Of a stretch of 64,000 nucleotides of DNA, positions 1 through 64,000 are shown piece after piece. The stretch's first letter is position 1. Each line of letters opens with the position of its first letter. The DNA is taken from NCBI RefSeq assembly GCF_032191465.1, contig NZ_JAQOUE010000001.1, forward strand, positions 3,255,501 through 3,319,500. Reading direction: 5' to 3'. This DNA comes from Candidatus Nitronereus thalassa. GTDB lineage: Bacteria; Nitrospirota; Nitrospiria; Nitrospirales; UBA8639. The notes beneath the pieces were generated by a model. The model did no database searches, was not told the DNA's origin, and saw only the letters and a program-made list of their open reading frames with translations. The position numbers were made by a program, and so were the translations under genes.

Positions 1-3
1 CTT

Positions 4-918
4 TTACTTCACCCCAAAGAGGTCAAAACACGTCATTTGTTGTTCATGGTTGCAAGTTGCGCGAGCCTTTCCTTTTAATCCTGCGCAATTGTCGGCAATC
101 AATGTCGAAATACATTGGCCAAGGTTTTTAAATTGAGGTGCTGGTTCAAAATCATAGGAGGCATCGGCATTCGTGCCGGTGATGTCGACTTTGTCAAAAT
201 AGCCGATCTGTCCTTGATTAAAACTTCCTACTCCAACACTGACGGCTACAAGATCGGCCTGGCCAAAATCCGGGGTCAGTGTAGTCAACCAATCGGCTAA
301 CGTGGGACAGACCGGAGCACCACATCCACCTGCGCCATTTGGTGCTCCAAATCCGCCAGTCGTCCACCAGCCACCAACTATTTGATTAAGGTCAGATCGC
401 ATCCAGACATCTTGTGCCGGATTATTGCCAAACCCGTTTTGATACGGTTCGTAGACGAGGGTGGCAAAACAATCACCCCCAATTGTTTCATCACACACCG
501 GGTTAAAAAAGGTTAACTTAATTGATGGAGCCGCGTTGAGATTTTGCCCGGCGTTGCTGGCTTTGTGCCACGAGTACCCAATTCCTATCGTTGGAATAAT
601 ACTGGAGGCCGTTCCAAAACTATTGGCCACTGCTACTTCCGCTTTTGCGGGATTGGTCGAGTCAGTCGTTAATTTTGCCGCACCATTAGGCAAGGGTTGA
701 TTGGTTTCGAGATCCCCACCCAGTCCCGTCAGGTCCGCAATACTTGCCGTTCCCCCAATACGGACATCACTTTCAAACCATACCCCTGGGGTTGGCGGAT
801 TTGGCGTGGGATTTGGAGCGAAGCCGGTGACGGTGGTTTGAGCAAACACAGTCGAAGCGAACGCAAGGACACCGAAGAATGAAACCATGCATGGGATTGA
901 ATGAAATTTTTTCACCAT
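4..918 (-). CDS. Secreted protein of unknown function
   Basis: A 304-residue protein with a clear Sec signal peptide (basic MVKKFH start, hydrophobic core, cleavage near FAQ-T). The frame stays open 47 codons further upstream, but the ATG at 918 has an AAGGGG ribosome site and starts the signal peptide exactly, so I chose it. The mature part is rich in Gly, Asn, Thr and Pro and contains several Cys. The C-terminal 36 residues hold four Cys (near CIST, DNC, TCN and MTCF), suggesting disulfides outside the cytoplasm. I recognise no domain. It probably acts in the periplasm or outside the cell. Its stop lies at the window edge, so downstream neighbours are not visible. Confidence 0.75.
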   Translation of the reverse strand: MVKKFHSIPCMVSFFGVLAFASTVFAQTTVTGFAPNPTPNPPTPGVWFESDVRIGGTASIADLTGLGGDLETNQPLPNGAAKLTTDSTNPAKAEVAVANSFGTASSIIPTIGIGYSWHKASNAGQNLNAAPSIKLTFFNPVCDETIGGDCFATLVYEPYQNGFGNNPAQDVWMRSDLNQIVGGWWTTGGFGAPNGAGGCGAPVCPTLADWLTTLTPDFGQADLVAVSVGVGSFNQGQIGYFDKVDITGTNADASYDFEPAPQFKNLGQCISTLIADNCAGLKGKARATCNHEQQMTCFDLFGVK

Positions 919-1399
919 GAGAACCCCTTTCTGATTAAAAGTAATCGATAAGGACTTCACAAACTCGCGCTGAACATTTCTAAAGGGAAAAGATAAATCC
1001 ATGGTGACTCTAGCAGTTCTATAATTTCGACAACAATTGGGATACTTCCCTAATGGCATTCGTTGGGAATTTTGGCCCTTGGTAACGTGTAAGTAGATGG
1101 GCTTCGATCTTGCTTGACAGGTGCTGCCTATCCATTTTCCCTATCAGTCGGGCATTCATATTTTTAGTTTGTCAATGAAAGGTTCTTTACTTTTCCGCCT
1201 TTTCGAAGAAATGAGGTGGTGATCACGGTGGTCAAACCGTGACCCTTCTTTATAGAGGAAATGCCATCTCTTGTGGCGGGATTGGTAGAAAGCCCTGGAA
1301 ATCGAACAATCAAGGGTATTGTTGGGTGGTTTAAGAATATTTGGCGTTGTACAATTTAAACAATTCAAAAAAGTCGGGGTTTTATCCATGGAGGTATTT
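919..1399. other. Intergenic region between divergent genes
   Basis: About 480 bases between two divergently transcribed secreted-protein genes, so it must hold both promoters. A TTGACA hexamer at 1114-1119 has no convincing -10 partner at 17-18 bases. No RNA gene, repeat or hairpin stands out. Confidence 0.4.
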
Positions 1400-1705
1400 A
1401 TGAAATACGTTTTTACCGGATTGCTCGTTGGCATTCTTTTTAGCAGTGGTACGGTGTCTGCCCAAGAATTCCCGGATACCCGGTGTCTCACTTTGGCCAA
1501 AGAGTTTAGCGAGACTCCCGATAGCCTGACTCTCCAAGAGTTAGAGCGCTTGCGGTTTTGTGTGCAGCAGACCTTGGCACATCGCGAAAAGAATTTAAAA
1601 GGGGAAATTTTGAAGGGCACGATTATTGAGCCACCATCCCCGTCAGATGGACCAGTAGACACACCACTCCTGGCAGACCCAAAAACCTTGAAGACCATTC
1701 CATAG
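1400..1705 (+). CDS. Small secreted protein of unknown function
   Basis: About 101 residues. The ATG at 1400 is preceded at six bases by GGAGG, and translation from it begins directly with a signal peptide (MKYVFTG start, cleavage near VSA-Q). Longer in-frame versions starting at 1319 or 1388 would bury the signal and are less likely. The mature protein has two Cys (near DTRC and RFC), a helical LTLQELERLR stretch and a proline-rich tail. No family recognised. It is probably periplasmic. Confidence 0.6.
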   Translation: MKYVFTGLLVGILFSSGTVSAQEFPDTRCLTLAKEFSETPDSLTLQELERLRFCVQQTLAHREKNLKGEILKGTIIEPPSPSDGPVDTPLLADPKTLKTIP

Positions 1706-2000
1706 GTGCATTGTTAGAGGAATGGCTCGAGTTGGTGGCTATCCGGCAACGATAATTGGATTCGGAAAGTTGCAACCTATCCCTTGCTTCAAATCTTGAT
1801 CTTTTCTCAGAATCCTTTAAGCACGATCTTGCCCCGTGTGCTTTGCCGAGACGAAATTTAGTATCCACGGGGTTGGCTGTCCCGGCGATGATCTTGGCGG
1901 GAAGAATCGAGGCCTTCGACTTAGGATCCCTCTAGGGGAATGTCCTGCACGGCATCTTCCAGGGCAATGGGGTCACGGCTTTTATAGTCAGTCACCCTTA

Positions 2001-2609
2001 TCAAGAAGATATTTTCTTGCAGATAAATTGAGTGACGAAGGCTTTTCCAGTATGAAATGTCCCTTCACGTACATCCCGTTCGGTTTCTCTTTGATGAATG
2101 ATTTGCTGTCCAGAAAAATAGGGAATCAGGTCATTAAGCGTGACTAGCCACTCTACGTTTTTGGGGCCGCCTGTCTCATATTGTAATTGTTTGGGATGAT
2201 AGGATTCCAAAATGAAGATGCCATTTTCTTTCAGCCCCTTAAGAGATTTGCGGTAGACACGTTTCCGTGTGTTTGGATCCGTATGTGCGGAGATAGAAAC
2301 AATGACGTCCCATGTTTTTTCGCCAAAATCAAAATCGTTGACATTGGCCACAATATATTCAAACGACACGCCATGTTCTCGCGCCAGTTTTTCGGCTTTT
2401 TCTTTTCCGGACGCCGATATATCAACCGCCCACACCTCATACCCTTGTTGAGCTAAAAACAGCGCATTTCTCCCTTCTCCCTCTGCCAGACAAAGAACGC
2501 AGCCCGTTGTAGGGAAATGACTGATTGAGGCTTGTAAAAATGTGTTTGGATCTGTGCCGTACACATATTCCGGCTGGCTATATCGCTCATTCCAAAACGT
2601 TTCATCCAT
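2001..2609 (-). CDS. Class I SAM-dependent methyltransferase (TehB-like)
   Basis: A 202-residue cytosolic protein with the Rossmann methyltransferase fold. Motif I is CLAEGEGRNA at about residues 40-49 (SAM-binding glycine loop), followed by the acidic strand end VWAVDIS at 59-65 and a motif IV-like WDVIVSI. The N-terminus WNERY..PEYVYGTDPN is typical of the small TehB/thiopurine-methyltransferase-like group. That group methylates small molecules or detoxifies metalloids and thiols, but the substrate here cannot be told from sequence. The ATG has an AAGGA site eight bases upstream. It is transcribed alone. Family call firm, substrate unknown. Confidence 0.85.
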   Translation of the reverse strand: MDETFWNERYSQPEYVYGTDPNTFLQASISHFPTTGCVLCLAEGEGRNALFLAQQGYEVWAVDISASGKEKAEKLAREHGVSFEYIVANVNDFDFGEKTWDVIVSISAHTDPNTRKRVYRKSLKGLKENGIFILESYHPKQLQYETGGPKNVEWLVTLNDLIPYFSGQQIIHQRETERDVREGTFHTGKAFVTQFICKKISS

Positions 2610-2930
2610 GGTTTCCTTCTCCTTCGCAAATGGGGGATAGATCTTGCGTCAACATGGCCTTAATTCGCAACATGGTATGGTCTCATGCCTCATTATAATA
2701 TGACTTGAGAAAGGAAGGCTCGGAATCTGGATAGAGTCAATGTCCGTTAGTGGGTTCCTAACCTTTTTCATGGATATCTGGCAGGGAGAGGAGGTTGCAT
2801 CCTTGGTAGTGTATTATGACAAGAGAGCAGTCGCTCATTTGGAACCCTGGTTTTGGCTTGAACAGTACCGGGGGAAACGATAGGGTTGTTTCTAACGAAA
2901 GTAAAATCTCTTTTCGCAAAGGAGTTAACC
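2610..2930. other. Intergenic region, divergent promoters
   Basis: About 320 bases between the methyltransferase gene (leftward) and the VOC gene (rightward). A TATAAT hexamer occurs at 2694-2699 on the plus strand, but no good -35 element is placed upstream of it. Nothing else recognisable. Confidence 0.35.
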
Positions 2931-3371
2931 GTGGGAGCTGTCTTATTTCATGTAGCCTTTCCCATGAAAAATGTTGAAGATACGAAGCGGTTTTATGTGG
3001 ACGGACTTGGTTGTGCCTTAGGGCGTGAGTCAAAAAACGCTTTGACGCTCAATCTGGGTGGCCACCAAATCGTAGCACAGATGACGACCGGGGTGTTAGA
3101 GAAACCTCAAAGTATTTATCCCCGCCATTTTGGGCTTGTGTTTACGTCGAAGGAAGAATGGCAAGCCATGGTGGATCGGGCCAAAGACAAGAAGTTGTCT
3201 TTTTATCAAGAACCCCGTACCCGGTATGCGGGATCTCCGTTGGAGCACCACACCTTCTTTTTGGAAGACCCCGCACACAATCTGCTTGAGTTCAAGCATT
3301 ACACCCACGAATCGGCCATCTTTGGAGAACGGAAATTCAGTGACGTGGGCGATGACGACGCATTGCGGTAA
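2931..3371 (+). CDS. VOC (glyoxalase/dioxygenase) superfamily protein
   Basis: About 146 residues from a GTG start at 2931, chosen because AAAGGAG sits six bases upstream; a longer frame from 2886 lacks a ribosome site. The protein has the paired beta-alpha-beta-beta-beta pattern of the VOC fold. FHVAFPMKNVEDTKRFY opens module one. HHTFFLEDPAHNLLEFKHY closes module two, and its His and Glu are the usual metal ligands. Family members include glyoxalase I, ring-cleaving dioxygenases and antibiotic-resistance proteins. A C-terminal EFKHY with an acidic tail is common in uncharacterised bacterial VOC proteins. Specific reaction unknown. Confidence 0.85.
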   Translation: MGAVLFHVAFPMKNVEDTKRFYVDGLGCALGRESKNALTLNLGGHQIVAQMTTGVLEKPQSIYPRHFGLVFTSKEEWQAMVDRAKDKKLSFYQEPRTRYAGSPLEHHTFFLEDPAHNLLEFKHYTHESAIFGERKFSDVGDDDALR

Positions 3372-3511
3372 CGAGAGTTTCCGAGTTCTTGACCAAGAAC
3401 ATCGCTCCTGACATGTTTTTCATAAAGCAGGGTAGTCGACAGATTTGCATTGGTTCTTATGTGGCAATGTTAGACTTGATCCCTTCTCTTCTGTACACGT
3501 AAAAAGTAGAC

Positions 3512-4057
3512 ATGAAGTTTCTTTGTTTCACCATGTATCAGGCTGTTGTTTGCATGACAGTCCTTTTGTTTGCCCAAGGCTTACTGCCTCCAAATTTAGC
3601 GCATGCAACTCCCCCTATTCATGTAGGCGACTGTACATCATCTTTTCACTTTAAAACGCTTGAAGCACGAGAACAGTGTGCGCAGAGTTTTCTGGCTGAT
3701 CCTGCTTGTGTACGTATGAAAGGTGTGCCCCGTCAGCGAATGACGGAATGTGTGGAAATGACCTCAAAAGAAGTCACGGCACTGTGCGATGCAAAGACAT
3801 CTCCGGAAGAAACCTATGCCTGCCGTATGGAGCATAGAGGACAAAATCCTTCAGGAAATCGACAAGCCAATCCCGAAGATGAATTAACCCGCCAGGCCAA
3901 ACTAAAAACATCTGCAAGAAAACTTTGTCATTGGCACTTGCCGAATAGCGTGCCGTTTTGGTATCGCGGTGACTATGCGCATGGAATGTACGAATGCCGA
4001 TGCCCCAAGGCTCTTATACTGAATACTAGCGGCACAGCCTGTGAGGCTAAACGATAA
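3512..4057 (+). CDS. Secreted Cys-rich protein of unknown function
   Basis: A 181-residue protein with an N-terminal signal peptide (hydrophobic 8-25, cleavage near AHA-T at about residue 32). The mature chain has about ten Cys, consistent with a disulfide-bonded extracytoplasmic protein. Near the C-terminus is a compact motif C-x-C-x12-C (ECRCP...SGTAC). The same spacing, with SG at the same place, occurs in the 1751-residue secreted protein encoded at 7921-13176. No enzymatic motif is visible. It is a monocistronic plus-strand gene, and the ribosome site upstream of the ATG is weak. Confidence 0.6.
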   Translation: MKFLCFTMYQAVVCMTVLLFAQGLLPPNLAHATPPIHVGDCTSSFHFKTLEAREQCAQSFLADPACVRMKGVPRQRMTECVEMTSKEVTALCDAKTSPEETYACRMEHRGQNPSGNRQANPEDELTRQAKLKTSARKLCHWHLPNSVPFWYRGDYAHGMYECRCPKALILNTSGTACEAKR

Positions 4058-4424
4058 ATGGTGAGAAGAAATGGACAAAGAATTCTGGTGGCCAATCGCA
4101 AATCATGCTCAATGTCATGCACACATTTCCTATCCAAAATGTCTAAGGAAAGGCTTGGCAATCGGACACTTTGGGAAGCCGGAGGAAACCCGAACTCAAA
4201 AACCACGACGGCCAAGTCCCGTTAGATTTGATGCATCCTGCAAGACGTAACCAATTTTAAAAGCTGATATCTCACCAAGAAATTGGTCAATGAAGATACG
4301 CTGTAAATAAGAAACTCTTGACGAGATTAGACAACCTGTTTCCACGTGACCTAATGAGTTATTCGGCAAACGGGCGGATAGCACCGGGGGAAAAGAAATG
4401 ACTCCCGACCCTTTATTTCCTCCC
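4058..4424. other. Intergenic region between convergent genes
   Basis: About 370 bases between convergent reading frames. No strong hairpin plus T-run was found and no coding frame looks real. AT content rises toward 4424, into the membrane-protein gene. Confidence 0.35.
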
Positions 4425-5141
4425 TCACGATTCATTGCTATGGCTAATGGTTTTTTCCCCATAAGGAGAACAAAGGACTAACTGATTTCCCTCAAAAGAT
4501 TTTTTACGGCTTTCACATTGTCGACGCAATTTAAAAAGAAGATGTCCATTTAACATATAAATAATTACTAATATAAATAGCCATAGACACAAGGAATAAC
4601 AGATTGAGCCTCTGAAATATTTGATGTGCGTGAACGTAATAACCAGCGCCGCCAAAGCGAACATATAAAGGTGTGATTTAAGAATTTCTGGCATTATCCA
4701 AAATGGGATTAAACGCTTCCAGAATGTTTTAGAAAAACCTTCGAAATCAATTTTGTGACACGGATCCCAACCTGGGCTAAATTTATAAAGGCCAAGGATT
4801 CTCTCTAGCCCTGCAAGCACAATCTGTAGGGCCCGGTAGGTATAACTAACATTTAACAAGTAAATCACACTGCTTAAAAGGATGGCCATTGAGAGGTAAA
4901 AGGAAATCGTCGTAAGGTCGGCAAATTGGGTTGCCTTATCTTTGGATTCTATGGTTTGAACCCAAATCCAGCCAAAACCTGTAAGGGCAGCAACTAGTGG
5001 AGTGTAAAACTTAAATGTTTCTGTAAGCCGCGCGTTGACCATTTGAAAAATTTGGTCATGGTATTTTTGTAAGGTTTCCTCATTTACCTTTTCGATAGGT
5101 AGATTCCTTTTCTGAATTTCTGGTTTAATTTCGTTGTCCAT
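4425..5141 (-). CDS. Four-TM membrane protein, putative partner of NDT-like protein
   Basis: A 238-residue integral membrane protein. A charged N-terminal helix of about 35 residues (QIFQMVNARLTETFKFY) is followed by hydrophobic segments near residues 47-61, 82-100, 150-172 and 178-198, then a basic C-terminal tail. I recognise no named family. It starts 35 bases after the NDT-like gene on the same strand, so the two are probably co-transcribed. Base composition here is clearly more AT-rich than in neighbouring genes, which suggests acquisition. A membrane protein coupled to a nucleotide-acting enzyme fits an abortive-infection or stress-effector layout, but this is inference from context. 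Confidence 0.65.
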   Translation of the reverse strand: MDNEIKPEIQKRNLPIEKVNEETLQKYHDQIFQMVNARLTETFKFYTPLVAALTGFGWIWVQTIESKDKATQFADLTTISFYLSMAILLSSVIYLLNVSYTYRALQIVLAGLERILGLYKFSPGWDPCHKIDFEGFSKTFWKRLIPFWIMPEILKSHLYMFALAALVITFTHIKYFRGSICYSLCLWLFILVIIYMLNGHLLFKLRRQCESRKKSFEGNQLVLCSPYGEKTISHSNES

Positions 5142-5176
5142 GTCTACATTATTAATACAGGCTGTGAGGAACTTTT

Positions 5177-6235
5177 TTAGGGGGTTGATCGGGTTTTGAA
5201 AATTGCTTCTTCTGGATTGTTGATAGCAGAAAGAATATTCTCAGCCACTTTCTTGATCAGTTTGTCACCCCAAAAAGGATCATTCACATCGTAATAGATA
5301 ACTCGAATATGCTGAAGATCAAATGGCACATCTTCTTCATTCGAGGAAATTAATACTACCGGCTTTTCAAGTGCATGAGATAACCCAAGCTCATAATACA
5401 CATTGGGATTTCTGGTAGTAAGCTCCGCAACCAATACTTTTGCTTCATTGATGCCAGTCCAAATCTGGTCCATTACTTTGCCAGTTGCAAAAATGTCGGT
5501 ATCTGCTCGAACCGCTTTCATTCCGGCTTTTTCAATCGCTGGTTCATAAATTGATTGGTAATAAGATCCAATAGGGTCTGCGAAAGGCATAATTACAAAA
5601 CAGGAATCTCCTGATTCGACTTTTGCCTTTTTCCCAAGTTTTTTAATATTTTCATCGGTTGTGCCTGCAGGGGCTAACTCTTGGGATACATCAAGGATTC
5701 GTCGCTTGCCGTTATGTTCTTCAATGAGATGGGCAGATGTCAGTGTTTCAATAAATATCTCGGTAAATTCACCGACCTTATCTCCAGGAATTTTAAACTT
5801 GTCTGTGAGAGCATTATTGAAGAATTGATTGTCGGGTATATTCTCACCCCGATAGTGCTGGTAGACCGAAGAGATGTCTGGGGCCTTTAAAGCAGCTTCC
5901 CGGTATCCGTCGATCTCATCTTTTGGCTCCTGCGGGCGAATAATTTTTTTTGCAAGATCGGTAACTCCAACTTTTCCTGCTTCTGGCCTGTCTAATAAGC
6001 CGTATTTTATCGCTGAGCTAAGTTCTACTCGAAATGGACCATTGAGACCGACTCCGACGAATTGGGCAGCTTCCTTGTCGCTACAAATTTTTCCCGCATT
6101 TTGATCAAGAATCGCTCGTGGAACTCGAAGTGCTTTTAGAACGGAATGTCTGGGATATTTTGGGGTACCGTCGCCAACAGTGTTGGTTTTAGCTTTACTT
6201 TTCAGCTTCTTTTTTGGCGCTTTCTTTGTGGGCAT
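5177..6235 (-). CDS. DUF5343-like plus nucleoside 2-deoxyribosyltransferase-like protein
   Basis: A 352-residue cytosolic protein. Residues 1-20 are a Lys-rich tail. About 27-185 resemble the DUF5343-type winged-helix region (SVLKALRVPRAILDQNAGK and GPFRVELSSAIKYGLL). About 209-335 form a nucleoside-deoxyribosyltransferase/TIR-like Rossmann domain: CFVIMPFADPIGSYY, then VRADTDIFATGKVMDQIW, ending with NPNVYYELGLSHALEKPVVL. The Glu of YYELG is the likely catalytic or base-binding residue. Such domains cleave or bind N-glycosidic nucleotides and recur in anti-phage systems. The ATG has a GGAAG site. It is the first gene of a two-gene unit with the four-TM protein. A defence role is inferred, not shown. 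Confidence 0.7.
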   Translation of the reverse strand: MPTKKAPKKKLKSKAKTNTVGDGTPKYPRHSVLKALRVPRAILDQNAGKICSDKEAAQFVGVGLNGPFRVELSSAIKYGLLDRPEAGKVGVTDLAKKIIRPQEPKDEIDGYREAALKAPDISSVYQHYRGENIPDNQFFNNALTDKFKIPGDKVGEFTEIFIETLTSAHLIEEHNGKRRILDVSQELAPAGTTDENIKKLGKKAKVESGDSCFVIMPFADPIGSYYQSIYEPAIEKAGMKAVRADTDIFATGKVMDQIWTGINEAKVLVAELTTRNPNVYYELGLSHALEKPVVLISSNEEDVPFDLQHIRVIYYDVNDPFWGDKLIKKVAENILSAINNPEEAIFKTRSTP

Positions 6236-6553
6236 TATGGGCTTCCTTTGGTTATATTTCTTAATTGGCCAGGTTCATTTATCATTATTTGTAAATGCTA
6301 CCTAAACCCCTGGCCAAAAGGAAAGAGAAAACTGAACAAAAGGGTTTCCGATTGGGAATGTCCGAAATGACGTTGAACGGTGATGACCACGGATTTTGAG
6401 GTGAGGGGGTTGCTTTTGTCAGCGACGCTGTCGATGGGGACAAGGATGTTGGCTGCGAGAAAGTGGGTGTCGACGTAGGGAAATTAGGGTCAAACTGAAT
6501 TACTCTCTCAACTTCTTTGGCAATAGCCCTGCCAATGTATTTCGCTCAGGACA
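6236..6553 (-). other. Intergenic region with possible gene remnant
   Basis: About 318 bases separate the defence-like pair from the secreted-protein operon. On the minus strand a frame is open from about 6483 to a TAG at 6298-6300 and reads like protein (for example LVPIDSVADKSNP and SVVITVQRHF). It has no ATG and no ribosome site, and a stop lies directly upstream. It may be the tail of a decayed gene. I do not recognise the family. Confidence 0.2.
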
Positions 6554-7921
6554 TTATTTTGTCTCTGGCCGAGTGGTGGTTCGTAATAAACAAATGAGCT
6601 CACCATCATCCACACAGAGGCGCACCTGATCGGTTTCAGGGTCAGTCGTGATCGTGGCGACATACGGTTCCGTATCACCAACGTCCAGCGCAACCTGCCC
6701 TTCGCTGGGATCGAGACATTCCCACGAGCCTGTCGTGGCATTGGCCCCGACGACTCTTATCATTCCCTTGGCCGAATGTGCATGAGATGCCTTTTGGCTT
6801 TCATCCAACGCGAGTTCCATGTAGTCCACTTGTTCATTCTTTTTTTCAGGTATCCAAAATCCTGTTGCGTGCTGACAGGCCGAGAGTGCGTGCGATTTCG
6901 GTTTCTCGACTTCAGGTTCTACAGCCGCTTGTTTTCGAGGGGTGGTGGGTCGCAGACATTGTTGTACCGATTCCTCATCGTCCATCTTTTCGCGTTTTTT
7001 TCGACAGGATTCGCGCTCCATTGGAGACAGGCCAATTTGATTCTGCGTGCATTTTCGATATTTCTCCTCGCACCGCTTCTGTTTTTTCTCTGATTTACCC
7101 TCACATTCGAATTTGGCAACACACGACGCTTCCTCTTCGGTCAACGCCGCTACGCGTAGCGCATCCGGAAGCAGCTCTCGGCACGGTGTTCCAGTCTCCA
7201 GAATTTTCCAATCTTCGGGCGTGAGACTGCTCCATAAGTTCTCACATCGTTGATCCATTGCTGCGTCTTGACTCATCTTCCCAAACGATAGGGTAAAGCC
7301 GGATTTTGCTGCCGCGCGTTTGCCACACACACGTATGGTCGATCCCAAATATCCGCAATTATCTGGGTGTTCTGTATTGTGACCTGCCAAACACCACTGT
7401 TCCTTGAGACAGATGGCGTTCCGCAGTTCATACATCACATCTTCTGAATTCAGCAGCGTGTTCAGCTTGGTGATGCGTGACGGGGTAAGACCCGAGTCTG
7501 AGGACAGTGATGATTCAGCACTCGAAGCCTGGGATGATGGCGAAGTTGTATGGGCCGACGAGGACGGTTTGCCGGTTGCCTGAATTGTGGCCTCGTGGCC
7601 TACCGCTGGTTTGCCATCTGTTACACGAACTGTGATTCTCTTACCGTCCACGCGGACGACCGAGCCCGTCCCGGATTTGGTGCGAATATCAAGGTCGGCA
7701 ATCTTCAGCATAAACTGCACCTGATCCCCAATGCTCGGTATCACGGTTTTGGAAGCCCCTTTTCCAATCTCCACCACGGCTTCGCCCTTGCCAACGGCAC
7801 TCACGGTTCCCGTAATCTTGGTTGTCGCCAACGCAACTGGTGGTATCGTCAATACGAAGAGAACAATCATTGACATGAATGCCACTGAGATACAGAATTT
7901 TTTCAACGCTTCACTCATCAT
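6554..7921 (-). CDS. Secreted Cys-containing protein, partner of 1751-residue protein
   Basis: A 455-residue protein with a signal peptide (hydrophobic stretch to about residue 30, cleavage near ALA-T). Residues 32-115 look like a small beta-barrel repeat (VSAVGKGEAVVEIG and IPSIGDQVQF). A Ser/Pro/Thr linker (about 117-150) leads to a helical, strongly charged region with about 15 Cys, including CEGKSEKKQKRCEEKYRKC. A beta-rich C-terminal domain follows. Its ATG overlaps the stop of the preceding giant gene as TAATG, so the two are translationally coupled and probably act together outside the cytoplasm. A second ATG lies one codon later. No known family recognised. Confidence 0.7.
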   Translation of the reverse strand: MMSEALKKFCISVAFMSMIVLFVLTIPPVALATTKITGTVSAVGKGEAVVEIGKGASKTVIPSIGDQVQFMLKIADLDIRTKSGTGSVVRVDGKRITVRVTDGKPAVGHEATIQATGKPSSSAHTTSPSSQASSAESSLSSDSGLTPSRITKLNTLLNSEDVMYELRNAICLKEQWCLAGHNTEHPDNCGYLGSTIRVCGKRAAAKSGFTLSFGKMSQDAAMDQRCENLWSSLTPEDWKILETGTPCRELLPDALRVAALTEEEASCVAKFECEGKSEKKQKRCEEKYRKCTQNQIGLSPMERESCRKKREKMDDEESVQQCLRPTTPRKQAAVEPEVEKPKSHALSACQHATGFWIPEKKNEQVDYMELALDESQKASHAHSAKGMIRVVGANATTGSWECLDPSEGQVALDVGDTEPYVATITTDPETDQVRLCVDDGELICLLRTTTRPETK

Positions 7922-10900
7922 TATTTATCCACCCAATAACATGATGTGTAGGTCGTGGTGCCAAACAGCGCGTTGTTTTCTGAACATTGGCACGTTGGAT
8001 TGCGCATATGTGACGGCGGTGGTGGCAACTGCTGACAACTTCCGGCTGTGGGAATATCTCCTCCACTGCCAAACCCGCCACCAGGATTTCTTAAGCCTCC
8101 TGAGCTACCGCTTCTTCCAGTAGGACCCTCATCTTTAAAGATCCCATCATAGCCAGGTCCACGCTGTCGTTGCCGACGCTGTTGGCGCTGTTCTTGACGT
8201 CGACGATCATTTTCTTGCCTAAGTTGATCGGCTCGCTCCAACATTTCCTCCATGAAGGACGGTTCATTCTGACGCCCACCTCGATCAGGAGGCGGATCAT
8301 AGGCTGGATCATCATACGGATCGTAGGCCGGACTCTTGGGAGCCTCTCTCATGCACCGGTTCCCTGATGACGACGGGCGGTATCCGGTTTTACACCGGCA
8401 GCGGGCCACACGGTTTCGCGAATCCCAATACGCTTCGGCATTGCCGAAATTGGAACAATCCATTGCGGCCACTTGCCCTGACGGCGAAGTTACCACCTTG
8501 TGCTGGTTGACGACCCCGCTCATACAAATCCCGGCGTTCGTCTGGGCTTGCGCAATCGGATCCCAAAACAGCATGCCCGCGTCATGCTGGGCATCGATTT
8601 CAGAGGCCCAGTCACGGCCTGATGCCTCTTCCTTTTCAGCCACCGCGCGCGCTTCTTCCAGCAGTTTCCTCAACGACTCAGCACTCGATTTTACCGAACC
8701 CATCTTGAAGAATACATTCATCCCAATCGCTTCGATTTCTTTGGGTTCCTTTTCAATATGGCCGGCTTCGTTTGTCAGCGTGTTTTGCATCCCTTTGATT
8801 TCTTGAATCGCTGCCAGATCACGTTGTTGACCTTCACTGCCTTGGCGCGCGTCAGCCTGTTTTGCAATGGATGCCCCCTGACTGACGATCCCGGATGCTT
8901 GCGACGGGGCGGCCTGAATCAATTGAACGACTTGTCCGGCATCTCTTATCATCTGTTGAATCTTCTCTTTCTTGTTCAACAATCGCTCGCCTTCATTCAT
9001 CAATCGATACATTTCATCGGCATTGGATGAACTGACTCCCATTTTGTTGGCCTGCGATTTGGTGTTTCGCATACGGTTCACAATGCTCGACGCTGTTCGA
9101 TGCAACCCGCTGACGCGACGGTTTCTCGTGGTGGCTGTTTGCAGAATGCGGTCGGCTTCATCGAGAGGCGGATTCGCTTTGATGGTTTCATACGCCTCGC
9201 AGATGCTTAAGGTGTGCTGTTCAATTTGATCGCGTACCCGCGCGAGGTCTTCCCCGTCCTTTCGTAAACGGTTGAGGATGTCCTCCGGACTTCCTGAGGC
9301 AGGCTTCTTGGAGGCCTCGATCAATCGTTTCAACGCTTGTGAAATATGCGCATACATTTCATCAAACATTGTGATGTCCCGTTCGATTGCCTGTGTTTGT
9401 GTTTTGAACTCCTCCATGGAGGCTGTCATTTGCGCACGTAATGCAGTCATTTGCTCGACGAGGGCCTTCATCTGCGCCAGCAGGCCGGCGGTTAGGCCTT
9501 CGGATTCTTGGTCGTCGTCCTTGTCTCGACTGCCATTTTGCGCTAATCCCTCTTCGCCTTGACCTCCGCCTGGTTCCTCATCGCCGCCTTTTTTATCCTC
9601 TTCCTTTTTCTCATTCTCATAATGCTTGCGGTATTCCTCGAGGATGTCTTCCACACGTTGTTGGTGAAGTTTAAAACGCTTCACCGCGAGATCCGAATCA
9701 TCGCTGCTGCCTTCGGGATTCGGTTTGGTTTGTTTGGCTCCGTTGGCTCCTAAATACGACGGGACCTTTGCGACTAAAAAGCGGCTGTTCACATGAATCC
9801 ATAGCTCGGAAAACGTTTCATGAAACGTTAACTGCTCCAGAATGCCTGCATCATACGAACCTGCGGTTGTGTCCAGCTGGGCAGGATCAATGTCCGATTC
9901 TTTTTTGATGGCTTGCATTTTCTGCATCAACGTCTGTTGTGCTTCTTTAGGATATTTCTCCCATTTTATTGATGCTTTTTGATCGTACGAACTTTTTCCA
10001 TCAAGAAAATACGGACCCGTGAGCATGCGTAACCCTTGATCTTCGGTCCGGGCACCAAGGAACGCCTCGGCTTTGGCGCGTGCTTCCCGCACGCCTTTAT
10101 ACGTTTTCAGACTTTTTGCGACAAACGCCGACAGTTCTTCATACACATCCCAGACATCGACATCACCCTTGACCTCACGGATAACCCCGCGTAGATAATC
10201 CTTCATCCATGTCACAAACTGCACCACGCCCCCGCCGAATTTCTCATCAATGGTTTCTTGTAGCTGGACGCTGATGTCCAGGTCCTCGGCGATGTTGAAC
10301 AGTTCTTCGTACATCTTCAGGAATTGCCCGCTGATGAGTGCTTGTTCACCGGCCTTGCGATCTTCAAGCTTCGATCTTAATTCCTGCAAAAACTTGACCT
10401 TAATTTGTTCAAGCCGCGTATAGAGCTGGTAGCGAAAATGCTCTTCCAATTTCGGTCCAACATTCGGATGTGTTTTCATTTCCACAATCAATTGAATCCA
10501 GGGATCGGTTTTCTTGAACGCGTCTTCAAATGCATCACGGTTGTGCCACCATTCAAAGACCCCGTTGGACATCTTCTCCATCGGAAAGCATGACGGACGT
10601 TCTTTGGTTGGGAGTTTCAGGCAGCCGCCCATTTCACGGGCATCGGCGAGTTCCATAGTTATCAGCTCATCATACTTGAATGTTTTTCCCTGATAGCTGA
10701 CGGACAACAACGTCCAATTCGTCACCTTGATATCCTCGCCGACTTTTTCAATGGACCCGATCTTAAATTCCGCCCCGTCGTATAAATTGTCTATAAAGGT
10801 TTCCAATTCCTCGCCAATATGGGCTTCGATACCGGTCATGGCCACTGACTGGCCCACGCCGACGGCAGCCGACACAATCGCTGCCGGTGGGACTAGCGTA

Positions 10901-13176
10901 CTGGTCATTTCCCACCCAACACCGTAGTAATCCCCCATGACATACCGTTCGACCGCGCCACCGAACGGCACACGGCGTTTGAAAAATTCCGCGGCCAAGC
11001 CTTCATAATCCTCTTTCAAGATCTTGCCCCAATACACCGGCAATTCATCCTTCAGGTTGTACACCATCATGCCGGTCATCATCCCTTGGCCCACTTTCGA
11101 TCCGGATACCGATTCATTAAATGTGTTGTTGATGCCTTGGATGGCGGTTGCGCCTGCGCCTCCCGCTCCTCGAATAAACTGCAATCCACGCCTCGTGAGT
11201 TTTCCTTCAAAATGGTTATTGAGCCAGTTCGAAATATCACCAAGCTTCTTATTGTAGGCACTTTCCGCATAGTCGAATTGAACATCAAACCGTCCTTCTT
11301 GACCGATGGCATTCAAATACATATTGGCTCGTTCTTTCCAATATTCGCCCTGGCCTCGCCGCAGAAACTTGATGTAGCTGTCTCCTTCACCATGGCGAAG
11401 TTTATGGAGAAGCGCATCATCAAAGAAATCCAGCACATCGTTGGTTTTACTGGCTGTCATCATGATGGCGCCCCACGCCATTTTGACATTCAAATCTTTT
11501 CCGGTTTTCAACATCTCTTCAACCCACTGATATGCCTTCGACATTTCCGGATCAAGGTATTTGACGAGATTGTTCTTGGCGACTTTTTGTTTAAACGTTT
11601 TCACCAAATCGCGATACTGTTTCACATACTCCGGAAATCTCGGGTCCATATGTTCATGGACGCCCGCTTGATGGTCATGAAGCAAGAGGTTTTCGACTTC
11701 GATCATCTCATGGTACTTGCGCATCTCTTCATGAATGGCTTTTGCCTCTTCAGCATCATTTTCACCAAGGTTATTCACGCGCTGTGTTAATTCCGTGAGG
11801 ACACTTTCTATTTTGCCAGTGGCGTTCTCCCACAACGCTTGGCGTACGCTTTCCCAAAAACCTTTAATCAACGCTTCATTCGCCTCAATCGTCGCCTTTT
11901 CCTTTCCATCTTGATTAATGTCCAGATGAACTTCAAAAGGTATTGGCTGGCCAATCGTGTTGTAATACCACTCAATAAAGAAAACTTGCATCTTTGGGTT
12001 GGCTTTATATTGGGTTAATTTTCTTGAAAGTTGTCGTAACGCGCTTTTTTCGCTGCTCCCTTTTTTGGCTTCATCTCCCATCGCCTTAAAGCTTCGATCT
12101 CCGTATTTACCTGCTTTGACAAACGATTCCAGGTCCGTATACACATTCTTGCCGGCGATATCGTGCTCAAAGTGGCGAATCATTTCCAAACTGACCCCCG
12201 GTTCATCGGGCCAGTTCATTTTTCTCACGTCCTCTAATTTGTTATTAATGTCGCTCATTTCGACTTCCATGAGCATTTTTCTACGTGCCTTTTCAAAGGC
12301 TGTTTTCTCGTCTGACACAAACGGGGCTTTGCCATCTTCACTAAAGACGATTTCTTTTAAGTGCTTGGTCACTTTCTCAGCGAACGATTGGCCTGAAAAA
12401 TGAGGATATACTTCAGCGGTGGCCTTCCCTAAGACCGTACACGGAATGTCGAGTTCTTCCGGGGTTTTGCCGTTGTAGCGGGCTTTAATTAACTCATCAA
12501 AAATCAATTTGACGGCATACGCGGCATCGAGATCACCTGACAAAAAGTTAAAATCAATATCTCCTGCGAATTTTAACTGCTCAAACGATTCATTTGGCCA
12601 ACCGCCAACCTCGCCGTAATAAAATGTAAATTTAGGATTTCCATGCCGTTGCTGATAGATCCTCAGCGCTTCGTCTCTTGTCGTCATCACCACGTTGTAG
12701 CGATGCGTGAGTATTTTGGCTTCAACAAATGTTCCACCGGAGTCAAAAATGGTTCCGAATACCCAATCTAATCCTGTTCTTCCTAAATAGTTTCCGACAT
12801 CCTTTTTTACCTCCATTAGGGTGTGACGTAATTCCTTTCCAGGCTCGGTGGGGAGTTTGCTGACTTCCTGATAAAACTGCTCCGGGGTCATTTGGTTATG
12901 CTTGACCTGAATCAGCATATTCACGATTTTCATCTTCGTATCGACATCGGGAGATTTGCCGGCACGCAGGGCATTCCGAAAATCATTATTCATGACTTCT
13001 TCCGAAGGATCTTTTTTAATTAGACCTTCGGGAATATTGCCTCCCCAAAGCCGTGGATTATCCGATTCGGTAATCTCCGATTGGATTTGAGCAAAGGCAG
13101 GAGAATGTATTACTAAAACAGTAATCGTTAAGAATAAAGCAGGAAGGATTCGGGCTGGCATTCGCATCAAGAACAT
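7921..13176 (-). CDS. Giant secreted multidomain protein (1751 residues)
   Basis: Begins with a signal peptide (MFLMRMPARI, cleavage near AFA-Q). I chose the ATG at 13176 because AGGAAG lies five bases upstream; an in-frame TTG at 13191 is the alternative. Residues about 30-650 are a helical N-terminal part containing VGG then DIDF, spaced like a nucleotidyltransferase signature. Gly/Ala-rich hydrophobic stretches near 670-780 could associate with membranes. Acidic and coiled-coil stretches span about 1150-1530. A Cys motif C-x-C-x12-C near 1600, an Arg/Gln-rich stretch, a Gly-rich stretch and a terminal Cys cluster follow. Antisense frames inside it are shadows. Function unknown: surface, toxin-like or structural roles are all possible. 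Confidence 0.75.
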   Translation of the reverse strand: MFLMRMPARILPALFLTITVLVIHSPAFAQIQSEITESDNPRLWGGNIPEGLIKKDPSEEVMNNDFRNALRAGKSPDVDTKMKIVNMLIQVKHNQMTPEQFYQEVSKLPTEPGKELRHTLMEVKKDVGNYLGRTGLDWVFGTIFDSGGTFVEAKILTHRYNVVMTTRDEALRIYQQRHGNPKFTFYYGEVGGWPNESFEQLKFAGDIDFNFLSGDLDAAYAVKLIFDELIKARYNGKTPEELDIPCTVLGKATAEVYPHFSGQSFAEKVTKHLKEIVFSEDGKAPFVSDEKTAFEKARRKMLMEVEMSDINNKLEDVRKMNWPDEPGVSLEMIRHFEHDIAGKNVYTDLESFVKAGKYGDRSFKAMGDEAKKGSSEKSALRQLSRKLTQYKANPKMQVFFIEWYYNTIGQPIPFEVHLDINQDGKEKATIEANEALIKGFWESVRQALWENATGKIESVLTELTQRVNNLGENDAEEAKAIHEEMRKYHEMIEVENLLLHDHQAGVHEHMDPRFPEYVKQYRDLVKTFKQKVAKNNLVKYLDPEMSKAYQWVEEMLKTGKDLNVKMAWGAIMMTASKTNDVLDFFDDALLHKLRHGEGDSYIKFLRRGQGEYWKERANMYLNAIGQEGRFDVQFDYAESAYNKKLGDISNWLNNHFEGKLTRRGLQFIRGAGGAGATAIQGINNTFNESVSGSKVGQGMMTGMMVYNLKDELPVYWGKILKEDYEGLAAEFFKRRVPFGGAVERYVMGDYYGVGWEMTSTLVPPAAIVSAAVGVGQSVAMTGIEAHIGEELETFIDNLYDGAEFKIGSIEKVGEDIKVTNWTLLSVSYQGKTFKYDELITMELADAREMGGCLKLPTKERPSCFPMEKMSNGVFEWWHNRDAFEDAFKKTDPWIQLIVEMKTHPNVGPKLEEHFRYQLYTRLEQIKVKFLQELRSKLEDRKAGEQALISGQFLKMYEELFNIAEDLDISVQLQETIDEKFGGGVVQFVTWMKDYLRGVIREVKGDVDVWDVYEELSAFVAKSLKTYKGVREARAKAEAFLGARTEDQGLRMLTGPYFLDGKSSYDQKASIKWEKYPKEAQQTLMQKMQAIKKESDIDPAQLDTTAGSYDAGILEQLTFHETFSELWIHVNSRFLVAKVPSYLGANGAKQTKPNPEGSSDDSDLAVKRFKLHQQRVEDILEEYRKHYENEKKEEDKKGGDEEPGGGQGEEGLAQNGSRDKDDDQESEGLTAGLLAQMKALVEQMTALRAQMTASMEEFKTQTQAIERDITMFDEMYAHISQALKRLIEASKKPASGSPEDILNRLRKDGEDLARVRDQIEQHTLSICEAYETIKANPPLDEADRILQTATTRNRRVSGLHRTASSIVNRMRNTKSQANKMGVSSSNADEMYRLMNEGERLLNKKEKIQQMIRDAGQVVQLIQAAPSQASGIVSQGASIAKQADARQGSEGQQRDLAAIQEIKGMQNTLTNEAGHIEKEPKEIEAIGMNVFFKMGSVKSSAESLRKLLEEARAVAEKEEASGRDWASEIDAQHDAGMLFWDPIAQAQTNAGICMSGVVNQHKVVTSPSGQVAAMDCSNFGNAEAYWDSRNRVARCRCKTGYRPSSSGNRCMREAPKSPAYDPYDDPAYDPPPDRGGRQNEPSFMEEMLERADQLRQENDRRRQEQRQQRRQRQRGPGYDGIFKDEGPTGRSGSSGGLRNPGGGFGSGGDIPTAGSCQQLPPPPSHMRNPTCQCSENNALFGTTTYTSCYWVDK

Positions 13177-13214
13177 GGTCTTCCTAACCAAAGTATGGTC
13201 TTCCTGACCAAAAT
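13175..13214. repeat. 20-bp tandem duplication over ribosome binding site
   Basis: Two adjacent 20-base units (13175-13194 and 13195-13214) differ at two positions. Each contains, on the minus strand, AGGAAGACCAT, the ribosome site of the giant secreted-protein gene. Only the inner copy is followed by a true ATG. Confidence 0.7.
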
Positions 13215-13352
13215 TGGACTGATGATGGGGGAGGGGCTGTCCTCGGTTTTCCTGAAGCGTCCTTTTCTATGGGAACCATGCCTTTATGTCAATACAAGGC
13301 ACTTGCCCCCTACCTTCTCTTAATCCGATTTGGGAATTGAATGGTAGGAAAG

Positions 13353-13368
13353 TGTGAGCTAGCTCACA
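13353..13368. promoter_or_regulatory. CRP/FNR-family operator-like palindrome
   Basis: The sequence TGTGAGCTAGCTCACA is a perfect 16-base palindrome and matches the classical CRP half-sites TGTGA-N6-TCACA exactly. It lies about 180 bases upstream of the giant secreted-protein start and about 390 bases upstream of the small gene at 13758. The regulator is unknown; a CRP/FNR-family protein is inferred. Confidence 0.5.
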
Positions 13369-13674
13369 ATCCTCATATTTTATATGTAGCAGAATATGTT
13401 TATTCCTTTTGTAAGATCTATGGGTATAGGAACTCACCCTTCGCTCGATTTTTTCCTGGAGTATTCGAAGGAAGTTGAAACAAGAAAAGACATGTTGCGA
13501 AGACCAAAGAGGCAGGCCATTTTTTCACGCCTCCATCAATCTTAACTGCCACATTTCATGGCCCCACGAAATTTCAAGGCAGTTTTAGGATATCTCCCTT
13601 CACCGAAATTTCTTTAATTGCCACAACGTCCTAATATTCCTGAACTTTTACTGTTTGGCTCTCTCTAAATACCT

Positions 13675-13700
13675 TTGGCAACAAGCTTGCACTGTATAAT
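13675..13700 (+). promoter_or_regulatory. Possible sigma70 promoter of the 13758 gene
   Basis: TATAAT at 13695-13700 lies 57 bases upstream of the chosen start. TTGGCA at 13675-13680 is spaced only 14 bases away, which is short, so the -35 assignment is doubtful. Confidence 0.3.
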
Positions 13701-13757
13701 TAAGTTAGGACGTGGTTGCCAATTAAGGAATGTTCATCAATGACGCAAGGAGAGTGC

Positions 13758-14033
13758 ATGGAGAGTACGCAAAAATACAACGTGGAAAAATTAAAAAATT
13801 TTGCGTCAAGTGACCTGCCTAATTGGATCAAGCGTGTCCTCAACACTGAGGAAGACGGTACATTTGAAGGCGAGCACAATGCCGAAACCTCCGAAGTTTC
13901 ATTCCAAGTGGCCCGTTGGAATCTCCTCGTCACGCGAGAACTCATTCGACAAGGACTTTGGACCCCCACATCAAAAAACCTCGAGACGCTCCATAAACTC
14001 AATCTGAAATATAATATTTCCCCCTTGTCATAA
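13758..14033 (+). CDS. Small conserved-looking cytosolic protein
   Basis: About 91 residues from the ATG at 13758, which has AAGGAG at the right distance. In-frame starts at 13740 and 13716 are possible. The protein is helical and hydrophilic (VEKLKNFASSDLPNWIKRVLN, VARWNLLVTRELIRQGLW) with no signal, Cys or catalytic motif. The WxxxLVTRELIRQGLWTP pattern suggests a compact helical domain. It is monocistronic and convergent with the P460 gene. No function can be assigned. Confidence 0.6.
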   Translation: MESTQKYNVEKLKNFASSDLPNWIKRVLNTEEDGTFEGEHNAETSEVSFQVARWNLLVTRELIRQGLWTPTSKNLETLHKLNLKYNISPLS

Positions 14034-14073
14034 TTCTTCAGTTTCTACATTTCTTCTTTCAGTTATTCTCCTG

Positions 14074-14673
14074 TTATTTTTTCTGGAGCACGGGATACCC
14101 CAATGTGTAGATCCACTTGTCGTCTTTTTGGGCATTTCGTGGCGCTAAGTCTTTGGCCGGGGTATGACATGGGATGCAATCCACTTTGTAATCCGTAGAA
14201 ACCGTTTTGACGCGATCATCCGCATTGTAAAACGACCATCCCCAGCCATCGCCCCACAACGGCGAACTTTTGAACCGGCCTTTTGTATCTCGCACCAGCA
14301 CAAAGAAGCCTTTGATGGTCGTGGCATGGCCAACAGCCGGTCCGGTGGTCATGGACATGGTTTCTGCATGGAGTAATTCTTTCACGATCACCGCTCCGTC
14401 GGGAAATCGTCGTTTTTTCTGGTAATATTCGATGGTTTCCGGCTGCGTGTACACCACATGATATTCGTGAATGGTGGCAGCTCCGTCGTCGATTTTGGTA
14501 TGCGTCCAGGTGCCGAGTGTGGGCCACAGGGTATAGTCTTCAGGGACGCTGATCGCCCCGGTTTTTGGATCAACATTCGGCAGAAAGGGTTGTTCTTCAT
14601 TGGCCATGATCCAGCCTGCCCAGGTTGTCACAACGGCCACTACCGCTGCTGTTATTACGTTGAACTTTTTCAT
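14074..14673 (-). CDS. Cytochrome P460 family protein
   Basis: About 199 residues with a signal peptide (MKKFNV, hydrophobic to about residue 20, cleavage near IMA-N). The ATG at 14673 has AAGGAG six bases upstream; a 14-codon longer frame is unlikely. The CxxCH heme-attachment motif is CIPCH at about residues 166-170. The fold features of the P460 family are present: WPTLGTW, a long beta region and WGDGWGWSFY. P460 cytochromes are periplasmic, can have a Lys-heme crosslink, and oxidise hydroxylamine or bind NO in nitrogen-cycle bacteria. The divergent TetR gene probably controls it. The reaction here is not established. Confidence 0.85.
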   Translation of the reverse strand: MKKFNVITAAVVAVVTTWAGWIMANEEQPFLPNVDPKTGAISVPEDYTLWPTLGTWTHTKIDDGAATIHEYHVVYTQPETIEYYQKKRRFPDGAVIVKELLHAETMSMTTGPAVGHATTIKGFFVLVRDTKGRFKSSPLWGDGWGWSFYNADDRVKTVSTDYKVDCIPCHTPAKDLAPRNAQKDDKWIYTLGYPVLQKK

Positions 14674-14772
14674 GACGACTCCTTGCGTTGTTGTAGATGA
14701 ATAAATCTCATACACTTAACCCTTATTTAGATCTGTTTTATTTACGCCTCTGAGAAACGTATTGCTTTTCGG

Positions 14773-14788
14773 TATACAGATCGGTATA
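14773..14788. promoter_or_regulatory. Candidate TetR-type operator
   Basis: An inverted repeat TATAC-N6-GTATA lies between the divergent P460 and TetR genes. TetR-family regulators usually bind such short dyads in the intergenic region next to their own gene. The left arm also forms a direct repeat (CGGTATA twice) with the right. Assignment is by position only. Confidence 0.4.
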
Positions 14789-14865
14789 TAAGCGTACAGT
14801 CATGATGGGCGCGCGAACGTTACAGATTTTTTTTGACTGACTCGGCTGACATGACATGAGAAACC

Positions 14866-15459
14866 TTGTGGTCTTTCCTTGTGGGAACGAAACAATTCAA
14901 ACTTTCTAAGCGAGATCAGCTGGTTCAGACGGCTGTGAAGCTATTTGCCGAGCACGGGTTTCATGCGACCGGCGTCGATGCCATTGCCGAGAAATCCGGG
15001 GTGACGAAGCGCACACTCTATGCCCACTTTCGTTCCAAGGAGGACTTGGTTCTCGCTGCCCTTCGTCACTATGATGGTGTCTTTCGCAACGATTTCATAC
15101 AAAAAGTCGAAGAGTCAGCGAATACTCCCCGAGGTCGCTTGCTCGCGGTGTTTGATGTGGCTGAGGAGTGGTTTCAGCAAAACAATTTTTACGGCTGCAT
15201 GTTCATCAATGCGGTCGGTGAGTATTCCGAACGAGATTCCGCCATTCGCCAAGTGTGCAGTGAATTTAAAAGCTTGGTAAAGGGGTATATTCGAGAGTTA
15301 TGCGCAAAGGCTGGAGCCAAGGATCCTTTACGGCTGGCAGAAGAACTGGCCCTCTTATTTGAAGGCGCGATTGTGACGGCGCAAGTGTCGCAAAATCCCA
15401 AAGCCGCGGAGATTGCGAAACGGGCGAGTCGAGCGCTCATCCAAAAAGCGACTTCATAA
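14866..15459 (+). CDS. TetR/AcrR family transcriptional regulator
   Basis: About 197 residues. The N-terminal helix-turn-helix is canonical: AVKLFAEHGFHATGVDAIAEKSGVTKRTLYAHFRSKEDLV in overlapping pieces, about residues 22-62. A ligand-binding helical C-terminal domain follows (FYGCMFINAVGEYSERD is typical of the AcrR-like subgroup). The start is uncertain: TTG at 14866 or GTG at 14881, neither with a strong ribosome site. It is divergent from the cytochrome P460 gene with a dyad between them, so it most likely represses P460, itself, or the heme protein gene downstream at 15598. The inducer is unknown. Confidence 0.88.
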   Translation: MWSFLVGTKQFKLSKRDQLVQTAVKLFAEHGFHATGVDAIAEKSGVTKRTLYAHFRSKEDLVLAALRHYDGVFRNDFIQKVEESANTPRGRLLAVFDVAEEWFQQNNFYGCMFINAVGEYSERDSAIRQVCSEFKSLVKGYIRELCAKAGAKDPLRLAEELALLFEGAIVTAQVSQNPKAAEIAKRASRALIQKATS

Positions 15460-15597
15460 CACTCCTTTGGAATGGGTGAGCTCAGGCGGTGAGAGTTTTC
15501 GGCCCTTTTCGTCCTGGTCTATTGAGTTTATCTGGCAAAAAGGAGGATGATGAAAGAAAGGTCCGAGTGTTGACCCTGTAAGGAAGGAGGTTTGGCC

Positions 15598-16188
15598 ATG
15601 TTCAAATCGAACCTATGTATGGGCGCTCTGGTTTGGGGAATGTGTAGCCTTCTAGTCATGCCTCTCTCTCCGGCGTTCGGTGAGAATTCCCAAGACACCT
15701 TTCATCTTTCGCCGAAGGTCGTGGCTGATTTTATTCATTCGGTGATCCAGGCGGATCGGACGTTGTACACCACCCATATTGTGGAGCGGTTAGAGGGACA
15801 CAAGGTGGTGACTGCTCAAGAATATTGGAAGCAGCAAAAGGCGCTGCCCTTACCTGCCCAAATGCTCATGCTCTCTGGTTTACAGGTGAAGCAAGAAGGC
15901 ACGGGGCTTCAATTTCGATTAGCCAGCCTTTACCCCATTTATGAGAAGAATGGACCCACGACAGATTTTGAAAAAGTGGGCTTGGAAGCCGTAGCCAAAG
16001 ATCCCAGCCAACCGTACACTGGTGTCATTCAGCGTGGGGATAGAAATTTTTTCAAAGCCATCTATGCCGACAAGGCGGTCTCACCAGCCTGTGTCAATTG
16101 TCACAATGGGCACATTCTCAGTTCCAAACATGATTATCAGTTGGGGGATGTGATGGGAGGGATTGTTATTTCCTTTCCGTTGAATTGA
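15598..16188 (+). CDS. Periplasmic c-type heme protein, DUF3365/Tll0287-like
   Basis: About 196 residues from the ATG at 15598, with AGGAAGGAGG ending seven bases upstream. Signal peptide cleavage is near AFG-E. A Tll0287-like heme domain covers the rest: YTTHIVERLEG, LPLPAQMLM, LYPIYEKNGP. It ends with the heme motif CVNCH at about 165-169 and the family-typical LGDVMGGIVISFP. These monoheme domains act as periplasmic redox or gas sensors, or as electron carriers. The gene follows the TetR gene on the same strand by about 140 bases and is functionally consistent with the P460 gene on the other side. Confidence 0.8.
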   Translation: MFKSNLCMGALVWGMCSLLVMPLSPAFGENSQDTFHLSPKVVADFIHSVIQADRTLYTTHIVERLEGHKVVTAQEYWKQQKALPLPAQMLMLSGLQVKQEGTGLQFRLASLYPIYEKNGPTTDFEKVGLEAVAKDPSQPYTGVIQRGDRNFFKAIYADKAVSPACVNCHNGHILSSKHDYQLGDVMGGIVISFPLN

Positions 16189-16356
16189 CGGGTAATTGGC
16201 AAAATTGAAGGTGAGCTCAGTTATTTGTGGGATTGCGTTTGAGGGTTGACCCAGTTGAAATAGGGAAAAAATATGGCACAATGATGTGGGTATTAGGTAG
16301 AGAGTATCGGAAGATGAAGTGTTCACATGGAAGGCGTGATTGGAGAGGGATGTTTC

Positions 16357-16629
16357 GTGAAATTACAAGTTGGTGATTTCGTTATCGTCAAAAAGTTTAA
16401 GGCCTCGACCCGTCCCAGCCTTCGGGCCAAAGATATCGATCCCGCCACCCATGGCGATACGTACTCCTACCGGATCGACAAATATTGGAAAGTGGTTGAA
16501 GTGGGGAATGATGGCAGGATTGAAATTGAGACCCGACGGGGTAAGCGTCATACCATCGATACGCGGAATCAGGATTTCCGCAAAGCCAACATACTTGACC
16601 GTTTCTTTCATCGTGATCGGTTCTTTTAA
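16357..16629 (+). CDS. Hypothetical protein, small basic, SH3-like beta-rich
   Basis: About 90 residues from a GTG at 16357 with GGAGAGG eight bases upstream; an ATG at 16327 would add ten residues. The start KLQVGDFVIVKKF and later YWKVVEVGNDGRIEIETRRGK alternate like a small beta barrel of the KOW/SH3 type. The C-terminus is basic and aromatic (DRFFHRDRFF). There is no signal peptide, so it is cytosolic. I do not recognise the family. It is convergent with the OmpA-like gene. Confidence 0.55.
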   Translation: MKLQVGDFVIVKKFKASTRPSLRAKDIDPATHGDTYSYRIDKYWKVVEVGNDGRIEIETRRGKRHTIDTRNQDFRKANILDRFFHRDRFF

Positions 16630-16647
16630 GAATGCCACGTGAGAGGC

Positions 16648-16681
16648 AGGGCTGGAATCTGAACTTCCTTACCCCAGCCCT
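16648..16681. terminator. Inverted repeat between convergent genes
   Basis: AGGGCTGG at 16648-16655 pairs perfectly with CCAGCCCT at 16674-16681, with an 18-base loop. It sits between the stops of two convergent genes, where a bidirectional terminator is expected. There is no T-run on either side, so intrinsic termination is uncertain. Confidence 0.3.
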
Positions 16682-16697
16682 CACGCAGCCGATTCTA

Positions 16698-17492
16698 TTA
16701 CGACTGACTTTCTTCCTCCTGTTCATGGTTCTCTGCCATGGGCTGAATCTGCACCGCGTTTTTCCCCTGGCCCTTCTCATTTTCTTTGCTCGGGGTTTCC
16801 TGCCAGATATTGGGAGCGCTTTTCACAAGGGTAAATGTGACACGTCGGTTGGTCCTGGCGCATGGGTCGGTGTCTTCCAGGCATTCCAAGGCAAATTTCC
16901 CCAAACTCACGGCATGCATACGAGTCTTTGGGACCTCTAGAGTGACAAGGTAGTCCTTCACAGCCTCAGCCCGTTGTTTCCCCACTTTCAAGTTGAATCC
17001 TGTGGAACCTCGATCATCGGTATGGCCTTGGATTAGCACATCCCATTTGCCGGATTTTAACTGCTTAGCATGTTTAGCTAGTTGGGTTTGTGCCTTTTCC
17101 GGCAACTCTCCTTTATTAAAGTCAAAGTAGATAGGGCCTAACTTCGGAACCTGCTCCGGGTCTTTAACCTCACCGGCGGATAGCTCCTGATTTATGGCGG
17201 GCGGAGTCGTTGTGTTGCCAATGAGCATTGGCTTGGCGGGTTGTGCATCGTTCGGTAGGTTTGCAAAATTGGAGGTAGGCGGGGCGAAATTTTTGGCATG
17301 CTCTCTGATCTGTTGAGACCGTGCCCGTTTTTGCGCGTCCGATAACACTACTGGTGTTGTCCGAGATTGGGTTGATTGGACGATGGTCGTCTTCGACTCG
17401 GGTTCCTTAAGAATCTGATAGGTGAGAAAACAAATAGTTAAAACAGCGATAGTGGTAAATCCTGCGAGTACAGCATCGGTACGGTTTAGCAT
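16698..17492 (-). CDS. OmpA/Pal-like peptidoglycan-binding membrane protein
   Basis: About 264 residues. The ATG at 17492 is preferred because GGAGG lies five bases upstream; an ATG at 17504 is in frame. One N-terminal transmembrane helix (about 9-27) anchors the protein to the inner membrane. A Pro/Gln-rich linker follows, then an OmpA C-terminal domain at about 120-225: IYFDFNKGELPEKA, GHTDDRGSTGFNLKVGKQRA, DPCARTNRRV. The Asp and Arg of these motifs bind diaminopimelate in peptidoglycan. It is not a lipoprotein, so it is not a classical Pal, although no pal is found in the tol operon at 42.8-49.2 kb. Confidence 0.85.
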   Translation of the reverse strand: MLNRTDAVLAGFTTIAVLTICFLTYQILKEPESKTTIVQSTQSRTTPVVLSDAQKRARSQQIREHAKNFAPPTSNFANLPNDAQPAKPMLIGNTTTPPAINQELSAGEVKDPEQVPKLGPIYFDFNKGELPEKAQTQLAKHAKQLKSGKWDVLIQGHTDDRGSTGFNLKVGKQRAEAVKDYLVTLEVPKTRMHAVSLGKFALECLEDTDPCARTNRRVTFTLVKSAPNIWQETPSKENEKGQGKNAVQIQPMAENHEQEEESQS

Positions 17493-17508
17493 TGCGACCT
17501 CCATATGA

Positions 17509-17550
17509 TTAAAGTTTAAGAAATTGGTGAGCTGGCGACGGATAACTCAT
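17509..17550 (-). other. Possible leader ORF upstream of OmpA-like gene
   Basis: On the minus strand AAAGGAGG is followed three bases later by ATG and a 13-codon frame, MSYPSPAHQFLKL, ending in TAA 16 bases before the OmpA-like start. The 9-base arm GAGCTGGCG at 17529-17537 lies inside it and pairs with CGCCAGCTC at 17585-17593 upstream. It may be a translated leader or simply chance. Confidence 0.3.
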
Positions 17551-17861
17551 GGTCCTCCTTTCTGGTTTTCAGATGGCGGGACGCCGCCAGCTCGTTAACT
17601 CTTAAAGCAACGCCCGTACCAGAATTGGGCATATCGAAAATTATGGAAATACAATTACTTATGGCTGATGCGGGGACAAGGTCGGTGCTGGACCCATGCG
17701 GGGATTATGGGGGATTGTTCATCCCCGCAATGAAGGGATGGAAGGTTAATTCCTTTTGGCTTCCTGTAGCTGCGGCATCTCATGCCGCGTTCTTCTGCCC
17801 TTTGTTTGTCTAAGGGGTCAGGATGGGATCGTGCAGCGACAAAAGATAAGAGGTATTGACT
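17551..17861. other. Non-coding stretch between two minus-strand genes
   Basis: About 310 bases downstream of the sigma54-activator gene and upstream of the OmpA-like gene. It contains one arm of the inverted repeat noted at 17585-17593. No terminator with a T-run and no convincing gene were found. Confidence 0.35.
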
Positions 17862-20336
17862 CTAGGAGGAAGAAGGAAAGTGTTGACGAACCAGTGTTTC
17901 TACTGCTGGGAAATAGCGATCAGGTAGGTTTTTGAATCGGCGGCGGCAGTCGGAAATGGCTTCCTCTACATTTTGATAATGTTTGCGACGGGGAAGCAAG
18001 TTGGCTTCATACTCTCGAAGTTTGTGCTCGACGAGATCTTCCAATGATTCATCATGGGCCAAGTCCTTGGCCGCCAATGCAAAGTCCCCTTGGTGTTTGA
18101 CCAACACTTCGTACCCTAAGCCTTTCAATCGTTGCATGATCGTACTGCGATCACATTTGAGGTCTTGAGCCGTGGCGCCCATATCAAAGCGGTGTTGTCG
18201 TAAGGCGTCGAGAATGGAGGCATCGTCTTTGATCAAAGCCTTTTTCGATTTCCCGTTTTTGGGGGAGGAGGAATGGATACGCACAGTGTGACTTGGGGGG
18301 GTGGTCTGGGCATCCAATCGAAGATCCGTCTTGGTAAGCATGGTGTTTTCCGCCAGGGACACGGCCTGTGAGAGGGTTTGCTTTAACTCTCGAATATTCC
18401 CAGGCCAGGAATAGGACATGATGGTTTGTAAGGCTTCGGGAGTGAGGTGAAAATTCTCTCGCTTTTCGTGTTGGGAATATTGTTCAAGAAGATGCTGGGC
18501 TAGGAGTTGGAGGTCCTCGGGTACGCGTTCTCGTAATGAAGGTAATACCAACACGATACTCCGAAGCCGGTAGTACAGATCTTCCCTAAAGCGGCCTTGC
18601 TCAACTTCATGTTTTAAGTCTCGATTTGTAGCGGCAAGAATTCGGACATTGGCATGTCGAGTCTGAGCCTCGCCTACTCGGTTAAAGGTATGGTTCTCCA
18701 GTAGGCGCAAAAGTTTGGCTTGAAGATCTAGACTTAATTCGCCTATTTCATCCAGAAACAATGTGCCACTTTCAGCAGCTTCAACATATCCCTTGCCACC
18801 GACAGCGCCGGTGAATGCCCCTTTCACGTGACCAAAGAGTTGGCTTTCGAACAGTTCTGAGCTGATTGCCGCCATGTTGACGGGAATAAAAGGCCGACGT
18901 GCCCGATCGCTGAATTGATGGGCAGCCTTAGCAAACACCTCTTTCCCGGTTCCCGTTTCTCCAAGAAGCAGAATGGGATTGTGACTTTTGGATGCTTTCT
19001 TAAGGTCGGAAAATACTTTGAGCAGCGTGGGGTCTTTGGTGATAATGCCAAAGGCTTTGGCTTCCAAGGAAAGTGCTTCCAGATTGCGAGGTAATGGGGA
19101 GGATTCGATCGTTCCCGTGTTTTGTTGCCGAAGCGTGGTGAGTTCCGCCTCCATTTCTTGAATGCGGTATTTGGTGGCCTCCACTTCTGCCTGCGCTTGG
19201 GCGAGTTGGGTGAGACGTTCGGTCGATTCCTGCTCGGCCAGTCTGGCCTGGCTTAGTGCTTCCGTGAGTGAGTGTACTTTCGTTTCTTTTAGGGTTAAGT
19301 CTTGACGAATCTTGGAAAGATTGTTTTCTAACGTTTTCAATTGAGCCGATGTTTGAACGTTCCAGGTGTTGGCTTGAACGAGCCATATTAATGCTGTGGA
19401 AATAGCTATCGCGAGAAGGGGGCTCATTAGCGGTAGGATCAATCCAAATTGATTTTGAAGAAACACAGCAACGGCGATACTGAGGGTGGCCACTCCCAGC
19501 AATGCGATAAGTCCTTTCCAATGTGGAAACTTCCAAAATATCCAGGTGGCGCTTAACGAAATCACGAACATTAGCAAGATGTCGGCTAGTGGGCCAATGG
19601 GGTGGAGCCATGAGCCGGTCAATGCGGCGTTGAGCATGGCTATCTGCATGCGGTGGACTTCATCCATTGTTGGCACAAGAACGACAATCTTGCCTTGAAC
19701 CTGGCTGTGGAGCGCAGTCCATTGTTGGGATTGAATCAGATTCCATAAGGCCTCAAAAGGAATTGTGGATACTGGGGGGTCTACCCAGGAAGCGGAATGG
19801 GACGGGAAACTATCGACAAAGTTAGGATCGTACGCTTTGGCAATGGCCAACCCAAACGGGGGAATGTTGGTCTCTTGCCAAGTGGTCTGGTCAAGACGCC
19901 CGACGCCTCTAGCCTGATTCAGTAAAGAGGGAAAGGCCGAATTGGCATAAACGACTCTTCCGGATAACGTGGTGGCTTCGATGAGTGTGGCATCGGCAGA
20001 AGCCCCGCCGCAGGTTGAAGCACTTGGACCGTCGAGAGGAAGCATGGGCGCAATAACTTTGGCCTCGGCTTGGCTCAACCCGGTGATGGTTTGAGCCAGA
20101 ACCGTACGGTTCCAGCCAGTGGTCCCACATCGTCCCAAAGGTGAAGAGTCTATATTGACAATTGTGATGATGGGATGAAGTTTAGCATTGGTTATGTGCT
20201 CAACCTGCCACCCAGAGATTCGTTGGGTTGCTTCCGGAAATATCATTCCAAACCCTGACAGAAGGAAGGTGGTGCCTAATGCAACCAAGGCGGCGAGTGG
20301 TAACGGTTGTTTTGGAAGATAGGTCATGAAGGGCAT
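17862..20336 (-). CDS. Membrane-anchored CHASE2 sigma54-dependent activator
   Basis: An 824-residue protein. A TM helix near residue 20 is followed by a CHASE2-like extracytoplasmic sensor (about 50-245: VNIDSSPLGR, AKVIAPMLPLDGP), three TM helices (about 248-320) and a coiled coil to about 410. The sigma54 AAA+ domain has Walker A GETGTGKE near 460, GAFTGA near 507 and Walker B TLFLDEIGE. A Fis-like helix-turn-helix is at about 700-745 (DMGATAQDLKCDRSTIMQRL), then an extra helical tail of about 75 residues. The ATG at 20327 overlaps the stop of the TPR gene as ATGA; ATG 20336 is the alternative. It turns an envelope signal into sigma54-dependent transcription. Target unknown. Confidence 0.88.
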   Translation of the reverse strand: MPFMTYLPKQPLPLAALVALGTTFLLSGFGMIFPEATQRISGWQVEHITNAKLHPIITIVNIDSSPLGRCGTTGWNRTVLAQTITGLSQAEAKVIAPMLPLDGPSASTCGGASADATLIEATTLSGRVVYANSAFPSLLNQARGVGRLDQTTWQETNIPPFGLAIAKAYDPNFVDSFPSHSASWVDPPVSTIPFEALWNLIQSQQWTALHSQVQGKIVVLVPTMDEVHRMQIAMLNAALTGSWLHPIGPLADILLMFVISLSATWIFWKFPHWKGLIALLGVATLSIAVAVFLQNQFGLILPLMSPLLAIAISTALIWLVQANTWNVQTSAQLKTLENNLSKIRQDLTLKETKVHSLTEALSQARLAEQESTERLTQLAQAQAEVEATKYRIQEMEAELTTLRQQNTGTIESSPLPRNLEALSLEAKAFGIITKDPTLLKVFSDLKKASKSHNPILLLGETGTGKEVFAKAAHQFSDRARRPFIPVNMAAISSELFESQLFGHVKGAFTGAVGGKGYVEAAESGTLFLDEIGELSLDLQAKLLRLLENHTFNRVGEAQTRHANVRILAATNRDLKHEVEQGRFREDLYYRLRSIVLVLPSLRERVPEDLQLLAQHLLEQYSQHEKRENFHLTPEALQTIMSYSWPGNIRELKQTLSQAVSLAENTMLTKTDLRLDAQTTPPSHTVRIHSSSPKNGKSKKALIKDDASILDALRQHRFDMGATAQDLKCDRSTIMQRLKGLGYEVLVKHQGDFALAAKDLAHDESLEDLVEHKLREYEANLLPRRKHYQNVEEAISDCRRRFKNLPDRYFPAVETLVRQHFPSSS

Positions 20337-22258
20337 GTTTCGGCGCTTTTTTGATTCAATCCTACCGGTACAAGGCTGTAGGCGACAGAAAGGGTTTTGA
20401 GGAATTGGCAGGATTGTGGGGAACCTTCTCTAGCGGTCTGTGATAAATACTCAAAAATTGGCGAGTGCGGTTGCTGGATAATGTGTTGTTTCGCCAGGTC
20501 TTCTAACAACTTATGTGCCTCTGGATGTAAGGCAAAGGCTTCTTGAATCAGAATGGGAATTGCAGCCTCCTTCTGCCCTGAACGGGCGAGTGTGACTCCC
20601 ACGCTGGTGCCAGGTGATACCGAAAAATTGATTCCGAACTGTTGCTGAATGTCGAGTCGAATGGCTTGAAATCCATCTGAAATTTGCTGGATGTAATCCG
20701 GGTGTCCCTGGTGGGAAAAGACCCACCGTCGCAGTCTGGATAGTTGTGCTTGTGCCTGGTCCGACCCCTCTTCATAAGATGAACTATGTGCGGCTTTGAA
20801 CCACCATCTCATGGCCTGAACCAAGTCTCGTTTCGTTCCACTGCCATTGGCATACATGGTGCCCAACATTTCTTGGGCCTCTCCCAGTCCTTGTTCTGCC
20901 GCCAAGCGGATGTGCACCAAGCTATCTTCGGGTCGATTCGCGGCTCGGAGTGTCACGCCGAGTTGATACTGCGCATCTGCATAATCGGGATTAAGCGTAA
21001 TGACTCGTTGATACGATTCAATCGCGGCATCGAGATAACCTTGGTTGTATCGGGTTTGACCCAATTTGAAATATGGTAAGGCCCATGTCGGCTCCTGCCG
21101 AATCGCAACAAGATAGTGGTCGCTAGCCTTTATCCAATTTCCCTCAAGTTCGTATGCTACTCCTAGTTGGAAGTGAGCCTGGGCTGATTCGGGATGCAGT
21201 TGGAGCGCGCGTTGAAAAGCCATGATGGCTTTGGTGTTCGCATTGGTCATGCGGTAGGCCAGGCCTATGTTGTACTCCAGGTTATAGGCATATGACGCGG
21301 AAGGATTTAGGGCGAGAGCGGTCTGCCATTCCTTAATGGCCCGTGGCCAGTTGGTTGTGGCACTCAAGGCTGTTCCCAATAATGCATGGGCCTTCGCGAA
21401 ATGAGGTTTGAGCGCAAGCGTCGCCTTCATGTGATCAATAGCTCTGTCCCAGTCTTGTTTCTTTGCATACAGGAGCCCGAGGTTGAAATGGGCTTGGGGC
21501 AATGGCGCTTCGAAGCCGATGGCCGTGGTGAAAGCCTCTTCGGCTGCTCCAATGTCGTCCTCCGCGAGTTCTATGAGGCCAAGGTTGGAATATGCTCTGG
21601 CGTATTGAGGGCTTAGTGTCAGGGAATGCTCAATGGATGTTCGAGCGTTGAGATAGTCTCCATTTTGAAAATAAGCCATTCCGAGCTGGTTGTGGGCCTC
21701 AGCCCAATCAGGAGCCCAAAAGACGGCCTGTTCAAAGTATCGCTGAGAAAGAATAGTATTGCCCTGGGTAAGGTAAGCTTGCCCAAGTGCATAATGTACC
21801 TCTGCTAGGTCAGGCTGAATTCGCAGAGCTTGTTCCCATTCAATAATGGCCCGCGAGAGTTGTCCCCGCTGAAGAAGGGCGACCCCATAATTGTAGGTGA
21901 CTAAGGCCGAGAGGTTGTATTGGGTGGGGAATGTTGATGGCTCTAATCGTTCGGCTTGTGCCCAGGCGGTTATGGCTCCATCTAGGTCTCCCAGCTTGGC
22001 CAATCCAACTCCCAAGTTCCAATGAGCATGGCTATACTCTGGCCATAGGTGTTGCGCTTCCCGAAATTGCTGAACTGCTGGTTCCAGTTGTTGGGTAAGA
22101 TAGAAATCGATTCCAAGATTAAGGTGGTCACGGGCAGCTTGAGTATTGGTGGTCAGAGGGGCGAACTCCGTACTCTGTGCCCAGAGTTCGGAAGAACAAG
22201 ATAAGGCCTGAAAACAAACGAATACAATGCCAAGAAGAACTCGTTGTGAGCGTGGCAT
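20324..22258 (-). CDS. TPR/Sel1-repeat secreted protein
   Basis: About 644 residues from the ATG at 22258 (GGGAGG four bases upstream). Six extra codons to 22276 are possible. A signal peptide ends near ALSCSSELWAQS; the Cys could be a weak lipobox, so periplasmic or lipoprotein. About eleven tetratricopeptide repeats span 40-480 (for example YSHAHWNLGVGLAKLGDLDGA in part, and ADAQYQLGVTLRAANRPEDS). A Sel1-like repeat follows (MLGTMYANGSGTKRD, AMRWWFKAA). It overlaps the start of the CHASE2-sigma54 activator, so it may present a partner or signal to that sensor. Confidence 0.8.
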   Translation of the reverse strand: MPRSQRVLLGIVFVCFQALSCSSELWAQSTEFAPLTTNTQAARDHLNLGIDFYLTQQLEPAVQQFREAQHLWPEYSHAHWNLGVGLAKLGDLDGAITAWAQAERLEPSTFPTQYNLSALVTYNYGVALLQRGQLSRAIIEWEQALRIQPDLAEVHYALGQAYLTQGNTILSQRYFEQAVFWAPDWAEAHNQLGMAYFQNGDYLNARTSIEHSLTLSPQYARAYSNLGLIELAEDDIGAAEEAFTTAIGFEAPLPQAHFNLGLLYAKKQDWDRAIDHMKATLALKPHFAKAHALLGTALSATTNWPRAIKEWQTALALNPSASYAYNLEYNIGLAYRMTNANTKAIMAFQRALQLHPESAQAHFQLGVAYELEGNWIKASDHYLVAIRQEPTWALPYFKLGQTRYNQGYLDAAIESYQRVITLNPDYADAQYQLGVTLRAANRPEDSLVHIRLAAEQGLGEAQEMLGTMYANGSGTKRDLVQAMRWWFKAAHSSSYEEGSDQAQAQLSRLRRWVFSHQGHPDYIQQISDGFQAIRLDIQQQFGINFSVSPGTSVGVTLARSGQKEAAIPILIQEAFALHPEAHKLLEDLAKQHIIQQPHSPIFEYLSQTAREGSPQSCQFLKTLSVAYSLVPVGLNQKSAETCPS

Positions 22259-22494
22259 GAAGCCTCCCAAATGCAATCCTAAGAAGATGTCGTGGTCAGT
22301 TTGAACAGGCCCAAGATAGGCAAGTGCTCAATACACGATAACATCTGAACCGGGTGAATTTGAAATAAGGATTGGGTAAGGCTCGGGCTATAGGGAGGTA
22401 TTCCGAGGGTGGTTCTTCCTGGACGTGCGTGGGACCAAGTACCGGCCACATGCACGTCCTACAGATGTGAGGGTTTGGGCGTTTTTACCCCACG

Positions 22495-24330
22495 TTATTT
22501 TGAATTTTTATGAGTTGGATGTTCGACTAAGAAATTGCCAATGGCCAAATAATCCAGGTTTCCTTGGAGAAATGCTCGGATACCGTCATGGGGGGAATTG
22601 ACAATCGGTTCCTCGTGCATGTTGAAGCTGGTATTGATCACCGAGGGTACACCGCTGAGCTTATGATACTCTTTGAGTATGCGATAGTAACTTGGATTGC
22701 CTTCTTCTCGTACCAGTTGTGGGCGGGCTGTCCCGTCAATGTGGACGGCAGCAGGGCATGTTTCCTTCATAAAGTCCGTGCAATTAAATGTCACAGTCAT
22801 GAACTGTGACGTGTGTTCAGCACCCTCCATCCCGTAGTAACACTTATTTCGTTCTTCATACAGCGTGACGGGGGCGAATGGCATGAATTCCGTGCGTCCG
22901 AGACGTTGATTTAACCATTGGTTTACTTCAGGCTCTGAGGCGCGATACAAGATCGATCTGTTGCCTAAGGCGCGAGGACCGTATTCCATTCTTCCATTAA
23001 ACCGTGCCACGACTTTTCCTTCATGGATGAGTTTGGCGATGGTCGGTTCAATGGGTTCCAGATGTTGATATTCCAAGCCGGCGGTTTGCAATTCCATTTT
23101 GATTTCTTCGTCAGAGTAATCCGGGCCAAAATATACGTTTTGATAGGGCTCGCGTTTCTTGAGGTCTTGACGACAGGAGAGGAAGGCTGCGCCAGTCCCG
23201 CATCCGCCATCTCCCATGTTGGGGTAGACCCAAAGATGATTGACTCCAGGAATTTCGAAAATCCGTTGATTGAGTTTCACATTCGCGATCACACCGCCTG
23301 CCAAAACCACGGTATCGATTCCGGTTTGTTCCACATAATGATGGATGTAGGCGGTGGCCACGACTTCGAGCACGTGTTGGTATGCCGCTGCTATATCAAT
23401 CTTTGGAAAGAGGCTAGAGAGGTAGCGGGAAAAATATATATTGTTGCTTTCGATGATTCGGAAATTGCCAGGCTCTTGATGGAACCGGCTCAAGACTAGA
23501 TCTACGAGAATTTTGGGATCGCCATAGGCTGCCAATCCAACGATTTTGCCTTCATGACGTGAAGGTTTAAATCCCAGCGAAGACGTCACACTTTCGTAAA
23601 ATGTGCCCAAAGAATTGGGATACTCGATTCCATGGATGCGGCGGATTTTGGTGCCTTCTCCAATACAGACCGAGCCGGCCAATCCTGAACCATATCCATC
23701 GAGCGTGACAATCAGCGCCTTTTGAAACCCACTGGCAAAAAAGGCTCCGGCTGAATGGGACAAGTGATGATCGTATCGCCGAAGTTTTTCTTTTAATCCC
23801 AGTCCTTCAAGATTCTCTTCCAGGTCTTCTTGCCATTCCTTGTGATAGGTCATGGCTTCCCGTTTCCAGGCGCGCGAAGACCGTTTGGCAATATTTCTGG
23901 ACAATACACCCTCCGGCCCCACGAGTTTATACAGCATGCGATGGACCAGGGATTTTTCCATCTTTTCATTGGGATCAGGGAGCCCCGGAACTACAGGACG
24001 ATTTTTGGGGATATTGGCCAGGGCTTTGTCGACTTGTCGCTGAATGCCATCGACTGGAGCTTCTTCCAGGAAGGCGGTTTCGTCTTTAAGGTTTTTGGTA
24101 AATAGTTGCGTTTCTTTTTTCCAATCGAAAAATGGATAGGCGACGACATCAATGTCGTCGATCGAAATTCCGGTATAGCGGAGGCCGGCTTGTAAGGCTT
24201 CGGCTGGAAACCCGCTTTGCAGCTTGTTGCGCGTGAACCGTTCCTCCCCGGCTGCGAACAGGACCTTCCCATCCTTCATCAAGGTAACCGTCGAGTCTTT
24301 ATCCAAGGGTGAAATGCCTAAGACAATCAT
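22495..24330 (-). CDS. Carbamoyltransferase (NodU/CmcH family)
   Basis: A 611-residue protein, the usual length. The N-terminal ASKHA-like YrdC/Kae1-type half has GISPLDKDSTVTLMKDGK, HHLSHSAGAFFASGF (the HxxxH metal motif), TLDGYGSG and GGVIANVKLNQR. The C-terminal half has FNGRMEYGPRALGNRS and NTSFNMHEEPIV. The enzyme transfers a carbamoyl group from carbamoyl phosphate, via carbamoyl-AMP, to a hydroxyl of a sugar or small molecule. The start has GGAGG seven bases upstream. It begins 11 bases after the deacetylase-like gene, suggesting one pathway that modifies a glycan. The acceptor is unknown. Confidence 0.92.
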   Translation of the reverse strand: MIVLGISPLDKDSTVTLMKDGKVLFAAGEERFTRNKLQSGFPAEALQAGLRYTGISIDDIDVVAYPFFDWKKETQLFTKNLKDETAFLEEAPVDGIQRQVDKALANIPKNRPVVPGLPDPNEKMEKSLVHRMLYKLVGPEGVLSRNIAKRSSRAWKREAMTYHKEWQEDLEENLEGLGLKEKLRRYDHHLSHSAGAFFASGFQKALIVTLDGYGSGLAGSVCIGEGTKIRRIHGIEYPNSLGTFYESVTSSLGFKPSRHEGKIVGLAAYGDPKILVDLVLSRFHQEPGNFRIIESNNIYFSRYLSSLFPKIDIAAAYQHVLEVVATAYIHHYVEQTGIDTVVLAGGVIANVKLNQRIFEIPGVNHLWVYPNMGDGGCGTGAAFLSCRQDLKKREPYQNVYFGPDYSDEEIKMELQTAGLEYQHLEPIEPTIAKLIHEGKVVARFNGRMEYGPRALGNRSILYRASEPEVNQWLNQRLGRTEFMPFAPVTLYEERNKCYYGMEGAEHTSQFMTVTFNCTDFMKETCPAAVHIDGTARPQLVREEGNPSYYRILKEYHKLSGVPSVINTSFNMHEEPIVNSPHDGIRAFLQGNLDYLAIGNFLVEHPTHKNSK

Positions 24331-24340
24331 TGCGCCTCCA

Positions 24341-25342
24341 CTAGGTTTTGCGTAGTTCTTGTTTCAATATCAGTGGAGTGCTTGCGACTCCCTGCATCTC
24401 TCCAAAAAAGAAATCGAAAAATCGGCGAAGCCGTCCAAGAAAATCTTCAAGATCGGCTTTGGTTTGGACGTATGGCGTATGGCCGGGTTCTACCGATGGG
24501 CTATGAAAGGCCATGGAAAACACTCGCAGACCGGCATTATAGAGGGTCCGAGTGAGTTGTTGGTGTTCAATCGTCGGGTATCCTTCGGGAGAAAGCCAGC
24601 TTTTATTCAATAACTTGAGTCGTCCCAAAATGCCGGGTACGCGGAGAGAGGTAAAAAAATCATTAGAGGCCAAGGGATGCAGAACTGGCCCCAAATGTCT
24701 GAGCAATCCGGTGAACCCGACGGTAAGGGGAAGTTCGAGGAGTTGCTTTTCTTTCCCAAACCAAAAAGGCCAGGATGTGTTGGCCGAATAATCTGGCCCT
24801 TCTTCTGAGGAATAGTCCATGTGGGGACAGACGCTGAGATCAATTTCATACCCGAGTTCTTCCAAGATGGTCGTGGTATGGGGTCCAACCCCATAGCGTC
24901 CGGCTTTATATATTGTTGGTCGGCGACCAAAATGCGCTTCGATGCATTCTGTCAACACCAGTAACTTGGTCTTTTCTAAGGTCATGGGAAGGTTTCCGGC
25001 AAATGAATTTTTTCGATTGACCACTTCTTCGAAAGGCGGATTGACCCAAGGGTGTAAATGTGTGCCAATAATGCACCGCCCGTCCTTGTGGATTTCAACG
25101 AGCGGTTCGTAGCCGTTCGGTTGAGAGGCCACCGGATAATCGATGACATACACCGGAGTGATCCCATAGTCATCAAACACGGATTGGGCGCGTCCAACCC
25201 ATTGCATGGCCTGCACCGAGGTATTTTCTCGTGCAAAGTCCCGAGACCAATCAAATTCTTCCTCAGTATCGATGACTACCGTGAGGCGCGGTTTCTCGTA
25301 GGGCGCGATGTTGCAATAATCGGAAGGTTCGACATTAAACAT
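24341..25342 (-). CDS. WalW-like polysaccharide deacetylase family protein
   Basis: About 333 residues from the ATG at 25342; a GTG at 25354 is also in frame. The protein follows the NodB/polysaccharide-deacetylase-like barrel: LTVVIDTEEEFDW (strand 1 with acidic residues), IGTHLHPWVNPPFEE (His-Leu-His metal site) and YKAGRYGVGPHT. WalW-type proteins of this kind lie in lipopolysaccharide and exopolysaccharide gene sets. No signal peptide is seen, so it is cytosolic, like other WalW proteins. The gene directly precedes the carbamoyltransferase gene, so both probably decorate the same sugar. Confidence 0.78.
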   Translation of the reverse strand: MFNVEPSDYCNIAPYEKPRLTVVIDTEEEFDWSRDFARENTSVQAMQWVGRAQSVFDDYGITPVYVIDYPVASQPNGYEPLVEIHKDGRCIIGTHLHPWVNPPFEEVVNRKNSFAGNLPMTLEKTKLLVLTECIEAHFGRRPTIYKAGRYGVGPHTTTILEELGYEIDLSVCPHMDYSSEEGPDYSANTSWPFWFGKEKQLLELPLTVGFTGLLRHLGPVLHPLASNDFFTSLRVPGILGRLKLLNKSWLSPEGYPTIEHQQLTRTLYNAGLRVFSMAFHSPSVEPGHTPYVQTKADLEDFLGRLRRFFDFFFGEMQGVASTPLILKQELRKT

Positions 25343-25535
25343 AAATAAGACCACTCATTGTTCGCCAATGATCAGGTATCGATATCACTTCACAGTCTGG
25401 GCCTGGCTTTGAGCCGTAGTTTCCAACGAAGTCTTTGGGTACTGTATCGGTCATAGACCTTTGATAATTTACATCGTTTTTGGCTTTTGCGATTGGGAAG
25501 AATTATGATGTCCGACTCGGAATTCTTTAAACGGA

Positions 25536-26786
25536 TCAGTCGGTACCCGTGGCCAACTCCAATTCCTCGTGCAACGTGGTCACGGGGAGGAGTACTTGAA
25601 TGGGTTCCCTGATGGGTTGAAAAAGCGAAAAATTGTGTAAGCGGGTCAACATGGTAAAGGTGACCGGTTGACCTTTGGGAAGGACAATAGCCCCTGATTT
25701 GGCACGAATATCCTCAGCCAAGATCATAGAGGGATTCAGGTCTGCCATGGCAACTTCTTTAGTTTTGAAGGGCAGAGTTTTGCTTGAAAGTGCGCGAAGG
25801 GCATTAAGCACGGCTGGATCATATTTTTTTGCATGTTGACGAAGGGTGTCCAGCGCTTGCTGCTTGGTATGTCCGGTGGATTCCAGCCCATCTAAATCTA
25901 TGGCCACTTTCAGAATACGCGATTCAAAAGGTACGATCTTGGACTCGATCGAATCGGTCGTCTCATCCAACGTATCTTCCTGATATTCAATAATGTCCGC
26001 GACCTTCTCCATTCGGGGAATTTTCCGAATCATTTCAGCGCCAATTGAGGGATATTGATGGTAGAGGAGGGTTTCTTGGTGACTTAATCCTCTTCCGCGT
26101 GCGAGGTTGTGCAACAGTTCTGGAGGAAAAGTAATAAAGCCGATTTGCGAAAGCAACGCGGCAACTTCCAATTTCCAGGTCACGGACAGATTTAATTGCT
26201 TGGCAATGGCTGTGGCATATCGGGTAATGCGGATCGAGCGATTAAAGACCTCGGGATTCATGATCGAAAGCACATGCGTCATGGCTTCGAGTGAACCAAT
26301 CAGGGTTTCTTCCAGCACTTCTTTTTCGCTTCGGATTCGGCGTAAGAGTTCGCGGTCGGCCGCTTCCATCCGTAGCTTTTGTTCGATATTTTGCTGACGA
26401 AGCCGATGTTTTTCTAAGGCATTGAAAATCGTTCGTTGCAATGTCGGTGCGGTTAAAGTGGCTTTTGTTAAGTAATCAGCCATGCCCTCTTTCAAGGCCT
26501 GTACGGCAATGCGCTCATCTCCATGTCCCGTTAACAAGATGACGGGGTTTAAGTAACCAATCTCTTGAATGTCTTTGAATGCTTCCACACCGGTTTTTGC
26601 GCCTAAACGGAAATCGAGAAAGAGCACATCTCCTGGATTGTCCTTGAGTGCAGCCAGGCCTGCATCCAATTGTCGGAAACCTTGAAAATTGACGTGGATA
26701 TTTGGAATTTCCCACAACAACTCTTCTAGCCAACACAGATCGTCGCTATCATCATCAATCGCCTGAATAGTCAAAGTGTGGTTCAT
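25536..26786 (-). CDS. Response regulator with degenerate HD-GYP-like output
   Basis: A 416-residue protein. The receiver domain spans about 5-125 (AIDDDSDD, phospho-acceptor Asp58 in FLDFRLG, LTGHGD, Lys108 in LTKAT). A helical linker leads to an HD-GYP-like domain at about 165-300. Where active enzymes have the HD pair (LLHDIG), this one reads LLSQIGFITFPPELL (211-225). Where they have HHE it reads EYQEDTLD. Metal binding is therefore probably lost. The C-terminal DLNPSMILAEDIRAKSGAIV region is common in HD-type regulators. A GAGG ribosome site is present. It is the last gene of the signalling cluster and probably a c-di-GMP or protein-binding adaptor. Confidence 0.82.
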   Translation of the reverse strand: MNHTLTIQAIDDDSDDLCWLEELLWEIPNIHVNFQGFRQLDAGLAALKDNPGDVLFLDFRLGAKTGVEAFKDIQEIGYLNPVILLTGHGDERIAVQALKEGMADYLTKATLTAPTLQRTIFNALEKHRLRQQNIEQKLRMEAADRELLRRIRSEKEVLEETLIGSLEAMTHVLSIMNPEVFNRSIRITRYATAIAKQLNLSVTWKLEVAALLSQIGFITFPPELLHNLARGRGLSHQETLLYHQYPSIGAEMIRKIPRMEKVADIIEYQEDTLDETTDSIESKIVPFESRILKVAIDLDGLESTGHTKQQALDTLRQHAKKYDPAVLNALRALSSKTLPFKTKEVAMADLNPSMILAEDIRAKSGAIVLPKGQPVTFTMLTRLHNFSLFQPIREPIQVLLPVTTLHEELELATGTD

Positions 26787-26838
26787 CGATGTCCTCGTGT
26801 CCTTAGCTCAACATGCTTGAAGGAAGTTTTTCCATACC

Positions 26839-27453
26839 TCAGTGAAGATTCGCGGGATTGTCACGACGATTAGCTTCTTGCTCCAGCTCTTGGATTGTCT
26901 GTTGAATTTCCCATGCTCGCTCTTCTTGGAGCGCGGCTATATCATTAAGTTGTTGCTTGGTTTGGACGTGATGATTCCACCGCTCTGTGAGGGAGACGGC
27001 AAGCTGGCGTATTTCAATGGGATCGAATGGTTTGCGCAGAATAAGCAGCTTGTCGTGTTGAGTCAGTCGCTTTAGCAAGTGTTCCCAATCATGATCGGAG
27101 TAGGCGGTACAGATCACCATTTGAATGTCAGGATCCACTTGCCAAATATGCTCTATGGTTTCTGCTCCATCCCATCCTGGGGGCATCCGCATATCGACAA
27201 ACGCCATGGCGTAGGGGGTGCCGTTTTGAAGGGCTTCCTGGACCATCGCCAATCCCTGTTGGCCTTGGTCTGCATAGGCAATATGAAATGCCATGGTGAG
27301 TGGAATGGGGACCGATTCTCCAAACAACTCACTTCGAATGCTTTGAAAATCCTTCTGAGGGGTGGGGATTTGAAGGATTTTTCGAATATCCTCGAATATG
27401 GCTGGGTTATCGTCAATGACCAATAGCCGGCGATTGTCTGAGTTCAAGGTCAT
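26839..27453 (-). CDS. Response regulator, stand-alone receiver with coiled tail
   Basis: A 204-residue protein. The receiver domain covers about 8-150: VIDDNPAIFEDI, phospho-acceptor Asp in FVDMRMPPGWDG, CTAYSD, and Lys in LRKPFDP. A loop near residues 30-55 is longer than usual, carrying a Gln/Ser/Pro insert. A helical tail (QQLNDIAALQEERAWEIQQT) could be a coiled-coil dimer helix linking to a kinase. The start ATG overlaps the upstream kinase stop as ATGA, so it is the likely phosphotransfer partner of that kinase. Confidence 0.85.
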   Translation of the reverse strand: MTLNSDNRRLLVIDDNPAIFEDIRKILQIPTPQKDFQSIRSELFGESVPIPLTMAFHIAYADQGQQGLAMVQEALQNGTPYAMAFVDMRMPPGWDGAETIEHIWQVDPDIQMVICTAYSDHDWEHLLKRLTQHDKLLILRKPFDPIEIRQLAVSLTERWNHHVQTKQQLNDIAALQEERAWEIQQTIQELEQEANRRDNPANLH

Positions 27454-28736
27454 GAAATGAGTGCCTCCACGGGTGTATAGGGAAGGTCGAGAGTAAATCG
27501 TGCCCCTTGTCCTTCCCCGACGCTAAAAGCCTGAAGTGATCCTTGGAGGGATTGGGCCGCCAAGGCGCTGCTATGAAGTCCTAATCCCTGCCCTTCCTGT
27601 TTAGTAGAAAATCCTTGGGTGAAAATCTTGGTAAGCAGCTGAGGTTTGATGCCCACCCCCGTATCTTGAACGATGAGAAGGACTCGATTGGGTGTGCGCG
27701 TTCCGTCGATTGTGAGACTCAGGCAATGGGAAATTCCTGGTTTTGCCATCATGGAATGTTTCGCATTCCGAATGAGATTCACCAATATTTGGAGAATCTG
27801 ATGTTTGTCAGACATGATGGGGGGGGCATCGGCAAAATCTCGTACAATGGATACCTGGTGTTGTGGAAGTGTGCCAAAATTGATGGTCAGTGCCTGCTCC
27901 ATCAATTCTGAAAGAATGACGGGTTCTTTTTGGTTTGTCCCAACCGTGTTTGCCTGTTGGGCTTGAACAATGTGTTTGAGATGGTCGAGATTTTTTGTCA
28001 GGGCTTGGATCTCTTCCAGCATCGTTTGATGCTGTTTGGCCACTTGTTTATCTAATTCGCTTAAATACGAGGGGATCAGCTGACCTTTAGTGTCTTGTGT
28101 GAAAAAGTGTCCTAAATCCTGTTGATGGGCTCGGATCATGGAGGCAATTCTTCCAATGTCATTGGTATAGGAATTTTTCAGCAGGGTGGTGATTTGAGTG
28201 GCAGAAACGTTGATGCTATTGAGAACATTTCCCACATTGTGCAAGACATTGACCGCAACCTCTGCCCTTCCTAATTGACGGGAGGTTTCTAAAAGCTGAT
28301 CCATGAGATCTTCACGTTCTTTTTCAGCTTTGTGGCGTTCTAGGGCATAACGAATCGATCGTTCTAATCCTGAGGCCAGCAGCTCTCCTTTGACCAGGTA
28401 ATCTTCGGCTCCACTTTCCCCCGCACGGACATCGACATGATGATCATCTTGCCCCGTTAACAAAATGCAAGGGGTAGAACATTGTATGGTTCGAACATAT
28501 TTTACGAGGTCAAGGCCCGTGTGGTTGCCCAAGCGGTAATCGAAAAGAAATATCGCGTACCCATGTGTTTGAATGCGGTGTGTTGCCTCGTCATAGTCCG
28601 AAACCCAATCAAGGTGAAATGTCGTTTCCTCTACTTGAGAAAGTATGTTTTTGATGATGTGATAATCATCTTCATCATCTTCAACCAGTAATATTTCAAG
28701 GGGAGATTGTGTTATGAGTGAGGTATTCGTCATCAT
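27450..28736 (-). CDS. Receiver-histidine kinase hybrid (REC first)
   Basis: About 428 residues from ATG 28736; TTG 28739 and ATG 28733 are alternatives. An N-terminal receiver domain (about 14-135: LVEDDEDDYHI, FLFDYRLGNHTG, DYLVKG) is followed by a kinase core. The phospho-His is probably in AVNVLHNVGNVLNSINVS, the HNVGN type. The ATP domain has ILVNLIRNAKHSMM (N box), VQDTGVGIKP and GQGLGLHSSALAAQSL (G boxes). There is no TM segment, so it is a soluble kinase. It is translationally coupled to the receiver gene at 26839-27453. The upstream stretch of 336 bases has its own promoter space. Confidence 0.88.
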   Translation of the reverse strand: MMTNTSLITQSPLEILLVEDDEDDYHIIKNILSQVEETTFHLDWVSDYDEATHRIQTHGYAIFLFDYRLGNHTGLDLVKYVRTIQCSTPCILLTGQDDHHVDVRAGESGAEDYLVKGELLASGLERSIRYALERHKAEKEREDLMDQLLETSRQLGRAEVAVNVLHNVGNVLNSINVSATQITTLLKNSYTNDIGRIASMIRAHQQDLGHFFTQDTKGQLIPSYLSELDKQVAKQHQTMLEEIQALTKNLDHLKHIVQAQQANTVGTNQKEPVILSELMEQALTINFGTLPQHQVSIVRDFADAPPIMSDKHQILQILVNLIRNAKHSMMAKPGISHCLSLTIDGTRTPNRVLLIVQDTGVGIKPQLLTKIFTQGFSTKQEGQGLGLHSSALAAQSLQGSLQAFSVGEGQGARFTLDLPYTPVEALIS

Positions 28737-29075
28737 CAATGCGGGGCTCCAGGTGTGGGGATGGCCAGGGACAACAATGAGCCAGGTGAATACTGTGGCC
28801 TGGCATGAGTTGCGTATGACCGTCTATCGATCTTTGTCCACTTCCTCTTGTGTTTCTCTACTCTAGTAATCGGTGTATCATTTGCGTACTTAAGTCCTCT
28901 CTGCTTTGCGAATGGGCGATATTCCTTCGTATTTATGAAGGTTTCACAGGGTTTTGCCCATAAAGATAAAGAATGGGGCTGAACAATAGAGCAAAACAAG
29001 TAACAACCAGAGGTTTGAACAATACGATTTTGAAGACTTATTGGGTAAAGAAATTTTTTGGAAGGGTTGTATGAT
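28737..29075. other. Non-coding stretch between signalling operons
   Basis: About 340 bases between two minus-strand signalling genes. On the minus strand it contains a small hairpin (CCTTC-N8-GAAGG) and segments vaguely like the GEMM core, but not the conserved set, so I make no RNA call. It probably holds the promoter of the kinase gene at 27450-28736. Confidence 0.35.
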
Positions 29076-29633
29076 TTATGGCTGGGGAAGTTGGACGAGG
29101 TGTAACCAGTAATAATCCAACGCCAACAGGGTGTCTCGATATCCCTCGAATGACGTGGGTTTGGTCATGAACGCATTTGCGCCTTCTTGGTAGGCGCGAA
29201 AAATTTCTTCACTGTTCCTCGTGGTAGTGAACACGACAATGGGGATGGTGTAGAGGTCTTGATCCTTTTTCAGAATCCCAAGGACTTCATGCCCATTTTT
29301 TTTCGGCATATTGAGGTCCAATAAAATAATGCCCGGACGAGGGGCGGATTGAGCGTGAGCAAATTCTCCATAATGGTACAGATAATTTAAGACAGCTTGG
29401 CCATCATGGATAAACCTCAGTTCATTCCCGGATTGAATTTCTTCCCAAGCCTCCTGGGCGAGTAAGCAATCATCTGAGTCATCATCTACCATCAGAATGA
29501 TTCGGCTTTGGTGGTTCCCCTGAGCAATTGACACGGGACCACTTTTGGTGGAATCCGGTGGAAAGGCGGCAAGCGGGGAGGGGACTGCTTCTTCTTCCCT
29601 AGTGCTGGCTAGAGAGGTGTCTGAATGGATCAA
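29076..29633 (-). CDS. Rcp1-like stand-alone response regulator
   Basis: A 185-residue protein starting with TTG, supported by AAGGAG seven bases upstream. After a flexible 45-residue N-terminus, the receiver domain spans about 45-180: MVDDDSDDCLLAQEAWEE, ELRFIHDGQAVLNYLYHYGE, the phospho-acceptor in LLDLNMPKKNG, TTTRNSEE and MTKPTSFEGY. The YLYxxG insert and PRPGIILLDLNMPKKNGxE are hallmarks of the cyanobacterial Rcp1 subgroup, which pairs with phytochrome-type kinases. It is the third of three tandem paralogues lying after the riboswitch. Confidence 0.9.
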   Translation of the reverse strand: MIHSDTSLASTREEEAVPSPLAAFPPDSTKSGPVSIAQGNHQSRIILMVDDDSDDCLLAQEAWEEIQSGNELRFIHDGQAVLNYLYHYGEFAHAQSAPRPGIILLDLNMPKKNGHEVLGILKKDQDLYTIPIVVFTTTRNSEEIFRAYQEGANAFMTKPTSFEGYRDTLLALDYYWLHLVQLPQP

Positions 29634-29647
29634 TCTGTGGCTCCTTA

Positions 29648-30154
29648 CTAGTGAGACAAAGAGTCCCAGGCAGGTTTATCGCTGCCATAGGGAAGTTCTA
29701 CCATGTTGGTCCAATATTGGCTTAGGGCACCCACGATGGTATGAAATTCTTGGGCCGAACGTGGTTTAGTCATGCAGGCATTGGCTCCCAAGGCATAGGT
29801 TCGACAGGTATCTTCTTCATCAATCGAGGTGGTCATGACTACTACTGGAATATGGCGAAAGATTTCATGATCCCGGATTTCCTTTAAGGCCTGATGGCCA
29901 TTTTTTCTCGGCATGTTCAAGTCAAGCAAAATCATACCTGGAAGGGGAAAATCTTCAGTATCAGAAAACTTTCCACGACGATGGAGATAGTCGAGAAGTT
30001 CTTCGCCATCTCGAACAAACTTTAGGGCATGAGGACATCCATATTCTTCCCAGGCATCCTGAGTGAGTAAACAATCGTCTGGGTCGTCATCGGCCATCAG
30101 AATCGTTCTGGAAGGATTCTCTATGGACATCGTTGCTAAATGTGACATTTTCAT
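29648..30154 (-). CDS. Rcp1-like stand-alone response regulator
   Basis: About 168 residues from the ATG at 30154, with GGGAG eight bases upstream; a frame 20 codons longer is unlikely because it would overlap the upstream gene. Receiver domain: MADDDPDDCLLTQDAWEE, ELLDYLHRRGK, LLDLNMPRKNGHQ with the phospho-acceptor Asp, MTTSIDEEDT and MTKPRSAQEF. It is a single-domain protein with no output module. It lies 14 bases upstream of the next paralogue and 11 bases downstream of the previous one, so the three are one operon. Confidence 0.9.
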   Translation of the reverse strand: MKMSHLATMSIENPSRTILMADDDPDDCLLTQDAWEEYGCPHALKFVRDGEELLDYLHRRGKFSDTEDFPLPGMILLDLNMPRKNGHQALKEIRDHEIFRHIPVVVMTTSIDEEDTCRTYALGANACMTKPRSAQEFHTIVGALSQYWTNMVELPYGSDKPAWDSLSH

Positions 30155-30165
30155 ACTGGTTCTCC

Positions 30166-30630
30166 CTAGTGATTCGCGGAAATAAGGGTCCGTTGATTTT
30201 TTAAGGCAGACCAAGCTTGCCGCACATCCCGCATCACCCGAAGATATTCATGAAAAGTGGAAGGCTTCGTGACAAAGCCATAAGCTCCTAAAGCATAAGC
30301 TTCTGAAGCTTCTTTGGGTGTTTTAGAAGTACTGAGAACAATAACAGGAATATCTTGAAGGGTCGGATCGGCTTTGATGTCCGCGAGAGATTCCAAGCCG
30401 CTTTTTTTGGGCATGGACAAATCTAGTAAGATAAGTCCTGGGCGGGGAGCGGTCTCGGGAGAGGAATAACGATTTTGTTGATACAAATAATCGATTAATT
30501 CGTTCCCGTCTTGCACAAACCGAAGCTCATTGCCATGCCCTGTTTCTTCCCAAGCTTCCATGGCGATGAGGCAATCATCAGTATCGTCATCAGCAATTAA
30601 TACCGGTTCCAGAAGTTGTAGCGACGGCAT
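30166..30630 (-). CDS. Rcp1-like stand-alone response regulator, first after riboswitch
   Basis: A 154-residue single receiver domain: LIADDDTDDCLIAMEAWEET, ELIDYLYQQNRY, LLDLSMPKKSGLES with the phospho-acceptor Asp, LSTSKTPKEA and VTKPSTFHEY. The start ATG has AAGGAG about eight bases upstream. The gene starts 31 bases after the intrinsic terminator and about 80 bases after the c-di-GMP-I aptamer, so its transcription, and that of the two paralogues behind it, should depend on c-di-GMP. Confidence 0.9.
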   Translation of the reverse strand: MPSLQLLEPVLIADDDTDDCLIAMEAWEETGHGNELRFVQDGNELIDYLYQQNRYSSPETAPRPGLILLDLSMPKKSGLESLADIKADPTLQDIPVIVLSTSKTPKEASEAYALGAYGFVTKPSTFHEYLRVMRDVRQAWSALKNQRTLISANH

Positions 30631-30660
30631 GGTGGCATCTCCTTATAGCAGCACACGACC

Positions 30661-30694
30661 AAAAAAAACGCCCATCCTGTAAAAGGAATGGGCG
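30661..30694 (-). terminator. Intrinsic terminator, expression platform of riboswitch
   Basis: On the minus strand CGCCCAT and CCT pair with AGG and ATGGGCG (one bulged base), followed directly by eight T. It lies 15 bases after the c-di-GMP aptamer and 31 bases before the receiver gene start, the standard arrangement for riboswitch-controlled termination. Confidence 0.88.
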
Positions 30695-30709
30695 CAACAA
30701 TGCCAACAG

Positions 30710-30808
30710 CGGTCATCGTGGTAGCCGGGCGTACCCTGGGAAACGAGTTTCCCTTATCAGGTCCCTTGGCTTTGCGTCCCATCCTCTCGGGTGGTTTGCC
30801 TTTGTCAC
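30710..30808 (-). promoter_or_regulatory. Cyclic di-GMP-I riboswitch (GEMM-I aptamer)
   Basis: On the minus strand the conserved core appears in order. GGCAAACC (30800-30793) is followed by a stem capped with a GAGA (GNRA) loop, then GGGACGCAAAGCC (30780-30768). Next come GGGACCTGATAA, which resembles the tetraloop receptor, a GGGAAA/TTTCCC hairpin, and CCCGGCTACC (30729-30720). This is the class I c-di-GMP aptamer, which binds one c-di-GMP through the GNRA-receptor-closed three-helix junction. It controls three tandem receiver genes. Whether c-di-GMP turns the genes on or off cannot be read reliably. Ends are approximate. Confidence 0.92.
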
Positions 30809-31050
30809 CTTGTAGAAGGATGTATCGGTGTCCTCGATAGAAACTTAACCTGAAACCGGACGCTGATAGGTTTTTTTCGTGGATAGAATCCTAAAGATTA
30901 CACTTGAGGCTTCAAAAGGGTAGTTGCCTATGGATGAGTGAAAGAACCGCGGATTGATCTAGTGGCACGAAGTTTTGAGACACTTGCATACCCGTGGCAA
31001 TGGAATGGAGTAGGGTGTGTTGGAAAGTAGACTGGTGGCCGCCTTGTTAA

Positions 31051-31434
31051 TTATGACCGGGCGGCTTGGCCTGCGAGGCCCTTTTGGATGAGGGTGAGAA
31101 GGTCTTGTGCCTCAAAGGGTTTCTCTAGATAGCCCAAAGCCCCAAGTTCCTTGGCACGTTCTCGGAGGCCGGGTTCTTTACTGGCCGTTAAGAAGATGAC
31201 GGGAATGTCAGTGGTGAGTGAGGAGTCTTTTAGCCGTTCGGCTACGGTAAATCCCGTTCCCCCAGGCATGGAAATATCCAACAAAATAATGTCCGGATGA
31301 TGTTGCATCGCCTGGGCCGTGGCCATGACGGCATCAAAGGCTACGACCACATCGTACCCCTGGCTTTTGAGCCTAATGGTTAAGGCTTTAATAATTTTTT
31401 CATCGTCTTCAACAAGCAGTATTTTGGACTTCAC
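31051..31434 (-). CDS. CheY-like response regulator
   Basis: A 127-residue single receiver domain from a GTG start with GGAGTG upstream: ILLVEDDEKIIKALTIRLKS, the phospho-acceptor in IILLDISMPGGTG, FLTASKEPG, and Lys in YLEKPFEAQD. Its start overlaps the end of the upstream kinase gene by 26 bases, so it is coupled to that kinase and is its probable target. It is the last gene of the upper signalling operon; about 240 bases separate it from the riboswitch. Confidence 0.9.
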   Translation of the reverse strand: MKSKILLVEDDEKIIKALTIRLKSQGYDVVVAFDAVMATAQAMQHHPDIILLDISMPGGTGFTVAERLKDSSLTTDIPVIFLTASKEPGLRERAKELGALGYLEKPFEAQDLLTLIQKGLAGQAARS

Positions 31435-32683
31435 GGGACACTCCTTGGTTGAGTCTATGGCTGATGGGGTTGGTGCGGTTCTTTGGCAGGGTCAGGGTAA
31501 ATTTGGTTCCATGACCCATTTGGCTTTGAACGTTAATCTGGCCTCCATGGAGGATGACGATCTCGCGGGAAATGGTTAGTCCCAATCCGAGGCCTCCCTC
31601 TTTTCGCGCATGTCCTTCTTCTACCTGATACAAACGGTCGAAAATATGGTCAAGATGTTCCGGCGCGATTCCGCACCCCGAGTCCTGGACGGAAATGCGA
31701 AGATTTTCCGGCTTGTCAGGATCTTCACAAGCACTGAGCGTGATGGTTCCTCCGGGAGGGGTAAATTTAATGGCATTGTTCAGTAGATTGGTTATCACCT
31801 GAGTCATGCGGAAATGGTCAATCCAGGCAATAAGTGGGTTCGGTTGGACCGATAACGCAATGGCGACGGACTTGTGTTGGGCTGAGGTATTCATGGCCGT
31901 TACGGCATGCGACAATAACAAACCCATATCTTCCTGTTGGCAGTTGATGCTTAGTTTGCCTGTATCGAGCCGAGTGATATCCAATAAATCATTGACTTGG
32001 TTGGTGATCTGCCCCAGACATTCTTGGGAGATCTGAAGGTATTCCCGTTGCTCTGGGGTGAGTGGACCTGCCAATTCATCGAGCATGATTGCCGTAAACT
32101 CTCTGGCAGCGGTGAGAGGGGTTTTTAGTTCATGTGCCAGCGTGTGATAAAAACGCTGTATTTCTTGATTTTGTTTGGTGAGCACTTGATTGCTGTGTTC
32201 TAAACGGTGTTGATGGTCGGCAAGCGTTTGGCGGAGTTGGGATTTTTCCAAGGCGTTGGTGATGGCCCTATGCAGACTTTTGGTCGTCATCAAATTCTTG
32301 GTCATATAATCCGCCGCCCCTAATCGTAGTGCTTCGGCTGCAACTAATTCCCCTCCCGAACCGGTCAGGAGAATGATGGGGCTGTCGCATCCCTGGGCAA
32401 TGCCTTGGCGAAGCAACTCGAGTCCGGTACGAACTCCGAGCCGGTAGTCAAAGAGATAGAGGTCATGGCGGTCTTGATTGACGAGGTCCAGACCGGTTTC
32501 AAAGGTGGGCGCCCAATCAAGTGAACAGAGGGGGGAGGAGATCTCTGCCAATGCGTCGCGTGTCAAAATATAATCATCCTCATCGTCCTCGACTAGAAGG
32601 ATGCGAATGAAATCTTTGGACGAGTTTTCTTCCCGAGTGGGGATTGCTTGGTCAGGAAGAGTTTTGGCTAATGAGGCGCTCAT
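31409..32683 (-). CDS. Receiver-histidine kinase hybrid (REC first)
   Basis: About 424 residues from the ATG at 32683. The frame is open to 33037, but that extension overlaps the preceding kinase gene and reads as low-complexity shadow, so I rejected it. Domains: receiver (about 25-145: LLVEDDEDDYIL, LYLFDYRLGVRTG, DYMTKN), coiled coil, HisKA with the phospho-His in FYHTLAHELKTPLTAARE, and HATPase with VITNLLNNAIKFTPPGG, VQDSGCGIAPE and GGLGLGLTISREIV. It is soluble. It shares an operon with the receiver gene downstream and two larger kinases upstream. Confidence 0.9.
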   Translation of the reverse strand: MSASLAKTLPDQAIPTREENSSKDFIRILLVEDDEDDYILTRDALAEISSPLCSLDWAPTFETGLDLVNQDRHDLYLFDYRLGVRTGLELLRQGIAQGCDSPIILLTGSGGELVAAEALRLGAADYMTKNLMTTKSLHRAITNALEKSQLRQTLADHQHRLEHSNQVLTKQNQEIQRFYHTLAHELKTPLTAAREFTAIMLDELAGPLTPEQREYLQISQECLGQITNQVNDLLDITRLDTGKLSINCQQEDMGLLLSHAVTAMNTSAQHKSVAIALSVQPNPLIAWIDHFRMTQVITNLLNNAIKFTPPGGTITLSACEDPDKPENLRISVQDSGCGIAPEHLDHIFDRLYQVEEGHARKEGGLGLGLTISREIVILHGGQINVQSQMGHGTKFTLTLPKNRTNPISHRLNQGVSREVQNTAC

Positions 32684-32753
32684 GAGTGTGCGATCGATAC
32701 CTTTTGTTTCAATCCAGGTCGGAGTTTTTACAAACCATATGCCTCGATGGTGG

Positions 32754-34892
32754 TTACGTGCAGGATGCCAGTTGGGCTTCGTGCGTCGCGCGGGCAGCAT
32801 CCCGTGCCGCCTGAGTTTTGGTTCCTGTTGCTTGTGGTTGTTCGAGTGGCAAAGAAATCCAAAAAGTCGTTCCCTCTCCTGGGGAGCTGGTAACAGAAAT
32901 GGCTCCTCCATGTCGTTCCACGACCTTTTTGCATATTGATAGGCCAATGCCAGTTCCTTCGTATTCATCACGTCCATGCAGGCGTTGAAATACACCAAAA
33001 ATCCGGTCAGCGTATTGTTGTTCAAACCCAATCCCATTATCTCTCACACCAATATAACAATGAGGGGCATCGGGCGAGATCATGTCCTCTATGGGTTTGA
33101 TAGTCTGGGCAAATACCTGGACATGGGGTGGAGTTTCCACTTTATGAAATTTGAGGGCATTCCCTATAAGATTTTGGAACAGTTGCCGAATTTGAGTGGG
33201 ATCGGCATCCACGGTGGGAAGAGGAGTGCATTCGACCGTGGCTCCGACCCTAGAGATTAAGGTTTCCAGATCATTCAGGACTTCAGTGACCACTTCGTTG
33301 AGAGCAATGGGTTGAAATGGATTTTTCTTAGTACCCACTCGAGAAAAGGCTAACAGATCACGAATCAGGGTTTGCATCCGATTCGTGGCTTTGTGCATCC
33401 GATCTAAATATTCCAACTCTTGTTTCCCTAACAGTGGGGCACATCGTGAACGTAAACGATCCGAGAAAGTTTGAACCTTTCTGAGTGGTTCTTGGAGATC
33501 GTGGGAAGCGATGTGGGCAAATTGTTCCAGCTCGGCATTGGATCGTGCTAATTCTTGGGTCTGGAGTCGAAGCCGCTCCTCGGATAATTTACGGTGGGTG
33601 ATATCGTTGATCAGGGAAAAAAATCCTCGAATCTCCTGGTCTTCTCCCCGGTCGGGGACATAGGTCACTTGGAGCCAACGGGAGGTCCCATCTTCTTGTG
33701 GTGTGCGTAGCTCAAAATTTACCATGGTTCCGGTTAAGACCTGATCCATATACGGGCTCACCTCTACGTAGAGGGTTTCTCCTAGCACTTCCCGAGCATG
33801 GTGTCCGATAATAGCTTCTCCAGATTGGTTGACCCACTCCTGATACTGTTGATTGGCCAGACGATATCGTCGTTGATGATCAAAAGAGGCAATCATCGCT
33901 GGTACATGATCCGTGACCAGTCGGTACTCCATTTCTCGTTTTCGAAGCATCTGCTCGATTTCTTTGTGTTCAAAAAATCTCGTGATTTGATTGGCGAAGG
34001 CTTTCAAGATTGACAAGCGTTCTTGGGAAACCTGGCGAGGCTGTTTGTACCAGCATTCTAGGATGCCGATCACCCGTTCCCCTACGAGGAGAGGAAGCGC
34101 GAAGGCTCCGGTCAGGCCAAGATCCAAGGCGCATTGAATTCGAGGGAAATGCTCCAGGGAGGTGAGATTTTTGACAAAAACCACATTTCCAGTTTTCCAG
34201 CTTTGTCCTGGGAAATCCTCCCCCGGGGTGAGCAAGGTTTGTTGCGTGAGCTGGCTAAAAGTCTGGCATGGATTGCAAGAATTCTGGCAGTGAGTCAGAT
34301 TTCCGAAATTTTGGACCCCACCTGCATATTCCAGGTGGGTCTGATCGGCATTGGGGATCCAAAGAAAACAAGCCTGCCAATCCATGCCTAAGCCAATGGC
34401 TTTGATAATTTCGCTAGAGCCCTCCCTAAAAGTTTGAGCCGTGGCTAAAATCTGATCAATTTGAAGTTGGGCTTGATGTTCCCTCATGGCTTGCGCCAAT
34501 GCGGCGTTTTTCAACGCTCCCAAGACAGACCTTTTTAATTCTTGAGAGGTGAGCGTGCCTTTGACCAGATAATCATCAGCTCCGCTCTTCATGGAGTTGA
34601 CCGCAATTGCCTCGTTTCCTTGCCCGGTTAACATGATGATGGGGATCGTTGGTTTGCCATCTCGTTGGGGTAGCTGCTGCAAAAAATCCAAGCCGTTCAT
34701 GTCCGGAAGGTAAAAATCAAGCAACAGGCAATCGGGACTCTCAACCCGGGCGAGTCGTAATCCTTCTTCTCCTGACGGAGCGAGGCTATAGGTGAACTCG
34801 TGAGGTTTGCCCTGTGCCGATAAGTATCGACTATACACCATGGCATCTTCCGGGGAGTCATCAACTATGAGAATGTGATGGGAACCGGTCAT
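32754..34892 (-). CDS. REC-GAF-PAS histidine kinase
   Basis: A 712-residue soluble kinase. Receiver domain about 5-125 (LIVDDSPEDAMVY, LLLDFYLPDMNGLD, DDYLVKG). GAF-like domain about 150-310 with several Cys (THCQNSCNPCQTF), a possible metal or redox site. PAS domain about 325-450 (VTDHVPAMIASFDH, RYRLANQQYQEW, GFFSLINDITHR). HisKA with FAHIASHDLQEPLRKV, the phytochrome-kinase type. HATPase with LFQNLIGNALKFH, VRDNGIGFEQ and GTGIGLSICKKVVERHGG. Its kinase core is the kind that partners with Rcp1-like receivers, which are abundant next door. Confidence 0.92.
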   Translation of the reverse strand: MTGSHHILIVDDSPEDAMVYSRYLSAQGKPHEFTYSLAPSGEEGLRLARVESPDCLLLDFYLPDMNGLDFLQQLPQRDGKPTIPIIMLTGQGNEAIAVNSMKSGADDYLVKGTLTSQELKRSVLGALKNAALAQAMREHQAQLQIDQILATAQTFREGSSEIIKAIGLGMDWQACFLWIPNADQTHLEYAGGVQNFGNLTHCQNSCNPCQTFSQLTQQTLLTPGEDFPGQSWKTGNVVFVKNLTSLEHFPRIQCALDLGLTGAFALPLLVGERVIGILECWYKQPRQVSQERLSILKAFANQITRFFEHKEIEQMLRKREMEYRLVTDHVPAMIASFDHQRRYRLANQQYQEWVNQSGEAIIGHHAREVLGETLYVEVSPYMDQVLTGTMVNFELRTPQEDGTSRWLQVTYVPDRGEDQEIRGFFSLINDITHRKLSEERLRLQTQELARSNAELEQFAHIASHDLQEPLRKVQTFSDRLRSRCAPLLGKQELEYLDRMHKATNRMQTLIRDLLAFSRVGTKKNPFQPIALNEVVTEVLNDLETLISRVGATVECTPLPTVDADPTQIRQLFQNLIGNALKFHKVETPPHVQVFAQTIKPIEDMISPDAPHCYIGVRDNGIGFEQQYADRIFGVFQRLHGRDEYEGTGIGLSICKKVVERHGGAISVTSSPGEGTTFWISLPLEQPQATGTKTQAARDAARATHEAQLASCT

Positions 34893-34924
34893 GAAATTCC
34901 TTCCAAGAGTGTGTAGTGAGTGGA

Positions 34925-37072
34925 CTAATACTTGCGCTCAGAGGATATTGCGAAAATGGGTGTGCCAGCTTCTTCCAGATCATTGTTATGGGCCCATTGC
35001 AGAATCATTTCGGCCAAGTCCTCACGTCTGATGGGTTTAGGCAATGTTGCCACCACGGGGTATTTGGTAGGAAAGGTGTTCCCGGTCGCGTCGGGAACAT
35101 TGGTCATGAGAATCATCGGTATGGAGGATTCCAAGAGTCGTTGAGATAGGGTCGCCATCGCAGCGGGATCAAATTCGCTCAGCCATTGATCGCACAACAC
35201 CATATGATAGGGATGTAAATGAACGGCCATGGCGGCATCTTGTCCGGAATCTACGACATCGACTCTTGTGCCGAGGGCTTCTAAAGTGCGGATGATAACC
35301 TTTTGATTGACGGCATTATCATCCACAAGGAGAATCCGAGTTTTTCCCTTGGCCTGGGCATCGCGGAGACTGTGTTTTGTAATTATCGATTTTGAGTGCG
35401 TCTTCATATTGGAAGAGGCTTGGGACGATGGGTGAACCATAAGGCGAAGACATTCAGAGAATTGCCAGTGTTGGAAGGGAGTCGTGAGGTAGGCGGCGAT
35501 GCCAACCTCTTGAGCTTTTTGAGCTTCTCCACGTGAGCCTTCGGTAATCATGAGGATGGGCAGGTGTTGGAGTTCGTCATCAGCTTTGACTCTTTCGGCA
35601 AACGAGAACCCGTCAAAGGTTGGCAGGGAATGGTCAATAATCATTACATCGAATTTGCATCCGTGGGAGGCGGCTTCCTTTAGAACCTTGAGTCCTTGTT
35701 CGAAATCCGACGAGGTTTCCTGAAGCATTCCCAGCATTCGACAGTGGTGTATAATCGAAGATTGATTTACAGGATTTGCGCAGAAGAGGCTTGCTTTTAA
35801 TTTTCCTGGATCAAAAGTGGAGGCCTGGGATTCATCCTTACTGGTCAGGGATGTCGAGAAGGGGATCGTGACCCAAAACCGGCTGCCTTTACCGACCGTA
35901 CTATCAAACTCGATGGTTCCACCTAAGAGTTCGGCTAGGTGTTTAGTTACCGACAAACCTACCCCTGCTCCTGAATGGAGTCTGGTGCTTGACCCATCAG
36001 CCTGCGAAAAAATTTCGAATAAATGGTTCTGCTGTTTTTCACTAATGCCAATACCGGTATCCGCAACACAGAGTCTAAGGAATATGGTTCCTTGTGCTTG
36101 GCCTTCAACAGTCACGCGAATTTGTATTTCGCCAGATTCTGTAAATTTGATGGCGTTCCCAAGGAGATTATTCATAATCTGACGAAGTCGTCCGGGGTCC
36201 CCTTTAATCATTCCCGGGACAGTGGCTTGGACCATCGTAAGGAGATCGAGATTCTTGCGCTGGGCTTGGGGAGTCAGGCGAGTGATGATGTCATCAATGG
36301 TGGTTCTGATATCAAAATCAATATTTTGAAGATCGAGATTTCCCCCTACGAGTTTAGAAAAGTCGAGGAGATTATTGATCAGGACGAGTAGGGTCTCGGT
36401 GCAATCTTCCAGGGCCTGCATGGCCCCTCGTTGTTCGGTGGTGAGGGGAGTGTCTTTCAGTAATTGGATGAGGCCCATCATTCCGTTGAGTGGGGTTCGG
36501 GTCTCGTGGCTGATATTGGACAAAAATTCGGTTTTCAAACGATCCGCCACCATGGCATCATCGCGAGCGATGGCCAACTCTTGGTTTTTACGTTCTAATT
36601 CCATGGCGTAATCTTTAAGTGCGAGTTGGTTTAATCTATGGCTGAGGGCATGTCGAATCGAGCGTTCTGCAGAACTCGGGTGAAGTTCGCTTTTGACCAG
36701 GAAGTCCATGGCCCCCGCTTTCATGGCCTGGATATCCGCTTCCGGGTTAGGTTCGCCGGATACCATTAAAATCGCTGGGGTGTTTTCTTCAAGCCGTGTT
36801 AGTTGCTGGAGGAGTTCCACTCCGGTATGGGTTCCCAGGTAGTAATCCAAGAGACAGACGTCATAGGCGTGGGTCATAAGGGCCTTGAGCCCATCGGCAA
36901 AGGTCTTGGACCATTCGATGTGGAAATAATTTGACCCTATTTCATTTAAGCAATCTCGCACCAGGATAAAGTCTTCCTCATCATCCTCTATGATGAGGAT
37001 TGTAATAGGTGCTTGTGACAGTGGTGGTGGGGGAAGGGTTGCTGAATTGTTGCTATGGAGAAAGGTATCCAT
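34925..37072 (-). CDS. REC-HK-REC-REC hybrid kinase
   Basis: A 715-residue soluble protein and the first gene of the cluster. Receiver 1 is at about 22-145 (LIIEDDEEDFIL, VCLLDYYLGTHTG, DFLVKS). HisKA has FLSNISHETRTPLNG; HATPase has IMNNLLGNAIKFTESG, VADTGIGISEKQ and GAGVGLSVTKHLAELLGG. Receiver 2 is at about 425-545 (MIIDHSLPTFDGFS), with a weakly conserved acidic pocket and TTPF in place of TKPF, so it may be a pseudo-receiver. Receiver 3 is at about 585-700 (ILLVDDNAVNQKV, MVLCDQWLSEFD, LPKPIRRED). Three receivers flanking one kinase suggest an intramolecular relay. Confidence 0.92.
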   Translation of the reverse strand: MDTFLHSNNSATLPPPPLSQAPITILIIEDDEEDFILVRDCLNEIGSNYFHIEWSKTFADGLKALMTHAYDVCLLDYYLGTHTGVELLQQLTRLEENTPAILMVSGEPNPEADIQAMKAGAMDFLVKSELHPSSAERSIRHALSHRLNQLALKDYAMELERKNQELAIARDDAMVADRLKTEFLSNISHETRTPLNGMMGLIQLLKDTPLTTEQRGAMQALEDCTETLLVLINNLLDFSKLVGGNLDLQNIDFDIRTTIDDIITRLTPQAQRKNLDLLTMVQATVPGMIKGDPGRLRQIMNNLLGNAIKFTESGEIQIRVTVEGQAQGTIFLRLCVADTGIGISEKQQNHLFEIFSQADGSSTRLHSGAGVGLSVTKHLAELLGGTIEFDSTVGKGSRFWVTIPFSTSLTSKDESQASTFDPGKLKASLFCANPVNQSSIIHHCRMLGMLQETSSDFEQGLKVLKEAASHGCKFDVMIIDHSLPTFDGFSFAERVKADDELQHLPILMITEGSRGEAQKAQEVGIAAYLTTPFQHWQFSECLRLMVHPSSQASSNMKTHSKSIITKHSLRDAQAKGKTRILLVDDNAVNQKVIIRTLEALGTRVDVVDSGQDAAMAVHLHPYHMVLCDQWLSEFDPAAMATLSQRLLESSIPMILMTNVPDATGNTFPTKYPVVATLPKPIRREDLAEMILQWAHNNDLEEAGTPIFAISSERKY

Positions 37073-37847
37073 TTTATTTGTGAATGGTCAAGGGATTGCC
37101 AATATAAACGTTTTTTAGGGGTATCGTTCCTTGTTGTTGGATAATTCTACGTATTCAGTTAACCCTTGTATCGGTCATCGATGTTAGAGTCTTTATAACA
37201 GCAATTGGTTATTGACGGATCCAATTCGAGGGTGAGTCGGTAGCACATTTAGAATGGATAAAAACTAGATTCTCCTGTCATAGGGTATAAGGAGGAGAAA
37301 GGGCGAAGGTGGATTGGAAGGGGAAGGTTGGGAATGGTGACCGGGGTGATTGCCAGCCATCTGTTAACGAAGGAAAGGAAACCCGGCCATCGGTTTGGTT
37401 TTCTTTTTCCATAAGGAACGGGGTTCGGTGATCCAATTCAGGGAACGATGCCACAATTGCGTAGAGGTGGTATCTTGCCAAATCCGTATCCGCCAGGGAA
37501 TGGGAACGGAGGAGTACTTGAGTTGGTGCCGTGAGGGTATGTGAGCCGTGGTAGAGGATTGGTTGCCGCAAACATGATTCATGTTCACACCGGTCCTTCC
37601 CTAGTGGGGTGTGGTTTCGTCTTGATATCCTCTGTTGAGCCTCCTGCTCAACGGTTGGTTTGTGTGCTCGTTTCCAGTTTATCGGCAATAGACGAGTTCA
37701 ACTTAATTTGATCAATGTTGATACTGACTGATTTTTGGCGGTAAAAATTCCTTACGGAAAAAAATAAACATCCGCCGGGAACGTTCCTGATGGCTATGTT
37801 TTTTGGCAATATCAGAGCTGAGTAGAAAGAAGAATTAAGGAGGTACC
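37073..37847. other. 775-base region without a supported gene
   Basis: Divergent region between the first signalling gene (leftward) and the SUMF1-like gene (rightward). A 136-codon minus-strand frame at 37278-37688 exists but has a low-complexity, Pro/Ser/His-rich translation without domain character, so I do not call it. Promoters for both neighbours must lie here. No RNA motif was recognised. Confidence 0.4.
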
Positions 37848-38708
37848 ATGTTGTGTAGAAGGTTCTGTCTGTTTATTGTTTTACTTATTTGGGGAAGTCT
37901 TTTGGAAAACGGAATTCTTGCTCCCACTGTTCCAGCGGCGGTTGCGGCTCCAATGGCATTGGAGAAGATTGGAAAGGATGGGGCTCCTATGATTTTGATC
38001 CCTGAAGGGACCTTCTTGATGGGGGTGACAAAATGGGCGCGGGACGGTGGCCGTGATGAATATCCCAACCATGAGGTAGATCTCCCTGCGTATTATATTG
38101 ATAAGTATGAAGTGACGAATGGGCGCTATTTGGAGTTTATTCGAGCTACCGGGCATCGGGCTCCCAAACATCCTCGAGATGCGACCAAAGATTTATGGCA
38201 GAGGGGACTGATGCCAGAATCCATTGCCCAGCTGCCGGTCATTAATGTCGATTGGTTTGATGCTCAAGCGTATTGCACTTGGGCAGGCAAACGACTGCCG
38301 ACTGAAGCCGAATGGGAGAAGGCTGGGAAAGGGACAGACGATCGTCGATTCCCATGGGGCAATGTGGAGCCGACTCACAAGCATCTGAACTTTAATCAGA
38401 AGTGGCGGGGTGAGCAAACCCTTGTGCCGGTTGGCATTTACGAGCCGGGAAAAAGTCCCTATGGCCTTTACGATATGGCGGGGAATGTGTGGGAATGGGT
38501 GGCGGATTGGTATGATGCCGCCTATTATCAAACCAGTCCTCGGTATAATCCCCAGGGTCCTGATCAGGGAACCTACAAAGTCTTACGAAGTTCAGGGTGG
38601 CAGGTAGAGACGCCGCAGGTCCGGGTCTTTACACGGGTTGCGAGTGATCCTCTCGATCGCAATCATTCAACCGGCTTCCGGTGTGGGGCGGATGCTCCCA
38701 AACCCTAA
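37848..38708 (+). CDS. Secreted formylglycine-generating-enzyme (SUMF1) family protein
   Basis: A 286-residue protein with a signal peptide (MLCRRFCLFIVLL) and AAGGAGG upstream of the ATG. The FGE-sulfatase domain fills about 40-280: MILIPEGTFLMG, YYIDKYEVTNGRYLEF, NVDWFDAQAYCTWAGKRLPTE in overlapping pieces, MAGNVWEWVADWY, and a C-terminal STGFRCGAD. The usual RGGSW motif is altered to RSSGW. The two Cys that define active aerobic FGE are not clearly present, so it may be a ligand-binding or periplasmic accessory protein rather than a sulfatase activator. No sulfatase gene is nearby. Confidence 0.85.
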   Translation: MLCRRFCLFIVLLIWGSLLENGILAPTVPAAVAAPMALEKIGKDGAPMILIPEGTFLMGVTKWARDGGRDEYPNHEVDLPAYYIDKYEVTNGRYLEFIRATGHRAPKHPRDATKDLWQRGLMPESIAQLPVINVDWFDAQAYCTWAGKRLPTEAEWEKAGKGTDDRRFPWGNVEPTHKHLNFNQKWRGEQTLVPVGIYEPGKSPYGLYDMAGNVWEWVADWYDAAYYQTSPRYNPQGPDQGTYKVLRSSGWQVETPQVRVFTRVASDPLDRNHSTGFRCGADAPKP

Positions 38709-38892
38709 TGGTCGGTGGGTACCTCATCCTTTTTTTCTGATGGGTGATATGCTCAGCAAGTTTGGCTGCTCCGGGTAAATCCGCTTTTACCATTTTTTAG
38801 AGGTGCCCATTAGAAATTTTCTTATTCCCATGATCAGTAGTCGTCAAAGTCTACCCTGTCTACATGAACGTTCGGCCCACAAAAAATGGGTA

Positions 38893-39375
38893 ATGTGGAA
38901 TTGGTGTATTCTGTCGAAATGGTGGCATTCGCATTTATGGAATATTCCCCGGCCGTGGCTTCTTATTTTTTGCCTCGTGACTTTACTAAATCCTTGGGGT
39001 TGCGCCAATATTCCAGATGGAGAAAAAAATGAGCCCCGGTTGGACGAACAAATCTCAAAAGTCCCTGATTCTCTTGAATCCCTTTCTGGACATTGGGAAT
39101 ATCATGAGGGTGAAGTCATGTATAATTTGGTGTTGGACCAACAGGGAAATGGGACTTATGACTGGCAACAAGGGCGTTTTAAGACAACTTCTCTTTTAGA
39201 TAAAACGTGGAAGGGAAGATGGATTCAATTGGGAAATGATCGTGAAGGAGGTTTTGAGGCTCAACTGGAAGAAAGCGGACTAACAGCCCACGGGAGATGG
39301 TGGTATACCCGAATTGGAAATGACCTCGACCCCATAGAACCAGGAGGGAATTTTATTCTTACGCGCAGCCCTTAA
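38893..39375 (+). CDS. Putative lipoprotein of unknown function
   Basis: About 160 residues from the ATG at 38893; the frame is open back to a GTG at 38803. A Trp-rich N-terminus leads into a hydrophobic stretch ending in NPWGC, a plausible lipobox, so the protein is probably attached to a membrane. The mature part has a beta-rich domain: SGHWEYHEGEVMYNLVLDQQ in part, GNGTYDWQQGRF, GRWWYTRIGNDLD. It resembles small lipocalin-like or META-type lipoproteins in pattern, but I cannot name it. The start is uncertain because no good ribosome site is present. Confidence 0.5.
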   Translation: MWNWCILSKWWHSHLWNIPRPWLLIFCLVTLLNPWGCANIPDGEKNEPRLDEQISKVPDSLESLSGHWEYHEGEVMYNLVLDQQGNGTYDWQQGRFKTTSLLDKTWKGRWIQLGNDREGGFEAQLEESGLTAHGRWWYTRIGNDLDPIEPGGNFILTRSP

Positions 39376-39610
39376 GATGAGTGATTGCTGCGGCAGTTAG
39401 GAAATGTGTCCTCTTTCTGGATAACATTGTCTCTTAGTGTCCATGAATTATTGCAGGTTTTTTTGCCCAACCTTGTCTGGTACAATCGGGTGGAAAAATG
39501 GCCATGATAAGGGGAGTCCTTCGGTCCCTCTGTACGTTTGAAGATGTTGTAAGAAATTGCTAATGATTTTTCTGTCTTTTGCCGATATATATTACCGAGG
39601 GGTTTGTGTC

Positions 39611-39639
39611 TTGACAGGGATTGGTGTTGTGATTAATCT
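39611..39639 (+). promoter_or_regulatory. Sigma70 promoter of the lytic transglycosylase gene
   Basis: TTGACA (39611-39616), a 17-base spacer and TAATCT (39634-39639), 54 bases upstream of the start at 39693. It lies in the 317-base stretch 39376-39692, which otherwise contains no recognisable feature. Confidence 0.65.
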
Positions 39640-39692
39640 CTCAAGGAAGTTGTGCGAAGTCCGAAAATTTTAATAAAAAGAGGCACTTAGAT

Positions 39693-41384
39693 ATGAATTT
39701 GTTGAAGAAATCTATGGTAAGACGAGTTATTTCAACTTCGGTCGTGATCCTGATCGCATTGCCTTCATTTTCATTCGCACAGTCAAATGCCATTTCTGTT
39801 TCCCAAGATTTATTGCCGACCACCCAGTCCTCATCCCTGGCCAAAGGGGATTCGGGCCCAAATTCTCTTGGAGCAACTGGGCCTACTCCACCTGTCGAGG
39901 AAGAAGTAAATGAGGAACCTGGACTCCAGGTGGAAGGGGGTTCCAGTGAGATCGCTCAGTCTGGGAATTTAAAGGGACTCTCAACATCCGAGAGTGTTAA
40001 ATCCCAGACTCGGGTGACCCCTATCAAATCTTCGGTAGGGGTATTAACAGATGAGCCACAAGAATTGGGAAACCAATCTGAAAATTCATTAAAAAATATT
40101 CCTCAGGTTCCATTATTGGAGGCAGGTAAAACATTACGGAATGAAGGTTTACAAAATCATCAGCTTCCTTTGCCTAGCCTGGAGGTTGGTTCTACTCCGA
40201 AACCTTGGCGCTATAAGAAACTTTTTGCCGCATCTTCCAGTGAGGTTGAGCCCGAGCCTGAACTTCCTTATGGCGAAATTTCCCTTATACTGAATCCCTC
40301 CGTTGAACGAAACATTCGTTACTTTCAAACCGTGATTCCTGAGCGTTTTCAGGAATGGCTGGATCGCTTTAGCAAATACAAACCAGTGGTTGATCAATTT
40401 TTTGCTGAGCTCGGACTGCCGAGAGAATTGGTTTACTTGTCGATCATCGAAAGTGGGTTTAATCCAAGAGCCTATTCACGGGCGCGGGCGGCAGGACCGT
40501 GGCAGTTTATGAAAGGCACGGGCAAGACCTATGGCCTTCGCGTCAATTGGTACCTTGATGAACGGCGTGATCCGATTAAGTCCTCGGTGGCAGCTGCCCA
40601 ACATTTACGTGACCTCTATGACCGATTTGGATCATGGCCTTTGGCATTGGCGGCTTATAATGCTGGAGCAGGGAAAATTTCTCGGGCCATTCGAAAAAGC
40701 GGAACCCGTGATTATTGGAAAATTCGTCGAACACGGTATATTCGTCGAGAGACGCGGGAGTATGTACCAAAATTTATGGCTGCGACCATTATTGCTACAA
40801 ATCCAACTTTATTTGGATTTCGCGCTGGGACGACTTCGGAGGTTCATCAATACGATGAAGTCCTTATGCATGATACGATTCATTTGCGAACCGTGGCCAA
40901 AAAAACGGGTCTAGACTTCGAAGATCTTCGGCGCCTTAATCCAGAATTGCGCCGTAGTATTACCCCTCCGGAAAAGGAAGGCTATTTTTTAAAGGTGCCC
41001 GTGGGCATGGGATATCAAGTAGAAAATATTCGGGATGAACTTAAGCAATGGGTTCAACCTCCACCTCAAGTGACATGGTATCGGGTGCGCAGTGGTGATA
41101 GCCTGTCGGTAATTGCCCATCGTTTTAATTTGAGCATGAGTAAACTCAAAAGCCTCAACAATCTCTCTGGAAACCTGATCCATGTTGGTCAACGATTGCG
41201 TGTGGGGGAAGGTGGGGGGCAAACTTCAGGAGAAGGGGACGCCAAGTGGTACAAGGTTCGTCGAGGCGATAGTCTCTGGACGATTGCGAAGCGATTCAGC
41301 GTGAGTGTGAGGGATTTGAAAGTTCTCAATAATTTGCCAAGCAGTGTGATTCGAGCCGGGCGAATGTTAATGGTAAGTCCTTAA
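39693..41384 (+). CDS. mltD: MltD-like lytic transglycosylase with two LysM domains
   Basis: A 563-residue periplasmic enzyme. Signal peptide cleavage is near SFA-Q. A long low-complexity Pro/Ser/Glu linker covers about 30-190. The SLT domain is at about 238-370: the catalytic Glu is Glu253 in SIIESGFNP, followed by [20 protein letters not shown] and [13 protein letters not shown]. Two LysM domains at about 462-506 and 518-562 ([13 protein letters not shown] and [16 protein letters not shown]) bind peptidoglycan. It cleaves the MurNAc-GlcNAc bond to give 1,6-anhydro ends during wall turnover. The linker is longer than in E. coli MltD and there is no lipobox. Confidence 0.93.
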
Positions 41385-41405
41385 CCCTATCCTTTGATTC
41401 TGAGG

Positions 41406-42182
41406 TTAGTCTTTCTGTTCTGCTGCCGGCACTTCGGTTCCGGCGGCATTCTCTTCTTTGGCTTCAGGAATTTCCTTTGGTGGTTCAAGCACCCGAATAC
41501 GCATGATGGCTTCATTGACATAGGGTGAAGCCGGGTATTCATCTTGGAGTTGCTTGAAATGCGTCAGTGCCTGTTCTGTCTGATTCTCGGCTTCCTCGAG
41601 TTTTGCCATTTCAAAAATGATTTGATCTTTATTGAGTGTTCCGGTGACATTCAGTGCCTGAGAATAGGTTTCCATACCCTTTTGCCGCTGTCCATTGAGG
41701 ATATAGGCTGACCCCAATCGCTGATATACCAGACCGAGAAGGGCCGGATTATCCCGGAATGAAGAAATATACTTTTCATAGGCTTCAATGGCACCAGTAT
41801 AGTTTTCGCTTTCTGCGCGGGCATTGCCCAAAAAATACCATGCCAGCTCAGCACTTGATGTATTAGGATATTTCTCAAGGATTAGTTCGTAGAGGGCACT
41901 GGCCTTGTTCAGATTTTCCTTTGCCTTGTCAGGATCGTCTAACGAACGGTCCAGGTATAATTGCCCAGCCTGATGTTCCATTGCGAGGGCTTCTTTCTCT
42001 TGTTGTTGTTGCCACCAAAATATACCGCCGATTGCCATCATCACGACACAGATCAGCAAGACTCCCGAAATCACCGCACCACGGTGTTGCTCGGCAAATA
42101 GCCAAATTCGTTCAGAGCGGGACAACAACTCCGGATGTTCGGAGGAAAACGATCGACTGGTATCTCGAATTCTGAAACTCAT
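41406..42182 (-). CDS. YfgM-like single-TM TPR protein
   Basis: A 258-residue protein with a cytosolic N-terminus (about 35 residues), one TM helix (AVISGVLLICVVMMAIGGIF, about 36-55) and a periplasmic TPR domain. At least four repeats are visible, for example YELILEKYPNTSSAELAWYF, AIEAYEKYISSFRDNPALL and ALTHFKQLQDEYPASPYV. The tail is Glu/Ala-rich. This layout matches the YfgM/tetratricopeptide_2 family that associates with the Sec translocon or BamB-type chaperone networks. It is convergent with the lytic transglycosylase gene. Confidence 0.8.
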   Translation of the reverse strand: MSFRIRDTSRSFSSEHPELLSRSERIWLFAEQHRGAVISGVLLICVVMMAIGGIFWWQQQQEKEALAMEHQAGQLYLDRSLDDPDKAKENLNKASALYELILEKYPNTSSAELAWYFLGNARAESENYTGAIEAYEKYISSFRDNPALLGLVYQRLGSAYILNGQRQKGMETYSQALNVTGTLNKDQIIFEMAKLEEAENQTEQALTHFKQLQDEYPASPYVNEAIMRIRVLEPPKEIPEAKEENAAGTEVPAAEQKD

Positions 42183-42389
42183 GGTTTTAAATGGACGGGG
42201 CGAGTATTTCTATGAAAGTGAGTGCCATTTTGAAGCCTCAGGCCTTATACTCACATGATAAGACCTTGTCAAATTCACAATATCGCTAAGAAATCACGAA
42301 GAACTAAGATAAGAATTGAACACTGCATTGGTGAAGGAAGTTAATCCTTGATCCAGAAGAGTGGGAAATTTCCACCGGATATCATTAGG

Positions 42390-42417
42390 TTGACATGGAC
42401 TACATGCTTGATATAAT
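42390..42417 (+). promoter_or_regulatory. Consensus sigma70 promoter for tRNA genes
   Basis: TTGACA (42390-42395), a 16-base spacer and TATAAT (42412-42417): both hexamers are perfect. The tRNA-Val gene begins 31 bases after the -10 element. Confidence 0.85.
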
Positions 42418-42448
42418 TCATCTTACGTAAATCCGAAATTGATCGAAT

Positions 42449-42524
42449 GGGCGGATAGCTCAGTTGGGAGAGCATTGCCCTTACAAGGCAGAGGTCGCAG
42501 GTTCAATCCCTGTTCCGCCTACCA
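42449..42524 (+). tRNA. tRNA-Val (anticodon TAC)
   Basis: A 76-base cloverleaf. Acceptor stem GGGCGGA pairs with TCCGCCT, the D arm has GCTC..GAGC, and the anticodon loop CTTACAA gives TAC. The T arm contains GGTTCAATCC and the 3' end CCA is encoded. It reads GTA, and GTG by wobble. Confidence 0.97.
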
Positions 42525-42643
42525 ACTACAGAAAATAAATCCGGTAGAGCCTAGGCCATACACCCGGTTAGTTCTTTTGTAATTTTAGAAGAAATTCCCA
42601 GGTCTAAATGCCAGAAAAAGGCTCCTTAATAAGCAAGGTATGT

Positions 42644-42720
42644 GGGGCCGTCGTTCAGCTGGTTAGGACGCCAGATTGTCAATCTGGAGGTCGCGGGTTC
42701 AAGTCCCGTCGGCCCCGCCA
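42644..42720 (+). tRNA. tRNA-Asp (anticodon GTC)
   Basis: A 77-base cloverleaf. Acceptor GGGGCCG pairs with CGGCCCC, the anticodon stem-loop is CCAGATTGTCAATCTGG with GTC at the centre, the T arm has GGTTCAAGTCC and CCA is encoded. It lies 120 bases after tRNA-Val and probably shares its transcript. Confidence 0.97.
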
Positions 42721-42809
42721 TACACTTCTCAGCGTGAGTGTTCCGAACATTCCAAATCCACAGGCATTGTTTCTCTACATCTTCCCCCTACAGACAACCG
42801 GAGGTCTTG

Positions 42810-43538
42810 ATGTTCTCTAGTAATCCTTTGGAAACGCTTGGATCTCTTGGACCAGTTTCAATTTTTGTCTTGTTGACCCTCCTGTTGTTCTCGGTATCTT
42901 CATGGGGGATTATTGCCTATAAATGGAGAATGTTTCGCACAAGCGATCTGGAAGAGTCCCAATTTCTTCAAGCCTTTGAGTGTTCGACTCTTAATAGGAA
43001 GGAGTTGGCAAATTTAAAGAAAACCGCGAATGTGCTTTCGCAAAGTTCAAGCGGAGCCGTCTTAGTTGGAGTCATCAATAAAGTCGATCAACATCGAGAT
43101 TTCGTGGAAAGACAAGATCTTATAGGGGATCAGCGAGGCCGGCGATGGCCAGACCGCCAATATCTTGAAAAAGTGGTACAGTACATCGTGCAAGGTCAAA
43201 TTAATCATCAAGAAAGTTACCTTCCCTTTTTGGCCACCACAGGGAACATCACTCCCTTTATCGGATTATTTGGGACCGTGGTGGGGGTAATGAATGCGTT
43301 TCGAGAAATTGGAGTCCAAGGATCTGCCAGCATTGCTGCAGTTGCCCCGGGTGTCGCGGAAGCACTGGTCGCCACTGCCGCCGGGTTATTCGCGGCGATA
43401 CCCGCCGTGGTTGCCTATAATTATTTTTTGACAAAGATTCGAAAAAGTGCCTATCGCGTCGAAGCGTTTAGTATTGAATTTCTCAATGCTTTGGATGAGC
43501 TGTCTAACAGGGTCGATGAGGCTGAAGTCGTCCGGTGA
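42810..43538 (+). CDS. tolQ: TolQ/ExbB-type proton channel subunit
   Basis: About 242 residues from the ATG at 42810 with GGAGG five bases upstream; a longer frame from 42738 overlaps the tRNA spacer and is unlikely. It has three TM helices: [20 protein letters not shown] near the N-terminus, and two in the C-terminal half ([19 protein letters not shown] and [19 protein letters not shown]). The conserved Thr and Gly residues of the MotA/TolQ/ExbB channel are present. TolQ and TolR use the proton motive force to energise TolA for outer-membrane constriction at division. First gene of the tol operon. Confidence 0.93.
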
Positions 43539-43969
43539 TGTTTGAATCCCGTCATCGCCGTTTTTTATCTGAAATCAACATTATCCCGCTAGTGGATGTG
43601 GTGCTTGTTTTGTTGGTGATCTTTATGGTCACTGCGCCCATGCTTCATAGAGGGATTGATATCACCCTCCCTCGTTCTTCTTCCAATACAATTACTCCTG
43701 ATGAGCGGCTCATTATTTCCATTGAACCTGACGAAGCAATCTATGTTGGAAAAGATCGTGTCACAATTATTAGTTTACGCAAACGCCTTCATGAAGCGAG
43801 AGCGACGAATCCGATGGTGTCAGTCTATCTCCGCGCCGATAGTAAAATTCCCTATGGGCGAATCGTCCAGGTCATGGATGAGGTGAAACGGGTGGGCATT
43901 GAAAAATTAGGAATGGTGACCAACCCGAAAGGAACCCAGCTGGAGGAAGAATCCATTGACCTCTCCTAA
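43538..43969 (+). CDS. tolR: TolR/ExbD-type protein
   Basis: About 143 residues. Its ATG overlaps the tolQ stop as TGATG; a GTG one codon earlier is in frame. One N-terminal TM helix carries the essential Asp (INIIPLVDVVLVLLVIFMV; the Asp of PLVD is the proton carrier). The periplasmic domain has ITLPRSS and LRADSKIPYGRIVQVMDEVK, typical of ExbD/TolR. Its length and order after tolQ fit a TolR role. It dimerises and binds peptidoglycan. Confidence 0.93.
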   Translation: MFESRHRRFLSEINIIPLVDVVLVLLVIFMVTAPMLHRGIDITLPRSSSNTITPDERLIISIEPDEAIYVGKDRVTIISLRKRLHEARATNPMVSVYLRADSKIPYGRIVQVMDEVKRVGIEKLGMVTNPKGTQLEEESIDLS

Positions 43970-43995
43970 GTGGAGAGGGCGATACGCTGGATGTT

Positions 43996-45483
43996 ATGTC
44001 CTATGCCGGCCACTATAGTCTTCTCTCTGGGCATTTAGCGGAATCTTCCGCATGGGTGGATGACCGATTTAAACGAGGCCTGGTGGCCTCATTGGTGGTG
44101 CATGCTGTCCTGCTTTTGGGTCTTATGAGTGTCCGTTTTTCCCCGACCATTCAACAGCCCTTGGCCTCATATCGCGTGAACCTTGTGACTCTTCAGGAGT
44201 CGACGGCGCCTGCGCCATTGAAGAAAACTACACCCATAAAAAAGGCCAAAATATCTCAATCTACGACGCCTGCGCCCTCAAAGGAAACCACACCTGTACA
44301 AAAAACCAAAACTCCTCCGGAGGCGGCAACTCCAAAGCCAAAAATTGATCCGGTACCACCTCCAATTGTCGAACCGGTTCGGACGGAACAGGTGACGCAG
44401 TCTATTGTGGATGCTCTTGAGAGTGTCGCGGTGCCCCAATCTCGGGATATGGCTTCGGTGCCCAATACTCCTGTCATAGCTCCAACGGCGACTGAATCCG
44501 TGAGAGAACCCATTGAAGAGCAGTCGATTACCATGCCAGTGATTCCTCAGGCTCCAAAAATTTCGGTGCAGCAACCGTCCCCTAAAGATGATCCGCCGGC
44601 TCCTTCAGTGCCTTCCCCTGGCTCATTGGCGGATACGCTGAAACAGGCTGTCCAGTCTGTCGCTGTTCCTCAAAATCCTCAGAGGCCACCAGCGCAGATA
44701 AAACCTTCGCCAAATTCTAAATCAGAGAACCTAGCGAGTAGTAGCCAATCGTCCAAGGTAGAACCTCAACCGAAGGTGCCCTCTCGTCCTCGGGTGGCGG
44801 ATTCATTGAAACAAGTACTGCAATCGGTGGTGGTTCCGGAAATGAAACAATCTTCAGGGGCTCCAAAGAAAAATGTACAGGCGGTTCCGGTGCCTAATCC
44901 ATCACACCAGGAACCCCCTTTGCAGCCACGCAAAGAGCTTGAGGGGATCGTTATGCCTTCGGAAGCTCCACAATTAGCTGCGGTGGATCGTTCCAAAATT
45001 CAGGCATTATTGAAAAACGCGTCGAGAGAGCATTCTCCAAATTCCGTTCACGAGAATGCGGTGAATCAAAAAATCGCTAAGCTCATGATTCCCGATGTTC
45101 AGGCGCCTGAACCACATCATATTTTTTCGAAACCGGTAGAGAGCGGTACACAAAATGCCACGACTACTCTCCAGGTGTCGGGCTCTTCTCCAGAGGGCCA
45201 TCCGTATTGGGGACGGGTGTGGTCAAAAATTGATCGAGAGTGGGTGGCGCCGACTGTTCAGGTGAGTTCCCTCAACCCTCTTCGAGTTGTTTTGGCCTTT
45301 CGAATTGAGCGCAATGGGGCTGTAAAGAAATTGGCCATCGAACAATCATCGGGGAATGAGTATTATGATATTGCCGCGAAACGGGCGGTGTTAGATGCCG
45401 CTCCCTTGCCAAAATTTTCTCCCGATATGCGCGAGGCCTATTACGATGTACAATTTCAATTTACCGTTAATGTGGATTCCTAA
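43996..45483 (+). CDS. tolA: TolA/TonB-type energy transducer with repeated linker
   Basis: A 495-residue protein. One TM helix (about 28-46, LVASLVVHAVLLLGLMSV) keeps the SHLS-like VVHA signature. The 300-residue Pro/Lys/Ser linker contains a repeated element, LKQxxQSVxVP, at about 210-226 and 267-282, with a diverged copy at 135-148. The C-terminal TonB/TolA domain (about 395-495) has WGRVWSKIDREWVAP, VVLAFRIERNGAVKK, SSGNEYYDIAAKRAV and PLPKFSP. It spans the periplasm from TolQR to TolB or the outer membrane. Unlike E. coli TolA, the linker is Pro-rich rather than a long Ala/Lys helix. Confidence 0.9.
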   Translation: MSYAGHYSLLSGHLAESSAWVDDRFKRGLVASLVVHAVLLLGLMSVRFSPTIQQPLASYRVNLVTLQESTAPAPLKKTTPIKKAKISQSTTPAPSKETTPVQKTKTPPEAATPKPKIDPVPPPIVEPVRTEQVTQSIVDALESVAVPQSRDMASVPNTPVIAPTATESVREPIEEQSITMPVIPQAPKISVQQPSPKDDPPAPSVPSPGSLADTLKQAVQSVAVPQNPQRPPAQIKPSPNSKSENLASSSQSSKVEPQPKVPSRPRVADSLKQVLQSVVVPEMKQSSGAPKKNVQAVPVPNPSHQEPPLQPRKELEGIVMPSEAPQLAAVDRSKIQALLKNASREHSPNSVHENAVNQKIAKLMIPDVQAPEPHHIFSKPVESGTQNATTTLQVSGSSPEGHPYWGRVWSKIDREWVAPTVQVSSLNPLRVVLAFRIERNGAVKKLAIEQSSGNEYYDIAAKRAVLDAAPLPKFSPDMREAYYDVQFQFTVNVDS

Positions 45484-46823
45484 TGAAAATACCTAAACGT
45501 TTCATGTGTGTAATCGCTGCGCTTCTCGGTGTGGGAGGGGTGGCCTTATTTGAGTCTAAGGCCGCAGACGTGTTTTTGGAAACCAAACGATCGGAGTTTC
45601 AAAAGATTCCCATTTGGGTTATGGGCTTTGGCGATGGAAATGCCGGTGCGGACTCGGGGAATCCCATTGGAGCACAGATAGCTCAAATTCTTAAGGCCGA
45701 CTTAACCAGGTCTCAGGTTTTTGAGGTCGTGGGCGAGCCCATTTCCACCCTGGAATTTTCTCAATCGCATTGTCAGGGAACAGAACTTCTGGGAAAGGCC
45801 AAAGGAAGCGGAGCCACCGTATCCAGCTGGGGGCGTGTAGGGCGGAAGAATAGCAAGCTTGTGATGGAAACCTGTGCCTTCGATGGAGGGAGCGAAGATC
45901 TTGCTTTGGGGAAACGCTACGTAGGTAGCCCGATCACTTTCAAATTACTACGGCTCATGGTGCATCGGTGGGCGGATGAATTGGTTTCCCGGTACACGGG
46001 AGATCCTGGGATTGCACGGACCAAAATTGTATATGTGGCGGAAGACGCCAAGGGCAATCGAGATTTGTTTGTGATGGATTATGATGGGTTTGGTCCAAAG
46101 CAGATAACGGCCGATCAGCGATTGAGTCTCATGCCTGCTTGGTCACCGGATCAACGGCACGTGGCCTTTACGACTTATAAAAAAAATAATCAAGAGATCG
46201 TTCTTCTTCATTTAGCTTCGGGCACAAAGACGACGTTGGTTTCAGCCAAAAGTTTGAATATTACTCCAGCCTTTTCTCCCAACGGAAAACTGTTAGCCTT
46301 TGCGTCGGCGACGGAGGGAAATTCGGATATATATACGTTGGACTTGACGACGAAAGACTTGCTGAAACTCACGTTTGACTCCAGTGCCGATCTTTCTCCG
46401 GCATGGTCCCCCAATGGTCGGGAAATTGCATTTACCTCCGATCGAGGGGGGCGTCCTCAGATCTATCTTATGAGTGCGGATGGCTCAAACGTTCGACGTC
46501 TGACCTTTGAAGGGCAATATAACGCTGCCCCCGCCTGGTCCCCTCGCGGAGATTGGATTGTGTATGTCTGTCAATTACCACAGCAGGGGTTCAAATTATG
46601 TCGGATCACCCCGGATGGGCAAAAACGCATGCAAATTACCTCAGGCCCATCTAGCGAAATCGATGATTCCCCTTCATGGGCACCAGATGGGCGACATTTG
46701 GTTTTTAGTTCCACCCGGGGTGGGACGAGTCATATTTACATGGTGAATGTAGATGGATCGGGGTTGGAGCAATTGACGACTGGAGGAACCCATCATAGTT
46801 CTCCGTCCTGGTCGCCATTGTAG
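45483..46823 (+). CDS. tolB: TolB, periplasmic beta-propeller of the Tol system
   Basis: A 446-residue protein whose ATG overlaps the tolA stop as TAATG. Signal peptide cleavage is near SKA-A. The N-terminal TolB domain (about 35-165) has IPIWVMGFGD and ILKADLTRSQVFEVV. A six-bladed propeller follows, with repeated PAWSPDQRHVAFTT, PAFSPNGKLLAFAS, PAWSPNGREIAFTSDRGG, PAWSPRGDWIVYV and PSWAPDGRHLVFSSTRGG blades. It binds TolA and, in other bacteria, Pal. No pal is found in this operon. Confidence 0.95.
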   Translation: MKIPKRFMCVIAALLGVGGVALFESKAADVFLETKRSEFQKIPIWVMGFGDGNAGADSGNPIGAQIAQILKADLTRSQVFEVVGEPISTLEFSQSHCQGTELLGKAKGSGATVSSWGRVGRKNSKLVMETCAFDGGSEDLALGKRYVGSPITFKLLRLMVHRWADELVSRYTGDPGIARTKIVYVAEDAKGNRDLFVMDYDGFGPKQITADQRLSLMPAWSPDQRHVAFTTYKKNNQEIVLLHLASGTKTTLVSAKSLNITPAFSPNGKLLAFASATEGNSDIYTLDLTTKDLLKLTFDSSADLSPAWSPNGREIAFTSDRGGRPQIYLMSADGSNVRRLTFEGQYNAAPAWSPRGDWIVYVCQLPQQGFKLCRITPDGQKRMQITSGPSSEIDDSPSWAPDGRHLVFSSTRGGTSHIYMVNVDGSGLEQLTTGGTHHSSPSWSPL

Positions 46824-46970
46824 CGCTTCTGGGATTTCCTGCCATTATCAAAGAGGTGGTGATGGGATGGTTGGGCATTGCCCGGACGTTTCGTCCTGGC
46901 CAGGATATAATCAGGGAGTTCAGATTGATTTTGGGTGTATTGGTGATATGTGCATAGGGGGGCGGTAAAA

Positions 46971-48683
46971 ATGGCGCAAAGAGATTTAGAGTGGTGCTCA
47001 TCAAAGATGGGGAGGCTTGCTTTGTTCCTACGTCGTCTGCCGAAAATGATCTTGATTGGTGTGCTGTTGGTGAGTCTGCCATCTTGTGTGGCCCAACAAG
47101 CCGATCTTGTGCGCTTTCAGCAAGAGTTTGAAACCAAGATTGCCAAACTTGATCAGGAGAAAAAAGCCCTAGCTTCCACCCTGGCTCAAGCCAACCAATC
47201 GATTAAAGAATCCCAGGCCGTCTTGGCTCAACAAAAATCAGAAGTGTCGGAATTGGTCAAGGCGCGTGCGCAAATCAATAGTGACTTGCGAAGCCTTCGG
47301 GAGGAAAACCTTCCAAAGTTAAGCGGCGAATTAGAATCAGAATCCCATCGACTGCAACGCCTGGAGAAAAAAGTTGATGACCTGGTCCAGTTGGAGAAGA
47401 ATCTCAGGGCGGAATTGGAAAAAAGTAATAAGGCCCGTGCTGCAGAAATCGTGACGCTTCGCGACAATGTCCAAAAAGAGTTTGATCGTCAGGGTAAAAC
47501 CATGAGTGAGCAGATGGCTGGATTCAGAACTTCGCTAGTAGAGTTCAAGGAGGCTCTGGCTGGGATTGACACGCGTTTGGTTGCCGAACAGGCGAGGGCA
47601 ACAGCTGCCGAGACCAAAATGAAAAATGAGGTAGAGGCACAGCAAACCGCATTACAAGAGAAGTTGGATTCGGATACTCAAACCCTCAAACAATATTTGG
47701 AGACCGATGTCAAAACCAGCATTGGTTCGGTGGCGAAAACACTTAAAGAGGTCAATGCGGATTTAGGCAAGCAAGTCGATGCGCAAGCGGCCGAACTTAA
47801 GGCCCAATCGGCATTACTATCGAACTTGAACACCAAAGTGGGGACGGAATTGGCTGCGCTCAAGGAGCAAAATGAAGGGGCCAAACAGAATCTTGCAAGT
47901 TTGACTCAGTCCATGACCCAGTTTCGAAATGGGTTGGATGCCGTGAGCGCACAATTAGGATCGAAGGTGGATGAGCATGGCCAGACCCTGGAGCAATCGG
48001 GAAGCCGATTAAAGCAAATTGAGGAGCAGTACGCGTCTCTCTCCAAAAAGTTTGATGCCGAGACCCAAGGTCTAAAGGCTGATTTAAAGCAGGCACGCAC
48101 GCAGGTGGTTTCGCAAGATAAACATATCCAGGATTTAAATCAGTCCGTGGTCTCTATGCGCGAAGTGTTGGATTCCATGGCAGGCATGCTTGGGAAGCGG
48201 AGTGATGAGCAACTGCAACAAATGGGAAAATTGGCTGCGCAATTAGAGCAGGTCCAAAAGGCCAAATCCCAAAATGCTTCTCAACAGGATGCGAATCTTC
48301 AAGCGCTCTCTTCCCACGTCAATGAGGTGACCGCAAGCGTACAATCCGTGGTGACTGCGCTAGATCATCTCAAGTCGTCCCTCTCATCTCGGCTCGATGC
48401 TCAGGCAGCCCAACTAGCGGAGCAAGAGCGACGGATCACGGAAACCGCAAACAACTCGTCCTCTTTACAGGGGGTCAATCAAGAGTTGCAAGCGAATGTG
48501 GAACACCTGAACCAATTAACCTCAAGCCTCGCCCAACTCAAGGAAGTCGTCAATACTATTGGGACCAAGCTTGGGAAAAAAGTCGATGAACATGAAAACC
48601 AAATTGCTGGGTTGTCTCAGCGTGTTCAACAATTGCAGTCTTCTAAAAAGAGCGCAGCCTCCAAATCGTCTGCTCCCAAATAA
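46971..48683 (+). CDS. Coiled-coil lipoprotein in the tol operon, at the pal position
   Basis: About 570 residues from ATG 46971 (AGGGGGGCGG upstream). A GTG at 46950 and later ATGs (47007, 47046) are alternatives. A hydrophobic segment (MILIGVLLVSLPSC) ends in a lipobox-like LPSC, so it is probably a lipoprotein. The rest is nearly pure heptad coiled coil, rich in Gln, Lys and Glu, with five degenerate copies of a block like LGxKVDEHxxxL (GKQVDAQAAEL, GSKVDEHGQTL, SSRLDAQAAQL, GKKVDEHENQI). It has no OmpA domain. Its position between tolB and cpoB, where pal normally is, suggests a structural or spacing role in the envelope. Confidence 0.7.
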   Translation: MAQRDLEWCSSKMGRLALFLRRLPKMILIGVLLVSLPSCVAQQADLVRFQQEFETKIAKLDQEKKALASTLAQANQSIKESQAVLAQQKSEVSELVKARAQINSDLRSLREENLPKLSGELESESHRLQRLEKKVDDLVQLEKNLRAELEKSNKARAAEIVTLRDNVQKEFDRQGKTMSEQMAGFRTSLVEFKEALAGIDTRLVAEQARATAAETKMKNEVEAQQTALQEKLDSDTQTLKQYLETDVKTSIGSVAKTLKEVNADLGKQVDAQAAELKAQSALLSNLNTKVGTELAALKEQNEGAKQNLASLTQSMTQFRNGLDAVSAQLGSKVDEHGQTLEQSGSRLKQIEEQYASLSKKFDAETQGLKADLKQARTQVVSQDKHIQDLNQSVVSMREVLDSMAGMLGKRSDEQLQQMGKLAAQLEQVQKAKSQNASQQDANLQALSSHVNEVTASVQSVVTALDHLKSSLSSRLDAQAAQLAEQERRITETANNSSSLQGVNQELQANVEHLNQLTSSLAQLKEVVNTIGTKLGKKVDEHENQIAGLSQRVQQLQSSKKSAASKSSAPK

Positions 48684-48715
48684 CCCAAGCACCGTGCATA
48701 TAGCTAATTGATCTG

Positions 48716-49225
48716 ATGAATGCCATGGTCATGAAAATATTATGTATATCTCTGATTATGGCGACTTATAGCCTCAATATAGGGTTTGCTGCGGACCGGT
48801 CAGATTTCGAGCATCAATCTTCCAACGGAACCTCCGAGACTAAGCGATTAATCAAACCGAGCCAGGCGTTTCATTTTGCCTATCAGGATTATTTGAAAGG
48901 ACACTTTGGCTTGGCATTGTCCCAGTTTCAGAATTTTATTGCCGATTACCCGGAGAGTTCCATGGTCCCCAAAGCCTATTTTTATTTGGGGGAGTGTTAT
49001 GAACAGGAGGGCAATCTGAAAGAAGCGGCTCGCGCATTGACGACTCTTATTGAACAGTATGAAATGAGTCGACAGGTGCCTGCGGCCTTATTCAAATTAG
49101 GAAAAGTCATGGTGAAAGCCCGGAAGCCTCAAAAGGCCAAAGCCTACTGGATTAAGTTGATTAAAGACTTTCGGGGGACACCTGAAGCCAAATTAGCCTC
49201 ACGAGATCTTAATCGGATTCCCTAG
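48716..49225 (+). CDS. cpoB: CpoB/YbgF, Tol-associated TPR protein
   Basis: A 169-residue protein; ATGs at 48716, 48725 and 48731 are all possible starts. Signal peptide cleavage is near GFA-A. A TPR domain at about 50-165 has AYQDYLKGHFGLALSQFQNF, YPESSMVPKAYFYLGECYEQ and PAALFKLGKVMVKARKPQKA in overlapping pieces, as in YbgF/CpoB. The N-terminal coiled coil of classical CpoB is missing here; it may be supplied by the lipoprotein encoded directly upstream. CpoB coordinates Tol energy with peptidoglycan synthesis. Confidence 0.88.
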   Translation: MNAMVMKILCISLIMATYSLNIGFAADRSDFEHQSSNGTSETKRLIKPSQAFHFAYQDYLKGHFGLALSQFQNFIADYPESSMVPKAYFYLGECYEQEGNLKEAARALTTLIEQYEMSRQVPAALFKLGKVMVKARKPQKAKAYWIKLIKDFRGTPEAKLASRDLNRIP

Positions 49226-49296
49226 CGACCTTTTCAAACAGCCTCGTCTTTGATTACGATACGCCGTTTAAGCATGACCACCTTATTAGGATTTCC

Positions 49297-51126
49297 ATGA
49301 CAAGGTCTCCTGACACCAAAATCCGCGTGTTGCCTGATTCCGTCTCCTGCCAGATTGCGGCCGGAGAAATTGTGGATCGTCCGGCGTCCGTGGTGAAAGA
49401 ACTCCTGGACAATAGTTTGGATGCTGGGAGCTCCATGATTGCAATAGATGTGGTTGAAGGTGGCAAGCGGCTGATTCGTGTCACGGACAATGGCGAAGGG
49501 ATGACTCGGGCCGATGCGCAAATGGCCTGTCAACGATTTGCCACCAGTAAGCTTTCCAATGTGTCGGATTTATTGAACATTGCAACCTATGGGTTTCGAG
49601 GAGAAGCGTTACCAAGCATTGCATCAGTATCGAAGTTCAGTTTGTTGACTGGAAAACGCGGGGAGTCAGTGGGCACACAGCTAATTGCCGATGGTGGTCC
49701 CGTATCTTCCATGAAAGAGCAGGCATGTCCGCCTGGTACCCGAATTGACGTTGCAGAGTTATTCTACAATACCCCAGGACGTCAAAAGTTTTTGAAATCC
49801 ACGCCCACGGAATTTTCACACATTTGCCATGTGGTCCAACAGGCCGCCTTGGCGTCTCCTGGAACCCAATTTCGTTTGACCCATAACGACAATGTGGTAT
49901 TCGATTTTCCCGCCGTGGATTCCCTGCAAGATCGCCTGCTCCAATTGTATGGAACCAGGGTGATGGATCAGATGCTACCTCTTGATTTTGAACGTGGTGG
50001 ACTCAAAGTTGAGGGGGTAACGATTAACCCCTATCACGCACGAACAAGTCGCTCCCCCCAAGAAATGTTTGTGAATGGACGGGTGATAAAAAATACGACC
50101 ATCTCGCACGCGATTTATGAAGCCTATGGGTCGTTTCTCCCAAAGGGGCGACACCCGGTGTTTGCGTTATTTTTAACAATCGATCCTGCCGTGGTGGATG
50201 TGAATGTCCATCCTGCCAAACGCGAAGTGAAATTCTCTGCACCTGATATGGTGCATCGAGTCGTAAAAGAAGCCGTGAGACGTCCCCTCCAACGAAAATC
50301 AGCGATGCAGCCAGTGGATGATCTGGAAGGGTACCGGAGGGGGCAGCCCTCAAACCCAAGGGCATATGGGGATCAACAACACTTTGAGCAGGATGTTCTG
50401 AGGATGAATCCTAGTGAATTCGTTCGGGCGAATACTGAAACAGGCACTTCATCGGCTACACCTGAGGACAGGGTGACACTGTTTTCCCATGAAACTCTTC
50501 AATCCGATCATATTGGTGAGGCGAAGGCATCGTATTTACTCGAACCTGATTTCACGGTTCGGGTGTTAGGTCAAATAAGCCATACCTACATTGTGGCTCA
50601 AGTGGGGGAAGAATTTCATGTGGTGGATCAGCATACGGTGCATGAACGCGTGTTGTTTGAGCGTTTATGGCGAAGTTGGGTGGAAAAAACCGTGCAATCA
50701 CAATCACTGTTGATTCCCGAGCCAATTGAACTCCAACCGCATACTGCCGCACTCCTGCAATCGGCCCTACCGGAGCTCTCAAGTTTGGGTTTAGAAATGG
50801 AACCCTTCGGGGAAACGACTTTTGTTATTCGGTCAGTCTCGGCCTTGCTTGGACCCATGGATTATGCCGCATTGGTCCAAGATCTAGTCGAGGATCTGAC
50901 TGAATGGAAATCCCTGGATTCCATCGAAAAACGTGTTCGTCCCATTTTGGCATCCATGGCTTGCCAAGGTGCGGTCCAAGCAGGTCGTGCGATGGCTGAA
51001 CCGGAAATGAAACTCGTGTTGGAGGATTGGGTGCAAGAAGGTTTTCCCATGACTTGTCCCCATGGGAGGAGGGTCACAATGCGATTTTCCATGGACGAGC
51101 TTCACAAAATTTTCCGTCGAATTTAG
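49297..51126 (+). CDS. mutL: DNA mismatch repair protein MutL
   Basis: A 609-residue protein. The N-terminal GHKL ATPase has LPDSVSCQIAAGEIVDRPAS, VVKELLDNSLDAGS, VTDNGEGM and ATYGFRGEALPSIASVS. The transducer region has PYHARTSRSPQEMFVNGR and VDVNVHPAKREVKF. The C-terminal dimerisation and endonuclease domain keeps DQHTVHERVLFE (Asp444 onward), matching DQHA-x2-E-x4-E apart from Ala to Thr, plus SMACQGAVQAG and TCPHGRR. It is therefore probably a nicking MutL, as in bacteria without MutH. It starts a housekeeping run with miaA and mtnP. Confidence 0.96.
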   Translation: MTRSPDTKIRVLPDSVSCQIAAGEIVDRPASVVKELLDNSLDAGSSMIAIDVVEGGKRLIRVTDNGEGMTRADAQMACQRFATSKLSNVSDLLNIATYGFRGEALPSIASVSKFSLLTGKRGESVGTQLIADGGPVSSMKEQACPPGTRIDVAELFYNTPGRQKFLKSTPTEFSHICHVVQQAALASPGTQFRLTHNDNVVFDFPAVDSLQDRLLQLYGTRVMDQMLPLDFERGGLKVEGVTINPYHARTSRSPQEMFVNGRVIKNTTISHAIYEAYGSFLPKGRHPVFALFLTIDPAVVDVNVHPAKREVKFSAPDMVHRVVKEAVRRPLQRKSAMQPVDDLEGYRRGQPSNPRAYGDQQHFEQDVLRMNPSEFVRANTETGTSSATPEDRVTLFSHETLQSDHIGEAKASYLLEPDFTVRVLGQISHTYIVAQVGEEFHVVDQHTVHERVLFERLWRSWVEKTVQSQSLLIPEPIELQPHTAALLQSALPELSSLGLEMEPFGETTFVIRSVSALLGPMDYAALVQDLVEDLTEWKSLDSIEKRVRPILASMACQGAVQAGRAMAEPEMKLVLEDWVQEGFPMTCPHGRRVTMRFSMDELHKIFRRI

Positions 51127-51130
51127 AACA

Positions 51131-52165
51131 ATGTCGATTCCTTCAAAGGCCAAAACCGCTGTGTTGTCCACGAATACCTCCTTGCTTCCCGTGATCGTGC
51201 TTGTTGGACCTACTGCTATTGGAAAAAGCCGTGTGGCAATTGAAATGGCGAAGGCCTTGGGTACGGAAGTGCTCACGGCTGACTCAACCCAAGTTTATCG
51301 GGGCATGGATATCGGAACGGATAAACCGTCTTTCGACGAGCGCGAAGACGTGCCTCATCGCCTCATCGATCTTGTGAACCCCGATGAGCCGTTCAATGCC
51401 GGGGAATATCGATACCATGCCGTGACGGAAATTGAACGTCTTCATCGAGAAGGCCGGATCCCTCTGGTGGTTGGTGGTACAGGGTTATACATTCGGGCCT
51501 TGCTGCGAGGACTTTGGCCTGGTCCTCCGGTAGATTGGACATTACGTCGGGCGTTAGAGCGAGAAGCAGAAGACCGGGGATTGTCCGCACTCTATCAGGA
51601 ACTCGGACAGGTTGATCCCGAGCGGGCCCAGAAGGTGCATCCTAATGATGCCGTCAAAGTGCTTCGTGCTTTAGAAATCTTTCGCCAAACTGGGGTGCCA
51701 GCTAGTCAGGCGCATGACCAGCACGGGTTTCAGGATCGGCCCTTTCACGCGTTAATGCTCGGCTTGACCATGGATCGGGAGGCCTTGTACCGACGAATCG
51801 AAGAACGAGTCCATGTGGAGATTGAAAAAGGTTTGGTGGAAGAAACACGCCGACTGTTGGCTCAGGGCTATTCCCGTAATCTGACATCTATGAAAAGTCT
51901 GGGGTATCGACAAATGGCAGGATTTCTTGAAGGGGACTATGACTATAATGAGGCGGTTCGTCTCCTGAAGCGGGATACACGCCATTTTGCGAAACGCCAA
52001 ATGACGTGGTTTCGCAAAGAGCCGGAAGTGCAGTGGGTGTCAGTGTTGCCTGATGAATCTATCTCCAACATCACGGCTCGAATAATGACACACGTGCATC
52101 GGTTTATGACACAAGTGCGAAAAGAGACGAAACAAAATATCTTGATACCGATCAATGCTAGGTAG
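51131..52165 (+). CDS. miaA: tRNA dimethylallyltransferase MiaA
   Basis: About 344 residues from ATG 51131, four bases after the mutL stop; the longer frame from 51062 overlaps mutL and is rejected. P-loop GPTAIGKS near residue 28, then DSTQVYRGMDIGTDKP, PHRLIDLVNPDEPFNAGEYR, VVGGTGLYIRALLRGL and, C-terminal, DTRHFAKRQMTWFRKE. The enzyme transfers dimethylallyl to N6 of A37 in tRNAs reading UNN codons. The mutL-miaA pairing is widespread in bacteria. Confidence 0.96.
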   Translation: MSIPSKAKTAVLSTNTSLLPVIVLVGPTAIGKSRVAIEMAKALGTEVLTADSTQVYRGMDIGTDKPSFDEREDVPHRLIDLVNPDEPFNAGEYRYHAVTEIERLHREGRIPLVVGGTGLYIRALLRGLWPGPPVDWTLRRALEREAEDRGLSALYQELGQVDPERAQKVHPNDAVKVLRALEIFRQTGVPASQAHDQHGFQDRPFHALMLGLTMDREALYRRIEERVHVEIEKGLVEETRRLLAQGYSRNLTSMKSLGYRQMAGFLEGDYDYNEAVRLLKRDTRHFAKRQMTWFRKEPEVQWVSVLPDESISNITARIMTHVHRFMTQVRKETKQNILIPINAR

Positions 52166-52180
52166 GAAAAGAAGGGGGAT

Positions 52181-53071
52181 ATGGCTGTAAAACCTCGAGC
52201 GGATATTGCCGTGATTGGCGGGAGTGGGTTGTATGAAATGGAAGGCCTGACTCGGGTGCGTGAAGTGCGAGTGGCTACACCGTTTGGCAAGCCTTCGGAT
52301 GTTCTGGTAATTGGAACGTTGGCTGGTCAGCAGGTCGCCTTTTTATCGCGTCATGGCCGAAGGCATCGTATAAGCCCGTCCTTGATTAATTACCGGGCTA
52401 ATATCTATGCCCTAAAATCTCTTGGAGTGAAAAGAATTTTTTCCGTAAGTGCAGTAGGCAGCATGAAGGAACATATTGAACCTGGGCATCTGGTGTTGCC
52501 GGATCAATTCATTGATCGAACGACTCAACGTGCGGGAACTTTTTTCGATCAGGGCCTCGTGGCCCATGTGGCGTTTTCCGAACCTATCTGTGGTGAGCTT
52601 GCGGGGATTGTTCACCGTGCCGCCCAAGAGGTGGGCGCGATCACCCATGCCGGTGGCACCTACGTGTGTATCGAAGGGCCGCAATTTTCGACAAAGGCGG
52701 AATCGAACCTATATCGACAATGGGGCGTGGATGTGATTGGCATGACCAATATTCCTGAGGCGAAGCTCGCCAGAGAAGCGGAGATGTGCTATGCCACTCT
52801 GGCCTTGGCAACAGATTATGATTGTTGGCATGAAACCGAAGAGTCGGTCACGGTGGAAGCCATTTTAAGCATCATGCATGCCAATGTGGTCCAAGCCAAA
52901 AAAGTTATTTTGAAAGCCCTCCAGTATACCGGCAACCCACGAACATGTTTCTGTGGAATCGCATTGCAGCAGGCAATTGTGACTGCGCCGGAAGCCATTT
53001 CAGCGTCAGACAGGCGGCGCTATCAATTATTTTTACCACCTCAACTGAAGAAGAAACCTAAAAGGAGTTGA
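52181..53071 (+). CDS. mtnP: S-methyl-5'-thioadenosine phosphorylase
   Basis: A 296-residue protein with an AGGGGG ribosome site. Phosphorolase signatures: VIGGSGLYEMEG, LSRHGRRHRISPSLINYRAN, YVCIEGPQFSTKAES, GMTNIPEAKLAREAEMCYAT and TDYDCW. It splits methylthioadenosine into adenine and methylthioribose-1-phosphate for methionine salvage and polyamine by-product recycling. It is followed four bases later by the PfkB kinase gene, forming a nucleoside-handling pair. Confidence 0.95.
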   Translation: MAVKPRADIAVIGGSGLYEMEGLTRVREVRVATPFGKPSDVLVIGTLAGQQVAFLSRHGRRHRISPSLINYRANIYALKSLGVKRIFSVSAVGSMKEHIEPGHLVLPDQFIDRTTQRAGTFFDQGLVAHVAFSEPICGELAGIVHRAAQEVGAITHAGGTYVCIEGPQFSTKAESNLYRQWGVDVIGMTNIPEAKLAREAEMCYATLALATDYDCWHETEESVTVEAILSIMHANVVQAKKVILKALQYTGNPRTCFCGIALQQAIVTAPEAISASDRRRYQLFLPPQLKKKPKRS

Positions 53072-53075
53072 TGAC

Positions 53076-53990
53076 ATGGGAAAATTGTTAGTGGTGGGGT
53101 CCGTGGCCTTTGATACGGTCAAGACTCCGTTTGGTGAAGTCGAGGATGTCTTGGGAGGATCGGCCACGTATTTCTCAACGGCTGCCAGTTTCTTTACGGA
53201 GGTCGATTTGATTGCGGTCGTTGGGGAAGACTTTCCAGAACAGCATATTGAATTTTTAAAGGGGCGGGGCATTGATATCTCCGGACTTGAACGTCGAAGC
53301 GGAAAGACATTTCGATGGAAAGGTGAATATTCCTACCAACTCAATGAAGCGCAGACCCTGGATACTCAACTCAATGTGCTTGAAACATTTCGTCCTAAAA
53401 TTCCCGATCATTATCGGAACCCGGATTTGTTGTTCTTGGGGAATATCGACCCCGAACTGCAACTCGATGTCTTAAATCAAGTCAAGCGTCCAAAGCTCGT
53501 GGCCTGCGATACCATGAATTTTTGGATCGGCGGGAAGCGTGAGGCATTATGGAAAGTGCTGGAAAAGGTCGATGTGTTGGTCATCAATGATGGGGAAGCC
53601 CGAGAACTCGGGCAAGATTCAAATTTAGTCAAGGTTGCGCAGGAGACGCTTGCCCGCGGGCCGAAACATTTGATCATCAAGCGGGGCGAATATGGCGTCC
53701 TGATGTTTAACGAGAAACATACCTTTGGGGCCCCAGCCTTCCCATTAGAAATGGTGAAAGATCCTACTGGCGCCGGGGACACGTTTGCCGGAGGGTTTAT
53801 GGGACATCTGGCCGCCACCGGAGATTTCTCGGATGCGGGATTGCGGCGGGCGATTGTCTTTGGGTCTGTCATGGCGTCCTTTAATGTCGAAGCCTTTAGT
53901 CTTGACCGTTTGCGCGACCTAGACTATAAGGAGGTAGAAACCCGCTTTCGAGAGTTTAAACGACTCACGCATTTCGAGGACCTGTCATAA
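53076..53990 (+). CDS. PfkB family sugar/nucleoside kinase
   Basis: A 304-residue protein, AGGAG upstream, 4 bases after mtnP. Ribokinase-fold features: VGSVAFDTVKTPFG, VLGGSATYFSTAASFF, a lid near residues 60-100, VINDGEARELG, LIIKRGEYG, and the anion hole with catalytic Asp in DPTGAGDTFAGGF. The family phosphorylates ribose, adenosine or related compounds. Its coupling to mtnP and its sequence are compatible with an adenosine kinase or methylthioribose-related role, but the substrate cannot be fixed. Confidence 0.9.
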   Translation: MGKLLVVGSVAFDTVKTPFGEVEDVLGGSATYFSTAASFFTEVDLIAVVGEDFPEQHIEFLKGRGIDISGLERRSGKTFRWKGEYSYQLNEAQTLDTQLNVLETFRPKIPDHYRNPDLLFLGNIDPELQLDVLNQVKRPKLVACDTMNFWIGGKREALWKVLEKVDVLVINDGEARELGQDSNLVKVAQETLARGPKHLIIKRGEYGVLMFNEKHTFGAPAFPLEMVKDPTGAGDTFAGGFMGHLAATGDFSDAGLRRAIVFGSVMASFNVEAFSLDRLRDLDYKEVETRFREFKRLTHFEDLS

Positions 53991-54138
53991 GAATGGCCCT
54001 GGGTTTGGGCTTCTTCTCATACATTTACATCACACGGAATTGGTTATGATGATCAAGAGAGGTGAAACCTGCATGCGCGATCCTCAGGGTTTTCTCTTAA
54101 TGCCGTCTTCGTGTGGTCAAGATCGTCGAGGCTGACCT

Positions 54139-55095
54139 ATGGATTCATTGGGAACATTTTTTCGAGAAGCGCGGGAAGCTCAAGGCTTATCCCTGCAGGA
54201 TGTGGGTGCCTCGACCAGAATCCAGGAATTTTATTTAAACGCGTTGGAAGAAGAACAATTTGACTCCCTTCCTCAGAAAGTCTTTACCAAAGGGTTTGTC
54301 CGGACCTATGCGAAAACTCTAGGGTTGGATGAAGAAGAAGCTGTACGGCGATTTACAATCTCCGCCGGATCGTATTACCAAAAGGAAGAGGAAGAACAGC
54401 AGCAAGTCATCCAACGGGAAGAAGAGAATCGGAAAGGCAAGGCCAATAGAAATGCAGTGATCATTCTTACAGGGGTGGTACTTATTGGATTGATTTTTAT
54501 ATTGCCTAGAGAACAGTCGTCCCCCCCGCCTCGGCCATCTAGTGCTCCGCCAAAGGTATCTCAAGAGTCCCCGACGAAATCCAACATGCCCTCTGTGGGT
54601 GTTGGAGAGGAGGCAACGGTTACTTCGGAAACTAGTCAGGAAATCGAAGGCGGGACATCAGTGACTGCAGTGTCTCCACCGATGAACCAAAAACCATCCT
54701 CTCCCTCTCCCAAGAAACCGCCCGAATCCTCTACGCCTGCGACGTCACAAGCCCCTGACGCAGGACAAGCTGTGCAAGAAACACCTAATGGCCAACCTGC
54801 TGCTCCTGTGAAGGTGATGAGTGCTCCGTTCGAGCCTGGTCAGGGTGAACAGGATGGGCCTCTCATGTTGGAGTTGGAAGCCTTGGAAATTACATGGGTC
54901 GTGGTTCGTTCTGATGACCGAGAGCCACATGAGGCTTTGTTGCAACCGGGCGAGCGTGCCCTTTGGCGGGCACATGAGCGATTTTTTTTGACGCTAGGGA
55001 ATGCGGGTGGCGTGAAAGTGAAACTCAATGGAATACCCAAAGGGCCCTTCGGGAAGCATGGATCAGTGATACGTGACCTTGAAATCAAACCTTAA
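54139..55095 (+). CDS. rodZ: RodZ-like cytoskeletal anchor
   Basis: A 318-residue protein. N-terminal helix-turn-helix domain (about 1-75: LGTFFREAREAQGLSLQDVG, ASTRIQEFYLNALEEEQFDS, KGFVRTYAKTLGLDEE), a Glu-rich juxtamembrane segment, one TM helix (about 105-121), a long Ser/Pro/Thr-rich periplasmic linker and a C-terminal DUF4115 domain (about 245-318: ITWVVVRSDDREPHEALLQPG, LTLGNAGGVKVKLNG). RodZ links MreB to the elongation machinery. No mreB is in the window. GAGG lies seven bases upstream of the start. Confidence 0.92.
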   Translation: MDSLGTFFREAREAQGLSLQDVGASTRIQEFYLNALEEEQFDSLPQKVFTKGFVRTYAKTLGLDEEEAVRRFTISAGSYYQKEEEEQQQVIQREEENRKGKANRNAVIILTGVVLIGLIFILPREQSSPPPRPSSAPPKVSQESPTKSNMPSVGVGEEATVTSETSQEIEGGTSVTAVSPPMNQKPSSPSPKKPPESSTPATSQAPDAGQAVQETPNGQPAAPVKVMSAPFEPGQGEQDGPLMLELEALEITWVVVRSDDREPHEALLQPGERALWRAHERFFLTLGNAGGVKVKLNGIPKGPFGKHGSVIRDLEIKP

Positions 55096-55148
55096 GTGAA
55101 ATTATCTCCTCCCATTCATCTCTCGACTTTATAAATCACCATCTTCCC

Positions 55149-55574
55149 ATGTCAGAAAATTTTTTGGACATTCCCCCCTTAATTAAAGCGGCTGAGGCAG
55201 CATTTCAACATGCGGTCGCTCCTTCATCAGGCTTTCGAGTTGGCGCAGCATTACAAACACAAGAAGGGCCATTGTTTACGGGATGTAACATCGAAAGCCC
55301 AGTGTATCTTGGTATTTGCGCAGAACGCGTGGCGTTATTTAAAGCCTTGTCTGAGGGATATCGAAAATTTTTGGCCTTGGCCATTGTCTGTGAAGAAGGC
55401 GTACCCTGTCCGCCCTGTGGCACCTGCCGGCAACTCCTTTGGGAATTCTCTCCAGGTTTGCACATTGTGCTTGACAACAAGTTTGGCGAAACACAAATAC
55501 GTATAATTGAGCACTTGTTGCCTGATGTATTCGAACGTGGAGGAAGAAAGCCATTTAAAAACAAAGAGTTGTAG
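55149..55574 (+). CDS. cdd: Cytidine deaminase
   Basis: A 141-residue enzyme of the homotetrameric, short type. SGFRVGAAL, the CAERVALF motif (zinc Cys and catalytic Glu) and PCPPCGTCRQLLWEF (two further zinc Cys) are complete. It deaminates cytidine and deoxycytidine to uridine for pyrimidine salvage. The start lacks an obvious SD. It follows rodZ by 53 bases. Confidence 0.93.
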   Translation: MSENFLDIPPLIKAAEAAFQHAVAPSSGFRVGAALQTQEGPLFTGCNIESPVYLGICAERVALFKALSEGYRKFLALAIVCEEGVPCPPCGTCRQLLWEFSPGLHIVLDNKFGETQIRIIEHLLPDVFERGGRKPFKNKEL

Positions 55575-55598
55575 TGAAATTAGGTTGGAGTTCCTTTC

Positions 55599-55628
55599 TT
55601 GACATTTTTAAAAAGTCGTTGATATATT
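55599..55628 (+). promoter_or_regulatory. Sigma70 promoter of the first monoheme cytochrome gene
   Basis: TTGACA (55599-55604), an 18-base spacer and TATATT (55623-55628). It leaves a 5' untranslated region of about 125 bases before the ATG at 55759. The near-consensus boxes suggest strong expression. Confidence 0.65.
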
Positions 55629-55758
55629 CGACGGGTTTTCTCCCTTTTATAAAGAGAAAATTTGGAATAATTGATAATGAAAAGGTGTGCTTTCTGTGGC
55701 CTTAGCAAGTCGCAATGATTGCTCTTTGTTCACGGTCTTATAATCAAAGGAGGATTGC

Positions 55759-56217
55759 ATGAAGAAGTTTTTAATGGTGTGTAGTTTGTTAACCGCTGTT
55801 GCCTTTGCGGGTAGCGGTGTGGCGTTTGCCGGTCCTGAAAAAGATCCAATGAAGCCCCGCGTGCCAAAATCTGACCGAGGCACGGCAAAAAAGATGAAGT
55901 CTCCATTTGGTAAATTGGAAGATGCTCCTGCGGATATTGTTGCTGAAGGCAAAAAGATTTTCGAAGGCAAGGGTACCTGTGTGAATTGCCATGGAAAAGA
56001 TGGTGATGGGCAAGGTCCTGCTGGTAAAGTGCTAAATCCAGGTCCTCGCGATTTCACGAACTGCAAATTCCACAAGAGACGGAAAGATGGTGAATTGTTC
56101 TGGATCGTGAAGAATGGCAGTCCTGGTACTGGTATGGTGTCCATGATTCCAGCCACGATTACTGAAGAAGACGGTTGGAAGGTTCTTGCGTACGAGCGGA
56201 GCTTCTGTAAGAAATAA
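55759..56217 (+). CDS. Monoheme class I cytochrome c
   Basis: A 152-residue periplasmic protein: signal peptide MKKFLMVC to cleavage near AFA-G, AAAGGAGG upstream. Heme motif CVNCH at 74-78; probable axial Met126 in GTGMVSMIP. Two extra Cys (Cys102 in FTNC and Cys150 in RSFC) could form a disulfide. FWIVKNGSPGTGM is typical of small cytochromes in respiratory chains. A close paralogue is encoded at 56331. In nitrite oxidisers such carriers move electrons between periplasmic oxidoreductases and terminal oxidases; that role is inferred. Confidence 0.92.
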   Translation: MKKFLMVCSLLTAVAFAGSGVAFAGPEKDPMKPRVPKSDRGTAKKMKSPFGKLEDAPADIVAEGKKIFEGKGTCVNCHGKDGDGQGPAGKVLNPGPRDFTNCKFHKRRKDGELFWIVKNGSPGTGMVSMIPATITEEDGWKVLAYERSFCKK

Positions 56218-56261
56218 GTGTGTGTCCACATGTTTCCTCCTTGGAAACGTGAAGTCGTTAT

Positions 56262-56296
56262 AGCCCCGTTTAGGCCAAGCCTAAACGGGGCTTTTT
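56262..56296 (+). terminator. Strong intrinsic terminator
   Basis: A perfect 14-base stem, AGCCCCGTTTAGGC with GCCTAAACGGGGCT, has a 3-base loop and is followed by a T-run at 56292-56296. It ends the first cytochrome gene and separates it from its paralogue. Confidence 0.95.
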
Positions 56297-56330
56297 ACTC
56301 TGCGTGGTTTGAAAAGAGGCCATACGGACA

Positions 56331-56807
56331 GTGAGAAAAAAAATCTATAAGAATTCTGTCCGAGTTTTGGGATTCATGATGGTCTTTTCCTTTATATGGA
56401 CACCTCTGCTCGCGCAGGAATTCGAGCCACTGCGACCAAGAGTTCCGGTTGAGGAACGGTCCATGGCGAGAAAAATGCTCCCTCCCTTTGGTTCTACAAA
56501 GAGAGCAACTCCCAGCATCATTGCTGAGGGGAAAGCTCTGTACGAAGGAAAAGGGACGTGCATTAGTTGTCATGGCGAGTCTGGATTGGGAGATGGCGAA
56601 GTTGGGCGATCACTCAATCCCAGCCCTCGTAACTTTACGAACTGCCGATTTCATGCGCGTCGGCGAGATGGGGAATTATTCTGGATTTTGAAAAATGGGA
56701 GTCCCGGAACAGGTATGGTTCCAATGATTCCCGTTACGATCACGGAAGAGGAAGCCTGGAAAATTCTTGCCTATGAGCGAAGCTTTTGTCGAGACTGGCA
56801 ACGCTAG
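56331..56807 (+). CDS. Monoheme class I cytochrome c, paralogue
   Basis: A 158-residue protein from a GTG start at 56331 (the signal peptide with the MMVFSFIWTP core follows; cleavage near LLA-Q). Heme motif CISCH at 77-81; axial Met in GTGMVPMIP. The C-terminal 50 residues are nearly identical to the upstream cytochrome (FTNC, DGELFWIxKNGSPGTGM, YERSFC), including both extra Cys. It arose by tandem duplication. A terminator lies between the two genes, so it must have its own promoter or rely on read-through; it is probably expressed less. Confidence 0.9.
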   Translation: MRKKIYKNSVRVLGFMMVFSFIWTPLLAQEFEPLRPRVPVEERSMARKMLPPFGSTKRATPSIIAEGKALYEGKGTCISCHGESGLGDGEVGRSLNPSPRNFTNCRFHARRRDGELFWILKNGSPGTGMVPMIPVTITEEEAWKILAYERSFCRDWQR

Positions 56808-56915
56808 TTAAGGGCGTGGGGGGCTTAGATTCCCCCAAATAAAATTCGGGGATTGCTTCGGGTTCTCCAGATACCATGTTCCTGTCAATTCTTTCCCATA
56901 CACCTTTTAATAAAG

Positions 56916-56945
56916 TTGACACCCTGGAATGGCGTTGACTAGACT
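56916..56945 (+). promoter_or_regulatory. Sigma70 promoter of the small basic protein gene
   Basis: TTGACA (56916-56921), an 18-base spacer and TAGACT (56940-56945), about 58 bases upstream of the ATG at 57004. Confidence 0.5.
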
Positions 56946-57003
56946 CCTGAAGTAGAGGAAATTGTGTATCCCAGGATGGGGCATCATATCTGAGGAGAGA
57001 TTC

Positions 57004-57210
57004 ATGGGTAAAAAACGAACGATGGAAGAAGATTTAGGAGTCCTAAAGAAAAAAGTTGCGGAAGGGCGAGGGAAAAGTCAAAACCCAGAAGGCAATGACT
57101 CATTGCGGTCGCTGCGCAAACATCTCAAGCGTACGCAACGAAAAGTTCGATCTCGGGCGGCTCGTATTGCACAGGCTGCCGGGAAAAAGAAAGCGGCCGC
57201 GGCTTCTTAA
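57004..57210 (+). CDS. Small strongly basic protein
   Basis: A 68-residue protein from the ATG at 57004 (GAGGAGAG upstream). It is rich in Lys and Arg (LRKHLKRTQRKVRSRAARIA) with a Lys/Ala tail, so it could bind nucleic acid or an acidic protein. No family recognised. It is followed 74 bases later by the acidic HEAT-repeat gene on the same strand. Confidence 0.7.
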   Translation: MGKKRTMEEDLGVLKKKVAEGRGKSQNPEGNDSLRSLRKHLKRTQRKVRSRAARIAQAAGKKKAAAAS

Positions 57211-57284
57211 GTCAGTGGAGTGATGCGTTCAAGCTGAGGGGCTATGTGCCCTGCTCAGAAGTATAGGGAAAGGGGAGTTGTGTT

Positions 57285-58175
57285 ATGAGTGAAGATCTCA
57301 AATCTTCTGCCGAAGAACCAGAAGCCGAAAACTCTGAATCTCTAGGAGCAGAAGAATCAGAGCAGGTGGTCACCGATGACATGGTCGATGAAGTTTCCAG
57401 TTCTCTCCTGGATGAGGAAGCGGTGGCATTAGCGGATTCCGAGACCGCAGAAGGTGCATCGGAAGAGGATGAGGAATTTGAGCTCGAAGAAGAAAAAGTT
57501 AAAGATGAGATCGATATCCAGATCGATCTTCTGCATGATTCCGATTGGGTCGTGCGTCGCGAAGCGGTCATCACCTTGGGTGAGATGGCCGATGAACGTT
57601 GTGTTGAGCCGCTCGTTCGGGCTTTGCGAGATGGAGATTGGCAGGTGCGGGAAGCCGCAGTGGAAGCAGTCGCCGAAGTTGGCCCCCCAGCCGTGGACAT
57701 GCTGATTCAGTATGTCCGTGATTGGGAATCTCGGAAATATGTGCTTCGGGCGTTAGGGAAAATCAATGACGAACGAGTGCTTGATCCTCTCATTTCCTAT
57801 TTGAAAAGCGATGAATTTAAAGATGACGCCACTCGAGCGCTCGTTGAACTCGGCAAACCCGCCGTCCCAAAGTTGATTGAAGCGCTCAGCAGCCAAGATG
57901 ATTTTGTCAAAAAACAAGCCATTTTGGCGTTAGGCGATATACAAGATCCTCAGGCGGTCGATCCCCTCATTGCCGTGCTAACAGACACGGATTGGTTAGT
58001 CCGATTGACTGCGGCTTCTTCCTTGGAAAAAATCGGAGATCTGCGAGGGCGTGCGGCGATTAAACCATTGATGAAAGATCCCGACATGGTCGTCCGTATG
58101 CGGGTGGAACGCATTCTAGCAGCCTGGAAACAAAATCAACCCAAAGGTAAGGAGCACGAGCCGGCAAACGCGTAA
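57285..58175 (+). CDS. HEAT-repeat protein with acidic N-terminus
   Basis: A 296-residue cytosolic protein, AAAGGGGAG upstream. Residues 1-80 are highly acidic and probably disordered. About 82-290 consist of six or so HEAT/PBS-lyase repeats: DSDWVVRREAVITLGEMAD, DGDWQVREAAVEAVAEVG, YVLRALGKINDERVLDPL, DDFVKKQAILALGDIQDPQ, DTDWLVRLTAASSLEKIGD. It is a scaffold for protein-protein contact; phycobilin lyase activity is not implied. The partner is unknown. Confidence 0.88.
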   Translation: MSEDLKSSAEEPEAENSESLGAEESEQVVTDDMVDEVSSSLLDEEAVALADSETAEGASEEDEEFELEEEKVKDEIDIQIDLLHDSDWVVRREAVITLGEMADERCVEPLVRALRDGDWQVREAAVEAVAEVGPPAVDMLIQYVRDWESRKYVLRALGKINDERVLDPLISYLKSDEFKDDATRALVELGKPAVPKLIEALSSQDDFVKKQAILALGDIQDPQAVDPLIAVLTDTDWLVRLTAASSLEKIGDLRGRAAIKPLMKDPDMVVRMRVERILAAWKQNQPKGKEHEPANA

Positions 58176-58280
58176 AAAAGAAACGTTATTCGTGATCGGG
58201 AAGGCGTAATGAGTGGATGTAGTTTTCGAAGTTACGACACTGTTTTATTTTAGCTTGTTGTTTAAAATTCCTACCTTGTT

Positions 58281-58721
58281 TCACTCTTTTGAAATCAGCG
58301 CGTCCAAATCTTTTTGCGCTTCGTCAATTTTCTCCTGAGACACGTTCTGGCCGGAAGCTAACGTTTGTTTAATGGCGTTGAGTTTGTCCACGAGCCCGTC
58401 GATGACCACCTGGGAAGTTTTCTTTCCCTGGATTTCCACAGCATTTTTCAAATGGGAGAGAGATTCTCCTAAGGCCTTTGCCGCTTCACCATATTCCCCA
58501 TCCAAAATTTCTGCTTTTCCATCGAGGAGTCGAGATTTTGCCTCAAGAAACTCTTGTTTAAGACCAAGTCTTCCTTCCTCTAGACCGACTGTTTTATCGA
58601 CGACATTTTCCGACAGGGTTCGTATGGTTCGCTTGACCTCTTCAGGCGGTTGTTGGCCAATGTAATAACCTGCCCAAAATATTCCCCCTAGCAGAAAGAC
58701 GATTCCGATGAATTTAATCAT
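58281..58721 (-). CDS. Single-TM helical protein of unknown function
   Basis: About 146 residues from the ATG at 58721 (GGGAG six bases upstream); a longer frame to 58778 is less likely. One N-terminal TM helix (FIGIVFLLGGIFWAGYYIG) anchors a helical periplasmic part with LSENVVDKTVGLEEGR, SHLKNAVEIQGKKTSQVV and SQEKIDEAQKDLDALISK. No known domain. Confidence 0.65.
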   Translation of the reverse strand: MIKFIGIVFLLGGIFWAGYYIGQQPPEEVKRTIRTLSENVVDKTVGLEEGRLGLKQEFLEAKSRLLDGKAEILDGEYGEAAKALGESLSHLKNAVEIQGKKTSQVVIDGLVDKLNAIKQTLASGQNVSQEKIDEAQKDLDALISKE

Positions 58722-58831
58722 GTGGTCTCCCAATCCTCTTCGGGTGTTATAACAATTCCAGAGAATTTTGCCTAGCAAGAGAGTAAAGGCTGGTCTAATG
58801 AGAAAGTGATAATGGGTGGTTCGAAACAGAA

Positions 58832-58862
58832 CAAAAAAAAGACCAGCAAAGCTGGCCTTTTT
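58832..58862 (-). terminator. Intrinsic terminator after glgP
   Basis: On the minus strand GGCCAGC-TTT-GCTGGTC is followed by eight T. A T-run also follows on the plus strand, so the hairpin can act both ways. It lies about 45 bases after the glycogen phosphorylase stop. Confidence 0.9.
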
Positions 58863-58905
58863 CTCACGACAGAGTCGAGGAATGAGGTCTTTTCAATGGT
58901 GTTGG

Positions 58906-61077
58906 TTAGCGTACCCTTTCCAATGAAGGTTCGGCATGTGTTCGGGTATGATCCACAATATAAAATTGTTGGACATAATCTTTCAGCATGCGTCGGGCAC
59001 TGAATCGTGGAGCATTAGTCCGAATAGCATTTTTCACAATCTTCACCCATCCGTGCGGAATGCCGTCCTGGTCCCGTTGATAGTACAAAGGAATCACTTC
59101 TTTTTCGAGAAGGTGCAAGAGGGATTCGGCATCGTGCTGATCCTGGGCGGTTTCTTCCAATCCCTCGGTGGCCTGTGGAAAGGCCCATCCATTGGAACCG
59201 TCATAGCCTTCCTTCCACCACCCGTCGAGGACACTTAAATTCGGGACCCCGTTGAGGGCGGCTTTTTGTCCACTGGTACCACTGGCTTCGAGTGGTGGAC
59301 GGGGATTATTCAACCACACATCCACACCTTGTACCAAAAACTTAGCCACATGCATGTCGTAATCTTCGAGGAAGGTGATATGCCCGCCGAACCCATGTTG
59401 TTTGGCAAATTGATACACTTCATGGATGAGTTCTTGCCCTGGCTTGTCGGCTGGATGAGCTTTCCCTGCAAAGATAAATTGGACGGGTTGCCAAGGGTTT
59501 TGCAAAAGGGCTTTGAGGCGATCAGGATAATAAAAAAGAAGGTTAGCCCGTTTATAGGTCGCAAATCGTCGTCCAAAACCAATGGTGAGGGCGTAGGGAT
59601 TGAGTAGCGCGCCTCCCGCAAGGACTTGTTGCGCTTCTAATCGGCCATGAGTCCATCCATGTTGGATTCGTTGTCGAATAAAGCCTAGCAATTTCCGTTT
59701 CAAAAATTTTCGGACTTCCCACAATTCGTGATCAGGAATATCCAGGACGCGATGCCAGAGGGCGGACTCATCGGATTGATCCTGCCAATTGGGCCCTAAA
59801 TATTTTGAGTAGAGGTGGCTCATTTCCGGAGCAATCCATGTAGGGACGTGGACGCCGTTGGTAACAAAATGAATTGGCACTTGGGCTTCCTGACGATCGG
59901 GCCACATGCTCTGCCACATGGACCGCGACACGCGCCCATGTTCTTCGCTCACGCCGTTCACGCTTTCAGATAACCGGATGGCAAGTGCGGTCATATGGAA
60001 TTGGCCAGGATGTTCTTGCGGATGTTGGCCCAATGCGAAAAATTCCTCACGGCTCAATCCCATGTCCGTCCAATAGGAAGAAAAGTGTTGATTGATGAGG
60101 TCTTCAGAAAAGACATCGTGTCCGGCAGGAACAGGAGTGTGGGTCGTAAATAAGGAACTGGCGCGAATCTGTGATATGGCGTCCGAGTAGGATACTCCTT
60201 GCTGGAGTAACTCACGCATGCGTTCCAGATTGAGAAAGGCCGCATGCCCTTCATTGGCATGCCACATGCGCGGCTGAATTCCCAGCGACCGGAGTGCGCG
60301 AACACCGCCAATGCCCAGCAGTACTTCCTGGCATAACCGGGTTCGTTGGTCGCCACCGTACAGGCGAGCCGAAAGCGTTCGATCGTCTGGTTGATTGTCT
60401 TCCACATCCGTATCCAATAAATAAAGCAGGATCCGACCGACTTGAATAAACCAAATCAAGCAATGAACCGGGCGATTTCCCAATTGGACGGTGATTTGGC
60501 ATTGCTTCCCTGTCGGAAGCATCGCCGGTTGAATGGCCGAAGAGGTTCGATCAAACCGTTCATTGACGGCCTGTTGCCATCCATCCGGCCCAATCACTTG
60601 TCGGAAATAAGCTTGAGAATACATGAAACTGACGCCCACTAGGGGAATGCCTAAATCACTGGCTTCTTTCAAATGATCTCCGGCCAATACACCAAGACCT
60701 CCACTATAAATAGGGATAGAATTATGCAACCCGAATTCTGCGGAAAAATAGCCAATGGACGCTTTCGCTACCTGAGGGAAATTCGTCCCAAACCAATGGT
60801 CGGTTTTCGTCATATAGTCATCATAGGCTTTGACTGCCGCTTGGTATTGTCGGGTAAAGATAATGTCTTGGGATAGGCTGGCGAGGCGTTCAGGTTTGAC
60901 TTCTTGAAGCAGTTTCACCGGATTGTGGTGCGTTTGTCGCCATACGGTTTGATCAAGATTCTCAAAGACTTGGCGTACAACCGGCGTCCAACTCCACCAG
61001 ACGTTCATGGAAAGTTCATGTAATCTGGGAAATGGTGAATTATGGTTGGTTGAGTCTTGTTGTGCCGAATTGTGCAT
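58906..61077 (-). CDS. glgP: Alpha-glucan (glycogen) phosphorylase, GlgP type
   Basis: About 723 residues from ATG 61077 (GGAG seven bases upstream); the longer frame from 61125 is unlikely. The protein is of the short DUF3417-plus-phosphorylase type: RLHELSMNVWWSWTPVVRQV, GYFSAEFGLHNSIPIYSGGLG, HANEGHAAFLNLERMRE, FGRRFATYKRANLLFY, and the PLP-region motif EASGTSGQKAALNGV near residue 597. It releases glucose-1-phosphate from stored glycogen. It is the only glycogen gene in the window. Confidence 0.93.
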   Translation of the reverse strand: MHNSAQQDSTNHNSPFPRLHELSMNVWWSWTPVVRQVFENLDQTVWRQTHHNPVKLLQEVKPERLASLSQDIIFTRQYQAAVKAYDDYMTKTDHWFGTNFPQVAKASIGYFSAEFGLHNSIPIYSGGLGVLAGDHLKEASDLGIPLVGVSFMYSQAYFRQVIGPDGWQQAVNERFDRTSSAIQPAMLPTGKQCQITVQLGNRPVHCLIWFIQVGRILLYLLDTDVEDNQPDDRTLSARLYGGDQRTRLCQEVLLGIGGVRALRSLGIQPRMWHANEGHAAFLNLERMRELLQQGVSYSDAISQIRASSLFTTHTPVPAGHDVFSEDLINQHFSSYWTDMGLSREEFFALGQHPQEHPGQFHMTALAIRLSESVNGVSEEHGRVSRSMWQSMWPDRQEAQVPIHFVTNGVHVPTWIAPEMSHLYSKYLGPNWQDQSDESALWHRVLDIPDHELWEVRKFLKRKLLGFIRQRIQHGWTHGRLEAQQVLAGGALLNPYALTIGFGRRFATYKRANLLFYYPDRLKALLQNPWQPVQFIFAGKAHPADKPGQELIHEVYQFAKQHGFGGHITFLEDYDMHVAKFLVQGVDVWLNNPRPPLEASGTSGQKAALNGVPNLSVLDGWWKEGYDGSNGWAFPQATEGLEETAQDQHDAESLLHLLEKEVIPLYYQRDQDGIPHGWVKIVKNAIRTNAPRFSARRMLKDYVQQFYIVDHTRTHAEPSLERVR

Positions 61078-61159
61078 AGGTAATCTCCGGTTCCAAAGTG
61101 GTTCGGTACAAGAAGTTCGGTACAATCCCAGGGAGACTTAAGGTGGGAAAGAGAGCCGA

Positions 61160-62005
61160 TCAGGCATGGCCGGTCGGTTGGGTAGATTCTTGGGAAAGCC
61201 TAGAGGAGAGTATGGCAAATCGGTCGCCAAGGATCTGTGAGACCCGGTTCAAATGGGTGGTGAGTTCTTTAAGTTGGTCAGGGTGTAGATCACGTCGAAA
61301 TTGGGGAAAAAATCCCCAGCGGGTTTCGAATTCTTCCCCGGATATACTCGAGACCACGCTAATAAGTTTAATCGCTTGAGGACCAGCTTCTTTGGGTTCT
61401 GATGGGACGGGCTCTGCAGCCGGTTCTGCCGGAGAAGACGAGGAAGCCGCAAGATCCGCCTCGTTCTTGCCTTCAAACAGGGCCTGCATGGCCGGAATAA
61501 TAGCACTGGTGCATAGGGTGGAAGCGGAAATAATCGCCTGGTTGTTGCTCGCGCCCGCCCGTCCGGCGACCCGTTCGGCCGCATGCTGGAAAAAGGCATT
61601 CCGTTCCTTGGTGTCTTCCGAGAACACGAACTTGTGCTTCTCGTAGATCGTTCGACTTTCTCCCACGGCTTGGCCGATGGATAAAATCACTTCTTGGTCG
61701 TCAATTTCAGAGGAACTCATGGAGGGGGCCAGTAAGTTCGTGAGGCGATCGCTGACCTGATCCTCAAGGCTGTTCATGAACTCAGGTTGTTGTTGAATGG
61801 GGATGTAAAAGGCCGAAATCCGGTCGGCAAGGTTAAACATCACCTTGATGAATTCCAGATAAATTTCCCATTCTTGCTCGCGCGTAAATTTTGTGGAAAC
61901 GGCTTGATCACTCCGTTTGATGAGAGTAACCGATTCACGGGCGACGCTAAGCATGGTATTAGCGAGGTCCTCAAGAATTTTTCCGTATTCGTTCTTAATG
62001 TCCAT
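61160..62005 (-). CDS. Conserved-looking cytosolic protein of unknown function
   Basis: A 281-residue helical protein without a signal peptide. Residues 1-165 are predicted helical (LANTMLSVARESVTLIKRSD, EIYLEFIKVMFNLADRISAF). A Ser/Ala/Pro/Glu linker at about 185-210 leads to a C-terminal domain (EEFETRWGFFPQFRRDLHPD, LTTHLNRVSQILGDRFAIL). It lies 82 bases upstream of glgP on the same strand and may share its transcript. No family can be named. Confidence 0.6.
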   Translation of the reverse strand: MDIKNEYGKILEDLANTMLSVARESVTLIKRSDQAVSTKFTREQEWEIYLEFIKVMFNLADRISAFYIPIQQQPEFMNSLEDQVSDRLTNLLAPSMSSSEIDDQEVILSIGQAVGESRTIYEKHKFVFSEDTKERNAFFQHAAERVAGRAGASNNQAIISASTLCTSAIIPAMQALFEGKNEADLAASSSSPAEPAAEPVPSEPKEAGPQAIKLISVVSSISGEEFETRWGFFPQFRRDLHPDQLKELTTHLNRVSQILGDRFAILSSRLSQESTQPTGHA

Positions 62006-62206
62006 CAGTCAATCGTCCCGAATGAGTAAACATCATTATAAACAAATGCGGAAAAGGCTTCGCAAGTTCGCAGAAGGAGATTGGCGAAAACACTGATGAA
62101 TCCGGGTCGGTCGTTGCGCGCCCCTAGTCTGTTTGCTATACACGGCGAGGTTATGGGAAGGTAGATCCTTCTCAATGTACCTTCCGAATTTTTCAAATTT
62201 TCTCTC

Positions 62207-64000
62207 ATGGATACCCTGAAGCCTGATCCCAAAGTCTACGTGCTCAAACGGTCGAGTGCCGACACACCGATTCGCCCCCTCTCCCGAGACTATGCCCAGG
62301 AATTGAATCCCCAACAACTCGCTGCCGTGGAGGTGGTCAACGGGCCGTCGTTGGTGATTGCCGGGGCGGGAAGTGGAAAGACCCGCGTGTTGGTCTATCG
62401 CGTCGCTCGGTTGATTGACATGGGCGTGGATCCGTCCTCGATTCTCCTGCTGACCTTTACCCGAAAAGCCGCACAAGAAATGTTGGGGCGCGTGGGCATG
62501 CTCATCGGTCCGCAAAGTGATCGCGTCATGGGCGGGACCTTTCACTCCGTGGCCAATATCCTTCTCCGGCGGTTTGGCCGGACGATTGGATTGGAACCGG
62601 GATTCACCATTTTGGATCGTGGAGATTCCGAAGACCTGGTGGGTCTGGTGCGTGGGCAAATTGGCCTGGTGGAAACCAACAAACGCTTTCCACGAAAACG
62701 AACCATTGTCGATATGTTCAGCAAATGTTCGAATACCCTCCAACCCTTGGATAATGTTCTGCTCAATGAATATAGCCACTTTGGCGACTTTCTCGACAAT
62801 CTCACGAAACTGCAAGAGGGGTATAATTCGACCAAGCGTCAACGGCAGTTAGTCGATTACGACGACCTGTTGCTTCGTCTTCGGGAATTGCTCATCGCAG
62901 ATGAATCCGCCAGACGAATGATTTCCGAAACCTATCGCTACATTTTGGTAGATGAGTATCAAGACACCAACCGGTTGCAAGCCGAGGTTGTCCGAAACCT
63001 CGCCGCTACCCATGACAACGTGATGGTGGTCGGCGATGACTCGCAATCCATCTATGCGTTCCGGGGGGCCACGTTCCGGAATATCATGGAATTTCCCACG
63101 CTGTTTCCCGGTACCCAGATCTTCAAACTCGAAGAAAATTATCGTAGCACGCAGTCGGTCCTGGGGTTGGCCAATGCCGTCATCGAAGGAGCCACGGAAA
63201 AATACAGTAAAACCCTGTTCACGAACAAAGAGGGGGGCGAGCGGCCAGCCTTGGTGCAGGCCATGGGGGAAAACCCGCAATCCCGGTTCGTGGCGCAAAA
63301 GATTCTGGAGTTGCGGGAAGAAGGGGTACCGCTGAGTGACATGGCCGTGCTGTTTCGGTCGAGCTTTCATGCGTTTGATTTGGAAGTGGAACTAACCAAG
63401 CGGGATGTGCCGTTTATTAAACGAGGCGGGTTCAAGTTTATCGAAACCGCGCATGTCAAAGACTTACTCGCCCATCTGCGAGTCATTCACAATCCGCTAG
63501 ACAGCGTGAGTTGGAATCGCTTACTCCTGTTAATCGAAGGCGTGGGACCGAAAAAAGCCAAGGATTTGGTGGCTCAATTGGTGGCCACGGACACGCCCAG
63601 TGCCGTATTGCGGGAAGGGTCGGGACGATCGGCCTTTGGCTTGCGCAATTTAGCGGCAGCGTTGGATGCCGTAGGCCATGCTGATGACGGGTCCCCGCCG
63701 GATCAAATCAACCAAGTGCTGGAATATTATTTCCCGATTTTGAAAGATCAGTACGACGACTATCCCAAGCGCATCCGGGATTTAGAACATTTGCAGGGGA
63801 TGGCGGAGCGTTATCACAGCCTAGAAGAGTTTTTGGCGGACCTCACACTGGAGCCACCGGATGAAAGCGTCTTGGATGTGGACGCCCCCGATCGGGATGA
63901 TGAACGGCTGGTATTATCCACGATTCATTCCGCCAAGGGGCTGGAATGGCGAAGCGTGTTTGTCATTTGGCTGGTGGATGGACGGTTTCCCTCCTCTTAT
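62207..64000 (+). CDS. uvrD: UvrD/Rep-type ATP-dependent DNA helicase (partial, runs off window)
   Basis: The frame starts at ATG 62207 and is still open at the window end after 598 codons. SF1A motifs are complete so far: Q motif LNPQQLAAV (33-41), Walker A AGAGSGKT (52-59), Ia LTFTRKAAQEMLGR, Walker B ILVDEYQDTN, III VVGDDSQSIYAFRGA, IV LEENYRSTQSV, and V STIHSAKGLEWRSVF. It unwinds DNA 3' to 5' in repair or replication restart. No good ribosome site is visible, so the start may shift. uvrD, pcrA and rep cannot be separated without the rest. Confidence 0.92.
   Translation, partial: MDTLKPDPKVYVLKRSSADTPIRPLSRDYAQELNPQQLAAVEVVNGPSLVIAGAGSGKTRVLVYRVARLIDMGVDPSSILLLTFTRKAAQEMLGRVGMLIGPQSDRVMGGTFHSVANILLRRFGRTIGLEPGFTILDRGDSEDLVGLVRGQIGLVETNKRFPRKRTIVDMFSKCSNTLQPLDNVLLNEYSHFGDFLDNLTKLQEGYNSTKRQRQLVDYDDLLLRLRELLIADESARRMISETYRYILVDEYQDTNRLQAEVVRNLAATHDNVMVVGDDSQSIYAFRGATFRNIMEFPTLFPGTQIFKLEENYRSTQSVLGLANAVIEGATEKYSKTLFTNKEGGERPALVQAMGENPQSRFVAQKILELREEGVPLSDMAVLFRSSFHAFDLEVELTKRDVPFIKRGGFKFIETAHVKDLLAHLRVIHNPLDSVSWNRLLLLIEGVGPKKAKDLVAQLVATDTPSAVLREGSGRSAFGLRNLAAALDAVGHADDGSPPDQINQVLEYYFPILKDQYDDYPKRIRDLEHLQGMAERYHSLEEFLADLTLEPPDESVLDVDAPDRDDERLVLSTIHSAKGLEWRSVFVIWLVDGRFPSSY

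Follow-up and report, generated by a model that had tools for sequence, protein, structure and literature searches.

In Candidatus Nitronereus thalassa, a receiver/kinase operon of the flagellar regulon that is silenced by c-di-GMP at its leader is, overall, the best explanation for a riboswitch locus that we analysed within a 64,000-nucleotide stretch of DNA (the window), and we regard this explanation as probable. The aptamer, the terminator, the potential of the two to pair, the promoter motif and their conservation among relatives were all computed. The features are as follows, in the order of transcription.

30822..30848, minus strand: sigma-28 (FliA) type promoter, TTAAGTTT-N11-ACCGATAC, matching 13/16 consensus positions, 11 nt before the aptamer
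30717..30810, minus strand: c-di-GMP-I (GEMM-I) riboswitch aptamer (RF01051, 52.4 bits, cut-off 35)
30772..30788, minus strand: aptamer P2 3' strand and core, GAGAGGATGGGACGCAA, the 5' strand of the predicted antiterminator (from duplex and cotranscriptional folding)
30685..30697, minus strand: switching strand, TTGCGCCCATTCC, able to form the antiterminator with the aptamer core or, alternatively, the terminator stem with that hairpin's 3' arm
30661..30694, minus strand: intrinsic terminator, 9-bp stem and T8, hairpin CGCCCATTCC-TTTTACA-GGATGGGCG
30166..30630, minus strand: receiver-only protein 1, 154 aa, Rcp1-like (PF00072, 61.2 bits; RcpA/RcpB/Rcp1 structures)
29648..30214, minus strand: receiver-only protein 2, overlapping gene 1 (PF00072, 62.2 bits; mechanical start)
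29076..29633, minus strand: receiver-only protein 3 (PF00072, 55.5 bits)
27450..28739, minus strand: REC-HATPase_c protein, 429 aa (PF00072 and PF02518, no HisKA match)
26839..27453, minus strand: receiver domain protein, 204 aa (PF00072, 42.3 bits)
25536..26786, minus strand: REC-HD_5 (HD-GYP-like) protein (PF13487, 101.5 bits)

The operon behind the leader

The preliminary description had proposed a c-di-GMP-I aptamer, a terminator with eight T and three tandem Rcp1-like receivers, and each of these is real: the aptamer exceeds the covariance-model cut-off, the terminator lies at 30694-30661, and the receivers carry PF00072 as their sole domain, well above cut-off (55-62 bits). All three receivers keep the acidic pair (DD), the phospho-acceptor Asp, the Thr/Ser and the Lys, and have no output domain. 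Receiver 1 is preceded by an AAGGAG ribosome-binding site at 30644-30639 (minus strand), and the true start of receiver 2 is probably further in than 30214. The closest solved structures of receiver 1 include the phytochrome response regulators Rcp1, RcpA and RcpB, likewise single-domain receivers; the window operon differs from these systems in having no linked phytochrome gene and in that the partners are apparently REC-kinases without membrane or PHY domains. Possible roles for the receivers are as a phosphate sink, as members of a relay or as direct partners of the motor or of other proteins.

The earlier view that output-less receivers are what the riboswitch controls fits the first three genes and falls short of the whole, since the REC-HATPase, the further receiver and the REC-HD_5 protein follow them in the window. 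A gap of ~340 nt separates receiver 3 from the REC-HATPase gene and may contain another promoter. No strong terminator was found within 30660-25536 on the minus strand, so that readthrough to 25536, and with it the transcript extent that we infer along the operon, is possible. REC-kinase genes also lie upstream of the leader on the minus strand. Direct control of a c-di-GMP phosphodiesterase by the riboswitch was considered and rejected: the REC-HD_5 protein has SQ in place of HD and lacks the GYP motif, and is therefore probably no phosphodiesterase. The HD is also gone in its orthologues at L067 and L068.

Conservation across Nitrospirales

The host genome (4.0 Mb, two contigs) has seven c-di-GMP-I aptamers, one of which is in the window. 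We surveyed 150 such aptamers with their downstream genes from this genome and 78 relatives, and found the linkage of riboswitch to receivers conserved at 20 sites in 15 Nitrospirales genomes of four genera (G000, G002, G004, G006, G013, G014, G016, G017, G019, G022, G031, G042, G045, G046 and G048). These sites comprise 19 and a weaker one, L091 (45.9 bits); an automatic match, L102, was removed because its receiver is 4.6 kb downstream. The downstream genes in relatives include a CheY-sized REC. In genus g9 the order is riboswitch, REC, REC-HisKA-HATPase, REC, REC-HATPase, and in genus g5 the operon is in two halves, each with its own riboswitch. A recognisable terminator is missing at six receiver sites (L069, L164, L080, L086, L185 and L091). 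Since relatives keep the same arrangement, the module appears tied to the decision between swimming and settling.

A DNA pattern of the aptamer core and the platform TTGCGCC, which occurs once in the window and in 0 of 100 shuffles, was also scanned against 84,980 species genomes. It returned only Nitrospirota-type MAGs (Nitrospirales OFTM, NPIRA and UBA8639, and one labelled Nitrospinota that matches relative G002) and one Bradyrhizobium contig; the latter was taken as chance, its locus having no riboswitch match.

A sigma-28 type promoter motif abuts the aptamer

Promoters were scored against the sigma-28 consensus TAAAGTTT-N10-12-GCCGATAA, which is a general one and not derived from these genomes, the criterion being at least 11/16 matches at 7-12 nt before the aptamer. 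Each of the 19 receiver sites scored reached it, with 11-15 matches of 16 and 8-11 nt between the -10 box and the aptamer. The corresponding figures were 0/28 for the other terminator-bearing riboswitches, 5/101 for the leaders without terminators and 0.6% for random places. Because related leaders share ancestry, the 19 sites do not count as independent. These data run against the suggestion in the preliminary description that control of receivers departs from the motility theme usual for GEMM-I elements. A vegetative sigma-70 promoter was sought near the aptamer and not found.

A strict sigma-28 pattern gave 9 matches genome-wide and 9 for the reversed control, that is, no enrichment, and the claim for sigma-28 consequently rests on placement and conservation and not on abundance. 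We therefore turned to flagellin genes as a control. A similar motif lies ~100-160 nt upstream of the start codon in all 22 flagellin genes of these genomes, with scores of 12-15 against a shuffle mean of 9.9; that of the window's own genome is the weakest. The motif suggests that a sigma-28 type polymerase would start transcription here. Some chance, albeit a small one, remains with the alternative in which the riboswitch is real and the promoter is not of the sigma-28 type, its motif being fortuitous or read by the other FliA/WhiG paralogue or another sigma factor. The result with the reversed control fits that alternative, as does the presence of two FliA/WhiG-family sigma factors above cut-off in the window's genome; against it stand the fixed place of the motif at every scored receiver site, its lack in all 28 sibling leaders and the similar motif upstream of flagellin genes.

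Two other sets of leaders carry related elements. In genus g5 the riboswitches L136, L143, L153, L157, L181 and L190 have a strong sigma-28 type box (14/16), here 25-52 nt upstream of the aptamer. In family f3, at L081-L085, the aptamer lies 5' of short rod-type flagellar proteins (Flg_bb_rod/Flg_bbr_C, tested in one) and no terminator was found; L082 also shows a box of the sigma-28 type, 11 nt ahead of its aptamer.

The expected ligand is c-di-GMP

A cmscan of the whole window placed the RF01051 match at 30810-30717 on the minus strand (52.4 bits, E 2.2e-07; gathering score 35), spanning the full model (1-87) with two non-standard pairs. The letters of the ligand pocket, our choice of which we take partly from known structures, are canonical in the window: GGCAAACC (first G of GGC) and GGGACGCAAAGCC (GCAAAG core). 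Given the G at the specificity position and the canonical core, c-di-GMP is the ligand to be expected. At this position (the first G of GGC) the 19 receiver-operon aptamers have G in 12, A in 5 (L073, L075, L078, L086 and L185) and C in 2 (L079 and L080), which raises the possibility of an altered ligand preference in some of the orthologues.

Binding of another cyclic dinucleotide such as 3',3'-cGAMP by the window aptamer is improbable in our estimate. The A and C replacements among the receiver-operon aptamers speak for it, and cGAMP is sensed by GEMM-I variants of Geobacter (PMC9262584). However, in the Clostridium difficile riboswitch Cd1 the replacement of the equivalent G11 by A or C was without large effect (PMC9262584), so that the specificity position alone is weak evidence, and the window itself has the G and the canonical core and passes RF01051 while failing RF03167 (c-di-GMP-I-GGC; 52.3 bits, under the curated cut-off of 59). 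The GGC family belongs to the same clan as that of the window aptamer, and the orthologous leaders L067 and L068 do exceed its cut-off; its consensus has GCGAAG where the window has GCAAAG.

The leader is predicted to be an OFF switch

The terminator starts 23 nt past the aptamer and does not overlap it, and is hence compatible with the folded aptamer. Its 5' arm, the switching strand, can also pair with the aptamer strand GGATGGGACGCAA with one A unpaired, the partner GGATGGG(A)CGCAA lying within the P2 3' strand and core. In minimum free energy (MFE) folds of growing transcripts, which do not include tertiary contacts, ligand or kinetics, the antiterminator appears from nt 126, displacing P2 and reaching up to 10-14 pairs. 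The optimum is the terminator fold at nt 151 (-49.3 kcal/mol) and the antiterminator fold at nt 153 (-50.1 kcal/mol), so that in this model the two folds of the finished leader would be nearly balanced. The antiterminator precedes the terminator in growing-chain folds of 11/14 terminator-bearing receiver-operon leaders and of 23/29 other terminator-bearing leaders; the core antiterminator is absent from those of three g5 receiver sites.

The pairing of the window's switching strand with its own aptamer is worth -19.9 kcal/mol. Among 40 background terminators 2 reach this value, both of them riboswitch terminators that the filter had passed over, and the best of the remaining 38, unrelated ones is -16.1 kcal/mol. 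When strands were swapped between all 43 leaders, own pairs were better than swapped pairs (1/5000 permutations); in the receiver group alone the swap test was not significant (897/5000). A G at core column 34 has C as its platform partner in 24/24 leaders; of the leaders with A there, 7 have U opposite it and the others leave it unpaired. This covariation amounts to few events because the sequences are related. With this limited covariation, the antiterminator is predicted to exclude both the aptamer and the terminator, which would make this a platform whose antiterminator is built out of the conserved aptamer core.

Since the terminator coexists with the folded aptamer and the antiterminator does not, ligand should favour termination. 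By this platform logic we predict a direction of control, on which the preliminary description was silent: the window leader would be an OFF switch, terminating at high c-di-GMP. The converse, an ON switch in which c-di-GMP binding blocks termination and raises receiver expression, appears very unlikely. ON-type c-di-GMP and cGAMP riboswitches with terminators are known, as in the pilM riboswitch (PMC9262584), but there aptamer and terminator are mutually exclusive, whereas in the window it is the antiterminator strand that overlaps the aptamer and the terminator begins clear of it. Moreover, the related terminator-bearing leaders are mostly 5' of a FliA-type sigma gene, where repression by c-di-GMP is expected. 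Slightly less likely still is a decayed element that no longer switches and whose terminator sets a constant low expression, as the loss of a recognisable terminator in some relatives might suggest, given the full aptamer, strong terminator and balanced alternative folds of the window and an architecture common to four genera.

Our preferred reading, the c-di-GMP OFF leader, can be cast as a mechanism. A sigma-28 (FliA-type) RNA polymerase would start just before the aptamer. At low c-di-GMP, the unliganded P2 3' strand and core would pair with the terminator 5' arm as it emerges, blocking the terminator and allowing the operon to be transcribed; at high c-di-GMP, the bound aptamer would retain its P2 3' strand and core, the terminator would form and transcription would end ahead of the first receiver gene. 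The Rcp1-like receivers, REC-HATPase and REC-HD proteins would accordingly be made when late flagellar genes are on and c-di-GMP is low. The operon is most likely one of the late flagellar class, with c-di-GMP acting on its leader to silence it.

Similar leaders precede sigma factor genes

In a second group of leaders (28-29) the terminator follows 22-34 nt after the aptamer. The first gene, where identified, is a FliA/WhiG-type sigma factor; the positions match the TIGR02479 list in most genomes, with some members individually confirmed as sigma genes. The host genome has one such leader (L005/L199, G000:C1:733118-733024, minus strand), with riboswitch and terminator before its second FliA/WhiG-family sigma gene (TIGR02479, 205 bits; cut-off 189.6), which is separate from the canonical FliA (269 bits, C1:1326767). 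Most relatives in the family that have flagella share this arrangement.

The L005 sigma gene has an OFF leader of this kind too, so the operon may come under c-di-GMP control twice. We tentatively suggest, at somewhat less than even confidence, that c-di-GMP gates this phosphorelay operon of the flagellar class in two successive steps, first at a FliA/WhiG-type sigma gene with its OFF riboswitch and then at the operon's own OFF leader, which begins the transcripts from the sigma-28 type promoter; the receivers would form a motility-stage module that is turned off on settling. If the riboswitch-bearing paralogue or the canonical FliA reads the promoter, and c-di-GMP lowers that sigma factor, the circuit would be a coherent feed-forward loop. 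The family f1 genomes of genus g4 and G003 have no FliA above cut-off and also no c-di-GMP-I riboswitch, a co-absence that is weak because nearly all of these genomes are of one genus.

Relation to known riboswitches

The OFF control of flagellar operons that include a sigma-28 gene by c-di-GMP-I riboswitches is already known. In C. difficile, Cd1 (Cdi-1-3) at the flgB operon reduces the expression of flagellar genes, among them sigD, which encodes sigma-28 (PMC6366702; PMC9262584), and its aptamer and terminator coexist and compete with an antiterminator (PMC9262584). The window leader resembles Cd1 in its c-di-GMP-I aptamer, its terminator and its predicted OFF logic. Cd1, however, sits at an early flagellar operon, whereas the window leader is found between a promoter of the sigma-28 type and receiver/kinase genes; and the antiterminator of Cd1 uses G86/C87 with G147/C148, that of the window the P2 3' strand and core. 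Equally, a c-di-GMP riboswitch on a two-component/phosphorelay operon is known from cmrRST of C. difficile (Cdi-2-2; PMC6837544; PMC8844915). There, in contrast to the predicted OFF control in the window, expression rises with c-di-GMP; the riboswitch belongs to class II and not class I, the regulators bind DNA where the window proteins are receiver-only, and a sigma-A promoter is described instead of a sigma-28 motif.

The literature that we searched, from which subscription papers were mostly absent, yielded no direct precedent on GEMM-I control of receivers, on FliA with riboswitches or on Nitrospira riboswitches, and no study of c-di-GMP riboswitches in Nitrospirales. The novelty appears to lie in the combination, conserved in Nitrospirales, of a receiver-rich phosphorelay operon with a c-di-GMP-I OFF leader directly behind a promoter of the sigma-28 type. 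If true, this would assign Rcp1-like receivers that stand alone, often without a known role, to a flagellar programme repressed by c-di-GMP; in this order, the link between second messenger and two-component signalling would also gain a layer of sigma factor and riboswitch.

The host genome also contains a second c-di-GMP-I riboswitch in the region G000:C1:1565500-1574500 (L198, G000:C1:1572773-1572671, minus strand; 51.5 bits), followed by a gene for a BrxC/BrxD-like ATPase (PF10923 in an orthologue), a histidine kinase and an Rcp1-like receiver. This gene order is repeated in L087 and, within contig reach, in L106.
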